The position numbers and the translations under genes are program-made. This document shows, one piece after another, positions 1 through 49,617 of a DNA stretch of 49,617 nt. Every line of letters starts with the position of its first letter. Position 1 is the stretch's first letter. Source of the stretch: an uncultured Bacilli bacterium (GTDB lineage Bacteria; Bacillota_I; Bacilli_A; RF39; UBA660); assembly GCA_947629315.1 (NCBI GenBank), contig CANRDB010000009.1, positions 1-49,617 on the forward strand, read 5' to 3'. The notes beneath the pieces are model-generated. The model searched no databases. It was not told where the DNA came from and saw nothing but the letters and a program-made list of their open reading frames with translations.

Positions 1-2255
1 ATTTCTGGTACGTATGGGGATGTTACATTCATCAACGGCATTGCTACTTTTAGTCTCAAAAATGGAGAGAGTATCACAATCGATGGTTTACCAGAAGTTG
101 GTTATACCATTGTTGAAACGGATTATGACGATTATGTTGTTAGAAAGACAAATGATACAGGAACGTTGGTAGCAGGAGAAACCATTCAATCTATCTTCCG
201 CAATTATCAAACGACGAGTTTGAAAGTGGAAAAAGAAGTAGTAGGTCTTTCTTCTAATACGGAAGAATATCGTTTCGTTTTACACCTCCGTTTCCCTAAA
301 GAAAACCAATATGATGAAGAGTATTCTTATCAAAAATATAATCAGAAAGGAACAGTTGGCGAATCGGGAATGATTTCTTCTGGTGATGAATTTACTTTAA
401 AAGCAGGAGAATATATCCTTATTGAAAATATTTCTGATGAAGTTACTTATGAGGTAGAAGAAATTCCTAATCATGTTAGTAAAGTAACTTACCAAGAGGG
501 TACGATTTCTGAAAATTTATCTTCTAAAGAATTTGAAGGTACTTCTGTCAGTCATACACTTTATGAGAAAAACTATATTCGTTTTATCAATTCTTATGCG
601 ACTGTTACAGTTTCTAAGACAGTAATTGGTGAATTAGGAGATGTAACGAAAGAATTTACTTTTACTATGACGTTAAGTGATTCTAACATTAATGGACAAT
701 ATGGTGATGTGAACTTTGTAGACGGTGTTGGTACTTTCACGCTAGCACATGGACAAGTTAAAACTGTGATAGGACTACCAGATCAGGTAAGTTACGTAGT
801 AGAAGAAAGCGATAATGAAGGATACACGGTAGTGAAACATGGTAATGAAGGTGTTGTAAAAGCAGGAGAAAAGAAAGAAGTTCGTTTTACAAACTTTATT
901 ACGAAGAATTTAATTATTGAGAAAGATATTGAAGGAACAGATCCAATTGATTCTCATGAGTATTCCTTCGAAATTACTTTCACTCATCTAGATAATCCAG
1001 ATTATAGCCATAGTTACTACTATAAGAAGTATCATATTGGGGATGATCAAGAAGTATTAGAAACAGGTATTTTTACAGATTTCTCTGAATTTACCTTAGA
1101 AGCTGGAGAATACATCATTGTCGAAAATCTTCCAGATGCTGTAGAATATACGATTACAGAAACATCAACAGCAAGTAAAACTACCTATTATATGGATAGC
1201 CTTCCAGATGAAGTAGTTGGAACGGAAGTAACAGGAAACATTGATGTAGATAACTATGTTCGGTTCACCAATTTCTATGCAGGACTTTCTGTTCAAAAAC
1301 AAGTAATTGGTAAGACAGATGCGAAAAATAAGGAATTTACTTTCACAGTAACCTTAGAAGATACAAGCATCACCGGAGATTATGGAGATATGTCTTTTAA
1401 AGAGGGTGTTGCCACTTTCACGTTAAAAGATGGAGAGACAAAATATGCTTTTGGATTACCAGATAATATTGGTTATACCGTAGTAGAATCTCCTTTGGAA
1501 ACTTATGCTTCTCATGGGGAACATACAGCAGGTACAACCGTAGCTGGTATGACGCAAGAGGTAGAATTTACCAATTATTTATTAAAGGATTTAAAGATTC
1601 AAAAGATAGTAAAAGGTATTGCTCCTCAAGAAGATATGGAATATACATTTACTTTAGAACTTTCTAATTTAGAAAGTGAACTTTATCCTAAAACTTTCCA
1701 ATATCAAAAATACAATAAAGAAGGAGAACCTATTGGAGAGAAAACAGAGATTCGTTCTGGCGATTCTTTCACATTGAAAGATGGCGAATACATCATTGTT
1801 GAAAATCTTCCAGATGATGCTATCTACGTCGTTTATGAAGAATTACTAGAGACAGGAAATGGTAAAGTATCTTATCAACAAGAAGATTTCATTATTGATG
1901 GAAATAGAGTCGTTGGTGAAGTTGCTTACAAAGATTCTGTCATCTTCTACAATCAATATGCTAGTATTACAGTTGGTGTAGTTGTAGAAGGAAGTGATGC
2001 CAATAAAAACAAAGAATTTCATTTCCAAGTCAAAACGAATAATCCAACATTAAATGGTTGGTATGGAGATATGTTCTTTGAAAATGGTGTATCTAAATTT
2101 GACATGAAACATGGAGAAAGCAAATCTGCTGTTGGTCTTCCAGATGGATTAGAGTATACAGTAGAGGAAAGCGATACCAAAGGATATACCGTCTCTAAAC
2201 AAAGTGATAAAACAACTACAGAAGTTGGAGATGATCAACAGACATTGTTTGTTAA
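1..2255 (+). repeat. Alternating two-domain coding repeat (about 690 bp period)
   Basis: Within the surface protein gene, module A lies at roughly 205-590, 895-1275 and 1585-1955. Module B lies at roughly 1-190, 595-890, 1285-1580 and 1960-2255. The copies are diverged in DNA but clearly homologous in protein, for example FTLKxGEYIIVENLPD in A and YGDxxFxxGV in B. This gives three full A-B pairs plus a partial B at the edge. Confidence 0.8.
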
Positions 2256-2382
2256 TGAAAGAAATATTCAAGGTTCAGTATCTTCTCCTGAAACGGGAGA
2301 TAATTCTCATCCTGGAATATGGTCATTCATATGGATTTTGTCTATCCTTTGTATTAGTTGTGGATTACGAAAAACCACATAA
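1..2382 (+). CDS. Modular cell-surface protein, 5' truncated, sortase-type C terminus
   Basis: The frame is already open at base 1, so the N terminus lies outside the window; 793 residues are visible. Two module types alternate. One contains a YQKYN...SGDxFTLKxGEYIIVENLPD pattern. The other contains KEFTFTxTL...YGDxxFxxGVxTFTLxxG...GLPDxxxYTVxES. The second resembles the FctA/DUF7601-type beta-sandwich repeats of Gram-positive surface and pilin-like proteins. The C terminus has SPETGD, a hydrophobic stretch and an RKTT tail. That is the layout of a sortase sorting signal, with SPETG in place of LPxTG. The likely role is a wall-anchored stalk or adhesin, but the ligand cannot be inferred. A rho-independent terminator follows directly. 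Confidence 0.85.
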   Translation: MSGTYGDVTFINGIATFSLKNGESITIDGLPEVGYTIVETDYDDYVVRKTNDTGTLVAGETIQSIFRNYQTTSLKVEKEVVGLSSNTEEYRFVLHLRFPKENQYDEEYSYQKYNQKGTVGESGMISSGDEFTLKAGEYILIENISDEVTYEVEEIPNHVSKVTYQEGTISENLSSKEFEGTSVSHTLYEKNYIRFINSYATVTVSKTVIGELGDVTKEFTFTMTLSDSNINGQYGDVNFVDGVGTFTLAHGQVKTVIGLPDQVSYVVEESDNEGYTVVKHGNEGVVKAGEKKEVRFTNFITKNLIIEKDIEGTDPIDSHEYSFEITFTHLDNPDYSHSYYYKKYHIGDDQEVLETGIFTDFSEFTLEAGEYIIVENLPDAVEYTITETSTASKTTYYMDSLPDEVVGTEVTGNIDVDNYVRFTNFYAGLSVQKQVIGKTDAKNKEFTFTVTLEDTSITGDYGDMSFKEGVATFTLKDGETKYAFGLPDNIGYTVVESPLETYASHGEHTAGTTVAGMTQEVEFTNYLLKDLKIQKIVKGIAPQEDMEYTFTLELSNLESELYPKTFQYQKYNKEGEPIGEKTEIRSGDSFTLKDGEYIIVENLPDDAIYVVYEELLETGNGKVSYQQEDFIIDGNRVVGEVAYKDSVIFYNQYASITVGVVVEGSDANKNKEFHFQVKTNNPTLNGWYGDMFFENGVSKFDMKHGESKSAVGLPDGLEYTVEESDTKGYTVSKQSDKTTTEVGDDQQTLFVNERNIQGSVSSPETGDNSHPGIWSFIWILSILCISCGLRKTT

Positions 2383-2416
2383 AAAAAACTGGTTCATTTA
2401 TTTGAACTAGTTTTTT
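2383..2416. terminator. Bidirectional rho-independent terminator
   Basis: The sequence AACTGGTTCA, a short loop and TGAACTAGTT are flanked by A-runs and T-runs. It separates the surface protein gene from the convergent membrane protein gene and overlaps the latter's stop codon. Confidence 0.85.
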
Positions 2417-3899
2417 ATTGCTTTCTTTTAAATAATAATAATTGATACTTTTGATTCTCATAGGTTACAATCTCGTCTTCTATCAAATCATAATATTTTT
2501 TAATAAAAGTTATTTTTTCTTGATTAATAGAAAGTTTAGAATACAAAGAGGGATAAAGAACAAAGTTAGTCCTCTTTTCAATAATCGATTGATTTAGAGC
2601 ATCCATATTGTCAGGATAAGCATCGTAATCGAAATTTAATCTTTCAAAGTAATAAGTGGTAGGAATGGTATTGGTTGTAAAAAATAACCCGAAATCGATA
2701 AAACCATAATTCAACAGCGTTTGATTTTCTTCTTTTTGGATAATGTCTTTATATTGCCATACGACGACGTCTTCTTTTTTTACCAACAGATTTTCCTTGT
2801 AATTAGCGCCTAAATAGAGTTCTATCGTCATAAAAACGGTAAGTAGACAAATCCCTTGTTTAGAAAAGAAAATTGTTTCTAACTTACTTTGATACGTATA
2901 TAGGAAGTAACACATTCCCAGTAGAACGATAGGTAAAAAAGGTAGAAAATAATATACAAATGGTAATCCTCCTAACAAGGTGAAATAAACCATACATAAG
3001 AATAAAAATAGAATAGAAATCTTAATCTTTCGAGAAATTTTTGATAAATAAAGAGCATATCCAGAACCCATAACGGATAGGAGGAATAATGGTTCATGAA
3101 AGGCTTCTTTGATAAAGAGAATGATAGGATTTACTAGAAAAAGAATATTCCGAGTGGGCTCACTATAGTGAAATAGATTCACAATGAAATAGACATGTAT
3201 GAATTCTGGAAAGCCATGATGGGTGATGAAATAAAGAGAACAAAGGAAAAAAGGAATCATCATCCCCATTAAAAAGACAAAGATATGGTAGAAAGATTCT
3301 CGAACTTGCTTTTTAGATAGGAGAAAGAAAAAAATAATAACGGCAAAAGCAAACCAAAATCCTAAAATAGTATACTTCATCATCCATACAATACCAGCTA
3401 ATAATCCGTCTATCAGGATAGTTCGGTAAGATATCTCTTCCGTTTGAAAAAAGGAAATGAGATGATAAAGACTAATCGCTAAAAATGGTAAACAAATCTC
3501 TTCGACACTCCCACCGTGTGCAAAAAAAGGAGAAGTGGTTGTGAAAACGGCAAAAAGGGGAGTCAAAAGCCAAAGGTATTTTAATGGTAAAAATAACTGA
3601 ATGATTTTTTGAATGTAGTATAAGAAAACTGCTAAACAAAGAATTTCTATGATAAAGAGACCTAAAAAGGAAGTGCTAGATAAAAGACTCGCAAGCCCAA
3701 AAAGAAAAATAAAAATAGGCCCTTTTTGCTCAAATAAATCTACATAAGGAACTAGTCCATGCATCATTCCTTTTCCCATGGTAAAAATAGCATGAACATC
3801 TACCCAAGTATTGATAGGATAAAGAATGGAAGATTCACTAGTAAAAAGTAGTGTTATGAAAGAGATTAATAAACAAAAAAGAAAATTTTTCCATTTCAT
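2415..3899 (-). CDS. Multi-pass membrane protein, GT-C / GT39-like glycosyltransferase
   Basis: This 494-residue protein has about ten hydrophobic segments and a short soluble C terminus. Near the N terminus, D34 starts the pattern DxxxxFTMGKGMxHGxVPYxDLFEQKGP. This matches the first extracytoplasmic loop of PMT/GT39-like GT-C transferases, where an early Asp is catalytic and a Y-x-D...KGP motif follows. Such enzymes move a sugar from a polyprenyl-phosphate donor to a surface acceptor. The start follows GGTGAGAAT. It is convergent with the surface protein and divergent from mutY. Substrate is unknown; assignment rests on motif layout, not on close recognition. Confidence 0.65.
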   Translation of the reverse strand: MKWKNFLFCLLISFITLLFTSESSILYPINTWVDVHAIFTMGKGMMHGLVPYVDLFEQKGPIFIFLFGLASLLSSTSFLGLFIIEILCLAVFLYYIQKIIQLFLPLKYLWLLTPLFAVFTTTSPFFAHGGSVEEICLPFLAISLYHLISFFQTEEISYRTILIDGLLAGIVWMMKYTILGFWFAFAVIIFFFLLSKKQVRESFYHIFVFLMGMMIPFFLCSLYFITHHGFPEFIHVYFIVNLFHYSEPTRNILFLVNPIILFIKEAFHEPLFLLSVMGSGYALYLSKISRKIKISILFLFLCMVYFTLLGGLPFVYYFLPFLPIVLLGMCYFLYTYQSKLETIFFSKQGICLLTVFMTIELYLGANYKENLLVKKEDVVVWQYKDIIQKEENQTLLNYGFIDFGLFFTTNTIPTTYYFERLNFDYDAYPDNMDALNQSIIEKRTNFVLYPSLYSKLSINQEKITFIKKYYDLIEDEIVTYENQKYQLLLFKRKQ

Positions 3900-3930
3900 A
3901 TTCTCACCAAATCTATTGTATCATATTCCG

Positions 3931-3958
3931 TTAGAAATAGAAATTGATGTGATATAAT
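3931..3958 (+). promoter_or_regulatory. Candidate promoter of mutY-xth
   Basis: TTAGAA (3931-3936) and a perfect TATAAT (3953-3958) are separated by 16 bp, 17 bp before the mutY start. Confidence 0.5.
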
Positions 3959-3975
3959 ATCCTTAGGAGAAGATT

Positions 3976-5007
3976 ATGAAAAGAATAGTAGAACCATTAT
4001 TACAATGGTATTTTCAAAATAAAAGAGATTTACCATGGCGAAAAGATAAAGATCCTTATCATGTCTGGATTTCTGAAATTATGCTTCAGCAAACAAGAAT
4101 TGAAGCTGTGAAAGAGTATTATAAACGGTTTATGACAAGAATTCCGAATATTCATGCTTTAAGTGAACTAGAGGAGGATGAACTTCTCAAGTTATGGGAG
4201 GGATTAGGATATTATAGTCGTGCCAGAAATTTAAAAAAAGCCGCTATCAAGATAGAACAGGAATATCATGGTATTTTCCCTAAGAAATATGAGGAGATAG
4301 TTAAACTCCCTGGTATTGGAGAGTATACGGCCGGAGCAATCGCTTCCATCTGCTTTCAAGAAAAAGAAGTTGCTGTTGATGGCAATGTCATGAGAGTGTA
4401 TGCAAGGGTAGAAGAGAAAGATATCGATGTTTCTGATTTAAAAACAAAAAAACAAATTGGACAAGAAATTCAAAAAATACTACCTGATTACCCGGGAGAT
4501 TTTAATGAGGCTATTATGGAATTAGGAGAAACCATTTGTCTACCGAATGCTACTCCGAAATGTCAGATATGTCCATTAAAAGCATTGTGCTATGCCCATC
4601 AACACCACAAGGAAGAGACTCTCCCTAGAAAAGTTGTTAAAAAGGAGAAAAAAGAAGAAAAATATACGGTATTTCTCTTATCCTGGAACAATCAAATTGC
4701 CATTGAAAAACGGAGAGATGGTCTTTTGAAAAATATGTGGCAATTTCCAAATACAGATGGCTTTTTAACACCACAAGAAGTTTGTGCATGGTTAGGGGAA
4801 GAATACTCTCCTAGTAAAATCGTAGAGGGAATATCCCATACTCATATTTTTACGCATAAGAAATGGCTGATGAAAAGTTATTTACTACTTTTAGAAAAAC
4901 CAATTCCCAACTATCAGTGGGTTAGTAGTCAGGAAATAGAAAACGAGTATGCCATTCCTACTGCTTTTTTACCGTTTTTAGAATATTGGAGGAATCAGAG
5001 AATATGA
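3976..5007 (+). CDS. mutY: A/G-specific adenine DNA glycosylase MutY
   Basis: Removes adenine mispaired with 8-oxoguanine in base excision repair. The HhH-GPD core is complete. Catalytic Glu34 lies in WISEIMLQQTR, the helix-hairpin-helix reads LPGIGEYTAG (111-120), and catalytic Asp135 lies in VAVDGNV. A four-cysteine [4Fe-4S] loop lies at C188, C196, C199 and C205. The first spacing is seven residues (CLPNATPKC), a common variant in clostridia-like MutY. A Nudix-like C-terminal domain for 8-oxoG recognition follows from about residue 225. Length (343 aa) is normal. It overlaps xth by ATGA, so the two repair genes are probably translationally coupled. Confidence 0.96.
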   Translation: MKRIVEPLLQWYFQNKRDLPWRKDKDPYHVWISEIMLQQTRIEAVKEYYKRFMTRIPNIHALSELEEDELLKLWEGLGYYSRARNLKKAAIKIEQEYHGIFPKKYEEIVKLPGIGEYTAGAIASICFQEKEVAVDGNVMRVYARVEEKDIDVSDLKTKKQIGQEIQKILPDYPGDFNEAIMELGETICLPNATPKCQICPLKALCYAHQHHKEETLPRKVVKKEKKEEKYTVFLLSWNNQIAIEKRRDGLLKNMWQFPNTDGFLTPQEVCAWLGEEYSPSKIVEGISHTHIFTHKKWLMKSYLLLLEKPIPNYQWVSSQEIENEYAIPTAFLPFLEYWRNQRI

Positions 5008-5798
5008 AATTAGTATCGTGGAATGTAGCCGGTTATCGTGCTTGTCTTAAAAAAGGATTTCGTACGTTCTTTGAAGAGGTGAATGCTGATATTTTTGCGT
5101 TACAGGAAGTAAAAGCCACCGAGGATGAAATTGATTATCGACCTATTGGCTATTCTTGTTATCGTAATCAAGCTAATCGAAAAGGATATTCTGGTACGAT
5201 TGTGTATACGAAAAAAGAACCAATTTCCGTTCGATATGGCATGGGGATTCCGATGCATGATGAAGAGGGAAGAATGATTACCTTAGAATATGAAGATTTC
5301 TTTTTCGTGAACACCTATGTACCGAATGTGAAAAGAACATTAGAACGTTTGGACTATCGTATGATATGGGAAGATGATTTTAGAACTTACGTCCAAAAAT
5401 TGAATCAACAAAAACCAGTAATCATCTGTGGAGATTTTAATGTTGCCCATCAAGAAATCGATATTCGAAATGCGAAAGCTAATATAGGAAATGCAGGATT
5501 TACAGAAGAAGAGCGAGATAAATTTGGAAAGTTATTAGAAAGTGGCTTTATCGATAGTTTTCGTTATCAACATCCTCATGAAGAAGGGTGGTATACTTGG
5601 TGGAGTTATATGAAAGATGTACGAAAACGCAATATTGGATGGAGAATTGATTATTTTTTAGTATCGAAGGATTATCAAGATCATATTCAAAAGACAACTA
5701 TCTATCGCGAAGTATTGGGAAGTGATCATTGTCCCATTGGTTTAGACATAAAAAAAGTAAATGATGGTGATTCATTTTACTCTTTTTTCTTTTTTTAA
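5004..5798 (+). CDS. xth: Exodeoxyribonuclease III / AP endonuclease
   Basis: The start is taken at 5004 (MKLVSWN). There, a GGAGGAAT ribosome site inside the end of mutY is well placed and ATG overlaps the mutY stop; an in-frame ATG 18 bp upstream is less well placed. Exonuclease-endonuclease-phosphatase fold motifs are present in order: SWNVAGYRA (N7), ALQEVKA (E35), GDFNVAHQEIDI, RIDYFLVS and the terminal SDHCPIGLDI with the catalytic Asp-His. The enzyme cleaves abasic sites, including those MutY leaves, which fits the operon. The last residues (about 12, Phe-rich) look like a run-on tail, and the 3' end overlaps the convergent gene by 27 bp. Confidence 0.95.
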   Translation: MKLVSWNVAGYRACLKKGFRTFFEEVNADIFALQEVKATEDEIDYRPIGYSCYRNQANRKGYSGTIVYTKKEPISVRYGMGIPMHDEEGRMITLEYEDFFFVNTYVPNVKRTLERLDYRMIWEDDFRTYVQKLNQQKPVIICGDFNVAHQEIDIRNAKANIGNAGFTEEERDKFGKLLESGFIDSFRYQHPHEEGWYTWWSYMKDVRKRNIGWRIDYFLVSKDYQDHIQKTTIYREVLGSDHCPIGLDIKKVNDGDSFYSFFFF

Positions 5799-6692
5799 CA
5801 TTTTTTCATGGATATATTTAGCAGAAGTAATTGGCCCAGCTGTCAATAAACCAACTACTGGCTGGGTAATACTCTCTACGCGATTGATTTTTTCTAAATC
5901 TTTTAACCAATTTTTACTAGGAGTAGTTCCTACTTCTCCCGTTTCTATGGTATATAAGTAGGCTGCTGTATGTTTTAAATCTCGGTCGACTAATTCATCA
6001 TTAACCAAAATTTCCCCTGAGTCTAAGACTGCAAAGTAGGAATGATAATCCTCATTATCTACGTAAATCTTTTTAAATAATTCAAATTCTGCTTCTACAA
6101 TATTCCTAATCTTATTAGGATTTTCTACAAAAACCATGCGAATATCCCCTAAATAAGAAAGAGAACAAATTTGAGTAAATAACCCTTTTAAAGTCCGCAA
6201 CTGTTCTGGTAATGTCTGCAATGCTACTAGTAGTGCGATTCTTCTGTTTTCTTGAATATTCCAGTCTATATATGGATTGGAAAAAATAGTTTGAACAGGT
6301 TTTTGAAATCGTCCTGGTAAAAAGAAGCTATTCCATGAATATAGTGCATGTATAAAATGTGCTTGACTAACTACTCCATATTTGAAAGTTTCTCCTTTAT
6401 AAGAAATGTGTGATTGGTAGGTAACACCACTAAATCCAGCAATTCTATCAAAGTTAACAGTTCCTAATAAAATTTTTGCGCTAACTGGATAGTCATGAGG
6501 ATTTTTCTTTTTATTTTCTTGATGCCATGCTTTGGAATCTTGGACAATAAAAATTAAATCAATCATTGGTTTCTTTTGCAAACTATAACCCTTTTGTTGA
6601 ATTACTCCAGACCCATATCCAAAAGCAGCCGTCATAGCAACACTATTTTGTCTTTGACTAATAAAATCTTCTATGATTTTTCTTTTTTCCAT
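5772..6692 (-). CDS. TAM41/Mmp37-family CDP-diacylglycerol synthase (phosphatidate cytidylyltransferase)
   Basis: At 306 residues this matches the mitochondrial TAM41 family, not the usual membrane-embedded CdsA. Recognisable family blocks, in order, are GYGSG (25-29), MIDLIF with D45, WHQEN (56-60), KNPHDY (63-68), YKGETFKYGVVS (98-109), GRFQKPV (127-133) and SLSYLGDIRM (177-186). GSG plus the Asp motif form the nucleotidyltransferase active site. In mitochondria the enzyme makes CDP-DAG from phosphatidate and CTP for cardiolipin synthesis. No membrane span is evident, as expected for a peripheral enzyme. The start has a good site, AAGGAG, 7 bp upstream. It stands alone, convergent with xth. 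Activity here is inferred from the family; I recall a published Firmicutes TAM41 structure but cannot verify it. Confidence 0.85.
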   Translation of the reverse strand: MEKRKIIEDFISQRQNSVAMTAAFGYGSGVIQQKGYSLQKKPMIDLIFIVQDSKAWHQENKKKNPHDYPVSAKILLGTVNFDRIAGFSGVTYQSHISYKGETFKYGVVSQAHFIHALYSWNSFFLPGRFQKPVQTIFSNPYIDWNIQENRRIALLVALQTLPEQLRTLKGLFTQICSLSYLGDIRMVFVENPNKIRNIVEAEFELFKKIYVDNEDYHSYFAVLDSGEILVNDELVDRDLKHTAAYLYTIETGEVGTTPSKNWLKDLEKINRVESITQPVVGLLTAGPITSAKYIHEKMLKKEKRVK

Positions 6693-6792
6693 AATAAACT
6701 CCTTCTGGGAGAATATTATAGCGAATAAGTATCAAATATGCAAGAAAAAAGAATGGCTAAAATAGATAATTTATGATACAATACATGTAGTT

Positions 6793-6869
6793 GTTCACGT
6801 AGCTCAGTTGGATAGAGTGTTGCCCTCCGAAGGCAAAGGTCGCGAGTTCGACTCTCGCCGTGGACACCA
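6793..6869 (+). tRNA. tRNA-Arg (anticodon CCG)
   Basis: A full cloverleaf is visible: acceptor GTTCACG pairs with CGTGGAC, the anticodon loop is CTCCGAA between TTGCC and GGCAA, the T-arm has GTTCGA, and CCA is encoded. It decodes CGG. The 3' trailer continues into a hairpin that resembles the trailer of tRNA-Leu at 43.7 kb. Confidence 0.95.
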
Positions 6870-6879
6870 GTTAGGTATC

Positions 6880-6911
6880 AAACTCGGACTTTTATGGTTC
6901 GAGTTTTAAAA
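6880..6911 (+). terminator. tRNA-Arg trailer terminator
   Basis: AAACTCG and CGAGTTT arms with a 13-nt loop, followed by TTAAAA. The poly-T tract is short. It is very similar to the hairpin after tRNA-Leu. Confidence 0.65.
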
Positions 6912-6961
6912 TGTTTACGTTTATGTTACAATTTTTATAAGACGAAATAGTAGGTGGTAAT

Positions 6962-7717
6962 GTGGCGATTGATTCTCATATGCACATTAATAGTATGGTT
7001 TTAAATGATGAAAAAAAGTATATAGATTTGATAAATCAGAATTCTGATATTGAAAGTGTCATTAATGTTGGACTAAATTTAAAAACTTCTCAAGAATCTA
7101 TCGATATTTCTCAATCCCATTCTAAATTTTATTCTTCGATAGGGGTTCATCCTCTTTATATAGATTCGCAAAACTTAGAAGAATTATATGAATTAGCGCG
7201 CCATCCCAAAGTTGTGGCTATTGGAGAAATAGGGTTAGATAATACGAATAGTAATTTGGAAGAACAAAGAAAATATTTCTTGAAACAAATTATCATAGCC
7301 AATGAATTACATTTACCTATCATTATTCATTCTAATAATTCAAATAAAGTAGTAATAGATATTTTTAAAAGATATGAACATCCCCAATATGGATGTGTAT
7401 TTCACTGTTTTCAACCAGATTTAGAAGATTTAAAATATTTAGAAAGTATGGGCTATTATATTTCTTTTGCAGGTCGAATCACTTATAAGACGGCAAAAAA
7501 ATCTATTGAAGTAGCAAGAATGGTTCCTAATGAACTATTTTTAGTGGAAACCGATAGTCCTTATATAGCGCCAGAACCATTAAGAGGAACCATTAATGAA
7601 ACGGCTAATATAAAATATATTATGGAAAAACTGATGGAAATAAAAGATGTGGACTATCAAGAAATGGAAAAGATTACTACTGAAAATACCAAAAGATTAT
7701 TCAAAAAAATGTTGTAA
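6962..7717 (+). CDS. tatD: TatD-family metal-dependent hydrolase
   Basis: TIM-barrel amidohydrolase-fold DNase/exonuclease family. The start is GTG after TAGGTGG; the ATG two bases upstream is out of frame. Metal ligands are present: H6 and H8 (DSHMH), E89 (IGEIGLD), H123 (IIIHS), H148 (VFHCF) and D198 (ETDSPY). At 251 residues it is normal length. One deviation is IIHSN where most homologues have IHxR. It follows tRNA-Arg and is followed by 244 bp with no gene. Family members act on DNA 3' ends or on D-aminoacyl-tRNA; which applies here is unknown. Confidence 0.93.
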   Translation: MAIDSHMHINSMVLNDEKKYIDLINQNSDIESVINVGLNLKTSQESIDISQSHSKFYSSIGVHPLYIDSQNLEELYELARHPKVVAIGEIGLDNTNSNLEEQRKYFLKQIIIANELHLPIIIHSNNSNKVVIDIFKRYEHPQYGCVFHCFQPDLEDLKYLESMGYYISFAGRITYKTAKKSIEVARMVPNELFLVETDSPYIAPEPLRGTINETANIKYIMEKLMEIKDVDYQEMEKITTENTKRLFKKML

Positions 7718-7909
7718 TTCTTTGATGAAAGAGTTTGATTCCTTTTTGTGGAAAATAAGTTGACAGTTATTTCTTATCATTTACTAGACATCGTTAAGAT
7801 TTCAATGATTTTTGAAATTTATTACACTATGCCCTTATTTATGAATAAAAAATATTTTTTTATTTTAAATACTTCTTGATAGGGAAAGGCAAAATCTTTG
7901 TAAAAAAGA

Positions 7910-7938
7910 TTCCCAAAAGGGAAAAATCGTGATATGAT
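7910..7938 (+). promoter_or_regulatory. Candidate promoter of the 7962 gene
   Basis: TTCCCA (7910-7915), a 17-bp spacer, and TATGAT (7933-7938) preceded by TG (extended -10). Confidence 0.4.
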
Positions 7939-7961
7939 ATTGACTTGTTTGGAGGATTTGT

Positions 7962-8771
7962 ATGAAAAAAGAGCGACCTATTCAAAATTATATTCATTTT
8001 GTTCAAGTCAATGAAGATTTTTTTAAGCGCTACTATTATCATTCGATTGTGGATTTAAATTTGATAAAATTAGATTCTATCTTAACTCATGGAATTCTCT
8101 CTAAAAGCAAAATAGAACAGAAACAGTGTCCGAAACTTTATACTCATCCTTCTAATACGTATGATTCTAAGAATGGGATGGATTATGTTTCTTTAACCGA
8201 ATATCAAGAAGAGGCTGGCATGAATCCTTATTTTGCTTCCTTTCCTCTCCATACGCTTACTTCTCCTTCGCTTTTAGTAGATAAAGAGATACCTGTTGAA
8301 CGTCAAGGGGAAAGAGATACGATACTAGAAGATGAGGTATTCTGTTATGAGGAAGTACCATTATCGATGATTCGAGGAATTTTATTACCAGAACATTTAT
8401 CAACAATGCCTATTTCAAAAGTAGGATGTTTAGCGAACGATTTATCTTGTTATACTAGATCATATATGGAAAACTGGATAGATAGTACGGAGAAATATTT
8501 TGATAAAACGATATCCAAAGAAGAGATTTATCAAAGTTTACAGATATTATGGGAAATGTTTGTCGATTGTGAGAATCCTTCTAATGTTCTATCTTATATT
8601 TTAGAAAATCAACAGAGACGTTATGGAGAAGATATTAAAGATGTTTTAGCCCGCATTCAAGGACAGTTATGGGAGGAGAAATTGGGTATTTCTAATCCTA
8701 CCTATCTAGAAGTTTTACAAGCGATTAATCAAGAGAGATATCCTATTTACGAAATAAAAAAAAGCCTATGA
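7962..8771 (+). CDS. Uncharacterised protein, possibly ADP-ribosyltransferase-like
   Basis: A 269-residue soluble protein that I do not recognise as a named family. It starts after TTGGAGG. Three spaced blocks recall the H-S-E arrangement of ADP-ribosyltransferase folds (KptA, DarT, PARP-like): LDSILTHGILSKS (about 37-49), MDYVSLTEYQ (about 73-82), and FCYEEVPLSMIRGILLP (about 128-144). This is a topology impression, not a family match. The C-terminal half is helical and charged. It is monocistronic with its own promoter and terminator. A housekeeping-neutral hypothetical remains the default reading. Confidence 0.6.
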   Translation: MKKERPIQNYIHFVQVNEDFFKRYYYHSIVDLNLIKLDSILTHGILSKSKIEQKQCPKLYTHPSNTYDSKNGMDYVSLTEYQEEAGMNPYFASFPLHTLTSPSLLVDKEIPVERQGERDTILEDEVFCYEEVPLSMIRGILLPEHLSTMPISKVGCLANDLSCYTRSYMENWIDSTEKYFDKTISKEEIYQSLQILWEMFVDCENPSNVLSYILENQQRRYGEDIKDVLARIQGQLWEEKLGISNPTYLEVLQAINQERYPIYEIKKSL

Positions 8772-8793
8772 AAAGTTCTTTCATAAGCTTTTT
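8758..8793. terminator. Bidirectional terminator
   Basis: AAAAAGC-TATGAAA pairs with TTTCATA-GCTTTTT around AGTTC. It serves both the 7962 gene and the minus-strand VWA/TPR operon. Confidence 0.85.
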
Positions 8794-8795
8794 TA

Positions 8796-9437
8796 TTACC
8801 ATTTTTTACCATTATAGTAACTCCAATTTTGTAATTCTTCTCGTTCCTTAAAATATTGATTTCGATTTTGGGTATTTTGCTTTTGTTGACGTCTAATCTC
8901 TTCCTCAATTTCTGTTGTGTTAGGAGGGGTTTCCGGTTGTTCTGGTTCATCACCACCACCATTTGGATCTTCTTGACCAGATTCCTCTTCTAATTCTTTG
9001 ATTTCTTCTTCTAATTGTTCTGCTTCTTGACTTTGTCCTCCATTTCCATTTTCCTCTGCACAATTATCTTCATAGAGAACTTCCCGTGCTTTTCGAAGTT
9101 GGAGTTTATTTCCCTCATCGGCTATTTTTAGCATAGAAAGAGCTAGATTAATGCGGATATCACAAACTCTTTTTTGAGGAGGATTCTTGGTAAGAGCAGT
9201 CTCATATTTTTGAATAGCTTGCTCAAACTCTCCTTGTTGATATAGTAAATTTCCATGATTGTAGTAATCAATATAAGATTGTTGTAAGTTAAGCACATAA
9301 AGAATATCAATCCATTTCGTTTGGTATTTCCCTTTATGGTAGTTTGATATCATCAGTTCATTAAGTCCAAAGACAGCGACAAATCGTATGAGGATGAGAA
9401 TGGTGACGATAAAGCCTATATAACAAATTTTCTTCAT
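8796..9437 (-). CDS. TPR protein, BatC/BatE-like, last gene of MoxR-VWA operon
   Basis: A 213-residue protein with an N-terminal membrane span (about 5-27). A tetratricopeptide pair follows (about 58-105, YNHGNLLYQQGEFEQAIQKYETAL then an ALSMLKIAD helix). After it come a Glu/Gly/Pro-rich low-complexity linker and a charged helical tail ending NGKKW. The order VWA-VWA-TPR is that of the Bat (Bacteroides aerotolerance) cluster. The TPR member there is thought to bind partner proteins at the membrane. The start follows GTAGGAGGAATT, 8 bp after the upstream VWA gene. The strong acidic linker is unusual but not a frame break. Confidence 0.82.
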   Translation of the reverse strand: MKKICYIGFIVTILILIRFVAVFGLNELMISNYHKGKYQTKWIDILYVLNLQQSYIDYYNHGNLLYQQGEFEQAIQKYETALTKNPPQKRVCDIRINLALSMLKIADEGNKLQLRKAREVLYEDNCAEENGNGGQSQEAEQLEEEIKELEEESGQEDPNGGGDEPEQPETPPNTTEIEEEIRRQQKQNTQNRNQYFKEREELQNWSYYNGKKW

Positions 9438-9445
9438 AATTCCTC

Positions 9446-10378
9446 CTACAATTTTTTAAACTCTAGTAATAGTAGAATCATAATAGGAAATATCCAAATA
9501 AAGTAGGTATCTTCATAGCCAGTATCCCTATCTTCTTCGGAATCCCTTATCGCTTTTTTGGAAATTTCTTGTACTTTTTTATCGAGAGAACCTTCGTCTG
9601 TAACATGAATATAGTCGATGTTTAAGTCTTGGGCAATTTTTTGTAGATTATTTTCATCAATCTTGGATACGGCATCCATTTGATTATAGTGTTCATCATA
9701 GTAAGTTAAATATTCCTCTGTTCCCGTATATTCATCTTTTACTTTCATTCTGCCACCATTTGTAGTACCAAATCCTAAAACAGCACCACCGTCGATATCC
9801 GGTTTTAAATCTGCATAGGACGCGAGTTTCTCATCGTTCGTAATTTCTCCATCACTTAAAAAGAAAACAATTCTTACGCGATCCTCTTTCTTTTTAGCAG
9901 AGGAAAGTAATTTCTTCATGATTTCTATAGGCTTATTTAAAGAGGAACCTCTCGCATAAAATTCTTCCATAGGATATAAGGACTCTATACTTTCTATTGC
10001 AAGATTGGTATCTTTGACAAATGGAATGACAATTCGCGCTGAATTATCGAACTCGACTACAGAAAATCTCGCCCCACTTAACTCTTCAATAATGTCTCTT
10101 GTAACGGTTCGAATATTTTCTAAACGAGTTTGATTGTGAAACCCATCTTCAGCATTCATACTAATTGTGGTATCAATGACAAATAAGACATCTAAGTTGT
10201 TAGCGGTAGCCGCTAAAGAATCCGTTTTAATTTGAATTCTCAGATTTAATAGGAATAAACATAGACAAAGAAAGATAATAGAAAGATTTTTCTTTTGAAA
10301 TTTTTTGATGATAGGTAATAGGGAAATCATGAGAATAGGAATGATTATCCAAAGGGGAATAATAGGATGAATTCTCAT
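9446..10378 (-). CDS. VWA-domain membrane protein (BatB-like)
   Basis: Two N-terminal hydrophobic segments (about 5-23, 32-48) precede a von Willebrand factor A domain (about 62-270), and a C-terminal span (about 290-308) follows. The MIDAS motif reads DTTIS (D69, T71, S73), with Thr instead of the first Ser of DxSxS. A later FFLSDGE supplies the conserved Asp. The predicted topology puts the VWA domain outside the membrane between anchors. It overlaps the upstream VWA gene by ATGA. Members bind protein partners through a divalent metal; targets in Bacillota are not established. Confidence 0.86.
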   Translation of the reverse strand: MRIHPIIPLWIIIPILMISLLPIIKKFQKKNLSIIFLCLCLFLLNLRIQIKTDSLAATANNLDVLFVIDTTISMNAEDGFHNQTRLENIRTVTRDIIEELSGARFSVVEFDNSARIVIPFVKDTNLAIESIESLYPMEEFYARGSSLNKPIEIMKKLLSSAKKKEDRVRIVFFLSDGEITNDEKLASYADLKPDIDGGAVLGFGTTNGGRMKVKDEYTGTEEYLTYYDEHYNQMDAVSKIDENNLQKIAQDLNIDYIHVTDEGSLDKKVQEISKKAIRDSEEDRDTGYEDTYFIWIFPIMILLLLEFKKL

Positions 10379-11364
10379 ATGACAACCCTCTTTCTAATAA
10401 TAATAAATAAAACGGTAGATACCATTAAAACGGTAAAAGGAATGGTTGGAAGATCAGTTTTGGTGGTTTGAACCTTTCCTTCAAAGAGCGATTTACTCGT
10501 TTTATTAATTTCTGCGATGATGTCTTTCGTAGTAGAACTGTTAGAATCATACAATTTTCCACCGGTTAGTTCTACTGCTTTTTGAAATTCTTGTTTATCT
10601 TTTAAAGAAGTATTTTTCGTACTGACTCCATAGACAATAATGCCGTATTTTTTAGCGATGGCTGCTGCTTCTTGAATGGTTACCATTGGTGTTCCCGCTA
10701 ACGAATTATCGGTTGAGAAGATGATGATTCTCGTTCTTTCTTCTTCTAGATTTGAAAATTGAAAGACACAAGAACTAAGACCATCCCCAATAAGAGAACC
10801 TCCTTCTCCTTCATTGGTTCCCATTAAACTATACATCGCATAGTAAAGAGCATCATCGTCTGTATAATCGATATCGTCTTGAAAACTCTTTTGTAAATCA
10901 TCTAATACGGATAGGGTATAATCATAATCATCCGTAAGAGGAAGTAGGGTAACAGAAGAGGAGTTGAATAGAGAAATACCAATTCTTTCTCCTTTTAAGC
11001 CAGCTACGGTATCTTTAAAATTTTCAGTAATTTCATAGTCAAGGTCAAAGACAGACCCAGAAACATCCATACATAAAACGATATCTCGGTTGTATTCTCT
11101 TGGATGTTCCGTTTTTACTTTCGCTGGTCTGGATAACAAAACGAGTGAAGAGAAGATGGCTACCAAACAAGCTACTTTGATAATCCCTAATAAAATTTTA
11201 TATTGCTTTATTTTTTTCTGATAGTATGGATTTGCTTCTAGAAAACTGGTGTTGGCAACTTTAATGCCTACATCATATTTTCCTTTCTTTTTCTTCCAAA
11301 AGAGAAGTATCAGTAAGACTACGACACTACTGATGATGAATAAAATAGGGTATCTTATCTCCAT
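10375..11364 (-). CDS. VWA-domain membrane protein (BatA-like)
   Basis: A 329-residue protein with two N-terminal spans (about 7-22, 58-77), a VWA domain with a canonical MIDAS DVSGS (D100, S102, S104), and a C-terminal span near 305-322 ending in RKRVVI. IIIFSTDN replaces the usual SDG strand. It is paired with the BatB-like gene (ATGA overlap) and overlaps the gene upstream by 10 bp, indicating tight translational coupling. The dual VWA arrangement with MoxR and DUF58 is the diagnostic part of this operon. Confidence 0.88.
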   Translation of the reverse strand: MEIRYPILFIISSVVVLLILLFWKKKKGKYDVGIKVANTSFLEANPYYQKKIKQYKILLGIIKVACLVAIFSSLVLLSRPAKVKTEHPREYNRDIVLCMDVSGSVFDLDYEITENFKDTVAGLKGERIGISLFNSSSVTLLPLTDDYDYTLSVLDDLQKSFQDDIDYTDDDALYYAMYSLMGTNEGEGGSLIGDGLSSCVFQFSNLEEERTRIIIFSTDNSLAGTPMVTIQEAAAIAKKYGIIVYGVSTKNTSLKDKQEFQKAVELTGGKLYDSNSSTTKDIIAEINKTSKSLFEGKVQTTKTDLPTIPFTVLMVSTVLFIIIRKRVVI

Positions 11365-11816
11365 TTTTGCATTACCTCTCTTGTTCGTTCAATCGATTTT
11401 AAAACATTTCCCTCTGATATTTGGGCGAATTCAGGATGATAGTATTCCCTCACTAGTTGTGTAAGGGATGGAATTCCTAACCGTTCTATTTCCTGCAAAC
11501 TATAATTTTGAACTTGTACATTCGTCACTTCATAGAGAAAATTACGAATGATAGAACTTAGTGTTTGATAGGCTTTTCTGGTTGGAATTTGTCCATTTTG
11601 AACTTGAATTTGTAATTGATTGAGTTTATTAAAATATTTGAGACGAATTTGATCATAGTCTTTCGTCTGAATAGGAACTACCACAATCTTTTTTTGTCTA
11701 TGTTGAAACAAGTAGATTCCATAACCAAGAATCCATAAAAGCAAGATGCCTAAAAGAATAAGGATAGGAATGTTTGAATAGGAAAATAAATCCCTCAATT
11801 CAATGGACGTTTGCAT
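11355..11816 (-). CDS. Small membrane protein of the MoxR-VWA operon (DUF4381-like)
   Basis: A 153-residue protein with one clear membrane span (about 16-34, PILILLGILLLWILGYG), a basic juxtamembrane region and a helical cytosolic domain. Position between DUF58 and the first VWA gene, size and topology match the DUF4381-type subunit of MoxR-Bat clusters. Sequence alone does not prove the family. It overlaps both neighbours (17 bp and 10 bp). Confidence 0.7.
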   Translation of the reverse strand: MQTSIELRDLFSYSNIPILILLGILLLWILGYGIYLFQHRQKKIVVVPIQTKDYDQIRLKYFNKLNQLQIQVQNGQIPTRKAYQTLSSIIRNFLYEVTNVQVQNYSLQEIERLGIPSLTQLVREYYHPEFAQISEGNVLKSIERTREVMQKWR

Positions 11817-12675
11817 ATTTATGCCTTTCTAATAACTCAATCATTTTTAAACTTACATGAGCCGTTCCACTCACGGAAATCACATCAATTTTATATTTCT
11901 TCATTCGTTTTTGGTTTTTCGCATAGATGGAATTTCGCAAATTATTTTCTACCATCGCTAATTTGGGATCTTTCTGTAACATTGGTGGAATGTAACGCTC
12001 TTGGTCTAAATCAAAGGCATTGACATTCGTGATAGAAGCATCTTCTACATTGATGAATAAAACATCGTGTAGAGTGGCTACTTCTTTTAGAATTTTGTCA
12101 CTAAGGTCATTCATTCCTTTTAAATCTGTAATGACAAAGACAATCATTCTCTTTTTAATATTGCGACATAGGTATTGAATGGTTTTTTCTAGACCGTTTT
12201 CATTGGCAATCAAAGAAGCACTGGCATATTCTGTTAAATATCGTTCCAAACTGTAAACATCTAGTTGAAAAGGTTTATAGACGATTTTGTCAGCTGCATT
12301 ATAGACCATTCCTACGTAATCTCCATTTTTGATAGCGATATAACCAATTGTTCCACCACTAAAGAGTGCTACCTCTCTTTTTGGTTCCCCTGTTGATGTA
12401 TCTCCCTGCATTTTGATTCCGGTATCCATTACTAGTAAAATATTGTGTTTTTTTTCAGCAATGAATTGTTTGACAAGTAACGTACCACTTCTAGAAGAAG
12501 CTTTCCAGTCGATATCTTTCACATCGTCATTCATGACGTATTCTCGTAAATTTTCAAAGTTCATACTTTTTCCTTTATAGACAGATTTATAAGTACCATC
12601 TAAAAGGTTACTGGTCTTTTGATGGGAACGAATAGAAAGATTCGCTTTAATTTGATTGACATATTTTAACTTCAT
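11800..12675 (-). CDS. DUF58 protein
   Basis: A 291-residue soluble protein with the DUF58 signature: a GxYxSVYKGKSMNFENLREYVMNDD region, then DIDWKASSRSGTLLVKQF (about 54-71). A degenerate VWA-like fold follows (NILLVMDTGIKM, VFVITDLKGMNDL). DUF58 proteins are near-constant partners of MoxR ATPases. Shorter than many DUF58 proteins, it lacks N-terminal membrane spans. The start overlaps the moxR stop (ATGA). Confidence 0.92.
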   Translation of the reverse strand: MKLKYVNQIKANLSIRSHQKTSNLLDGTYKSVYKGKSMNFENLREYVMNDDVKDIDWKASSRSGTLLVKQFIAEKKHNILLVMDTGIKMQGDTSTGEPKREVALFSGGTIGYIAIKNGDYVGMVYNAADKIVYKPFQLDVYSLERYLTEYASASLIANENGLEKTIQYLCRNIKKRMIVFVITDLKGMNDLSDKILKEVATLHDVLFINVEDASITNVNAFDLDQERYIPPMLQKDPKLAMVENNLRNSIYAKNQKRMKKYKIDVISVSGTAHVSLKMIELLERHKYANVH

Positions 12676-13667
12676 GGTGTGGGAATAGCTCCTACGATAG
12701 CATCAATGATTTGTTCTACACTAACATTGTCAGCTAGAGCAGAGAAATTAAGGGAAATTCTGTGTCTTAAAACCGTATACCGTAAATATTTAATATCATC
12801 TGGTGTAACGTAAGGACGACCATTAATTAAAGCAATGGCTTTAGAACATTCCATAAAGGCAATGGTGGCACGTGTACTAGCGCCAAGATTAATGTAATCT
12901 GCTAAATTAGAAGCAATATATCGATGAGGATACCGGGTCGCTAAAACGATGCTCGCAATATACTTTTTAATGGAATCATCGACGTATACTTTCTTTGTCA
13001 TCTCTTGTAAGAATGTCATATCCTCTTCTTGTAAAATAGAATCCGTTTTTGTAAATACATTCTGTTCAATCCGATTTAAAATTTCTACTTCTTCTTCTGC
13101 ACTAGGATATTCTACTTTTTCTTTTAAAAGGAAACGATCCAATTGCGCTTCCGCTAATACGTAAGTTCCTTCTTGTTCAATTGGATTTTGAGTAGCAATA
13201 ACGATAAAGACGTTTGGTAGGGGATAGATTTCTCCTCCAATGGTAATTTGTCTTTCTTGCATAGCTTCCAACATCGCACTTTGTGTTTTCGCACTAGAAC
13301 GGTTAATTTCATCCAACAGAACGAAGTTAGCGTATACTGGTCCAATTTTCGTTTCAAAGGTATTATTCGTATAGTTAAATATCTGCGTACCGATGATATC
13401 GCTTGGTAATAAATCTGGTGTACATTGAATTCTAGAAAAAGTACCTGCTAACGCATCTGTCATGACTTTAGCGGCTGTTGTCTTCGCTAATCCTGGTACG
13501 GATTCTAGGAGAATATGTCCATTTGCCATGAGACAGGTTAGGAGAGAGACTCCTAGATTTTGTTGACCTACAATTTTTTCACTATAGTAGTTTCTTAATT
13601 TTCCAATGATCTCTACACTCTTGTTTAATTCTTCTTGTGAGATATTACTCACGACTGCTTGATTCAT
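12672..13667 (-). CDS. moxR: MoxR-family AAA+ ATPase
   Basis: A 331-residue AAA+ protein with Walker A SVPGLAKTT (56-64), Walker B VLLDEINRSSAKTQSAMLEAMQE (LLDE at 117-120) and sensor 1 FIVIATQNP (about 153-161). The C-terminal lid reads RPYVTPDDIKYL and VLRHRI. MoxR proteins act as chaperone-like motors that mature or activate VWA-containing partners, here the two VWA membrane proteins downstream. First gene of a six-gene operon, with a strong promoter 30-57 bp upstream of the start. Confidence 0.96.
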   Translation of the reverse strand: MNQAVVSNISQEELNKSVEIIGKLRNYYSEKIVGQQNLGVSLLTCLMANGHILLESVPGLAKTTAAKVMTDALAGTFSRIQCTPDLLPSDIIGTQIFNYTNNTFETKIGPVYANFVLLDEINRSSAKTQSAMLEAMQERQITIGGEIYPLPNVFIVIATQNPIEQEGTYVLAEAQLDRFLLKEKVEYPSAEEEVEILNRIEQNVFTKTDSILQEEDMTFLQEMTKKVYVDDSIKKYIASIVLATRYPHRYIASNLADYINLGASTRATIAFMECSKAIALINGRPYVTPDDIKYLRYTVLRHRISLNFSALADNVSVEQIIDAIVGAIPTP

Positions 13668-13695
13668 AATTCAACCTCTCTCTATTATAAATAAT

Positions 13696-13724
13696 ATTAT
13701 ATCGAAAAAAGGGGAAAAGGACAA
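13696..13724 (-). promoter_or_regulatory. Promoter of the MoxR-VWA operon
   Basis: On the minus strand TTGTCC (13724-13719), 17-bp spacer, and TATAAT (13701-13696). GAGAGAGG precedes the moxR ATG. Confidence 0.7.
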
Positions 13725-13770
13725 TGAATTGACTAAAAAATATTCTATTTCTAAGTAAAAATATCTATGC

Positions 13771-13776
13771 TATAAT
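13771..13776 (+). promoter_or_regulatory. Extended -10 of the 13798 gene
   Basis: TGCTATAAT, 22 bp before the ATG; the -35 region (TTTCTA, 13748-13753) is weak. Confidence 0.45.
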
Positions 13777-13797
13777 AAAAGTAGAGTAGGTGGTAGG

Positions 13798-14430
13798 ATG
13801 TTTGAGTTTTTTGTATACATCTTATTCTTTTTAAGCTTCTTTGTTTGGACTGGTCTAATACCGATTCAGCTCTATGTAGGATTGTGCATTGTTCCTGTTC
13901 TTGTAGGATTCTGCTGGAATATTATTCGTGATTGTTCCCGCTATGGTGTGAAAAGGGTCTTTCATTTTCAAGTAAAAAAGGAAGATCAAAAAAACCGATT
14001 AGATATATTAAAGAAAACTTTTGAAGATTATCCAGATACGAAAGTGTGGTTAGTTGACAAATATCCGACGACCCTTTTTATTTTAAATGCGAATGCTTTT
14101 TTTGTTTATTATGTTTTCGCACCGAGTGGTATCTTGAAAGAAGAAGATGGTAAGTGGTACCGTAAAAAAGGAATTCAGTGGGAAGAGACATTGAACGGTT
14201 TTGATTATTTGGATAGTCTTAAGGAAGAAATTGATGATTTTTTTGATGTTCCTATTAGTTATGCTTTAATAGTGGATTCTTTTACGAGATTACAGAATTG
14301 GCATAAACGATATTCTGTTTTAAATGATGCGAGTGTCATTTATTCGGTTTTACATACGAACCTAGATACGAGATTGACAGAGGAAGAGCGAGAAAAAATA
14401 GAAAAGACAATGGCAGAAAAAATATGTTAA
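13798..14430 (+). CDS. Uncharacterised membrane-anchored protein
   Basis: A 210-residue protein not recognised. It has two N-terminal hydrophobic spans (about 3-20 and 25-42), a basic stretch, then a mixed alpha/beta domain (VWLVDKYPTTLFILNANAFFVYYVFAPSGI, about 77-106) and a charged helical tail. The layout resembles membrane-tethered nuclease-like or sensor domains but no catalytic motif is seen. Start after GTAGGTGGTAGG. The next gene has its own leader and ribosome site 95 bp downstream of this stop. Confidence 0.7.
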   Translation: MFEFFVYILFFLSFFVWTGLIPIQLYVGLCIVPVLVGFCWNIIRDCSRYGVKRVFHFQVKKEDQKNRLDILKKTFEDYPDTKVWLVDKYPTTLFILNANAFFVYYVFAPSGILKEEDGKWYRKKGIQWEETLNGFDYLDSLKEEIDDFFDVPISYALIVDSFTRLQNWHKRYSVLNDASVIYSVLHTNLDTRLTEEEREKIEKTMAEKIC

Positions 14431-14525
14431 AGCATTGTCTTTTTGGAAAGATACCAAAAATTTCATTTTCCAGAAGCCAATCTTTGTGTTATGATAATAA
14501 TAAGAAAGTAATAGGAGGTATGAAG

Positions 14526-15665
14526 ATGTTAAAATCAAAAGTTGGTTATAGTAAGCAAGAAGATGCTTTCACATCAGGAAAAGAAACTGCTACGCAGGGA
14601 ATCGAGGGATTAGAAAATCCTAAAATAGCTATGTTTTATGCTTCCAAAGGATTAGAAGAATATGTGAAAGGCGCGAAAAGTGTGATAGGAACCATTCCAC
14701 TAATTGGTTCTACTAGTAAAGCAATCATGGTTCCAGATGGCATGATTACCGATGAACAATTCTCTGGAATGATGGTATTAGATGATGAAGAGATGGTCGT
14801 TGCGATATCAGGAAACGAGAAAGGGGAAAACCCTAGAGAAACTGCGAAATGGACGGCTTTAGAGGCTATTAAATCCTCTGGATTAAAAATTAGGCCAAGT
14901 TACTTTTATTTAGTGACTTCTGCAGCGCACCAAGAAGAATATTTAAAAGGAATCGAAGATGTGATTGGAAGAGTACCATGCTTTGGAGGAAGTGTGACGA
15001 CGGACGGTCAAATATTCTGTAATGAGAAAATGATTCAAGAGGGATGTGCGGTGGCATTCTTCTATAGTGGGAAAGATATTTTAACAGAGTATGGTGGAAC
15101 TTATCGTGAAACATCCGATATGGCGGTTGTAACAGAGATTGCTAGTGACAATCAGTTAGTGGAGCTAGACCATGAAAAGGCTCTCGAGAAATATGCTGCT
15201 TGGAGACATATGGAAAGTACAAGTTTAAAAGCAGAGCAAATCCATAAAGAAGCGATATTATCCCCTTTGGCTGTGAAGACTCCTCTAGGAGAAGTAACGC
15301 TATTAAGAGGACTTCTTTTTGGTCAAGAAAATGGGGCGATTACAACGAGTAATCCACTAGAAGTAGGAACCGCGGTTATTCGAATGGAAGCTACTGTAGA
15401 TGAATGTATCAAAGGTACTAAGGAAATGTTAGATACTTTAAAGGAACGTTTAGATGAAAAGGCTGGTGCTTATTTCCTTATTCATAGTGAAGATTGGAAA
15501 CAAGCAATTGATACCCGTATGGAAGAACTTCTAAAGAAAGTAAAAGAATCCGTTGGGGATACTCCTTTTCTCATGGTATTTACCAGTTCTGAATATGGAT
15601 ATCAAAACCATAGTGCGAATGCTTGTGGCAGTCTCATGTTATCTTTTACCGTATTGGGAGAATAA
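14526..15665 (+). CDS. FIST domain signal-sensing protein
   Basis: The start is placed at 14526, seven bases after AGGAGG; ATG 14520 is too close to the site. The 379-residue protein has FIST_N followed by FIST_C. Features include KIAMFYASKGLEEYVKGAKSVIG, IPLIGSTSKAIM, VPCFGGSVTTDG, AVAFFYSG and a C-terminal FLMVFTSSEYGYQNHSANACGSLMLSF block. FIST proteins are proposed small-molecule (possibly amino acid) sensors, often linked to signalling proteins. Here it stands alone with no attached output domain. A TTTCCA-N17-TATGAT promoter lies 35-60 bp upstream, followed by a strong terminator. Confidence 0.85.
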   Translation: MLKSKVGYSKQEDAFTSGKETATQGIEGLENPKIAMFYASKGLEEYVKGAKSVIGTIPLIGSTSKAIMVPDGMITDEQFSGMMVLDDEEMVVAISGNEKGENPRETAKWTALEAIKSSGLKIRPSYFYLVTSAAHQEEYLKGIEDVIGRVPCFGGSVTTDGQIFCNEKMIQEGCAVAFFYSGKDILTEYGGTYRETSDMAVVTEIASDNQLVELDHEKALEKYAAWRHMESTSLKAEQIHKEAILSPLAVKTPLGEVTLLRGLLFGQENGAITTSNPLEVGTAVIRMEATVDECIKGTKEMLDTLKERLDEKAGAYFLIHSEDWKQAIDTRMEELLKKVKESVGDTPFLMVFTSSEYGYQNHSANACGSLMLSFTVLGE

Positions 15666-15666
15666 G

Positions 15667-15696
15667 AAAAAGGACTTCATGATAAAAGTCCTTTTT
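15667..15696. terminator. Bidirectional terminator
   Basis: AAAAAGGACTT and AAGTCCTTTTT arms with an 8-nt loop between the FIST gene and the convergent Nudix gene. Confidence 0.9.
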
Positions 15697-16147
15697 CTAT
15701 GCAATATTTTTCTAATTTGATAAGGGCTTTCCGTTGCCCAGATAAAATCTTTTGTTTGGCTTCTTCCAATGGAAACCAACGATAATCATCCATCTCTTGA
15801 AATTCTTGAATGTGATGGGATCCTTTTGGAAACTCTTTTAAAAAGGTATTACTGAAGCATCCCTCCGCACTCATATTCGTTTCTGCGGCGAAAAAAGTAA
15901 CTAGTTTCCCACTCTTCTGTTTTTCCGTATGTAAATAGAAAAAATGGGTATAGGTTAACGGTTTTCCACATTCTTCTTCAAACTCTCGAATAGCAGCATC
16001 CTTACATGGTTCTCCTTTTTGAAATTCTCCTTTTAAGATTGACCATCGATCAATTCCTTTCCAGTATGGACCGCCCATATGAGCGAGAAATACCATTATT
16101 TGATGATTTTGAATTTGATAGGCAACAATACCCGCACTTCTTTTCAT
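15677..16147 (-). CDS. Nudix hydrolase
   Basis: A 156-residue single-domain protein. The Nudix box is complete: GEFQKGE (40-46) then REFEEECG (54-61). The MKRSAGIVAY start and LILKGEF-like SILKGEF strand recall diadenosine polyphosphate or ADP-ribose hydrolase subfamilies with a WxLPKG-type sequence (here RWSILKGE). Substrate is a nucleoside diphosphate linked to another moiety, not further assignable. Start after GAGGGATCAT. Monocistronic, with its own promoter. Confidence 0.92.
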   Translation of the reverse strand: MKRSAGIVAYQIQNHQIMVFLAHMGGPYWKGIDRWSILKGEFQKGEPCKDAAIREFEEECGKPLTYTHFFYLHTEKQKSGKLVTFFAAETNMSAEGCFSNTFLKEFPKGSHHIQEFQEMDDYRWFPLEEAKQKILSGQRKALIKLEKYCIEKGLLS

Positions 16148-16164
16148 ATGATCCCTCTTTTATA

Positions 16165-16193
16165 ACTATAAAAGAAAATTCTAAAAAAGTAAA
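16165..16193 (-). promoter_or_regulatory. Promoter of the 15677 Nudix gene
   Basis: Minus strand TTTACT (16193-16188), 17-bp spacer, TATAGT (16170-16165). Confidence 0.5.
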
Positions 16194-16255
16194 GAAATAA
16201 TTGAATAAGTGTTGATGATACACGATAAACTCTTCTTTTCCTCATCAATATTTGT

Positions 16256-16261
16256 TATAAT
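16256..16261 (+). promoter_or_regulatory. Extended -10 of the 16282-alr unit
   Basis: TGTTATAAT, 20 bp before the start of the first gene; no convincing -35. Confidence 0.4.
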
Positions 16262-16281
16262 ATAGGAACTAGGAGGTTCAT

Positions 16282-16860
16282 ATGATTATTTTAGGAAAAC
16301 AAATTGAAGGCTATAAAGCACTAGATGGTAAGAACTGTAACCAATATGGACAACAGTTTGAAGAGGGGAAATGGTATCACCGTGATGGAGATATTTCTTT
16401 TGGTGTACATGGCAATGGATATCATTTCTGTCAAAATTTTGAGGATACATTCCGTTATTTTCCGACAATTCCTATCAAGGGTAGTATCTTTGAACCTTAT
16501 GAAGAAGTTCATCTTGCGAAAGTTATTGGAAGTGGATATATTGTCGAGAGTTTTGATGATTATTATGGGTATTATGGACTTTATTCTGCTCAAGATTTAT
16601 GGGTAGAACATATTTTAACGAGAGAAGAGATTATTGCGTTAGCACGTAAATTAGGACGGGATTCTGAACGATTAGAGAGGTTTGTCAGCAGTTTTCTTTT
16701 AACGGAAGAAGAGATTGAACTTTTTAAACGAAAAGGAAGACTGATTTCAAATGCGATTCAACACTATCAAAGAGATTTGAATTTAAATTATCAAAAAGAA
16801 CACCCTAAACAGAAGACGATAGGGGTAAAAAAGAAGAAAGAGGAAAAGAATCATGACTAG
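16282..16860 (+). CDS. DUF7666-like protein
   Basis: A 192-residue soluble protein starting after AGGAGGTTCAT. The N-terminal 110 residues contain GYKALDGKNCNQYGQQFEEGKWY, GYHFCQNFEDTFRYF and the ending KVIGSGYIV. This pattern fits the DUF7666 family (a short domain seen in phage and bacterial proteins), where a conserved GfHfC block is typical. No enzymatic function is known to me. The C-terminal third is helical and very lysine-rich. It overlaps the alr start by 8 bp, so it is probably cotranscribed with alr, but a functional link is not evident. Confidence 0.75.
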   Translation: MIILGKQIEGYKALDGKNCNQYGQQFEEGKWYHRDGDISFGVHGNGYHFCQNFEDTFRYFPTIPIKGSIFEPYEEVHLAKVIGSGYIVESFDDYYGYYGLYSAQDLWVEHILTREEIIALARKLGRDSERLERFVSSFLLTEEEIELFKRKGRLISNAIQHYQRDLNLNYQKEHPKQKTIGVKKKKEEKNHD

Positions 16861-17884
16861 AAATACTTATTTGGAAGTCTATTTAGATCAAATCAAGGAA
16901 AATGCTAGAAGATTGTTACAACATTATCCAGATTATACTCATTATTTAGGAGTAGTGAAAGCAGATGCGTATGGTCATGGAATTGAGGTTGTAGAAGCAC
17001 TAAAAGAGGTAGGTATCCACTATTTTTGTGTAGCGACCTTAGAAGAGGCTCTCCAGTTACGGAATCGTTGGAAAGACATATCCATTTTGTGTTTGGGATA
17101 TATAGAGATTGACTACTTACCAATCTGCGCCGAGAACAATATTACGATTACGGTTCCTAGTTTAGAATATGCCAAAAAAATACAAAATAAAAGTGTCCGA
17201 TGTCATCTCAAAATTGATACTGGTATGAATCGTTTAGGAATTGAACAGAAGAAAGACTATGAAGAGGCCTATCAGATTCTAAAACCACAAGTAGAGGGGG
17301 TATATACTCATATTTATCACCCTGAATCAGAAGAGGAAACCAATCGCCAGTTGGATTGTTTTGAGGATATGATAGAGCATACCAAGAATATTCCCATGAT
17401 ACATGTGCGTGCTAGTGAAGCAACGATTCGCTATCCTAAGAGAGACTTTGAAAATGGATGTCGTCTTGGCATAGCACTTTATGGATTAATGGATACTCCG
17501 TTTCCTTTACTAGATAGTTGTCGGTTAGTGAGTACCGTTGTCCAAATTCATGAATTAAATGTGGGGGAGACAGTAGGATATGGGGGAACTTATGTTGCAG
17601 AGAAACCTACCCGTATAGCGGTCATTCCGATTGGCTATGCTGATGGTGTCATACGGAAGAATGAAGGACGGATGGTCTATATTCATCACGTACCTTATCC
17701 TATTGTTGGCAGAATCTGTATGGATATGTTATTCGTTTTAGTAGATGAGAGTGTTCATCTTCATGAGGAAGTGGAGATTCTTCGTGACCGAGACCATATT
17801 CAAGAAGTTGCTCGTCATCTCGATACCATTCCTTATGAAGTGTTAACAAGTATTGGAAAACGTGTTCCAAGAGTATGGAAATAG
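16853..17884 (+). CDS. alr: Alanine racemase
   Basis: PLP-dependent fold-III racemase making D-alanine for peptidoglycan. The PLP lysine is K36 in VVKADAYGHG. The catalytic tyrosine of the opposite subunit is in VGYGGTYV (about Y243), and the GYADG motif is at 261-265. RLGI, HIYHPES and MDMLFV also match the family. At 343 residues it is slightly short for Alr but both domains are complete. The ribosome site (AGAGGAAAAG) lies inside the end of the upstream gene. Confidence 0.95.
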   Translation: MTRNTYLEVYLDQIKENARRLLQHYPDYTHYLGVVKADAYGHGIEVVEALKEVGIHYFCVATLEEALQLRNRWKDISILCLGYIEIDYLPICAENNITITVPSLEYAKKIQNKSVRCHLKIDTGMNRLGIEQKKDYEEAYQILKPQVEGVYTHIYHPESEEETNRQLDCFEDMIEHTKNIPMIHVRASEATIRYPKRDFENGCRLGIALYGLMDTPFPLLDSCRLVSTVVQIHELNVGETVGYGGTYVAEKPTRIAVIPIGYADGVIRKNEGRMVYIHHVPYPIVGRICMDMLFVLVDESVHLHEEVEILRDRDHIQEVARHLDTIPYEVLTSIGKRVPRVWK

Positions 17885-17919
17885 ATATCAAAGTACGGTA
17901 TAATAAAATGGGTGGTAAG

Positions 17920-19047
17920 ATGAATGAAGTAATGGAAAATATGAATAAAGGGAATGCTTTGTTAGAATCCTATGCGACAAAAAATGAAGAGGCGATTCGT
18001 TTAAAAGAAGAGACTCCTGACATGCGACCAAGTTTCTTTCGAGATATTGACCGAATTATCTATTGTTTGTCTTATACGAGATATATTGATAAAACACAAG
18101 TATTCAGTAACAATGAAAATGATAATATTAGTAAACGTATGACCCATGTTCAAATGGTTAGTAAAATAGCGAGAACGATCAGTCGAGCGCTCAATTTAAA
18201 TGAAGATTTAACAGAGGCAATTGCTTTGGGTCATGACTTAGGTCATGTTCCTTTTGGACATGCTGGGGAAGCTATTTTAAATCGTATCAGTCTAGAGAAA
18301 ACGAATCGCATGTTTAATCATAATGTTCATAGTGTCCGTGTCTTAAAAGATATTGAAAATAATGGTGTGGGAAGTAATGTGACAATTCAAGTGCTAGATG
18401 GAATTTTATGCCATAATGGGGAATTTGTGAGTGATCAGTATTATCCTATTCCAAGGACAAAAGAACAGTTTTTAAGTTTATATGAACAATGTTATACCGA
18501 TAATACCGTTTTAAGAACTCTACGCCCTATGACATTGGAAGGATGCGTAGTACGTATTAGTGATGTGATTGCTTATATCGGAAGAGATATTGAGGATGCT
18601 ATCCGATTAGGAGTTCTTTCTTTAGATGAAATTCCTAATAATATTATTGAGGTATTAGGTTCTACCAATCGGGAAATTATTAATACTGTTATTTTAGATA
18701 TTATTGGAAATAGTCTTCATAAACCCTATATTAAGATGAGTAGTAGTGTCTATCAAGCAATTAAAGATTTAAAAGCCTTTAACTATACCCATATTTATAA
18801 TAAAGCAAATACGATAGAAACTCTTGATTCCTATGAGGAAATGTTCCGCTACTTATTTGATTATTATCTAGAGACTTTACGGAATAAAAATAATGAAAGT
18901 GATATCTATCAAGTTTTCTTGGGAAATATGAGTGACTTATATCTCATTAATACAAGTGATGAACAAAAAGTGATTGACTACATTGCTGGTATGACAGATG
19001 ATTATTTCCAACATCAATATCAATTAAAAAAGAATATTCAGAACTAA
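17920..19047 (+). CDS. HD-domain dNTP triphosphohydrolase-like protein (Dgt family)
   Basis: The start is taken at 17920, after GGGTGGTAAG. The 375-residue protein has the HD metal site: H76 (RMTHVQMV), H105-D106 (ALGHDLGHVPFGHAGE) and a later Asp in RISDVIAYIGRD. RDIDRIIYC and the HNVHSVRVL region are typical of Dgt-like hydrolases that cut dGTP or other dNTPs to nucleoside plus triphosphate. The initial residues differ from EcDgt, closer to the short Firmicutes type. A TATAAT at 17899-17904, inside the intergenic stretch after alr, suggests its own promoter. Confidence 0.9.
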   Translation: MNEVMENMNKGNALLESYATKNEEAIRLKEETPDMRPSFFRDIDRIIYCLSYTRYIDKTQVFSNNENDNISKRMTHVQMVSKIARTISRALNLNEDLTEAIALGHDLGHVPFGHAGEAILNRISLEKTNRMFNHNVHSVRVLKDIENNGVGSNVTIQVLDGILCHNGEFVSDQYYPIPRTKEQFLSLYEQCYTDNTVLRTLRPMTLEGCVVRISDVIAYIGRDIEDAIRLGVLSLDEIPNNIIEVLGSTNREIINTVILDIIGNSLHKPYIKMSSSVYQAIKDLKAFNYTHIYNKANTIETLDSYEEMFRYLFDYYLETLRNKNNESDIYQVFLGNMSDLYLINTSDEQKVIDYIAGMTDDYFQHQYQLKKNIQN

Positions 19048-19073
19048 AAAGGAAGAGTTTTTCTTCCTTTTGT
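19046..19073. terminator. Bidirectional terminator
   Basis: AAAAGGAAGA and TCTTCCTTTTG arms between convergent genes. Confidence 0.85.
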
Positions 19074-19075
19074 TG

Positions 19076-19585
19076 TTAAAATACCCCTTTTAAATGTAGA
19101 ATTGTACAAAAAACATCGATGATAAACAAAATGATAAAAAGAAAAGTCAAGATGGGAGGAATATTTCCCACGATTGGTTCAATAATGGGTTTGATAACAT
19201 AAATTAAGAGAATAGATAAAATTCCCCAAAGAAAAGATATTTCCAGGGAAATATAATTTCCCACATGAAAGGGTAGATGGCTATAATCCCAAAAGACAAT
19301 TCCAAATAATTTCTCAATGAGAATGCCTCCTATCCATTCTAGGAGTGTTAAAACGACGATTAGGATAAAGAAAACAATGACAGTTTCTCGCCATCTCGGT
19401 AAATGAAGATTCATAAAAAAATAATGGGAAATAATGAAAATAAAAATAACCCCAATCCCGTAAATAGGAGTAATTGGTCCATATAATATTCCACTGTTAA
19501 AATCTTGGTGAGTTAAAATAGCTACTAGACTTTCAAATAGAAATCCTAAACAAGAATAGACAAAAAAGCAATTGATATAGTACAT
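19076..19585 (-). CDS. CmpB-type putative ABC transporter permease / integral membrane protein
   Basis: A 169-residue protein with about five hydrophobic segments. Family-specific strings of PF06541 (ABC_trans_CmpB) are present: NCFFVYSCLGFLFES, GILYGPITPIYGIG, FWDYSHLPFHVGNYISLEISFLWG. Despite the name, transport activity is not demonstrated for most members, and no ABC ATPase lies nearby. Start after GGTGATACT. Divergent from the 989-residue protein gene. Confidence 0.82.
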   Translation of the reverse strand: MYYINCFFVYSCLGFLFESLVAILTHQDFNSGILYGPITPIYGIGVIFIFIISHYFFMNLHLPRWRETVIVFFILIVVLTLLEWIGGILIEKLFGIVFWDYSHLPFHVGNYISLEISFLWGILSILLIYVIKPIIEPIVGNIPPILTFLFIILFIIDVFCTILHLKGVF

Positions 19586-19636
19586 AGTATCACCATTTTT
19601 AGTATGTCTAGAATTGGGAAATATTATGAGTAGTCA

Positions 19637-19665
19637 TTGATTTTCTTGCTATTGTTCGGTATACT
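19637..19665 (+). promoter_or_regulatory. Promoter of the 19689 gene
   Basis: TTGATT (19637-19642), 17-bp spacer, TATACT (19660-19665); predicted start about 7 bp later. Confidence 0.6.
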
Positions 19666-19688
19666 AATAGAAGAATAGAGGTGTGAGC

Positions 19689-22658
19689 ATGGATATTCAA
19701 ATGGTGGAAAGAACACAGGGAAATTCTACTAAAATTTTTTTTCGAGTTTCCAGAGGAACACTTCTCAAAATCCGTTCTATTGTTCAAAATTGTACCTATT
19801 TTCCTATTTTAAAAAAATTAAGAACGAGCACAGAAGAATATTTTGAACTTCCATTGAGTGATTTTTATGATTTATTAGTAGAAGTGTGTTCTTGTGCGAA
19901 TAATAGTTGTATCTATACTATCGTAGAAAAAATCCAAGCAACAGAGGAAATTAAGAATCAATATCGGCAAGCGAAAGAGGCATATTTAAAACAAGTAGGA
20001 CCAGTGGACAGCCGTCAATCTTATTATGATAACGATAAGCAGGTGGATACTTTGCTTGGTCAAATGCTATACGATAAGCAAAATCATATCGATGATTTTC
20101 TAAAAAATGCTTATGCTGTTCAACAAGCCAATCAACGCCTTTATCTATTACGAGATTTACAGTCTGCGAAAAATCAACTCTTGAAAAATCTAAAGATGAT
20201 TATTTCTCCAGAAGAGGTTTTAGAGTTTGAAAAGAAATACGATGCAGCAGGAGAGAACTATGATGTCGATACGATGCAGACATTATTGCGACAAGCTCAA
20301 CAACAGATTTTAGATCATTGGAAAACTTTTGTTACCAATCCGAAAGATTATCATGCTGGAGAGGATTTTTATTTTATCTGTCATAGTACTACCACTACTC
20401 AATATCAAGGAGAATTTTCTTCTCGGTTCGTTTCTTGTTCTTTATTATCCCATCGTTTAATGGATACGTATCGTTCTGGCTTTGGGTTTATCTTCGCACC
20501 AAATTATATTGTAGGTGCTATGGGACAAGATATGTATGTGAATAATCGGGCAGAAGATGAGTCAAATTTGACTAGCTATTCTAGTATTCCTCACATTGAA
20601 ATACCAGAGATAGTTTTACAAGACTGTCTAGAACAAAAAAGAGATAACCTCCAAAATCAAGATACTAGGGCTACCTATAATGAGGTTGTCATCGATGGTT
20701 TTGAACCGATTGCTATCTTTTGTTTAACAGATGGTAGTAAAACTTTGAATAATAATTATAATAACGCTCAAAAATTAAAGGAGTGTTTTCCTCATTTAGA
20801 GATTGTAGAGATTGATCAAACCCTATATTTAGAAAATCAAGAAAATTTATTAATGAATTTGATTACTGTTCTCGAACAGAAGACTAGAAAGACAACCGAT
20901 TTTGGTTTTAACGTTGATTTATCGTACAGTCGCCGTTTTGATTACTTTTGGAAAAAATATTTGGAATTAAAGCGCACCGGCAATTATGAAGAAAACGATA
21001 TTATAGAATTTTATCGTCAAGATTTAGACATGATTCATTTTTATCAGGAAAGTAAACTATTTTCTGGTGCTTATGATCAGGAACAAATCCGCCATATCCT
21101 ATGGCAAAGTTATACATTTAATATGAGGCAATGTTTAGAAGAACCATTCAGTTTGAAGTCTCTAAATACGTTATATCAGAAATTGCAAAGAACGAATTAT
21201 CGAGATATTGATCAAGAAAGTTTAAATCAAATAATAGATGGGTTAGGGACATTTTTAGAACTCTATCCTCAAGTTCCCATTACTGAAGATTTTTTAAATC
21301 AATGGAATCAAATCCCTCATCGGAGTTTGGTGGATATCAATCGTACTCTTACGGAGGCTCTTAATCAAAGACAGCAAATTTTACAGGAGTTGCACGCTAA
21401 AATAGAGCGAAAAGAAGCTTTCTCATCTCAGGATGTTCAAAATTTACGGCAATGCTTACTAGAAAATCCAGAGATATCTCGTATTTTGACAGAGCCTTCT
21501 ACCCCTTCGCAATTATCTAGTTTGTGGAACTGTATCCGAATCTATCCGTCATTACTCTTGGAACAGGCTATTTCTGGCTTAGGAACATTTCTAGAACTTT
21601 ATCCGGATGCTAAATTATTAGAAAGTGATTGTTTTTATCCAGATGAAAGACATAATTTTCAATTTCTGAATGATCATTTACAAATTAGTATTCGCAAACG
21701 GGCTTTAGAAATCTACTCTTACTTATGGAACCGAAAAAAAATTCCATGGACAGAGGAAGAAATGCAAGATTTTCGTTATTTAGTTCTTCATGAACCAGAG
21801 TTACATATGAACAATATCAAGGGTGGAAATCTTACTTGTGAACAGATTAGTCGGATTTATTGGTTTTGTCATCCTTATTCTCTAGCGAATGATTTAAATC
21901 GTGTCATCCCTGGCTTAGGAACGTTTCTAGAACTCTATCCTCATGTGAAATTAGAAAATTGGATGCTTGCTAATCAAGAACAATCACAGGAATTATCTTT
22001 GGAAGGAATCTGTCAGGTTTTATTGTATCAATTGCAAAACCAGAAACATACTTTATCTAGTCAGCAAGAAAATTGTCAGAAAGAAATTTCTCAAAAAGAA
22101 AAATTAATCTATGACATAGAACAAAATCACAAAATCCTAAATTACACCTTTTCTTATCATTTAGCGATGTTAGATGCTCGTGATATTAGGCAACAAATCA
22201 CACAAAATAGGGCGGAATATGAGGATTTTTCCAAGGCCTATATAGACGGAGAACAACAACTGATTGATAAAAAACTTTCACAATTATCGCTCGAAAGATT
22301 TTCTGTACTCCATTACTTACAAAAGAAGCAACTTCAGAAGGAGTTATATGAGTTAGAACAATCTTGCCGAGAGTATCAACAAGAGATGCAACGATTGGAT
22401 AGTTGTCTAAGAGTATATCAGCGGCAATGGGAACAAATTTGTCGCAAATTTCAAAAGGAAACTGGCTATGATATTCACCAATTTGCGAATGTTGTAAGAA
22501 AAGCAAAAAGATTTATCAGTCAACATGCCGATATTTTGGAAGAACGATGTCAGGTAGATGAATTGAAATTAGAACTTTCTAAAATTCAAGTAGAGTTGGC
22601 GGAATTAGAACCAGTTTTACGAAAATATTCCACAGAACATCATCTATTTCAAAAATAA
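19689..22658 (+). CDS. Large uncharacterised protein with a triplicated GLGTFLELYP motif
   Basis: A 989-residue soluble protein, not recognised. ATG 19689 is chosen because AGAGGTG sits 5 bp upstream; GTG 19683 overlaps that site. There are three regions. Residues 1-200 include short Cys-rich strings. A middle alpha/beta domain (about 220-400) contains DFYFICHST, SSRFVSCSLLSHRLMDTY, GFGFIFAPNYIVGA and TYNEVVIDGFEPIAIFCL, an H / S-x-S / E order reminiscent of ADP-ribosyltransferases. The next region is built of units of about 112 residues, each carrying GLGTFLELYP (near 518, 630 and 741). Last is a long coiled coil (about 785-975). Monocistronic with its own promoter and terminator. No membrane span. 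Confidence 0.75.
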   Translation: MDIQMVERTQGNSTKIFFRVSRGTLLKIRSIVQNCTYFPILKKLRTSTEEYFELPLSDFYDLLVEVCSCANNSCIYTIVEKIQATEEIKNQYRQAKEAYLKQVGPVDSRQSYYDNDKQVDTLLGQMLYDKQNHIDDFLKNAYAVQQANQRLYLLRDLQSAKNQLLKNLKMIISPEEVLEFEKKYDAAGENYDVDTMQTLLRQAQQQILDHWKTFVTNPKDYHAGEDFYFICHSTTTTQYQGEFSSRFVSCSLLSHRLMDTYRSGFGFIFAPNYIVGAMGQDMYVNNRAEDESNLTSYSSIPHIEIPEIVLQDCLEQKRDNLQNQDTRATYNEVVIDGFEPIAIFCLTDGSKTLNNNYNNAQKLKECFPHLEIVEIDQTLYLENQENLLMNLITVLEQKTRKTTDFGFNVDLSYSRRFDYFWKKYLELKRTGNYEENDIIEFYRQDLDMIHFYQESKLFSGAYDQEQIRHILWQSYTFNMRQCLEEPFSLKSLNTLYQKLQRTNYRDIDQESLNQIIDGLGTFLELYPQVPITEDFLNQWNQIPHRSLVDINRTLTEALNQRQQILQELHAKIERKEAFSSQDVQNLRQCLLENPEISRILTEPSTPSQLSSLWNCIRIYPSLLLEQAISGLGTFLELYPDAKLLESDCFYPDERHNFQFLNDHLQISIRKRALEIYSYLWNRKKIPWTEEEMQDFRYLVLHEPELHMNNIKGGNLTCEQISRIYWFCHPYSLANDLNRVIPGLGTFLELYPHVKLENWMLANQEQSQELSLEGICQVLLYQLQNQKHTLSSQQENCQKEISQKEKLIYDIEQNHKILNYTFSYHLAMLDARDIRQQITQNRAEYEDFSKAYIDGEQQLIDKKLSQLSLERFSVLHYLQKKQLQKELYELEQSCREYQQEMQRLDSCLRVYQRQWEQICRKFQKETGYDIHQFANVVRKAKRFISQHADILEERCQVDELKLELSKIQVELAELEPVLRKYSTEHHLFQK

Positions 22659-22691
22659 GAAACAAATGGGAAAATTTCTCATTTGTTTTTC
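22659..22691 (+). terminator. Terminator of the 19689 gene
   Basis: AAACAAATG and CATTTGTTT arms followed by TT-rich sequence. Confidence 0.85.
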
Positions 22692-22717
22692 TATTCTTGG
22701 TAAATATTGGGAAATAC

Positions 22718-22746
22718 TTGAAAAACAAGGTATTTTACGATATAAT
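22718..22746 (+). promoter_or_regulatory. Strong promoter of the pseudo-pyrophosphatase transcript
   Basis: TTGAAA (22718-22723), exact 17-bp spacer, TATAAT (22741-22746). Predicted transcript start near 22753, about 190 nt before the coding sequence. Confidence 0.7.
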
Positions 22747-22761
22747 GATACTAGAGGGAGA

Positions 22762-22800
22762 ATGAAATACTACTTGTATGATTACTCCCATAGAAACTGA
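22762..22800 (+). CDS. Candidate 12-codon tyrosine-rich leader peptide
   Basis: AGAGGGAGA precedes an ATG that opens a short frame, MKYYLYDYSHRN, ending in TGA. Four of twelve residues are Tyr. It lies at the very 5' end of the predicted leader transcript of the pyrophosphatase paralogue. This could be an attenuation-type leader peptide or chance; no independent support is visible. Confidence 0.35.
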   Translation: MKYYLYDYSHRN

Positions 22801-22943
22801 GAAAGTTTTCAATGCCATTGCTCTAGGACATCACTCGTTGTTGTCATAGAAAAAATAATACTGGAAACTTTCGCATGTTCTGTAAGAAATCAGTCGAAAC
22901 ACATCATTGATTCGCACTGATGAGTAGTAGAAGGGAAGATAAA
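22801..22943 (+). promoter_or_regulatory. Structured 5' leader of the 22944 gene
   Basis: An 11-bp stem pairs GAAAGTTTTCA (22801-22811) with TGGAAACTTTC (22862-22872), one G-U pair, enclosing about 50 nt that can form a smaller GACA/TGTC hairpin. A second, weaker hairpin (CATCA / TGATG) sits near 22902-22922 just before the ribosome site AAGGGA. No known riboswitch consensus (T-box, fluoride) is recognisable. Confidence 0.4.
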
Positions 22944-23408
22944 ATGATCGATGTTATAATTGAAATACCATTAAACTCAAAAATTACTTATAAGGTAACG
23001 GCAGGAGTTCCTAGGGTAGAGGAGATTCGTTATTTCCCTCTTCCATATCCTTTAGAAAGAGGATTTGTAGAAGATACTCTGTTAGAAGATGGACAATGCT
23101 TGAAAGCATTAGTATTGAATTCTGAGTCAACGGTACCAGGAGGAGCTGTTCCAGCACGTGTTATTGGATATTTGGAAATGTACATGGACGGACAAGAGGA
23201 TTACCGTATATTAGCAGTTGCTGATTGCAATAGAAAATATAAAGATATTGATGGATTACAAGACGTATCTCACTTTACTTTGAAAGAGATTACGGATTAT
23301 TATACTACTTATGGAAAAATTCATGACAAAAGTATTCAAATTGTTCGTTATCATTCTAAAGAAGAGGCATTACAATTAGTAGAAGATGCCACAAAAAGAG
23401 CGGCATAA
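22944..23408 (+). CDS. Family I inorganic pyrophosphatase paralogue, probably catalytically dead
   Basis: 154 residues, start after AAGGGAAGATAAA. It aligns end to end with the intact pyrophosphatase at 23898 (IEIP, YP, VPARVIG-LEMY, NFTL/HFTLKEI) but has lost most active-site residues. DGDPLD has become DGQCLK (D49 kept, then Q51 and K54). Relative to the E. coli Ppa scheme, K29 is Thr, E31 is Lys, R43 is Glu, Y55 is Arg, K104 is Arg and K142 is Gly. Equivalents of D65, D97 and D102 remain. The fold is likely preserved, so a regulatory or ligand-binding role is more plausible than hydrolysis. The frame is intact, so it is not simply decaying. Confidence 0.85.
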   Translation: MIDVIIEIPLNSKITYKVTAGVPRVEEIRYFPLPYPLERGFVEDTLLEDGQCLKALVLNSESTVPGGAVPARVIGYLEMYMDGQEDYRILAVADCNRKYKDIDGLQDVSHFTLKEITDYYTTYGKIHDKSIQIVRYHSKEEALQLVEDATKRAA

Positions 23409-23435
23409 AAAAAGAAGTCTAGTTACTTCTTTTTT
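23407..23435. terminator. Bidirectional terminator
   Basis: AAAAAAGAAGT, loop CTAGTT, ACTTCTTTTTT between convergent genes. Confidence 0.9.
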
Positions 23436-23806
23436 AGTTCTAATAAAAGGGATTGATATTCATTCTGCAATGTTTGATATCGATTTAATATATCATTCGA
23501 AATCCCATAATTGCGCATATCTTTCTCCATTAAAAGCAATTCTGTTAACGTGCAAAGAAGAGTATGACCCATTTGAGCATGAATTAATTTATCATAATCA
23601 TAGAACAACTGTTGTTCTTGATACTTTCGATCCTGCATATATTCCCATAATGCTGACGTGTAACCATCAATCTCTCGAAATGCATCCATGGGAGTGAGAG
23701 TAGTAGCTAGATAGGCAAAATACTCTACTCTAGCGATGGGAATGTAATGGGTATTTTCTTTCGTTTTCATTTCACTGATTGGAATTAATTCAATTTCTAA
23801 TTGCAT
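23423..23806 (-). CDS. Uncharacterised small helical protein
   Basis: The start is taken at 23806 (MQLEIELIP) because GGTGAAGA is well placed there; the frame extends a few codons further upstream without a site. 127 residues, mostly helical, no membrane span or signal peptide. Contains ARVEYFAYLATTLTPMDAFREIDGYTSALWEYMQDRKYQEQQLFYDYD. I do not recognise a family. It sits convergently between the two pyrophosphatase paralogues, so it may be an insertion between tandem duplicates, or they may have diverged around it. Confidence 0.65.
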   Translation of the reverse strand: MQLEIELIPISEMKTKENTHYIPIARVEYFAYLATTLTPMDAFREIDGYTSALWEYMQDRKYQEQQLFYDYDKLIHAQMGHTLLCTLTELLLMEKDMRNYGISNDILNRYQTLQNEYQSLLLELKKK

Positions 23807-23863
23807 ATTCTTCACCATTTTTATCATAGCACAAAAATGATAGAAAAGTCATCCATTTTCGTG

Positions 23864-23869
23864 TATAAT
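23864..23869 (+). promoter_or_regulatory. -10 element of ppa
   Basis: TATAAT 28 bp before the ppa start; -35 is weak. Confidence 0.45.
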
Positions 23870-23897
23870 AAAAATAGAACAAAATGAGGAGGAAAAT

Positions 23898-24377
23898 ATG
23901 GTAAATGCAATCATTGAAATACCTAAGGGTACAAAAAATAAATATGAAGTAATGAAAGAAAGTCAAAATATTAAATTAGACCGTGTATTATATTCTGCCA
24001 TGACTTATCCAGCAGAATACGGATATATTGAAAATACATTAGCAGGAGATGGAGATCCACTCGATATTTTGGTTATCAGTACTGAAAGTAGTTTTCCAGG
24101 GTGTGTTGTACCTGCCCGTGTCATCGGATGTTTAGAGATGTATGATAACGGAAAAGAAGACTATAAGATTATCAGTGTTGTAGGAGTTGACCCACGATAT
24201 AAAGAAATTGAAAATTTAGAGGACTTATCTAATTTTACTTTACAAGAGATTCAAAATTTCTTTGAAAATTATAAAAAATTACAAGAAATTGAAGTAGTTG
24301 TCAAAGGTTATCATGGAAAAGAACATGCTTTTCGTGTTATAGAAGAAAGTCAGAAAAGATATCAAGAAAAAATGTAA
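23898..24377 (+). CDS. ppa: Inorganic pyrophosphatase, family I
   Basis: Hydrolyses PPi to two phosphates in the cytosol. All catalytic residues are present: K15 and E17 in NKYEV, R29 in LDRVLY, Y41 in EYGYI, the D51-G-D53-P-L-D56 metal motif, D83/D88/K90 in YDNGKEDYK, and Y-K in ENYKKL. 159 residues, compact as in many bacteria and archaea. Start after GAGGAGGAAAAT. It is the active counterpart of the degenerate paralogue 490 bp upstream. Confidence 0.95.
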   Translation: MVNAIIEIPKGTKNKYEVMKESQNIKLDRVLYSAMTYPAEYGYIENTLAGDGDPLDILVISTESSFPGCVVPARVIGCLEMYDNGKEDYKIISVVGVDPRYKEIENLEDLSNFTLQEIQNFFENYKKLQEIEVVVKGYHGKEHAFRVIEESQKRYQEKM

Positions 24378-24382
24378 AATGA

Positions 24383-24416
24383 CCCCCATTCCTTGAATAA
24401 AGAAATGGGGTTTTTT
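24383..24416 (+). terminator. Terminator of ppa
   Basis: CCCCATT and AATGGGG arms followed by six T. Confidence 0.92.
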
Positions 24417-24652
24417 ATGAGAAAATTCTGTTATAAAGATAAAATGAATGAATACAATAAAAAGAAAAAGGACATTGTCCTTTTTCCAAGAGTAGTTAAG
24501 TGTTGTAGAATAAGTAAGGTTTTATAGTATTATAATCACTTCCCGATTATTATGTAAGTAATATTAAGAGGAGTAAACTTTCTATCACTTACATAATCAT
24601 TTTATCTTTTTTTTATAAAATATTTATGTAAAAAATATTAAAAATTATTAAA
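24417..24652. other. Gene-free stretch with two hairpins
   Basis: Contains a 9-bp perfect hairpin (AAAAAGGAC / GTCCTTTTT, 24465-24485) that could terminate in either direction. A larger stem (GATTAT-TATGTAAGT / ACTTACATAATC, 24545-24598) is followed by a T-rich tract. A TATAAT at 24531 precedes the second stem, so a small RNA from about 24540 to 24620 is conceivable. No convincing -35 or coding frame with a ribosome site was seen. Confidence 0.3.
24626..24651 (+). repeat. 26-bp direct repeat, left copy
   Basis: ATGTAAAAAATATTAAAAAT followed by TATTAA. Matches 24947-24972 at 24 of 26 positions; the pair flanks the thioredoxin-like gene. Confidence 0.6.
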
Positions 24653-24895
24653 CTAAGCTATCGTAGCTTCATTTGCTAATCTAGCAATTTCTCTTACAGT
24701 TAAAACTTTTCCTTGACTAACTAGTTGGTCATTAATAATAAGCCCTGGAATATTTTTAATTTGATAGGTACGAATATCTTGTTCTTTATCTAGAATTTTA
24801 ACATCGACATCACCATAGTCACTCGCAAATTTCGTTACCATTTTCTTTAATTTTATTCCATTACTACAATTAGAACCAACGATTTTTATAACCAT
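24653..24895 (-). CDS. Thioredoxin-fold small protein with a single active-site cysteine
   Basis: 80 residues, matching the small thioredoxin_3 / redox-active disulfide protein family (MVIKIVGSNCSNGIKLKKMV, cis-Pro loop NIPGLIINDQ, ending helix REIARLANEA). The family normally carries CxxC; here it reads C10-S-N-G13, so the resolving Cys is missing. Disulfide exchange would need a monothiol mechanism. Start after GAGGTGATGGG. The gene lies exactly between two 26-bp direct repeats. Confidence 0.8.
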   Translation of the reverse strand: MVIKIVGSNCSNGIKLKKMVTKFASDYGDVDVKILDKEQDIRTYQIKNIPGLIINDQLVSQGKVLTVREIARLANEATIA

Positions 24896-24946
24896 CCCAT
24901 CACCTCTCTTTCTGTTTCCATTATAGAAAAGAAATATTAAAAGTTC

Positions 24947-24972
24947 ATGTAAAAAATATTAAAAATAATTAA
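24947..24972 (+). repeat. 26-bp direct repeat, right copy
   Basis: ATGTAAAAAATATTAAAAAT followed by AATTAA; see the left copy at 24626. Confidence 0.6.
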
Positions 24973-24985
24973 TTGCCGTTTGGCA

Positions 24986-25017
24986 TAAAAAAACGCTTTT
25001 GAAAAGCGTCGTTTTTT
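24986..25017 (-). terminator. Terminator of the 25832-25016 operon
   Basis: AACGCTTTT and AAGCGT(C)GTT arms with flanking A and T runs, overlapping the stop codon at 25016-25018. Confidence 0.85.
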
Positions 25018-25816
25018 ACATTCCTACCATTAATGGAAATACTAATAACACTGCTACAATAAGTACTCCGAACAAAATGACAAGGAACATCAAATTTCTC
25101 TTACCCTGTTCTTTTTCCTGTTGATTTTCAGATACCATAGAATGAATTAATTTATCTTCTTTTTTTGGTTTTAATTCTTCTGAAACATCATCTTCTAGAA
25201 CGCTCGTGTCAAAAGTAGGAATAACATCCTCTACAGTAGGTTCAGGTTTGCTTTCATTTTCTAAAATAATAGGGGTTTGTTCTATTGTAGGAATAACGGG
25301 AGTTTCTGGTGTAGTTTCTACTGGTGTTACTTCCGTAGTTGCTGTATTAGCATATAATTGGTTATAATCAAATGTACTATGATCCTCTTCTGGAGATGGC
25401 ATTGGTAAATCAGATGGGGTAGGTGCTACCGGTACTTCTGGAGTAACTGGTGCAGGAGTTGGTGCTTCTTGAGGCATAGCCATTGGAGCAGGAGCAACTG
25501 CTTCTTGAGGCATAGCCATTGGAGCAGGAGCAACTGCTTCTTGAGGCATAGCCATTGGTGCAGGAGTTGGTGCTTCTTGAGGCATAGCCATTGGTGCAGG
25601 AGTTGGTGCTTCTTGAGGCATAGCCATTGGTGTAGGTGCAGGAACTCCTTGTGTAACTGGCATTGGTGTTGGAACAGGTGCTGTCTCCATAGCAGGCATT
25701 GGTGTTGGAATACTTTCTGGAACCATTCCTGGCATTGCTTGTGGTTGCATAGGCATTCCCATTGGCATAGCTGCTTGTGTAGGCATTTGATTATTTAGAT
25801 TATTATTTTCTTCCAT
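25016..25816 (-). CDS. Pro/Met/Ala-rich repeat protein with C-terminal membrane anchor
   Basis: 266 residues. Residues 1-70 are Met-Pro rich. Five near-identical 12-residue units (MAMPQEAxxPAP, about 62-125) follow, then an acidic low-complexity region and a single C-terminal hydrophobic span (about 244-264, preceded by KEQGKRN). No N-terminal signal is present, so this is predicted tail-anchored with the repeat region in the cytoplasm. Functionally unrecognised. It is second in a two-gene operon with another tail-anchored protein (15 bp gap). Start after AAAGGGGAAAATAT. Confidence 0.75.
   Translation of the reverse strand: MEENNNLNNQMPTQAAMPMGMPMQPQAMPGMVPESIPTPMPAMETAPVPTPMPVTQGVPAPTPMAMPQEAPTPAPMAMPQEAPTPAPMAMPQEAVAPAPMAMPQEAVAPAPMAMPQEAPTPAPVTPEVPVAPTPSDLPMPSPEEDHSTFDYNQLYANTATTEVTPVETTPETPVIPTIEQTPIILENESKPEPTVEDVIPTFDTSVLEDDVSEELKPKKEDKLIHSMVSENQQEKEQGKRNLMFLVILFGVLIVAVLLVFPLMVGM
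25455..25632 (-). repeat. 36-bp coding tandem repeat, five copies
   Basis: The string CTTCTTGAGGCATAGCC recurs at 25465, 25501, 25537, 25573 and 25609, exact 36-bp period, encoding MAMPQEA units. Such arrays readily vary in copy number by slippage. Confidence 0.9.
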
Positions 25817-25831
25817 ATATTTTCCCCTTTT

Positions 25832-26686
25832 CTATCGTAAAAATACCATAAACATTAAAAATCCTATTACTAGTCCCGTTAAAAAGATAATGATTAGGGC
25901 ATTTGAGAACCCTGCTTGTTGTTTAGAACCTAGTGTTAGTACTTTTGTCTTTGGTTGCATTTCCATTTCTTCTTGTTCCATTTCTTGTGCCATCTGTTCT
26001 TCTGAACTATATACTCCAAATTCTCCATCTCTTTGTTCAATGGTGGATACTCCATCTTCATGGATAATCACTCCACTATCTAAATCAACTTGAATAGCAT
26101 CTTCTGTAGCCTTATCAAATTGTTTAGCAACCTCCAATTTTTGCTTTTCCTCTTGATTCAGAGAAGAAGAATCAATATCTACTATTTTTTCTACTTCCAC
26201 AGAAGGCTTTATTTCTTCCTCCATGTAGTTCATCATAGCATCAATGTTGTTTTCTCCACCTGTCTGAAATTCTTGGTGTTGCGCTTGTAAGTCTTCTAAT
26301 TGACTTTCCATAGATTGGTTAGCATAGGAGTTATCGAATGAAATATTACCATTTTCAGATTGAAATGTAGTAATCTCTTTGCCATTGGCATGAAAAGTAT
26401 GAACATTTTCCATAGCAATCTTTTTTCTCTCTGCTAACTCTTGACGAAGTTGGGAGAGAATTTCTTGGTAATCTTCCTCTGTAATTCGATATCCCCATAC
26501 TTTTCTTAAAGTATTATTCAATTTGGTATGATTTTGGAATATCTCCAAATTAGAATTATCAGATATAAAGTCTTCTAAGTCATGGTAAGTTCCAGATGCA
26601 ATAAACTGCTCTATCTTGTTTTTAATTGTTCTAAGCGCTAACGTTTTTCCATCTAACCGAAATTTACTAAAAACATCTTCAGCCAT
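25832..26686 (-). CDS. Uncharacterised tail-anchored protein
   Basis: 284 residues, start after GAGGGATATGA. An N-terminal helical domain (about 1-95; FRLDGKTLALRTIKNKIEQF, WGYRITEEDYQEILSQLRQEL) precedes a long acidic region. The only membrane span is at the C terminus (about 262-281), ending FLR. No signal peptide. The paired operon arrangement with a second tail-anchored protein suggests the two act together at the inner face of the membrane. No family recognised. Confidence 0.72.
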   Translation of the reverse strand: MAEDVFSKFRLDGKTLALRTIKNKIEQFIASGTYHDLEDFISDNSNLEIFQNHTKLNNTLRKVWGYRITEEDYQEILSQLRQELAERKKIAMENVHTFHANGKEITTFQSENGNISFDNSYANQSMESQLEDLQAQHQEFQTGGENNIDAMMNYMEEEIKPSVEVEKIVDIDSSSLNQEEKQKLEVAKQFDKATEDAIQVDLDSGVIIHEDGVSTIEQRDGEFGVYSSEEQMAQEMEQEEMEMQPKTKVLTLGSKQQAGFSNALIIIFLTGLVIGFLMFMVFLR

Positions 26687-26712
26687 TCATATCCCTCTAT
26701 TCTATCTATAAC

Positions 26713-26741
26713 ATTATAACATAAAAAGCGGAAAAAACCAA
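26713..26741 (-). promoter_or_regulatory. Promoter of the tail-anchored protein operon
   Basis: Minus strand TTGGTT (26741-26736), 17-bp spacer, TATAAT (26718-26713) with TG one base upstream. Confidence 0.6.
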
Positions 26742-26804
26742 AAATTTACACTTTTTATACAGATTTACTTATGATTTTTGGAAAATATTTCCTTTTTCTT
26801 CTAT

Positions 26805-26829
26805 AAAAAAATAGGATTTCTCCTATTTA
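26805..26829 (-). terminator. Terminator of the cyclophilin gene
   Basis: AAATAGGA and TCCTATTT arms with loop TTTC, A-run on the downstream side, i.e. T-run on the minus transcript. Confidence 0.8.
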
Positions 26830-27315
26830 GATTCTTACAATGGATTCTATTACAGGTTGATTTTCTTTTTTGACAGTACCATTTTGATCTTCGACTTTGG
26901 TGTTTTTAGCAATGGCATCGACTACTTCCATACCAGAAGTGACATGACCGAATCCAGCATATTGTCCATCTAGAAATTTACTATCTTGATGAACGATAAA
27001 GAATTGACTACTAGCGCTATTTTTATCTTGAGCTCTCGCCATAGAGATGACGCCTCTTTGATGACTAATGGAATTAGCGACTCCATTTGATAGAAATTCT
27101 CCTTTAATTTTATTAGGACTACCTCCAGTACCATTTCCGAGAGGATCTCCCCCTTGAATCATAAATCCATTGATAATTCTATGAAAAGTAAGTCCATCAT
27201 AGAAATGACTGTCAACAAGTGATAAAAAATTTTGCACAGTAATAGGGGCAACAGATTCATTCAATTCTACCTCGATTGCTCCATAATCTTTTACGGTTAT
27301 TCTAACTTTTTGCAT
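26827..27315 (-). CDS. ppiB: Cyclophilin-type peptidyl-prolyl cis-trans isomerase
   Basis: The start is taken at 27315 (MQKVRITV), eight bases after GGAGG; the longer frame reads into the end of the upstream methyltransferase gene. 162 residues with the cyclophilin core: LTFHRIINGFMIQGGDP (catalytic Arg in FHRI), GVISMARAQDKNSASSQFFI and LDGQYAGFGHV. Cytosolic; no signal peptide. YAGFGHV replaces the commoner YAAFG/HTVFG, with no obvious effect on the site. Lies 24 bp after the upstream gene, probably cotranscribed. Confidence 0.94.
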   Translation of the reverse strand: MQKVRITVKDYGAIEVELNESVAPITVQNFLSLVDSHFYDGLTFHRIINGFMIQGGDPLGNGTGGSPNKIKGEFLSNGVANSISHQRGVISMARAQDKNSASSQFFIVHQDSKFLDGQYAGFGHVTSGMEVVDAIAKNTKVEDQNGTVKKENQPVIESIVRI

Positions 27316-27338
27316 ATTTTCCTCCATTCTATCTATTC

Positions 27339-28484
27339 TCATTTTACGGGAAGTTCGTCTATTTTGCAAGATTTTGTATCTGATTTTTGCATGAGTAGGC
27401 ATACATTTTCCACATGATAGGTGTTAGGAAACATATCAAAAGGAGTAACTTCAACAGGATGATAGTATTCCTTTAGAAGATTTACATCCCGTACGAGTGT
27501 CATAGGATCACAAGAAACATAGACAATCTTTTTAGGATGAATAGTGAGGATAGTTTCGAGAGTTTCTTGGTTCAATCCTGATCTAGGGGGATCTATGATA
27601 ATACTAGTAATATCTTCTTTCAATTTTTTGGATTCTTTCCCAGCATCTCCACAAATAAAGGTGATATTAGGAATGTGATTAAGTTTGGCATTTTCTTTTG
27701 CGTTTTCAATCGCTTCTTTCGAAATTTCAATTCCAATTACTTTTTTACAATCTCGGCTGACAAAGATTCCAATGGTACCGATTCCACAATATAAATCCAG
27801 TACCGTATCTGTTTTTTGCGCTTGGAGATATTCTTTGACTTTTTGATAGAGGAGTTCTGTAACGGCATCATTAATTTGAAAGAAAGAATCCAATGACACC
27901 ATAAATTGGAAATCCACAATGTTGTGCATAACTTTTTTCTGGTGATCAAAGGTTATGTCTTGTTGATTACTACGAACTACTACTTTTCCGGAATGTTTTG
28001 GTAAGTGGATGATATTTTCGTTGATTTTAGAATCTAGTAAGAGACAATTTTTTATTTCAATGAAGCGATGGGTCTCTTCTTCATAAAATCCCAATTTTCC
28101 ATTTTCATTTTGAAAGGTTACTTTATTTCGATATCCAAATGGTTTTGGACTGCCAATAATTGGTTTAATGGGAACCTCTACATGATAGCGTTTAAAAATG
28201 TTATGAACTTTATTTTCCTTATAGATTAATTGTTCTGCATAAGGTAAATGTAGGATTTGACATCCTCCACATAGAGGGTAGTAGGGACAAAGGAATTCTT
28301 GACGACTCGGACTCTTTTTTACAAATTGGTCTACTCTTCCTACTAGATAGTTCTTCTTTTCTTGCGTGATATGAATGTTGACAATTTCGCCGGGAATCGT
28401 ATTAGGAATAAAGACAATTTTATTTTGAATTCTTCCAATACCACGTCCTTGGTGATCTAAATCGGTAATTTCTACGGTTTCCAT
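27339..28484 (-). CDS. rlmD: 23S rRNA (uracil-5)-methyltransferase, RumA/RlmCD family
   Basis: 381 residues. An N-terminal TRAM domain (about 1-55) precedes iron-sulfur cysteines C66, C72, C75 (CPYYPLCGGC) and a fourth near 147. The Rossmann methyltransferase has VLDLYCGIGTIGIF, IIIDPPRSGL, and the catalytic Cys in YVSCDP. It methylates U at C5 in 23S rRNA using SAM. In Bacillota one such enzyme often modifies both U747 and U1939, so the symbol is approximate. Start after GAGGCGATGAT. Confidence 0.93.
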   Translation of the reverse strand: METVEITDLDHQGRGIGRIQNKIVFIPNTIPGEIVNIHITQEKKNYLVGRVDQFVKKSPSRQEFLCPYYPLCGGCQILHLPYAEQLIYKENKVHNIFKRYHVEVPIKPIIGSPKPFGYRNKVTFQNENGKLGFYEEETHRFIEIKNCLLLDSKINENIIHLPKHSGKVVVRSNQQDITFDHQKKVMHNIVDFQFMVSLDSFFQINDAVTELLYQKVKEYLQAQKTDTVLDLYCGIGTIGIFVSRDCKKVIGIEISKEAIENAKENAKLNHIPNITFICGDAGKESKKLKEDITSIIIDPPRSGLNQETLETILTIHPKKIVYVSCDPMTLVRDVNLLKEYYHPVEVTPFDMFPNTYHVENVCLLMQKSDTKSCKIDELPVK

Positions 28485-28513
28485 ATCATCGCCTCAAGGA
28501 CATTATATCATAA

Positions 28514-29134
28514 CTAGGATTGGTTGCACATCAGTTTTAGAAAATTATAGCTAATCACACTGATATTTTCATTTCCCATTAAAACTTCTGCTTTCAGTTC
28601 TTTTTCAATTAGTTTTCGATTTTGAACTTTCTTACCAAAACACTCATAATAGAGATAATATAATTCAGAATCTTTCATGCGTGTGATTTGTTGTAGTAAA
28701 AATTCTTTTCGCTCTCTTTCTAATCTAGTTTCTAAGGTGATTTTCTTTTTGTCTAATTCAGTTATTTGAATGTCTAAAAAATCAATCTTTCGAATACTTT
28801 TTAAAATGGTACTTTCCTCTTCTAATAGTAGACATGATTTTTTAATAATGTTACCATTGTTATCAAATAATAATGCAATAATGTTACTTCCATCTGTAAA
28901 CAAGACAGCGGATATTTTTTCTTTTGGTTTAAAAGTCTCTGTTTTCATTTTGAAAATTTCAAAAGAATGTAAATCAATTTGATAATCGTGAGGAATCAAC
29001 TTTTGAAATTTTTTATCCTCAATTTGAAAAATGGGAATTTTTTTAATATGGGTAATGGTATCCTTTTTGTTCCATTCATAAAAATCATAATAAATGTTTT
29101 GAAAATTGACATAGATATCATAAACGAATGTCAT
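28514..29134 (-). CDS. DUF3603-like protein
   Basis: 206 residues. The start MTFVYDIYVNFQNIYYDFYEWNKKDTITHIKKIPIFQI and a charged C-terminal coil (LERERKEFLLQQI) match the DUF3603 family of Bacillota, function unknown. No membrane span or catalytic motif. Second gene after a small membrane protein, with which it overlaps by ATGA. Confidence 0.75.
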   Translation of the reverse strand: MTFVYDIYVNFQNIYYDFYEWNKKDTITHIKKIPIFQIEDKKFQKLIPHDYQIDLHSFEIFKMKTETFKPKEKISAVLFTDGSNIIALLFDNNGNIIKKSCLLLEEESTILKSIRKIDFLDIQITELDKKKITLETRLERERKEFLLQQITRMKDSELYYLYYECFGKKVQNRKLIEKELKAEVLMGNENISVISYNFLKLMCNQS

Positions 29135-29337
29135 TTTTTTCCTCCTTTAAAAAAGTATATGATGAATATAAGGATGCCTAAAGGGAGACACCAACAATAT
29201 TGATCTGTACTAATAACATGGATATAATCTGAAAATTTATACCCGATGGCCAAAACATTGCCATAGCAAATGATGGTTGTAAAACCAATCACTATGAGAA
29301 TCATTCCCAATAGGATGAGGAGTATTCGGAAAATCAT
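29131..29337 (-). CDS. Small two-span membrane protein
   Basis: 68 residues: span 1 about 3-25, span 2 about 47-63, ending FKGGKK. Start after TAGGTGGTATT. Overlaps the DUF3603 gene by ATGA, so translation is coupled. Function unknown. The GG-rich, Lys-ending C terminus is probably cytosolic. Confidence 0.7.
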   Translation of the reverse strand: MIFRILLILLGMILIVIGFTTIICYGNVLAIGYKFSDYIHVISTDQYCWCLPLGILIFIIYFFKGGKK

Positions 29338-29401
29338 AATACCACCTAGATTATTGTATTATAGATAGAATCTTTTTATTTATTAATTTTGTAAAATAAG
29401 A

Positions 29402-29407
29402 TATAAT
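29402..29407 (+). promoter_or_regulatory. -10 element of uppP
   Basis: TATAAT 15 bp before the start codon; TTTATT at -35 spacing 17 is weak. Confidence 0.4.
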
Positions 29408-29422
29408 GTATTAGGTGATAAA

Positions 29423-30238
29423 ATGAATATACTAGATTTATTAAAATATATTTTATTGGGATTTGTACAAGGATTTACGGAAACGATTCCTGTCTCTTCC
29501 AGTGGACATTTGATGATTGTGAAGAGACTCATTCATTTGGATATTGATTTTGATACGTTAGCGATTGTAACTAATTTTGGGAGTTTACTTGCCATTATTG
29601 TTTTTTTCCGAAAGGATATATGGTCCTTAATCAAAAGTTTTTTTGCGTATCTTACAACTAAACAAGAACAATATTGTGAAGAGTACCGGTACTGTTGGCT
29701 AATTGTATTAGGCTGTATTCCAGCAGGGTTAATGGGATTAGTAGTAAGTAAATTGGATTTATTTGCGAAAATTGAAGAAAATGTGAAGATTGTCGGTTTT
29801 TCCTTGTTAGTTACGGCTTTTCTATTATTTGTTATTCGTAAAATCAAAGGTCATAAAAAAGATCATGATTTAACGGCAAAAAATGCTTTCATGGTTGGTA
29901 TTTTCCAGATACTAGGACTTTTTCCTGGTATTAGTCGAAGTGGTTCCACTATCGTGGGAGGAATGACGCAAGATATGACGAGAGATACGGCTTTTAAATA
30001 TTCCTTTATGCTTTATATTCCTATGAGTATAGCAGCTATGATGTTGGAAGTAGGGGACATTGTAAACACTTCTATTGATGGAATAACTTGGTTCTATTAT
30101 GGAATGTCTCTTTTAGTAGCAGGGGTGGTTACGTTTTTAGTAACAAAGTGGTTTCGACATGTGGTAAATCACGGAAAATTGATTTATTTTACTGCTTATT
30201 GTACGGTTGTGGGAACACTTGTAATTCTTTTCTTATAA
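29423..30238 (+). CDS. uppP: Undecaprenyl-diphosphatase UppP (BacA)
   Basis: A 271-residue polytopic enzyme recycling undecaprenyl pyrophosphate to the monophosphate carrier for wall synthesis; confers bacitracin tolerance. Signature 1 is GFVQGFTETIPVSSSGHL (E20, then PVSSSGH 23-29). Signature 2 is LFPGISRSGSTIVGGM with the catalytic Arg. About eight membrane spans. Start after TTAGGTGATAAA. Monocistronic. Confidence 0.96.
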   Translation: MNILDLLKYILLGFVQGFTETIPVSSSGHLMIVKRLIHLDIDFDTLAIVTNFGSLLAIIVFFRKDIWSLIKSFFAYLTTKQEQYCEEYRYCWLIVLGCIPAGLMGLVVSKLDLFAKIEENVKIVGFSLLVTAFLLFVIRKIKGHKKDHDLTAKNAFMVGIFQILGLFPGISRSGSTIVGGMTQDMTRDTAFKYSFMLYIPMSIAAMMLEVGDIVNTSIDGITWFYYGMSLLVAGVVTFLVTKWFRHVVNHGKLIYFTAYCTVVGTLVILFL

Positions 30239-30241
30239 TAT

Positions 30242-30273
30242 AAAAAATTCAACCTTTCTTGGTTGAATTTTTT
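30242..30273. terminator. Bidirectional terminator
   Basis: AAAAAATTCAACC and GGTTGAATTTTTT arms between uppP and the Big_2 gene. Confidence 0.92.
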
Positions 30274-32605
30274 AAGGAGTATTTTCTGTTTCTGTATTGG
30301 GATCTGGTTTAGGGTCAGGTCCTTTTTTGGTTACTTTTACCTGAATCGTCACTTTAATACCACTTTCAGCAGTAACGGTAATCGTCGTTGTTCCAACACC
30401 TACACCAGTAATTTTACCATTTTCTACTTTTGCAATGGTATCGTCCTCACTAGTCCATGTCAATTTTTTTTGAGTGGCATTACTAGGGGATAAAGTAACT
30501 TCAACCGTCTTAGATTCCTCTACTTTCATCGTAACAGAATCTGTACTAAGTTTTATATCTGTAACAGGAATATCTTGCTCAATAACGGTTACTTTTACCG
30601 TTGCTTTTTTATTTCCGTCCTGTGTACTAACTGTAATAGTAGCAGTTCCAGGAGATTTAGCTGTTACTTTTCCTTTACTGACGGTTACGACATCTTCGTC
30701 GCTAGAAGACCAAGAGACATTTTTATTAGATGCATCCTTGGGATCTACCGTAGCTGTTAGAGTAACAATGTCACCGACATTCATCGATAAAGATTTTTTA
30801 TTCACTTCTACGCCAGTTACCGCTACTGTACTATCTTTTACGGTTACTTTCACAGTCGCTTTCTTTTTACCATCTTGCGTAATTGCTGTAATAGTGGCAG
30901 TTCCTGCTTTTACAGCGGTTATTTTTCCGTTTTTCACGGTAGCTATTTTCGCATCACTGGTTGTCCAAGAAATATTCTTATTGGTAGCATTGGATGGCTT
31001 GATAGTAGCGGAAACTGTAACGGAATTTCCAACTTTTACCGTTGTTTCTTTTACATTTAAAGAAATACTTTCAACAGCCACTTTTTCTGTATTGGAATTT
31101 GTTTGACTATTCGTATTCGATGTTTTTTTCTTCGAATTTTTTGTAACAACAATCGTTATTTCAGCGATAATACTACTATTTGGTTCTTGTACCATAATAG
31201 TGGTAGTTCCTTCTTTTTTCGCAGTGATATGCCCGTTAGCATCTACCTGTACAATGTCAGCATCATAACTCATCCAGTCAAGATTTACAATAATGGATTC
31301 ATCATCATTAATGATAGGCGCTAACGTTTTTTCTTCTCCCACTTTTAGTGTGAGTTTATCATCTTTAAAACGGACACTATTCACGATTACATCAATCGTC
31401 GAAACAGTTAGTTCTTGTTCTTTTCGAGTACGTTTCGATTTGGCAGTAATCGTAGTGGTTCCTTTTGAAAGACCAGTAATCATGCCTTTATCATCCACTG
31501 TTGCGATATTCTCATCTTGGGAAGTCCATTCATACTCTTCATTATCTTGAATTCGTTTATTTTGAATAACTTCTGCTTGATAGGTAGCATTAATCGCTAA
31601 AGATATTTCTTTTCTAGAAAGAGTAAATTTACTACTTGCTTGAATATAGCAGTAGATTCCTACTCCAGCAAAGATAAATAGAAAGATATAAAACGCAAAT
31701 AAGCAATATTTTAAAATCGATTTGTTACGATGATACTTCTGATTGGCGGTATCGTTAATGAAAAGTGTGTGATCTTCATGATTATCTTTGGCTTCCAGTA
31801 CTTTCGTAATACGGATATTATCACTGGTGTCAACATCATCCACTAACTTTGGACGAGAGTCTTCGATTGGACGAATCGTGTTGTAGAAGTCAAATTTCAT
31901 CTCCTCTTCCGCAATCTCTTCGTTCGTTAATTTCTTTTTCTGCTCTTCTTCCTTCTCTTTTTTCTTTTCTTTGTTGATATCTGACTCAAATTCAAATTGA
32001 AAATAATCAATTTCGTTGTTTGCATTTTCTTTGATAGCGTCTTTTTCCTCTTTTGGTGGCTCTGTTTCGAGAGGTTTTTCGGTGGCAGATTCTAGTACTT
32101 TTTCCTTTTCTTCTTTTGGTGTTGGTGGCTTTATAGAATCTAATTCTTTCGCAAAATCATCCGATACAAAGGAATTAGTAGGTGCTTGATCTAAAACTGC
32201 TGATGAAATATTATAGACAAAACTTTCTTCTTGCGGAATATCGATAGACTTTACTGAAGAAGAAGTTTCTTTTTGCTTCAAGATAGATTCTGGAATATTG
32301 CTTTCTTCAAACACAATTTTTTCGTCTTTCTTTGGCTCTACTGATTGTTCTTCTGTTTCCGTAGATGCGGATACCGAAGTATCTGGTTTTGATACAACTG
32401 GTAATTCCATAGGGGGATTGCTCGCAAAATCTGTATTTTGAATTTTAGTATTTAAAACACGGTGAATAAGGTCACTAGAAGAAAGGAAAGCTCCTGTTTC
32501 TTTTGTGGCAAAAGAGTTTGTTTTTTCAACAGAAAAACTAGAGTTTTGAGAGTATTCCTCTAGTTTGTTTTTAGCAATATTTGAGTTTTGACTATCTTCC
32601 ATCAT
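30272..32605 (-). CDS. Surface-exposed Big_2 (Ig-like) repeat protein with large cytosolic N terminus
   Basis: 777 residues from ATG 32605, the start with best spacing (9 nt) from AAGGTG; ATG 32611 or the GTG at 32617 are alternatives. Residues 1-300 are acidic, low complexity and lack a signal peptide. A single membrane span follows (about 302-325). Five group-2 bacterial Ig-like domains follow, each with the LxxGxTxTLxAT...W.S.D..vA.V..G.ITA...GTATIT pattern, and a Pro/Glu tail. This predicts a type II topology: disordered region inside, Ig stalk outside. No LPxTG motif. The cytosolic part may bind an internal partner. Function otherwise unknown. Confidence 0.85.
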   Translation of the reverse strand: MMEDSQNSNIAKNKLEEYSQNSSFSVEKTNSFATKETGAFLSSSDLIHRVLNTKIQNTDFASNPPMELPVVSKPDTSVSASTETEEQSVEPKKDEKIVFEESNIPESILKQKETSSSVKSIDIPQEESFVYNISSAVLDQAPTNSFVSDDFAKELDSIKPPTPKEEKEKVLESATEKPLETEPPKEEKDAIKENANNEIDYFQFEFESDINKEKKKEKEEEQKKKLTNEEIAEEEMKFDFYNTIRPIEDSRPKLVDDVDTSDNIRITKVLEAKDNHEDHTLFINDTANQKYHRNKSILKYCLFAFYIFLFIFAGVGIYCYIQASSKFTLSRKEISLAINATYQAEVIQNKRIQDNEEYEWTSQDENIATVDDKGMITGLSKGTTTITAKSKRTRKEQELTVSTIDVIVNSVRFKDDKLTLKVGEEKTLAPIINDDESIIVNLDWMSYDADIVQVDANGHITAKKEGTTTIMVQEPNSSIIAEITIVVTKNSKKKTSNTNSQTNSNTEKVAVESISLNVKETTVKVGNSVTVSATIKPSNATNKNISWTTSDAKIATVKNGKITAVKAGTATITAITQDGKKKATVKVTVKDSTVAVTGVEVNKKSLSMNVGDIVTLTATVDPKDASNKNVSWSSSDEDVVTVSKGKVTAKSPGTATITVSTQDGNKKATVKVTVIEQDIPVTDIKLSTDSVTMKVEESKTVEVTLSPSNATQKKLTWTSEDDTIAKVENGKITGVGVGTTTITVTAESGIKVTIQVKVTKKGPDPKPDPNTETENTP

Positions 32606-32643
32606 ACACATACACACCTTGCTTATCCTTTTATACTATTTTT

Positions 32644-32672
32644 ATTTTACGATAAATTTATGGAAAAATCAA
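32644..32672 (-). promoter_or_regulatory. Promoter of the Big_2 protein gene
   Basis: Minus strand TTGATT (32672-32667), 17-bp spacer, TAAAAT (32649-32644). Confidence 0.55.
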
Positions 32673-32769
32673 TGGACATGAAATATAATATGCATATTTT
32701 AGATGGTGCGATTGAGGTGTCGTATAAAAATCCTTTTTTCCTCATAGAATAAAGAAAAAGGAGAATTTT

Positions 32770-33216
32770 ATGAAAAAGATGATAAAAACAGTTTTTTACT
32801 TATTTTTTCCACTCATGGTTGGTGGTTTGGTTTCATTACTGATTATGAATAAAATCGATTATAGTTGGTTAGATAAACCTCCTTTAGCGCCACCTAAAAT
32901 CGCGTTTCCAATCGTGTGGACCATCATTTATTTGTTGATGGGAATTTCTTATTTTTTGTTAAAAAAAGAGGAAGAAAATGTATCTAGTCTTTACTATCTA
33001 CAGTTATTTGTGAATGCCTTATGGTCTATTATTTTCTTTGCCTTTCAATGGCGCTTTGTAGCAATTTTATGGATTATCTTATTAGATGGTTTAGTGGGAC
33101 TCATGATAATAGAGTTTTATGAAAAGAAAAAAATATCTGTCTATCTAAATATTCCTTATTTTCTTTGGTCATTATTTGCGACTTATTTAACTATTGGAAT
33201 TTATATTCTTAATTAA
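32770..33216 (+). CDS. tspO: TspO/MBR family protein
   Basis: 148 residues, five membrane spans. Family motifs: DKPPLAPPKIAFPIVWTIIYLLMGISYFL, QLFVNALWSIIFFAFQW and the end PYFLWSLFATYLTIGIYILN. TspO proteins bind porphyrins and other hydrophobic ligands and modulate stress responses. Start after AAAAAGGAGAATTTT. The conserved Trp-rich second helix is intact. Confidence 0.93.
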   Translation: MKKMIKTVFYLFFPLMVGGLVSLLIMNKIDYSWLDKPPLAPPKIAFPIVWTIIYLLMGISYFLLKKEEENVSSLYYLQLFVNALWSIIFFAFQWRFVAILWIILLDGLVGLMIIEFYEKKKISVYLNIPYFLWSLFATYLTIGIYILN

Positions 33217-33228
33217 AACGATTGAGGG

Positions 33229-33254
33229 AAAGCATCAAAAAGGTGCTTTTTTTT
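33229..33254 (+). terminator. Terminator of tspO
   Basis: AAAGCATC and GGTGCTTT arms followed by a run of T. Confidence 0.85.
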
Positions 33255-33282
33255 GAAAAAAAAGGGAAAGATATAGTATAAT
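33253..33282 (+). promoter_or_regulatory. Promoter of the DUF4177 gene
   Basis: TTGAAA (33253-33258), 18-bp spacer, TATAAT (33277-33282), 22 bp before the start; overlaps the T-run of the preceding terminator. Confidence 0.55.
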
Positions 33283-33303
33283 GAAAAAGATAGGAGGATT
33301 CAC

Positions 33304-33528
33304 ATGAAATACGAATATAAAACCATTAAGATTGCGAAAGGAGTTATTTATAAATTCAAAAACGATTCTACGGTGAATGCTGATAAGGTAGCAGAGTTAG
33401 GACAAGCATTAAATGAGTTTGGACAAGAGGGATGAGAATTAATTGAAATGATTCAACCACAAGGATTCCTAGGACTCGGAGATGAAGGACTTTGTATTTT
33501 TAAAAGATTAGTAAAAAGAGAAGACTAA
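33304..33528 (+). pseudogene. DUF4177 protein with in-frame UGA at the conserved Trp
   Basis: After ATAGGAGGATTCAC, a 74-codon frame reads MKYEYKTIKIAKGVIYKF...LNEFGQEG, then TGA (33433-33435), then ELIEMIQPQGFLGLGDEG...KRLVKRED to TAA. DUF4177 proteins have LNxxGxEGWELV here, so TGA replaces exactly the conserved Trp codon TGG by one transition. The frame is otherwise undamaged for 30 more codons, and promoter, ribosome site and terminator are intact. Either a very fresh nonsense mutation, a sequencing error, or UGA readthrough. TGA is a genuine stop elsewhere in the window, so a general code change is unlikely. Confidence 0.85.
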
Positions 33529-33538
33529 TCTTTTTTTT
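33502..33538 (+). terminator. Terminator of the DUF4177 gene
   Basis: AAAAGATTAGT and ACTAATCTTTT arms followed by T-run; overlaps the 3' end of the frame. Confidence 0.88.
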
Positions 33539-33645
33539 GTGAGAATGAAAAGAGAGAAATTATTTTCTATCTAATAAGGGAGAAAATAGTCATAACAAAA
33601 TTTAGAATTTATGATATAATACAAACTAATTTATTGGAGGGCCTT

Positions 33646-34551
33646 ATGTATAAAAGTGATATTAATTTAAATTTATATAAAATATTTTATGAAGTAGCTT
33701 TAAGTGAAAGTATATCGGATGCCTCTAAAAAACTATTCATTACGCAGTCTGCGGTCAGCAAAGCAATCAAAAAATTAGAAGAAGATTTAAATACTAATTT
33801 GTTCTATCGAAATTCGAAAGGAGTTAAACTAACGGACAAAGGAACAGAACTTCTTTTTTATGTCGAAGAAGCCTTTAATAGTCTCATTACAGCGGAAAGA
33901 ACCATGGTAGAAAGTAAGGCTTTAAATAAAGGAAAGATATCGATAGGAGTTCCCTCCCAAATTGGTTCTTTCTATATATTTGAAGATATTGCTAACTTCC
34001 ATAAGACATATCCTAATATTGAAATCACTATTATCAGTAAAAGTACTACCCAATTATTGAAATTACTAGAAAGTCATGAAATTGATTTTATGATTGACAC
34101 TTCTCCCATTCATTCTAAAATCGATAATGTAATCATAAAACCGTTAATTGAAGTAGAGAATTGTTTTGTAGTGAAATCGGATACCATTTTACCGGTAGAG
34201 AATGTGAAATCTATTAAAGATTTAGACAGTTATCCTTTAGTGTTACCGATAAAAGGGACAGATAATCGAAAACAGTTAGATAGAACTTTTGAGAAATATC
34301 ATGTTGAATTAACCAATGTTATCAATATTCATACTAGTGAAATGATTGTGGGTTCTATCAAAAAAGATTTAGGAATCGGATATATCCTATATGATGTCGT
34401 AAAGGACAACTTAAAAAATGGAGAATTTAAAATGGTTTCTGTAAAGGAAAAATTACCTACCATTACCATTAATTTAGTATATATCAAAAAGTATTTAACG
34501 GTTGCTCCTCAGTTTTTTATAGAAAATTACTTAAAAATAGAAATGGATTAA
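33646..34551 (+). CDS. LysR-family transcriptional regulator
   Basis: Start at 33646 after TTGGAGGGCCTT. 301 residues. The N-terminal winged helix-turn-helix (about 5-65) contains SISDASKKLFITQSAVSKAIKKLEEDLNTNLFYR, followed by a substrate-binding domain from about 90 (KGKISIGVPSQIG). TATAAT lies 26 bp upstream. 86 bp separate it from the radical-SAM-like gene, which has its own -10, so it may regulate that gene and the HAD gene, all in one direction. Effector unknown. Confidence 0.92.
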   Translation: MYKSDINLNLYKIFYEVALSESISDASKKLFITQSAVSKAIKKLEEDLNTNLFYRNSKGVKLTDKGTELLFYVEEAFNSLITAERTMVESKALNKGKISIGVPSQIGSFYIFEDIANFHKTYPNIEITIISKSTTQLLKLLESHEIDFMIDTSPIHSKIDNVIIKPLIEVENCFVVKSDTILPVENVKSIKDLDSYPLVLPIKGTDNRKQLDRTFEKYHVELTNVINIHTSEMIVGSIKKDLGIGYILYDVVKDNLKNGEFKMVSVKEKLPTITINLVYIKKYLTVAPQFFIENYLKIEMD

Positions 34552-34612
34552 TATGAATGAATTTCATAGATCATATGAAAAAACGAGAAATCCTTCCTCA
34601 CAGGATTGATGT

Positions 34613-34618
34613 TATAAT
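34613..34618 (+). promoter_or_regulatory. Extended -10 of the 34638 gene
   Basis: TGTTATAAT, 19 bp before the start of the Cys-rich protein gene. Confidence 0.45.
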
Positions 34619-34637
34619 GATGTCGAAGGAGGAAAAT

Positions 34638-35771
34638 ATGAATAAAGTTCAAACAACCGATTTAGCAGTATTAGCAAAATCCTTTTATTTATTAGGAGAT
34701 TCTCTAGATTATTGTTATGATTGTACCTATTGTAGATTAAATGGAGAAAAATGTGAAGAAAAGCATTATCACATATTACCAAGTGAATTAAATCCTAATT
34801 TTACCAATTTACCAGTTGCTGTCAATTTATTTTATGGAGATCCTTTTTTACAGATAGATAATACTATCCATTATTTAAAAAGATTAGAGGCAGTTGGACA
34901 TAAGGGACCTGTTATCGTGATTACGAAAGGGGATTTTTCAAAGTTTCCAGATATCCGATTTGATTTAGATTTACATATCGCTTTTTCAACATTTGGAGTG
35001 GATTCTCCATTGGATGGTAATACGATGGAACGATTTGAAAACAATCTAAAGGAAACAAAAAAAAGAAAGAATAATTATAAGTATTCGATAGAATATCGAC
35101 CTATCATTTATAATGTGAATGATAGTATGGAGGCTTTTGATCGAGTTTTTGCTTTAGCGAAACAGTATCAGTTAGCTATCGGATATTCTGGCTTACAGGG
35201 AAAACCAGAAAGTGTAAAAATATGGCAAGAGCAGGGCATTCCTTTGCACCCATATCCCGGATTTCAATTTGGGCATAAAAAAATAATAGACGCTAAAATT
35301 ATGGAACTCTTTGAAAGAATGGCAAAAAGTTATGGAGTACCCGTTTTTAGAAAGACTTCTTGCTTATTTTCTTACGTTCATCATTTACCTAGAGATTATA
35401 ATGCGCACTACTATCGACCAACAGAACTAGGGTGTGATCAATGCGTCATGAAAGAACAATGTCAATCTTTTAAGAGTCATTTACCATTAGAGAATGATTT
35501 GAGTAATGTAATCCCTTTTGACTATAAAATCGTCAATAAACAAAATCATGTTTGTATATTAAAGCAAAAAGGAATTTGTGAATTTCCTACCGAAGATTGT
35601 GCACATATCAGTGGAAATATCATTAAAATTACAGAGCCACTTACTACTTCTGATGTACGTGTGATTAAATGGTTAACGGGGTATACCGTAGATGCTAATT
35701 TTTATGAGTCCCCTGAAATTAGTGAGAAATGGGTAAAAGATAAAACTTTGTTATTGAGGGGCAATAGATGA
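34638..35771 (+). CDS. Cysteine-rich, radical-SAM-like protein
   Basis: The start is taken at 34638 after AAGGAGGAAAAT. 377 residues. An N-terminal cluster C26-x2-C29-x2-C32 with C39 (DYCYDCTYCRLNGEKC) is followed by VAVNLFYGDPFLQ, GPVIVITKGDF, LDLHIAFSTFGVDSPLDG and YSIEYRPIIYN. The strand order and the GDPF block suggest a radical SAM TIM barrel, but the classical CxxxCxxC is replaced by CxxCxxC. A second Cys group (GCDQCVMKEQC, then CILKQKGICEFPTEDC) could hold an auxiliary cluster. Not a family I can name. It overlaps the HAD gene by 4 bp, suggesting a joint role. Confidence 0.65.
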   Translation: MNKVQTTDLAVLAKSFYLLGDSLDYCYDCTYCRLNGEKCEEKHYHILPSELNPNFTNLPVAVNLFYGDPFLQIDNTIHYLKRLEAVGHKGPVIVITKGDFSKFPDIRFDLDLHIAFSTFGVDSPLDGNTMERFENNLKETKKRKNNYKYSIEYRPIIYNVNDSMEAFDRVFALAKQYQLAIGYSGLQGKPESVKIWQEQGIPLHPYPGFQFGHKKIIDAKIMELFERMAKSYGVPVFRKTSCLFSYVHHLPRDYNAHYYRPTELGCDQCVMKEQCQSFKSHLPLENDLSNVIPFDYKIVNKQNHVCILKQKGICEFPTEDCAHISGNIIKITEPLTTSDVRVIKWLTGYTVDANFYESPEISEKWVKDKTLLLRGNR

Positions 35772-36406
35772 TTATTGGAATTGATATAGATGGCATTATA
35801 TTGGATTTCGAAAGGACAATGAGGACTTTTGCAGAACTATACGATTTATTGATATTAAAGAAAAATGGAGTAAAATATCCAAATGAATTTGATTATTTGA
35901 AACGTTATGATTGGACTGAGTCGGAACGTAAAAATTTTATTGACCAATATTTAGTGTATGCCACTCTTACTTCAACACCATTACTACCCTTGGCAAAAGA
36001 ACTGTTGGAATTACTTACTGTAGAAGGATTTCAGTTTTATTTTATTACTGCTAGAGGACTTTTCAAAAAAGAAACGAAAGAGGCCGTTATTCAGGTATTT
36101 CAAAATAACGATTTACCAATTAACGCTATTCACTGGGGAGTGAAAGATAAAGTATCGAAATGTGTGGAATTAGGAGTTGATTTTATGATAGAAGATAACC
36201 CAACTACCTGCCAACTATTACATCAACAAGGAATAAAAACTTTATATTGGAGAGATAAAGATAGTCAAATGATTCCTGAGGATGAATATTTAAGAGAAGT
36301 TTCCAATGTTGGAGAAATATGCCGCATCCTATTTCGTTTGGGAGGATTAAAAAATTCCAAAGAAGTATACGAAAAAATTTTAAAGCGTAAAAGCCAAATG
36401 AAATAG
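35768..36406 (+). CDS. HAD-superfamily 5'(3')-nucleotidase-like phosphatase
   Basis: 212 residues. HAD motif I is GIDIDGIILDF (D6, D8), motif II is the FITARG strand (YFITARGLFKKE), motif III uses GVKDK (Lys), and motif IV is FMIEDNP. This arrangement matches the NT5C / nucleotidase-like HAD branch acting on nucleoside monophosphates. It overlaps the upstream Cys-rich gene (ATGA), so the pair is translationally coupled. Substrate not certain. Confidence 0.85.
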   Translation: MIIGIDIDGIILDFERTMRTFAELYDLLILKKNGVKYPNEFDYLKRYDWTESERKNFIDQYLVYATLTSTPLLPLAKELLELLTVEGFQFYFITARGLFKKETKEAVIQVFQNNDLPINAIHWGVKDKVSKCVELGVDFMIEDNPTTCQLLHQQGIKTLYWRDKDSQMIPEDEYLREVSNVGEICRILFRLGGLKNSKEVYEKILKRKSQMK

Positions 36407-36475
36407 TTAAAGTAAGTTTTCTATACTCTAATGATGATAAAAAAAGCACTCTTTAATCGAAAAGAGTACAGATAG

Positions 36476-36510
36476 GAAAGAGGAGATATTTGAACTATTC
36501 CTCTTTTTTT
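36476..36510 (+). terminator. Terminator of the LysR-HAD region
   Basis: AAAGAGGA and TTCCTCTTT arms followed by a run of T. Confidence 0.8.
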
Positions 36511-36573
36511 CTTGGAATAATATGTTTAAGATAAAAACAAGCATTCTTATGTTCTCAATTTATGATAATTCTA

Positions 36574-37248
36574 CTATTTCAGTTTTTTATAAAAATCTTT
36601 TTTCCAATTTATTCTTTCCCCATTATTTCTTATATAATTTAAGGAACCATATCGATAATTTTTGTCTGTTAAAAATTCAATTTTTTCAATTTCTCCTAAA
36701 AAAATTCTCCAAACACAACCTTGCAAGATATCACTATTAGTGGTTATGCATCTATCAAAACTTTTTCTAATTTCATCACATACTTGTAGAAATTTTTGAT
36801 CAGTTCTATGAAATTCAAATTTATCTTTTCTGACAAAAGCTTCTAGGTCTTCCTGCGTTATCTGATAACGAGATAGTTTTTTATCAAATTGTTCCTTATC
36901 TTTTAATGAGATAGGTATATATGTATTGTTAAGCAAAAAAGAGTATCTTCTAAAATCTGTAACAAAAACCTCTTTCTTATTTTTGTGAAAGGTTATTTTT
37001 ACATCAAATCCTTTTACAGGCTCTCCTTTGTGTTTAGGAGGACAAATATGATGATAACATTTTACCCAACACCAAATAGGATATTTAACATTATATTTGT
37101 TTTCTATTGATTGATTCATTTTTTCTATGACCCATTGATAGGTAGAACCTGTTTTTTTTATGTCAATATATTTTTCATCACATTCTAAATATCCTTTATT
37201 GATTAAACTTTTTAAGGCATCTAACGATTGAAAAGTTACTAATTTCAT
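36574..37248 (-). CDS. DUF3841 protein
   Basis: 224 residues. MKLVTFQSLDALKSLINKGYLECDEKY, TYQWVIEKMNQ and YPIWCWVKCYHH match DUF3841, a family of unknown function with a conserved WxW patch and a Cys/His-rich region. Start after TAGGTGATGAT. First gene of the accessory island next to the end of the plus-strand core block. Its transcript is followed by convergent sequence with no clear terminator of its own. Confidence 0.8.
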   Translation of the reverse strand: MKLVTFQSLDALKSLINKGYLECDEKYIDIKKTGSTYQWVIEKMNQSIENKYNVKYPIWCWVKCYHHICPPKHKGEPVKGFDVKITFHKNKKEVFVTDFRRYSFLLNNTYIPISLKDKEQFDKKLSRYQITQEDLEAFVRKDKFEFHRTDQKFLQVCDEIRKSFDRCITTNSDILQGCVWRIFLGEIEKIEFLTDKNYRYGSLNYIRNNGERINWKKDFYKKLK

Positions 37249-37265
37249 ATCATCACCTAAAAAGT

Positions 37266-37294
37266 ATTATACTCCTTCCTTTTACCTTTGACAA
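37266..37294 (-). promoter_or_regulatory. Promoter of the DUF3841 gene
   Basis: Minus strand TTGTCA (37294-37289), 17-bp spacer, TATAAT (37271-37266). Confidence 0.7.
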
Positions 37295-37339
37295 AAGAAT
37301 TGAAAGGGGATTTCTATGAAGGTAATTGAAACTTACCTA

Positions 37340-38092
37340 TCAATTTTTAGAGTATTCCTTTTTACATTTGAAATAAACATAATAAGAATGATCATTTTGT
37401 TCCTTATATTTAGGTTTTATTTTAATGATTTCTTTGGTTGCATAAGATTCTGCCATATGCTCTAATTGAAATCCTGCATCAATTAATCCATTAACCAAAT
37501 GAGACATATTTCTGTGATAGGTTTCTACCCCATCTACGAACCAGTGACTTATTCTTTTGCCCTCATTATTATAGTCACTGATTAAAAAGTATTTTTTATC
37601 ATTGATGATTACAAAATTATTAGCATAATCTTGTAAAATTGCACAGGAATCCATTGGATGTCCGTGTGAAAAAATAAATCTTCCGCCATCATTTAATATA
37701 TGATAAACTTTTTTGCATAAACTATCGTAATCTTCTACATAATGAATAGCTAGGGATGAAACGACTAAATCAAATTTTTCTCCTAATTGATCGATATCGT
37801 TCATAGACATTATTTTATATTCAATCTTGTTGCTACTAGTGTTCTTATTTTCCTCATTAATCATGTTGCTTGATAAATCAACTCCAACAACTCTTTTAGC
37901 ACCCATTTCTATGAATTTTCGATCGTGACCGCCAGTTCCACAACCCAAATCTAATATCGATAAATTGGTTACATCACCTATTAATTCTAATAATTGTGGC
38001 ATTTCTATCAATTCATTGGCACTTAAGCTATTTCTCATATTTTGATATTCTTCAAAAAATTTTTGATTATCGTATATATTTTGTTCTCTCAT
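37340..38092 (-). CDS. Class I SAM-dependent methyltransferase
   Basis: 250 residues. Motif I is LDLGCGTGG (47-55), the acidic loop follows in VVGVDLSSNM, then FDLVVSSLAIHYVED and GGRFIFSHGHPM. The resemblance is to ubiquinone/menaquinone-type or small-molecule methyltransferases; substrate is unknown. Start after AAGGAGACTAGAAT. The region immediately upstream holds a toxin-less antitoxin-like promoter and hairpin, which could equally be this gene's own attenuated leader. Confidence 0.9.
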   Translation of the reverse strand: MREQNIYDNQKFFEEYQNMRNSLSANELIEMPQLLELIGDVTNLSILDLGCGTGGHDRKFIEMGAKRVVGVDLSSNMINEENKNTSSNKIEYKIMSMNDIDQLGEKFDLVVSSLAIHYVEDYDSLCKKVYHILNDGGRFIFSHGHPMDSCAILQDYANNFVIINDKKYFLISDYNNEGKRISHWFVDGVETYHRNMSHLVNGLIDAGFQLEHMAESYATKEIIKIKPKYKEQNDHSYYVYFKCKKEYSKN

Positions 38093-38160
38093 ATTCTAGT
38101 CTCCTTCCCAATTTCTCAATTGATGATAATTTGGCTATTATTTTTTACTATTGAAATAAT

Positions 38161-38212
38161 AAAAAACATCTGATTTTCACAATCAAATGTATCTTTCAAG
38201 TATCATGCACAC
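38161..38212 (-). ncRNA. Orphan antitoxin-like RNA (unit D)
   Basis: Predicted transcript from about 38210 to 38161 on the minus strand, ending in the hairpin ACATTTGATT / AATCAGATGT plus TTTTTT. Promoter and first part resemble antitoxin RNAs of the three units at 39-43 kb. No toxin frame with a ribosome site is found on the opposite strand, only a 16-codon hydrophobic remnant (MIIWLLFFTIEIIKNI). It could instead be an attenuator for the methyltransferase gene downstream. Confidence 0.45.
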
Positions 38213-38216
38213 ATTC

Positions 38217-38245
38217 ATCATAACATAAACACGATTTTTTGACAA
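38217..38245 (-). promoter_or_regulatory. Promoter of unit D RNA
   Basis: Minus strand TTGTCA (38245-38240), 17-bp spacer, TATGAT (38222-38217), same spacing and flanking as the antitoxin promoters of the other units. Confidence 0.6.
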
Positions 38246-38335
38246 GTTGCTTTCTACCTTTACTCGAAAGCCTAAGTATCCATCCATCTTTTGTCCTAAG
38301 AAAAGATGTACAACAACTTATTTTAGTAGAATATA
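38246..38335. repeat. Degenerate unit-tail repeat, copy D
   Basis: Sequence after the unit D promoter (ACTCGAAA..., CTAAGAAAAGATGTACAAC then AACTT) resembles the tails at 42516-42600 and 41253-41330. Weak, but the final ACAAC...ACTT-T block is shared by all three. Confidence 0.4.
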
Positions 38336-38347
38336 ATAAAATCTAAT

Positions 38348-39244
38348 TTAATTTTTTTGATTGATAAGTTCTTCTTTTAAACCATCTTCCATGTTTATTT
38401 TTGTTGGAATTATATATTTTGCATGAATTTTATTAGATATTAAATTCGTAATTACTTTCATGGCCCTTGAACCATCAAACCATAAAGGGTTATCACTTCT
38501 CTCACGTATTTGATTTAAAGAGGTGATAAGGGCATTATGATCATAATCATCACTCATATCTTTTGTTATCATATATTTTTGGTTTTTAGATTTATACAAT
38601 GTGTTTTCTAATAACTTATAACCTGCATTATTATACCAATATAAATGATCTCCTCCTGCTAATATTAAAACTTCAGCTTCTATATTTATATTTCCAATTA
38701 GTTTATTAATATAATTATAAACTTCATTAAAAGTACATTTAGGAATATCATCTTTTAAACTATTGAATTTTTGTGTAACATCTACAACTCCAAAGTTATA
38801 GTATTTTTTATCAACCACTTTACCATTATTAACAAAGATTAATTCAATGGACCCTCCACCACCAATAAATACACAGATATTTCCATTATATTTTATTTTG
38901 TGATAACATCCTAATGCTGTATATTTTGCTTCATCTTCTTGAGATACTACTTCTATTTCTACATTAAACTTACTTTTTAATTTCGAATTAACATTGTTTA
39001 ATTCTTCTGTATGAATATTTCTAAATATACTACATCCGTAAACATGAATATCTTTTGTATATTGCAATGCCTTTTCTATTACATTAAATAGTTTATTTAA
39101 ATCATCTTCCGCTATTTTTTGGTTGTTGTTATAATTTTTTTTAAATTCTATTGTTGTATTATCATCATATATCATTTTTTCATTCTTATAGATATGTGTT
39201 TTAGTATTATTACTTCCTATTTCAATAATAGCAAATGCTTGCAT
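38348..39244 (-). CDS. Ppx/GppA-like exopolyphosphatase / guanosine pentaphosphatase
   Basis: 298 residues, short form with only the ASKHA two-lobed phosphatase. Motifs: IIEIGSNNTKTHIYK (phosphate 1), VSQEDEAKYTALG with the catalytic Glu (about 101-113), FIGGGGSIEL (phosphate 2) and LILAGGDH. Substrates in the family are inorganic polyphosphate or pppGpp. Start after AGGAGGTAAGGAA. Divergent from toxin unit C. A 9-bp inverted repeat lies just upstream and recurs before the Nudix gene at 43.6 kb. Confidence 0.85.
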   Translation of the reverse strand: MQAFAIIEIGSNNTKTHIYKNEKMIYDDNTTIEFKKNYNNNQKIAEDDLNKLFNVIEKALQYTKDIHVYGCSIFRNIHTEELNNVNSKLKSKFNVEIEVVSQEDEAKYTALGCYHKIKYNGNICVFIGGGGSIELIFVNNGKVVDKKYYNFGVVDVTQKFNSLKDDIPKCTFNEVYNYINKLIGNINIEAEVLILAGGDHLYWYNNAGYKLLENTLYKSKNQKYMITKDMSDDYDHNALITSLNQIRERSDNPLWFDGSRAMKVITNLISNKIHAKYIIPTKINMEDGLKEELINQKN

Positions 39245-39271
39245 TTCCTTACCTCCTATATCATATTCGAC

Positions 39272-39304
39272 TTGTCAATAGGAAAGTGTGTTTTCTATTG
39301 ACAA
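39272..39304. promoter_or_regulatory. Inverted repeat upstream of the Ppx-like gene
   Basis: TTGTCAATA (39272-39280) and TATTGACAA (39296-39304) separated by 15 bp, between the Ppx-like gene and the toxin C promoter. The same arms occur 5' of the 42962 Nudix gene. Possible shared operator. Confidence 0.45.
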
Positions 39305-39319
39305 ATCTATCAATTCCTA

Positions 39320-39348
39320 TTGTACACAGAACATTCGTTTGATATAAT
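39320..39348 (+). promoter_or_regulatory. Promoter of toxin unit C mRNA
   Basis: TTGTAC (39320-39325), 17-bp spacer, TATAAT (39343-39348). Confidence 0.75.
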
Positions 39349-39372
39349 GTTAATGGATACATTTGAAATATA

Positions 39373-39549
39373 TCAGATGCTTTCCCTTTCTATTTATCAA
39401 CAGATAAAAGAAAGGTGGTGATATGTATGACAAAAAGAGAATTTTCTCAATTTATTATAATATTACTCCTATTCTTAGTGGTAATTATTTTACTTCTAAA
39501 ATAGCAAAAGCATCCGATTTTAACATTTGTTGATTTCAGATGCTATCCC
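39373..39549 (+). repeat. Direct repeats flanking toxin C
   Basis: TCAGATGCTTTCCC (39373-39386) in the 5' leader and TCAGATGCTATCCC (39536-39549) after the stop, 13 of 14 identical. The antisense RNA is complementary to the second copy and hence also to the first, as in Fst/par-type regulation. Confidence 0.7.
39427..39504 (+). CDS. Hydrophobic small peptide, candidate type I toxin (unit C)
   Basis: 25 residues starting MTKREFSQF, then an uninterrupted hydrophobic stretch ending LLLK. Ribosome site AAAGGTGGTG lies 6-9 bp upstream. The 5' leader can fold CCTTTC against GAAAGG, masking that site. Promoter, leader repeats, a shared hairpin with a convergent RNA and size match Fst/Ldr-like or TxpA/BsrG-like membrane toxins. 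Toxicity is inferred from the architecture, not from sequence homology. Confidence 0.65.
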   Translation: MTKREFSQFIIILLLFLVVIILLLK

Positions 39550-39614
39550 AAGGGAATGCATTTGATTGGGCTAATCAAATGTATCCTTTTTTATTTTATG
39601 CAAGTTTCCTTGAC
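39502..39614 (-). ncRNA. Candidate antisense antitoxin RNA (unit C)
   Basis: Predicted from the promoter at 39649-39621 to the hairpin AGCATC...GATGCT and TTTTGC near 39505. It overlaps the toxin 3' region convergently, including the direct repeat. Confidence 0.6.
39553..39592 (+). terminator. Toxin C terminator
   Basis: ATGCATTTGATT, loop GGGCT, AATCAAATGTAT and T6. Transcribed through by the antitoxin RNA. Confidence 0.85.
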
Positions 39615-39620
39615 AGATAC

Positions 39621-39649
39621 ATAGTAACATAAAAACGGCTTTTTGACAA
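39621..39649 (-). promoter_or_regulatory. Promoter of antitoxin RNA C
   Basis: Minus strand TTGTCA (39649-39644), 17-bp spacer, TACTAT (39626-39621). The IS element begins 12 bp upstream of its -35. Confidence 0.75.
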
Positions 39650-39652
39650 GTC

Positions 39653-39660
39653 GCTTTATA
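39653..39660. repeat. Target-site duplication of the IS, left
   Basis: GCTTTATA, identical to 41245-41252. Confidence 0.85.
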
Positions 39661-39871
39661 TTTGAGTTTCGGTTTTTTACGAAAAAAATCGGAGCAAATT
39701 TAATTTTGAATTAAATCATAGGGATATTTTTAATAAATATTCATCAAAGTTCCATATTTCTCCACACCAATATAGAACATCTGAAAATGCTCTTTTTTCT
39801 ATGATTAAATTAAATATATTCTATAGTTTTAATACTAATTGTTTATATTTTTCTCTCTTTTCTATTTTTTT

Positions 39872-40852
39872 CTATTCTTTTATTCCTGTATGTGCATATT
39901 TTAATATCTCACTTATTCCTTTTGCCATTTGGCTAAGCCATACTATTACTTTCCTTTTCAATGACTTACTTCTCTCTATTATCTTGATACTTAATAATTT
40001 TTTGTCCATATCTTCTATCAACATAGCCATCTGTCCTAAATGTATTATTAACATTAAATTAAGATTATTCATTGATTTTAACGTTCTTACTCTCATATTT
40101 TCAAATTCATATTCTTGTTTCTTACTTCTAAAATATTCTTCTACTCTCCATCTGTAAAAGTAAAGTCTCACTACTTTTATTACATCTTCCTTTGAATGTA
40201 TTGTTCTATTTGTTAGTAGAATTAGTGGTCTTTCTTCACTAAGTCCATATACAAATACTAGCTCATATTCTTTTTTATTGTTGGTCATTTGTACTTTTGT
40301 ATGTGATACTGATATTTCTACTTTACTATCTTCAAACCATAACTCCATTCTTACTTTTCCTTTTCTTTTTAGTGCCTCTTGATAGGCATTCTTTTTCTTA
40401 CCCTTAAAAAGAAAGTTTCTTTTGTCATTCATTCGAATCACGAAGTAGTTTCCACTTTGATCTATGTACTCTATGAGTCTATTATCATCATATCCTCGAT
40501 CAAATATCATATTACTTTTTCTATTTAATACTTTGATAGCTGTATCTATACTATCTATTGTATATTTATTTTTACTTATAAAATCTTTACTTTTACAGGA
40601 ATATATTTCACTATATACACTTATTGGTTGTTTCTCATTTTTTCCTAATACTACCGCTTCACATACATGATAGCCATTCACTATTTTCTTGTTTGGATCT
40701 GATGCATCTATAATCCTATCTAAATCTTCAAATTTTTTTCCATATCTTTTCGCTATATCACTATCATCAAATATACATATTGGTTCTTCTGGAAAGTAAT
40801 CTTTTATTTTATTTAGATAATTGTTCTTAATTACTCTTACATTTTTTCTCAC
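39872..40852 (-). CDS. IS4-family transposase, catalytic part (second frame)
   Basis: 326 residues with the DDE core: first Asp in CIFDDSDIAKRYGKK, second in MIFDRGYDDN, and the IS4 signature Y-x2-R-x3-E-x6-K in YFYRWRVEEYFRSKKQEYEFEN. The frame begins (GTG) within the end of the upstream frame. Joining them requires loss of one A from the A6 run at 40842-40847. Either the element is broken by a 1-nt insertion or the protein is made by transcriptional slippage. Confidence 0.85.
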   Translation of the reverse strand: MRKNVRVIKNNYLNKIKDYFPEEPICIFDDSDIAKRYGKKFEDLDRIIDASDPNKKIVNGYHVCEAVVLGKNEKQPISVYSEIYSCKSKDFISKNKYTIDSIDTAIKVLNRKSNMIFDRGYDDNRLIEYIDQSGNYFVIRMNDKRNFLFKGKKKNAYQEALKRKGKVRMELWFEDSKVEISVSHTKVQMTNNKKEYELVFVYGLSEERPLILLTNRTIHSKEDVIKVVRLYFYRWRVEEYFRSKKQEYEFENMRVRTLKSMNNLNLMLIIHLGQMAMLIEDMDKKLLSIKIIERSKSLKRKVIVWLSQMAKGISEILKYAHTGIKE

Positions 40853-41081
40853 TTAACGCTTGAAGATTATCACATAATCTTTCAACTGTATTCTTTAATT
40901 TTATATTTTCATTTAATGCCCTTGATATCTCTGAGATTAAACAACTTTTACTTTTTGATAAACCATACTGCATATCAAATATAAATTTTCTTTCTTTTTT
41001 ATCTAACCCTTCTGAAATTTTTTTTGAAAAATTTAAAATTTCTCTTTTCGTCTCATAAACTTCCATAGTATAATTATTCAT
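40827..41081 (-). CDS. IS4-family transposase, N-terminal part (first frame)
   Basis: 84 residues (MNNYTMEVYETKREILNFSKK...LSEKKCKSN). It shares the A6 run with the downstream frame. This corresponds to the N-terminal DNA-binding region of a roughly 400-residue transposase. Start after AAGGAGGTCC. Confidence 0.75.
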   Translation of the reverse strand: MNNYTMEVYETKREILNFSKKISEGLDKKERKFIFDMQYGLSKSKSCLISEISRALNENIKLKNTVERLCDNLQALSEKKCKSN

Positions 41082-41244
41082 TGGAAAGGACCTCCTTATT
41101 TTTTGTTTAGTACTAATTTTTTACTGTAATTAAATTTTACTAAATTTTGGAAGTTTTTTCCTTATTTTTTGCACAAAAAAATGAATCTGTGGATAAAACA
41201 AATTCATTTTTTTCTTTTACTCCTATTTTTTACCGGAACTCAAA

Positions 41245-41252
41245 GCTTTATA
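41245..41252. repeat. Target-site duplication of the IS, right
   Basis: GCTTTATA, identical to 39653-39660. Confidence 0.85.
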
Positions 41253-41257
41253 TTGAT

Positions 41258-41292
41258 ACTCGAAAAGTTCGAGTTTGGTATCTATCTGGTGC
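41258..41292 (-). repeat. tRNA-trailer-like hairpin, copy without tRNA
   Basis: ACTCGAA-AAG-TTCGAGT hairpin. 41270-41292 is identical over 23 bp to 43718-43740 (3' end and trailer of tRNA-Leu), including GCACCA. No T-arm or other tRNA sequence lies next to it. Confidence 0.75.
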
Positions 41293-41360
41293 GAATAACG
41301 TAGTAATCTACAACTTTTTCTAAAGGATATTAATTTATGAATCAATCTCTAAATACATTG

Positions 41361-41888
41361 TTATAATACTTTATTTTTACTTTTAAATCTTTCAGCTAAA
41401 TAATTAGTAAATTTTACTAATTCTTCTAAATTATTCACATATTTATTTTCTAAATAACTTAAAGTTTGATATGCACTATCTATATCTTCTTGTGATATAT
41501 CACCTTTATTAAATGCTTCTAATAGTTCATTTTCATCTATAACTATTTTTTCTCCAGAAGGTGTAATAATCATATCTAAATATAAATCATCTTCAAATGG
41601 GATATCATTTTCAATACCTATATTTTTAGATATATCAAAATACCACTCAATAAGATTATTATTATCATCAAACATAATAGTAATGGCATATTTACCATTA
41701 TCTGGATACACCTCAAACCATTCATAATTTTCATCTTTAATACAGATATTAGTTATACCATTATATACTATTAATGGCTTTTTTACATCTTTTATTTTAA
41801 TAAAACAAGCATATCCCTTAAAATAGTCATCTTCTATTCTTTCTTGAAAATATTCGCCCTCAACTTGATTTGCAAATCGCCTTTTCAT
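41361..41888 (-). CDS. DUF402-domain protein (nucleoside tri/diphosphatase-like)
   Basis: 175 residues. The DUF402 core is seen in EYPDNGKYAITIMFDDNNNLIEWYFDISKN, IENDIPFEDDLYLDMIITPSGE and EAFNKGDISQEDIDSAYQTL. Related characterised proteins hydrolyse nucleoside tri- and diphosphates with divalent metal; the conserved acidic residues D-x-Y-x-D are present. Start after AAGGCGATAAATT. Its promoter region shares an 18-bp block with that of toxin unit C. It sits inside the toxin-unit island. Confidence 0.8.
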   Translation of the reverse strand: MKRRFANQVEGEYFQERIEDDYFKGYACFIKIKDVKKPLIVYNGITNICIKDENYEWFEVYPDNGKYAITIMFDDNNNLIEWYFDISKNIGIENDIPFEDDLYLDMIITPSGEKIVIDENELLEAFNKGDISQEDIDSAYQTLSYLENKYVNNLEELVKFTNYLAERFKSKNKVL

Positions 41889-41957
41889 AATTTATCGCCT
41901 TTTTTCATTAACATTATATCAAAGGTTGATAATTATTGATATATTATTGCTAAATTT

Positions 41958-42083
41958 TTATTTCAAAATCATCTTTACTATACCATTATTACGATCTTTA
42001 CAATAATCATAATTATCTTTAATATCAGTTTTTTCTTGATTATCAATAATCGCATGAGTATATAATTTTTTTGAAAACTCCAT
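41958..42083 (-). pseudogene. Possible gene fragment
   Basis: A 41-codon frame starting MEFSKKLYTHAIIDNQEK and ending GIVKMILK, with no ribosome site; the frame runs nine codons further upstream to a stop. The C-terminal pattern (IKDNYDYCKDRNNGIVKMIL) looks like the tail of a truncated enzyme, perhaps a dehydrogenase. The rest of 41889-42190 holds nothing else recognised. Confidence 0.3.
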
Positions 42084-42194
42084 ATATTCTTTTAGATAAA
42101 ATTTTGTTTATGACAAAATTATTAACCCCTTAGGTATTTTGACAAGTGTATCAAAATACTTTATTGAAAAACAATAAAATTAATTAATGTTCGA

Positions 42195-42223
42195 TTGTTT
42201 TATAATATCAGTTATAGTATAAT
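42195..42223 (+). promoter_or_regulatory. Promoter of toxin unit A mRNA
   Basis: TTGTTT (42195-42200), 17-bp spacer, TATAAT (42218-42223). Confidence 0.75.
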
Positions 42224-42244
42224 ATTTGTAGGAACATTTGATGT

Positions 42245-42404
42245 GAGTGTCTGCCTCCAATCTTGAGAAAGAAAGGAGGGATACAATGAAAAAAAGAACT
42301 TTTATTGTAAAAGTCCTTCGGCTTATTGCTATCATTTTATTACTCCTTACCTTATTGGTAATTGCGATAAAAATATGACACTCAATCAGCATTGATCGAG
42401 TGTC
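42245..42404 (+). repeat. Direct repeats flanking toxin A
   Basis: GAGTGTC at 42245-42251 in the leader and at 42398-42404 after the stop. Confidence 0.5.
42286..42378 (+). CDS. Hydrophobic small peptide, candidate type I toxin (unit A)
   Basis: 30 residues: basic start MKKRTFIVKVLR, then a hydrophobic helix rich in Leu/Ile, ending AIKI. Paralogue of the unit B peptide. The ribosome site GGAGG (42275-42279) can pair with CCTCC (42254-42258) in its own leader, predicting a translationally locked full-length mRNA. A convergent antisense promoter and shared hairpins follow. Confidence 0.7.
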   Translation: MKKRTFIVKVLRLIAIILLLLTLLVIAIKI

Positions 42405-42486
42405 GAAACTAAATTTTTAGAGGCGACATTCACTTGCCCACAAATGTTCCTCTTTTTTATTATATGCAAGTTCCCTTGACATACCC
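42377..42486 (-). ncRNA. Candidate antisense antitoxin RNA (unit A)
   Basis: From the promoter at 42515-42487 to the hairpin GACACTCGATCA / TGATTGAGTGTC (42377-42404) and a T-rich tract, fully overlapping the toxin mRNA 3' region. Confidence 0.6.
42420..42458 (+). terminator. Toxin A terminator
   Basis: GAGG-GACATT and AATGTT-CCTC arms plus T6. Confidence 0.8.
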
Positions 42487-42515
42487 ATAGTAACATAAAA
42501 AATAACTTTTTGCAA
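42487..42515 (-). promoter_or_regulatory. Promoter of antitoxin RNA A
   Basis: Minus strand TTGCAA (42515-42510), 17-bp spacer, TACTAT (42492-42487). Confidence 0.75.
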
Positions 42516-42600
42516 GTTCTCTATATTAAAGTTCGAAAAAGTTCGAACAGATTCGTCACTGGTGCGCTAAGGGAAGAAGTTCAACAACTTTTTAATAAAA
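42516..42600. repeat. Unit-tail repeat, copy A
   Basis: GTTCGAA-AAAG-TTCGAAC hairpin, then CTGGTGCG and ...TTCAACAACTTTTT. Homologous to the tail after unit C (41253-41330): shared ATATT, TCGAAAA..GTTCGA, CTGGTGCG and ACAACTTTTT in the same order. Confidence 0.6.
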
Positions 42601-42619
42601 TAAAATATTACTCGAACAC

Positions 42620-42648
42620 TTGTTTTCGTGTGTAATAAATAGTATACT
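42620..42648 (+). promoter_or_regulatory. Promoter of toxin unit B mRNA
   Basis: TTGTTT (42620-42625), 17-bp spacer, TATACT (42643-42648). Confidence 0.7.
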
Positions 42649-42672
42649 TTTTATAGGGAATATCAGTTGTTG

Positions 42673-42833
42673 AGTGTCTACCTCCAATCTTTATAGAAAG
42701 GAGGTTTGATAAAAATGAAAACTAAGACTTTTATTTTAAAAGTTCTCAAGCTCATTACTATCATTTTATTTCTCCTTATCATTATGATAGTAGTTATAAA
42801 AAAGTGACACTCATTCGCTAGAATAAGTGTCTA
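42673..42833 (+). repeat. Direct repeats flanking toxin B
   Basis: AGTGTCTA at 42673-42680 and 42826-42833. Confidence 0.5.
42715..42807 (+). CDS. Hydrophobic small peptide, candidate type I toxin (unit B)
   Basis: 30 residues: MKTKTFILKVLKLI then a hydrophobic helix ending VVIKK. Aligns without gaps to the unit A peptide (T-F-I-x-K-V-L-x-L-I core). GGAGGT (42700-42705) pairs with ACCTCC (42680-42685) in the leader, with the same relative geometry as unit A. Tandem with unit A, 336 bp apart. Confidence 0.7.
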   Translation: MKTKTFILKVLKLITIILFLLIIMIVVIKK

Positions 42834-42917
42834 ATTCAATATAAATTGGGTAGACATTCAACTCGAAAAAACTGAATGTTCCCTTTTTTATTTTATGCAA
42901 ATTTCCTTGCTAAATAC
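42806..42917 (-). ncRNA. Candidate antisense antitoxin RNA (unit B)
   Basis: From the promoter at 42946-42918 to the hairpin GACACT-ATTC / GAAT-AGTGTC (42806-42831) followed by TTTTTT on the minus strand. Confidence 0.6.
42848..42889 (+). terminator. Toxin B terminator
   Basis: GGG-ACATTCA and TGAATGT-CCC arms followed by T6. Confidence 0.8.
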
Positions 42918-42946
42918 ATATTATCACAATATGAACTTTTTTGCAA
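42918..42946 (-). promoter_or_regulatory. Promoter of antitoxin RNA B
   Basis: Minus strand TTGCAA (42946-42941), 17-bp spacer, TAATAT (42923-42918), 16 bp beyond the stop of the same-strand Nudix gene. Confidence 0.7.
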
Positions 42947-42961
42947 GTTTCACTCATTTTA

Positions 42962-43567
42962 TTATATGGATTTCTTGTTTAATGTTTTTCGATAAATTGC
43001 AATTAAATCTGGATCATTTTGATTCATAGGTAAACTATCTAAATCAAAGAATTTCATATTTTTGGATTCCTCATCCCATTTTAATGTTCCTGAATAATTT
43101 TTAACACAATATAAAGCTGTATTATTAATAACGACATCTCCATTTGGATATTCATTTCTTCTACTATTACCAGAAACAATGGCTATCAACTCTAAATTAT
43201 CCTCTGTTATATCTAAATTTGTTTCTTCTTTAACTTCACGTATTATCGTATCTTCAAATCTTTCCCCCAATTCTTGACACCCACCAGGAAGTCCCCATCT
43301 ATCATTATCTGCTCTTGATTGAAGTAAAATTTGTCCTTTTTCATTTACGATAATAGCTGCTGCCCCATCTTGTAATAAAACAAATTTATGTTTTAATGCT
43401 CCCATACATAATCTTGTAAATACTGGATAGCCAATAATATTGCTTAATTCAATAATTTCATTAGTTTCTAGCTTACTCATTATTTCAACTAAATTATCAT
43501 ATGAAAAATTTCTTTTTTCTTGTTTTGATAATTTTTTTATATTTTCTAATATTTCTTTATTGGACAT
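42962..43567 (-). CDS. Nudix hydrolase with helical N-terminal extension
   Basis: The start is taken at 43567 (MSNKEIL) after AGGAGGAATTATTAAT; the longer frame lacks a site. 201 residues. A helical N-terminal region (about 1-60) precedes a Nudix domain with GGCQELGERFEDTIIREVKEETNL (box about 96-118) and WGLPGG. The N-terminal helices resemble those of Nudix enzymes acting on small nucleotide conjugates. Located between toxin unit B and tRNA-Leu; transcription runs toward antitoxin promoter B. Confidence 0.9.
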   Translation of the reverse strand: MSNKEILENIKKLSKQEKRNFSYDNLVEIMSKLETNEIIELSNIIGYPVFTRLCMGALKHKFVLLQDGAAAIIVNEKGQILLQSRADNDRWGLPGGCQELGERFEDTIIREVKEETNLDITEDNLELIAIVSGNSRRNEYPNGDVVINNTALYCVKNYSGTLKWDEESKNMKFFDLDSLPMNQNDPDLIAIYRKTLNKKSI

Positions 43568-43613
43568 ATTAATAATTCCTCCTATATTATCTAGTTTCTT
43601 TCGCATAATTGAC

Positions 43614-43648
43614 TTGTCAATTTGCAAGTATGTTTTCTGAATTGACAA
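43614..43648. promoter_or_regulatory. Inverted repeat upstream of the Nudix gene
   Basis: TTGTCAATT (43614-43622) and AATTGACAA (43640-43648), spaced by 17 bp; counterpart of the repeat before the Ppx-like gene. The intervening sequences are also similar (GTTTTCT). Confidence 0.5.
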
Positions 43649-43697
43649 TTATATCAATTTAAACTATAAATATTGTATCAAAATTTCAAACATTTTA

Positions 43698-43724
43698 AAA
43701 CTCGAACTGTACTGGTCCGAGTTT
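43698..43724 (-). terminator. tRNA-Leu trailer terminator
   Basis: AAACTCG and CGAGTTT arms; on the minus strand followed by TTAAAATG. Near-identical in design to the hairpin after tRNA-Arg. Confidence 0.7.
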
Positions 43725-43734
43725 GGTATCTATC

Positions 43735-43821
43735 TGGTGCCTGTGGCCGGACTCGAACCGGCACGATATTGCTATCAATGGATTTTGAGTCCATCACGTC
43801 TACCAATTCCATCACACAGGC
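43735..43821 (-). tRNA. tRNA-Leu (anticodon CAA)
   Basis: 87 nt with encoded CCA. Acceptor GCCTGTG pairs with CACAGGC, anticodon loop CTCAAAA between ATGGA and TCCAT, a long variable arm (class II) and the T-loop GGTTCGAGTCC. Decodes UUG. It marks the right edge of the accessory island. Confidence 0.95.
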
Positions 43822-43919
43822 AATTTCTATTTCATTATACCATAGAAAATAGAAAATCGTACCTAGAAATATAAAAAAAGCAAAAAAAATAACTGTTTTT
43901 CTTTTCTACAAAAATATAG

Positions 43920-43925
43920 TATAAT
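43920..43925 (+). promoter_or_regulatory. -10 element of the YfhO operon
   Basis: TATAAT 24 bp before the start; -35 is unclear. Confidence 0.4.
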
Positions 43926-43949
43926 GAACATAGTGGAGTAGGTGATAAC

Positions 43950-46361
43950 ATGCAATGGATAAAAAAACATAAAATAGAACTGCTTTCTTTTTTTATTCCT
44001 ATGGCTTTTCTATTTTTATTTTTTGCGTGGAAAGGGTGTTTTACTAGCAAAAATATTTTAAATTCAGATATGCATGCACAATATTTACCACTTTTTCAAT
44101 ACTTGAAAAATGTTTTAAAAGGGGTGGCGACTTTTCCCTATACCTTTTCGAAAGGTCTAGGAGGGGAGATGTATGGAGCTTTCTTCTATTATTTATCAAA
44201 TCCTCTTAACTTTTTCGTTTGCTTTTTTGAAGATATTCCTCTCTTCTTGACATTGCTTGTTATTTTGAAATTATCTTTAGCTGGTCTTACGATGAGTATC
44301 TTTTTAAAATATCAATTTCCCAAAGCAGGCAATAAGGTTATTCTCTTTGCGTTAGCTTATGTATTTATGAATTATAATATAAATTATTATGTGAATGTCA
44401 TGTGGTTAGATGGCGTAATCCTTGCCCCCTTACTATTACTAGGAATTGAAAAAATATTCTCTCAAAAACGGGATGGATTGTACATCATTTGTCTGTTTCT
44501 AGCTATTTTATTCAATTATTACATTGGCTATATTTTAACACTCTTTTCTTTAATCTATTTTGGATATCGTTTTTATATTCTCTATGAAGGAGAGATGAAA
44601 CAGCATTATCGGGAACTAATGCACTTTGTTATTCTCACCTTTTTAGTCGGTTGTTTGACTATGTTTATCCTAATCCCATGCGCTTTAGAGTTAATCAATG
44701 TAACTAGGGTATTTTCTATTAAAAATGTAAAATGGATCAATATAAACTTTTTAGATTTTGTGGCTCCTACCTATATTGGTTTTGGAAATTTAAATAATCC
44801 ATTGAATTATTTTGGATTTTGCATTTTTTCAGGAACAGCTATGATTCCTCTTGTTTTATCCTATTTTCATAATTCTAAAATATCCATTCGTGAAAAAAAA
44901 GCAACTGCTATATTATATGCTTTATTCCTATTGCCAATAGCATTCCCTATTCTCAATATGATTTGGCATATGTTCTCTTCTCCTGTTGCATTTAATTATC
45001 GATATAGTTTTTTAACGACTTTGATGACACTTGTGATTGCTTTTCGCTCTTTACAACAGATTGAAAATCCAAAAAAGATTCTAACGTTCTATTTTATTTT
45101 ATTTCTTATATTTTCTTGTTCTTTGGGATATGTTACTTTTTTAACCCCAGAATACTATGTATTTTTAAATATCTATAAAATTATTGCAACGGTATTATTG
45201 GTAGGATTGAATATTTTATTGATTGTGAAGAAAAAAGAAAAACTTCTATTAATAATATTATTATTTGAATTAGTAGTGAATACCGTTTGGATTGGTTTAG
45301 ATTCTCGGATGGGATTGGATGAAAAATACTGGACGGCAAAGGAGTTACTTGATGATTTTTCTTCCAACTGTACAGATTTACGATGCGAAATTAAAGGGGG
45401 ATTTAGTAGTAATGATTCTATTTTAGGAAATTACCATGGTGTCAGTATCTTTTTATCGACCGCTAATGGAAAACCGATATCTTTTTTAGCAAAAGCATCT
45501 AATTATACGGATAGTAGAAATTACTATTATTATCATCCAGACTTAATCTTAGATATGCTCCTTGGAATTGAGAGAATAGAGGATACAGATATCGTGAATG
45601 GATATCAGGTATTGAACGAACAAAAACTCTATGATAAAACGTACTATCTACTGCATAATCCTTATGCTTTATCTTTGGGATATACAGTTTCTCCAAAATT
45701 AAAAGATTTTTCTTCTAAAGAGGAGGGATTCTTCTATTTAGAGGAATTATTGAACGCTATGATTGATCAGAATAATTCTTATGTTCTTTCGCTACCGTTA
45801 GAACAAATGGATGATCATCATTATCAGTTAACGGTTGATTCTACGTATCCTTACCTTTACCTTTATACAGATTCTGTACCAACAGTAAATGGAAAAGAGA
45901 TTGACAATTATCTTTTTACAGCCGATGATTATGGAGTTATCTATCTACCTCAAGAAGAAGTAATTTCCCTTTATTTTGAAGAACAGCCGAGTCATGTGGA
46001 AATTTATACAATCTCTCTTGAACAATTAGAGCAATTTGAAAAGAATGTCACGCAATGGAACGTGACAGAAAATACAGGAAATCGGTTGACAGGAACGATA
46101 GAGGTAGAAGAAGATACGACGTTACTTTTAACCATTCCTTATGAACAGGGATGGGAAGTCTATGTAGATGGTAAAAAGACAAAGATGTTTTCTTTACTAG
46201 ATGCTTTTATTGGGATTGATGTACTAGAAGGAACTCATCAAATTACGTTGAAGTATCATATTCCTGGTTTAGCGCTTGGTATATTGGTTAGTATGATAAG
46301 TTTAGGAATCCTTATTCTTTATGAAAAATGGGGAAAAAGGAGGTTACTTTTCAAGCAGTAG
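43950..46361 (+). CDS. yfhO: YfhO-family membrane glycosyltransferase-like protein
   Basis: 803 residues: about twelve membrane spans through residue 440, a large extracellular C-terminal domain (about 450-775) and a last span. The start region SDMHAQYLPLFQYLKNVLKG...YTFSKGLGGEMYGAFFYYLSNPLNF is diagnostic of YfhO. NYYVNVMWLDGVILAPLLLLG and the end GWEVYVDGKK...GIDVLEGTHQITLKY also fit. Family members glycosylate lipoteichoic or related polymers. Start after AGGTGATAAC. Confidence 0.93.
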   Translation: MQWIKKHKIELLSFFIPMAFLFLFFAWKGCFTSKNILNSDMHAQYLPLFQYLKNVLKGVATFPYTFSKGLGGEMYGAFFYYLSNPLNFFVCFFEDIPLFLTLLVILKLSLAGLTMSIFLKYQFPKAGNKVILFALAYVFMNYNINYYVNVMWLDGVILAPLLLLGIEKIFSQKRDGLYIICLFLAILFNYYIGYILTLFSLIYFGYRFYILYEGEMKQHYRELMHFVILTFLVGCLTMFILIPCALELINVTRVFSIKNVKWININFLDFVAPTYIGFGNLNNPLNYFGFCIFSGTAMIPLVLSYFHNSKISIREKKATAILYALFLLPIAFPILNMIWHMFSSPVAFNYRYSFLTTLMTLVIAFRSLQQIENPKKILTFYFILFLIFSCSLGYVTFLTPEYYVFLNIYKIIATVLLVGLNILLIVKKKEKLLLIILLFELVVNTVWIGLDSRMGLDEKYWTAKELLDDFSSNCTDLRCEIKGGFSSNDSILGNYHGVSIFLSTANGKPISFLAKASNYTDSRNYYYYHPDLILDMLLGIERIEDTDIVNGYQVLNEQKLYDKTYYLLHNPYALSLGYTVSPKLKDFSSKEEGFFYLEELLNAMIDQNNSYVLSLPLEQMDDHHYQLTVDSTYPYLYLYTDSVPTVNGKEIDNYLFTADDYGVIYLPQEEVISLYFEEQPSHVEIYTISLEQLEQFEKNVTQWNVTENTGNRLTGTIEVEEDTTLLLTIPYEQGWEVYVDGKKTKMFSLLDAFIGIDVLEGTHQITLKYHIPGLALGILVSMISLGILILYEKWGKRRLLFKQ

Positions 46362-46374
46362 AAAGGAGGATAAA

Positions 46375-48048
46375 ATGAAACAGAAGAAATTCACGACAAT
46401 TTTTCAAAAGTATCCACACATTTTGTGGATAGTAATCCTGTTTTTCGTTACCCTCCTTTTCATGATTTTTGCTAAAATTCCCTATATCTATGGGGAAGAT
46501 GACATTGCCTATCATTATCACCAAGTAAATGAAATGGTAAAATCTATGGATGATTCACTTGTTCCATCCTATATTGCACCGGATTTAGGATATGGTTATG
46601 GTTATGGTGCGGCTTTATTTTATCCACCACTTTCCCATCTTTTGACAGCCTATTTGGTTAAAATTACCTCATGTGATATTTTTATTGGTATCTATATCAT
46701 TGCTTTTGTCAGTTTCTTTTTATCCGGTTTGGCCATGTATTTTTTAGCCGATAAGTTACTTTCTAATCACAAAATAGCATTTTTCTGTGCCATGATTTAT
46801 CTATTTATCCCGTATCATTTAGCGGATGCCTTTGTGAGAGGTGCTTATGCAGAGACATGGATTTTTGTCTTTGCTCCGCTCATTATGAATGGGTTTATAG
46901 AACTATTGCGAGGAAATGAGTTCAAGTTTTATCTTTTCTTTGTCCTTGGCTATGTGTTAGGTGTTTATAGTCACTATCTCACGATGGTTTATGCCAGTTT
47001 ATTTCTCATTCCTTTTTTTATCATATATCGCAAGCAAATTTTTACCAAAGAAAAAATCAAGTGTTTGGGGATTGCATCCCTTCTCATTTTGGGACTTATT
47101 TCTCCTTTAATGATTCGTATTATTGAACATCGTTTGATGGGAGATTACCGAGTATTTCATTCAGAGATTATGGTCCGTAAATTTGGCATTGAGGCAACAG
47201 TAGTTAGTTGGTTGGATTACTTTTTGACTCCTGTTTCAGGATTTTATTTGCAAATTCCAATCTTTTTAGGTTATGAAATTTGGGCATTGTTATTGGGAAT
47301 TTTTGCCTATTATAAAACAGAACGTCAACATTATGGCAAACCTTTTTTGACATTCTTTTGGACATTCGTTCTTGGTATTTTTTTCCTATCCAGTCATCTT
47401 TTTTGGAAAATATTACCTTCACCATTTAAAATTATTCAGTTTGTTTGGAGATTGGAAATAATTCTCTGCTTTACCATTCCTGTACTAGTTGGTTACTTTG
47501 TCAAGTTATGTTCTAATCAAACGAGAAATAAAATCATCGTGTTCTGTTCCATTGTCGTAGTATTATCGGGATGCGGCGTTTTACGATCAAATGTGAAGTC
47601 TTTTGCTAGAAAACAAATTGAAGAGGAAAAACAATTTTGTTTAGGCGAGCAAATGGAGTATCTTCCATTAGCGACGGATTATTCCTATTTAGTAGATAGA
47701 AATCCTGGTATTCTTTTAGTGGATGGGATGGCTGAAATTGATGAAGTAACAGACACTTCTAGGAAATTATCGTTTACTGTGATACCACAAAAGCAAGTAA
47801 CTCTAGAGCTTCCACGAATTTATTATTTGGGATATGTATTAAAGGATAGTACAGGAAAGAAATATCCGGTTGAAGAAAGTTCTCATGGATTTTTAGAAGT
47901 TACTTTGTCAAAGCAGGAACGATATACGCTATCTTATCAAGGAACGATAGGGATGCATGTTTCGCATGGCATCATGGTTCTAACAACATTGTTCTTTTTC
48001 TTCCTCTTGTACAAAAAAAGAAAGAAAACACAGATGATTTCTCAATAA
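46375..48048 (+). CDS. Large polytopic membrane protein, GT-C-like
   Basis: Start at 46375 after GAAAGGAGGATAAA. 557 residues: about ten spans and a C-terminal extracellular domain (about 425-530) before a last span. GEDDIAYHYHQVNEMVKSM and YGYGYGAALFYPPLSHLLTAYLVK match the COG5617-like (PTPS-related) family of predicted glycosyltransferases. The acidic pair in GEDDIAYH is in the place of the GT-C catalytic Asp. Follows yfhO by 13 bp, so they are probably one operon acting on the same surface glycan. Confidence 0.75.
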   Translation: MKQKKFTTIFQKYPHILWIVILFFVTLLFMIFAKIPYIYGEDDIAYHYHQVNEMVKSMDDSLVPSYIAPDLGYGYGYGAALFYPPLSHLLTAYLVKITSCDIFIGIYIIAFVSFFLSGLAMYFLADKLLSNHKIAFFCAMIYLFIPYHLADAFVRGAYAETWIFVFAPLIMNGFIELLRGNEFKFYLFFVLGYVLGVYSHYLTMVYASLFLIPFFIIYRKQIFTKEKIKCLGIASLLILGLISPLMIRIIEHRLMGDYRVFHSEIMVRKFGIEATVVSWLDYFLTPVSGFYLQIPIFLGYEIWALLLGIFAYYKTERQHYGKPFLTFFWTFVLGIFFLSSHLFWKILPSPFKIIQFVWRLEIILCFTIPVLVGYFVKLCSNQTRNKIIVFCSIVVVLSGCGVLRSNVKSFARKQIEEEKQFCLGEQMEYLPLATDYSYLVDRNPGILLVDGMAEIDEVTDTSRKLSFTVIPQKQVTLELPRIYYLGYVLKDSTGKKYPVEESSHGFLEVTLSKQERYTLSYQGTIGMHVSHGIMVLTTLFFFFLLYKKRKKTQMISQ

Positions 48049-48084
48049 AAAACTTGTTTTCCGTTTTTGGAAAGCAAGTTTTTT
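48049..48084. terminator. Bidirectional terminator
   Basis: AAAAAACTTG-TTTCC and GGAAA-CAAGTTTTTT arms between the membrane gene and scpB. Confidence 0.9.
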
Positions 48085-48649
48085 ATGATTCCTTAGAAAT
48101 GGATTCTTGATATTTGGATTCAAAAAGATTTGTTTCTTCTTCCTCTTCTTCTTTTGGTTCTATTTTAGGTAAATCTTGAATACCACTTAATCCAAAGTAA
48201 TCTAAAAAGGCATTGGTAACCCCATACTGTTTTGGATGACCAGGAAGTTCTGAACGACCTACTTCTTGAATTAGGTTTTTAATCATAAGTTTTCTAATTA
48301 CGTAACTGCTGTTCACCCCACGAATCTCATCAATTTCAATTCTCGTAATTGGTTCATTGTAAGCGATAATCGCTAAAGTTTCTAAAGCTGATTGACTAAG
48401 AGAAGAGTTAACCTCTTCTTTTACTAACTGTTCATAATAGTGTCTTTGTTCCTTTTTGGTTGTCAATTTAAAGTGTTCTCCTAAAAATTCTAGAGTAATT
48501 CCTCTATCCTCATTTTGATAATCTTGATAGAGTTCTTGTAAGGTATTTTTTACAATCTCTTCTTTGGCATCTAATAGATTGCAGAGTTCCGCAATCGTTA
48601 ATCCATCGGAACCTTTTAAAAAGAGTAGTCCTTCCATCGCTGCTTTCAC
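48083..48649 (-). CDS. scpB: Segregation and condensation protein B
   Basis: 188 residues of tandem winged helices. MKAAMEGLLFLKGSDGLTIAELCNLL, SQSALETLAIIAYNEPITRIEIDEIRGVNSSYVIRKL and LPGHPKQYGVTNAFLDYFGL are diagnostic. ScpB dimerises and, with ScpA, bridges the SMC condensin. It overlaps scpA by ATGA. The extreme C terminus is acidic (EEEEEETN). Confidence 0.96.
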   Translation of the reverse strand: MKAAMEGLLFLKGSDGLTIAELCNLLDAKEEIVKNTLQELYQDYQNEDRGITLEFLGEHFKLTTKKEQRHYYEQLVKEEVNSSLSQSALETLAIIAYNEPITRIEIDEIRGVNSSYVIRKLMIKNLIQEVGRSELPGHPKQYGVTNAFLDYFGLSGIQDLPKIEPKEEEEEETNLFESKYQESISKES

Positions 48650-49365
48650 GCGTTATCCCTCTTTTCTTCAATGATAATGTTATCGAAATTTTTCGTTTGC
48701 TCAATTTGAATTTCCTGTTTTTTAGACATACTAAGGATGGCTAGAAGGGTGACAACGACATATTCTCTTGTGGGAATTTCAAATAAATCTTCAAAAGAGA
48801 TTCGTTTTTTCTTCCGTAAAATATCTCGAATCTCAAGACATCTTCGACCTACTGAATATTCTTGATTAGCCACCTTGGTATGGAGAGGCTTTTGAAATTC
48901 TTTAGAATCAAGAAATTTTTGAAAGGCTGCTAATAAATCTTCTAGAGAAATACCATAGTCTTGTTTGGTATTCGTGTCACTAAATTCTAATAAATCACTA
49001 GGCTCTTTGGTAAATACTTCTTTTCTTTCTTGCTCTAGTTCTTTAAAGATACTAGTGCTTTCTTTATATGCTTGATATTCTAATAATCGATGAATCAGTT
49101 CTTCCCTAGGATCTTCTTCTTCCTCTTCCTCTTCTTCGACTGGTAGTAGTACTCGTGATTTCATTTCGACTAATTCCGCCGCCATAACGAGATATTCACT
49201 CGCAATATCCAAATTCATTTCTTCCATTCTTTCAATATAATCTAAATATTGCTTTGTGATATCGACAATGGAGATATCACAAATATTAATATCTGACTGT
49301 TTAATAAGATGTAACAATAAATCTAAAGGCCCATCAAATTCTGGCAGGGTAATTCTATATTCCAT
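48646..49365 (-). CDS. scpA: Segregation and condensation protein A (kleisin)
   Basis: The start is taken at 49365 (MEYRITLPEFDGPLDLLLHLI), the conserved N terminus of ScpA; an in-frame ORF continues 37 codons upstream without family similarity. 239 residues. DLLLHLIKQSDINICDISIVDITKQYLDYIE and EYLVMAAELVEMKSRVLLP match the SMC-binding N domain. The C-terminal winged helix ends near VVTLLAILSMSKKQEIQIEQ. A Glu-rich patch separates the domains. Confidence 0.95.
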   Translation of the reverse strand: MEYRITLPEFDGPLDLLLHLIKQSDINICDISIVDITKQYLDYIERMEEMNLDIASEYLVMAAELVEMKSRVLLPVEEEEEEEEDPREELIHRLLEYQAYKESTSIFKELEQERKEVFTKEPSDLLEFSDTNTKQDYGISLEDLLAAFQKFLDSKEFQKPLHTKVANQEYSVGRRCLEIRDILRKKKRISFEDLFEIPTREYVVVTLLAILSMSKKQEIQIEQTKNFDNIIIEEKRDNA

Positions 49366-49501
49366 AAAGTACTCACTTTCTAAAACATTATAATATTTTT
49401 CAAAATAAAACTCAAGTGTTTCTATTTTTCCATTTTTTCCGTATAAAATTAGAAAGTAGAGTATCGTTCGGTACACTTTCCAATAATCAAAACGGATGAC
49501 A

Positions 49502-49532
49502 CAAAAAGAAATACCGTATTAGATATTCCTTT
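49502..49532 (-). terminator. Probable terminator of the right-edge gene
   Basis: On the minus strand AAAAAGGAATATC, TAATAC and GGTATTTCTTTTT form an imperfect hairpin with T-run, overlapping the stop codon. Confidence 0.6.
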
Positions 49533-49617
49533 TTGCTTGGCAAATATATAGGATAGAGATAACAACTACAAGAAGACTGATTATCCATAAAGAGAGATAA
49601 TTTGTGATAGAATCTAT
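49519..49617 (-). CDS. 3' end of a membrane-anchored protein gene (partial)
   Basis: The minus-strand frame open at the window edge reads 32 residues and stops at TAA (49519-49521). It is a single hydrophobic stretch (TNYLSLWIISLLVVVISILY) followed by CQAKRNI. Position upstream of scpA and a C-terminal anchor suggest a D-Ala-D-Ala carboxypeptidase, which is often found there. That identity is inference; only the tail is visible. Confidence 0.5.
   Translation of the reverse strand: MDSITNYLSLWIISLLVVVISILYICQAKRNI

Follow-up and report, generated by a model that had tools for sequence, protein, structure and literature searches.

A lineage-specific family I pyrophosphatase pseudoenzyme at the ppa locus of an uncultured Bacilli genus and its possible assembly with Ppa

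What keeps a second copy of the inorganic pyrophosphatase gene open at the ppa locus of an uncultured Bacilli bacterium, when most of the residues that catalysis depends on have been replaced in it? The locus lies in a stretch of 49,617 nt (contig CANRDB010000009.1, positions 1 to 49,617, forward strand), which is called the window here. A previous reading of the letters alone (the sequence-only reading) had described tandem pyrophosphatase genes, with the intact one following 490 bp after a dead one. The intact gene and the gap are as described, but the two are not directly adjacent, as an antisense gene fills most of the gap. The three genes are:

22944 to 23408, forward strand: dead family I pyrophosphatase paralogue, 154 aa (PF00719 match, replaced catalytic residues, predicted fold, orthologues in two more species), called the dead copy below
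23423 to 23827, reverse strand: gene of a 134-aa protein between the dead copy and ppa, divergent from ppa (comparative genomics)
23898 to 24377, forward strand: intact ppa, family I inorganic pyrophosphatase, 159 aa (PF00719 match, 13 of 13 catalytic residues present)

Fold, active site and expression signals of the dead copy

The dead copy starts with ATG and has an open frame (coding 22944–23405, stop codon 23406–23408), and its product matches PF00719 with E=3.3e-28 and 98.9 bits (cut-off 23.5); the product of ppa (coding span 23898–24374) matches the same family with E=6.7e-56. Using an input alignment of window proteins and related loci, with the orthologues of the two other species left out, AlphaFold predicted a complete OB-type family I pyrophosphatase fold for the dead copy (pLDDT 94), and the top-ranked PDB matches to this model were all family I pyrophosphatases, in agreement with the earlier claim that the fold-defining strings are kept.

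Compared with E. coli Ppa in mature numbering, the dead copy carries K29T, E31K, R43E, Y55R, D67Q, P68C, D70K, D97M, K104R and K142G, with nine catalytic residues replaced, and retains E20, Y51, D65, D102 and Y141. The catalytic residues of the E. coli reference sequence sit at the published positions, and its numbering agrees with that of the A. baumannii enzyme in PMC6770254, which is one higher. K29 and K142 correspond to K30 and K143 of A. baumannii PPase, where K30R or K143R alone removes almost all activity (PMC6770254). The family signature DxDxxD (PMC8386120), formed by D65, D67 and D70, is broken to DGQCLK, just as the sequence-only reading had noted for the DGDPLD string; its list of lost residues (K29, E31, R43, Y55 and K142) was right in every entry but incomplete, as D97 and K104 are replaced too. 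All 13 catalytic residues were found in 62 of 63 active relatives from the genus, family and class, and the remaining one misses only the first catalytic column, where its alignment row is gapped; that is, the full set is unbroken in 62/62 active homologues aligned over all 13 columns. By its sequence, the dead copy is a genuine lineage-specific pseudoenzyme, which has probably lost PPi hydrolysis.

The expression signals around the two genes are:

22718 to 22746, forward strand: promoter-like site of the dead copy, TTGAAA-17-TATAAT, a strong match (11 of 12) by consensus only, conserved in both orthologues
22750 to 22943, forward strand: probable long leader of the dead copy (three-species alignment, hairpin folding)
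23841 to 23869, forward strand: promoter-like site of ppa, TAGAAA-17-TATAAT, 10 of 12 consensus matches, spacing conserved in two relatives

The start at 22944 was preferred over an upstream ATG at 22920 because the corresponding codon is the start in both orthologues, where a good ribosome site precedes it. The claims of an intact frame, promoter and ribosome site thus held up, with start and ribosome site positioned as in the orthologues. Since some 200 nt separate the promoter-like site from the start codon downstream, the dead copy probably has a long leader, and with a promoter and leader of its own it is therefore not simply co-transcribed with ppa. Within the leader, a block at 22818–22850 (TTGYTCTAGGACAT...TGTNATAGA) is conserved in all three species and can fold as a hairpin. 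When translated, the block resembles the PP-loop motif of TtcA-like proteins; the leader reading LALGHYLDDVIEQ resembles TtcA-like proteins of the genus (IALGHHFDDVIET), with a TtcA model score of only E=0.14. The block may represent an RNA element of the leader, the remnant of a gene, or the two combined. A known riboswitch was considered for the leader and rejected, Rfam giving no match up to E=1. Elsewhere in the genus the leader motif had one chance match, within an hsp20-like gene, and none was found in viral contigs.

Orthologues, selection and descent

The homologue survey suggested by the sequence-only reading bore out shared retention and countered the isolated decay that it had named as a refutation: two further species of the genus carry orthologues of the dead copy at this locus, 60–64% identical over the full length, and they share its substitutions. 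Along each of these loci come a CmpB-like gene, the dead copy, the 134-aa gene and ppa, in that order. In two further species of the genus the locus contains the 134-aa gene and ppa but no dead copy, and a family I match is missing in seven of 12 genus genomes; every genome with the dead copy has ppa too, at the same locus (3/3). No second copy was seen outside the genus among the listed matches from samples of 386 family, 385 order, 395 class and 392 phylum genomes, which overlap and are not exhaustive. Plasmid and phage matches, judged by identity alone, were all <60% identical.

R43E, Y55R and K142G are common to all three orthologues (window copy included), and K29, E31, R43, Y55, D97, K104 and K142 are replaced in 3/3. 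At the metal ligands the replacements differ, D67 becoming Q/S/S, D70 K/R/R and D97 M/V/I, and the signature position reads DGSRLR in the two other species. Pairwise dN/dS between the orthologues was 0.33, 0.28 and 0.19 at dS of about 0.7–1.2 (bootstrap medians 0.32, 0.27 and 0.17; upper bounds 0.52, 0.42 and 0.30), so that the dN/dS check proposed earlier, at about 0.17–0.33, indicates purifying selection. A decaying pseudogene that is open by chance would account for the faster evolution of the dead copy, which by dN/dS is about two- to threefold that of ppa in the same genomes (0.08–0.16). The presence of three orthologues that are all open and share the substitutions, and dN/dS well under 1 at such dS, argue against it; the three-species comparison already contradicts decay, which we regard as barely credible.

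In the tree, the dead-copy orthologues group together as a single clade (100/100), which sits among ppa genes from the same taxonomic family and has a very long stem, of 1.98 changes per site. A reduced tree joined them to the ppa genes of the genus with support that is not strong (81/64), and a sister position to ppa of the three host genomes alone was not rejected (AU 0.18); we are unsure of the exact origin point owing to long-branch effects. As far as these comparisons go, the pattern is what would be expected from one duplication, a burst of change and then renewed constraint. A long stem followed by constraint would also fit the gain of a new catalytic activity on another substrate. The metal ligands D67, D70 and D97 and the basic K29 and K142 are gone without consistent replacement, however, and we consider a new enzyme very improbable.

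The 134-aa gene is conserved and restricted to the genus, being present in 5/5 genus genomes with family I ppa and 0/7 of those without; it was not found in 144 other genomes of the family. Its dN/dS is about 0.12–0.18 where dS is defined, and its product is a candidate functional partner of Ppa. Single-sequence structure prediction gave a poor model of the protein (pLDDT 51).

Other features were seen around the locus and in its relatives. In the window, the gene of a 991-aa protein (19683–22658) without a clear family match separates the CmpB-like gene from the dead copy, and is missing from that place in the two orthologous loci; it contains three imperfect 54-nt repeats at a spacing of exactly 336 nt, which repeat LGTFLELYP. 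The ORF list further gives a 266-aa protein (25016–25816, reverse strand) in which tandem repeats of the APMAMPQEA type are found together with a hydrophobic C-terminal segment. In-frame TGA codons were observed in ppa of relatives from the same class, which would point to a class with Mollicutes among its members.

Conserved surfaces and the proposed partner

Bacterial family I pyrophosphatases are trimers stacked into hexamers. Among the three orthologues, 6/13 former catalytic positions are invariant, versus 86/154 positions overall (p=0.56), while the helix region 107–124 has 16/18 positions conserved (p=0.002) and holds the longest invariant run of the dead copy, 14 residues (p=0.012), values that come from three sequences in all and from a helix picked after inspection of the alignment. 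This helix is the equivalent of the trimer–trimer interface helix of E. coli PPase and includes the counterparts of H136 and H140; according to the title of reference 41 in PMC6770254, substituting these residues dissociates the E. coli hexamer into trimers.

As it is the predicted oligomer-interface helix that is constrained, rather than the former active site, we favour a non-catalytic subunit in assembly with Ppa. The former active site might otherwise sense a different ligand, such as a phosphate compound or a nucleotide. E43, R45, F47 and R55 are invariant in the three orthologues, differ from the active enzymes and cluster on the former pocket strands, with K/R at 70; the charged E43, R45 and R55, specific to the dead copies, could alternatively mark a rebuilt pocket. 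Yet the 13 former catalytic positions are conserved no more than the rest, and the charges at 31, 102 and 104 vary among the orthologues. The comparison thus gives weak to moderate evidence for partner binding rather than for ligand sensing in the former pocket, and we take the sensor to be improbable.

A conserved surface helix, together with the independent promoter and long leader, would also suit a dead copy that forms its own oligomer and serves as scaffold or adaptor for a partner other than Ppa, with which it would have no contact. Its occurrence only beside ppa at the same locus speaks against this, weakly, with three genomes; we judge such a role unlikely, though the strongest competitor of assembly with Ppa.

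The reading we prefer, to which we give about an even chance, is that the dead copy is a duplicated, non-catalytic subunit most likely assembling with Ppa. In this model, one ppa duplication in one lineage of the genus would have produced the second copy, which would have lost PPi hydrolysis and undergone a burst of change, and purifying selection would since have kept it as a non-catalytic protein. The dead subunit would join Ppa via the preserved oligomer surfaces, and the mixed assembly would tune the activity, stability or contacts of Ppa. The separate promoter and long leader of the dead copy count against this model. Both proteins are small and probably soluble. The more specific proposal, in which a catalytically dead paralogue enters mixed trimers or hexamers as a subunit and so controls a bacterial family I pyrophosphatase, is plausible but somewhat short of even chances. 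Of the sequence-only reading, retention for a function is well supported; the regulatory, scaffold and ligand-sensor roles that it had suggested are candidates.

Comparison with known systems

The closest known system is the family I soluble inorganic pyrophosphatase itself (PF00719; E. coli Ppa, A. baumannii PPase, A. thaliana PPA1, 4lug), with which the dead copy shares its descent, the whole-length fold (TM 0.91) and residues such as E20, Y51, D65 and Y141, and from which it differs in the broken signature and the nine replaced catalytic residues. Enzymes of this family are generally regarded as housekeeping proteins that lack a dedicated protein regulator. A search of the open literature, with subscription papers mostly outside its scope, gave no report of a pseudoenzyme in family I. 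Control by a dead paralogous subunit, if true, would be a regulation of PPi hydrolysis undescribed for family I in the open literature searched.

A regulated type of soluble PPase is known in the family II CBS-pyrophosphatase, which is also present in the genus. It differs in its unrelated DHH fold, in being regulated via its own extra domains and in having no dead paralogue. Family II (DHHA2) matches were found in 11/12 genus genomes, and the single one scanned was found to have CBS and DRTGG domains. The exception is the genome of the window, whose 79.8% completeness may explain the missing family II match; no membrane PPase was found in the genus. Ppa lacks built-in domains of the CBS/DRTGG kind, and its control could come from a dead partner.

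If the assembly with Ppa is right, the dead copy would work like the dead-paralogue activators of trypanosomatids, the AdoMetDC prozyme (PMC5201418) and that of deoxyhypusine synthase (PMC3663545), in which hetero-assembly and activation are proven. The likeness lies in a duplicated copy of an oligomeric enzyme that no longer catalyses the reaction and persists alongside the active form; here, a presumably dead paralogue is under selection beside the active enzyme in 3/3 genomes. The enzyme is a different one and the host is bacterial, and hetero-assembly is in this case a proposal drawn from sequence. With a dead paralogue at the same locus in three species of a genus that also has family II pyrophosphatase, this would be a simple bacterial case of a homo-oligomeric enzyme gaining a non-catalytic subunit by duplication.
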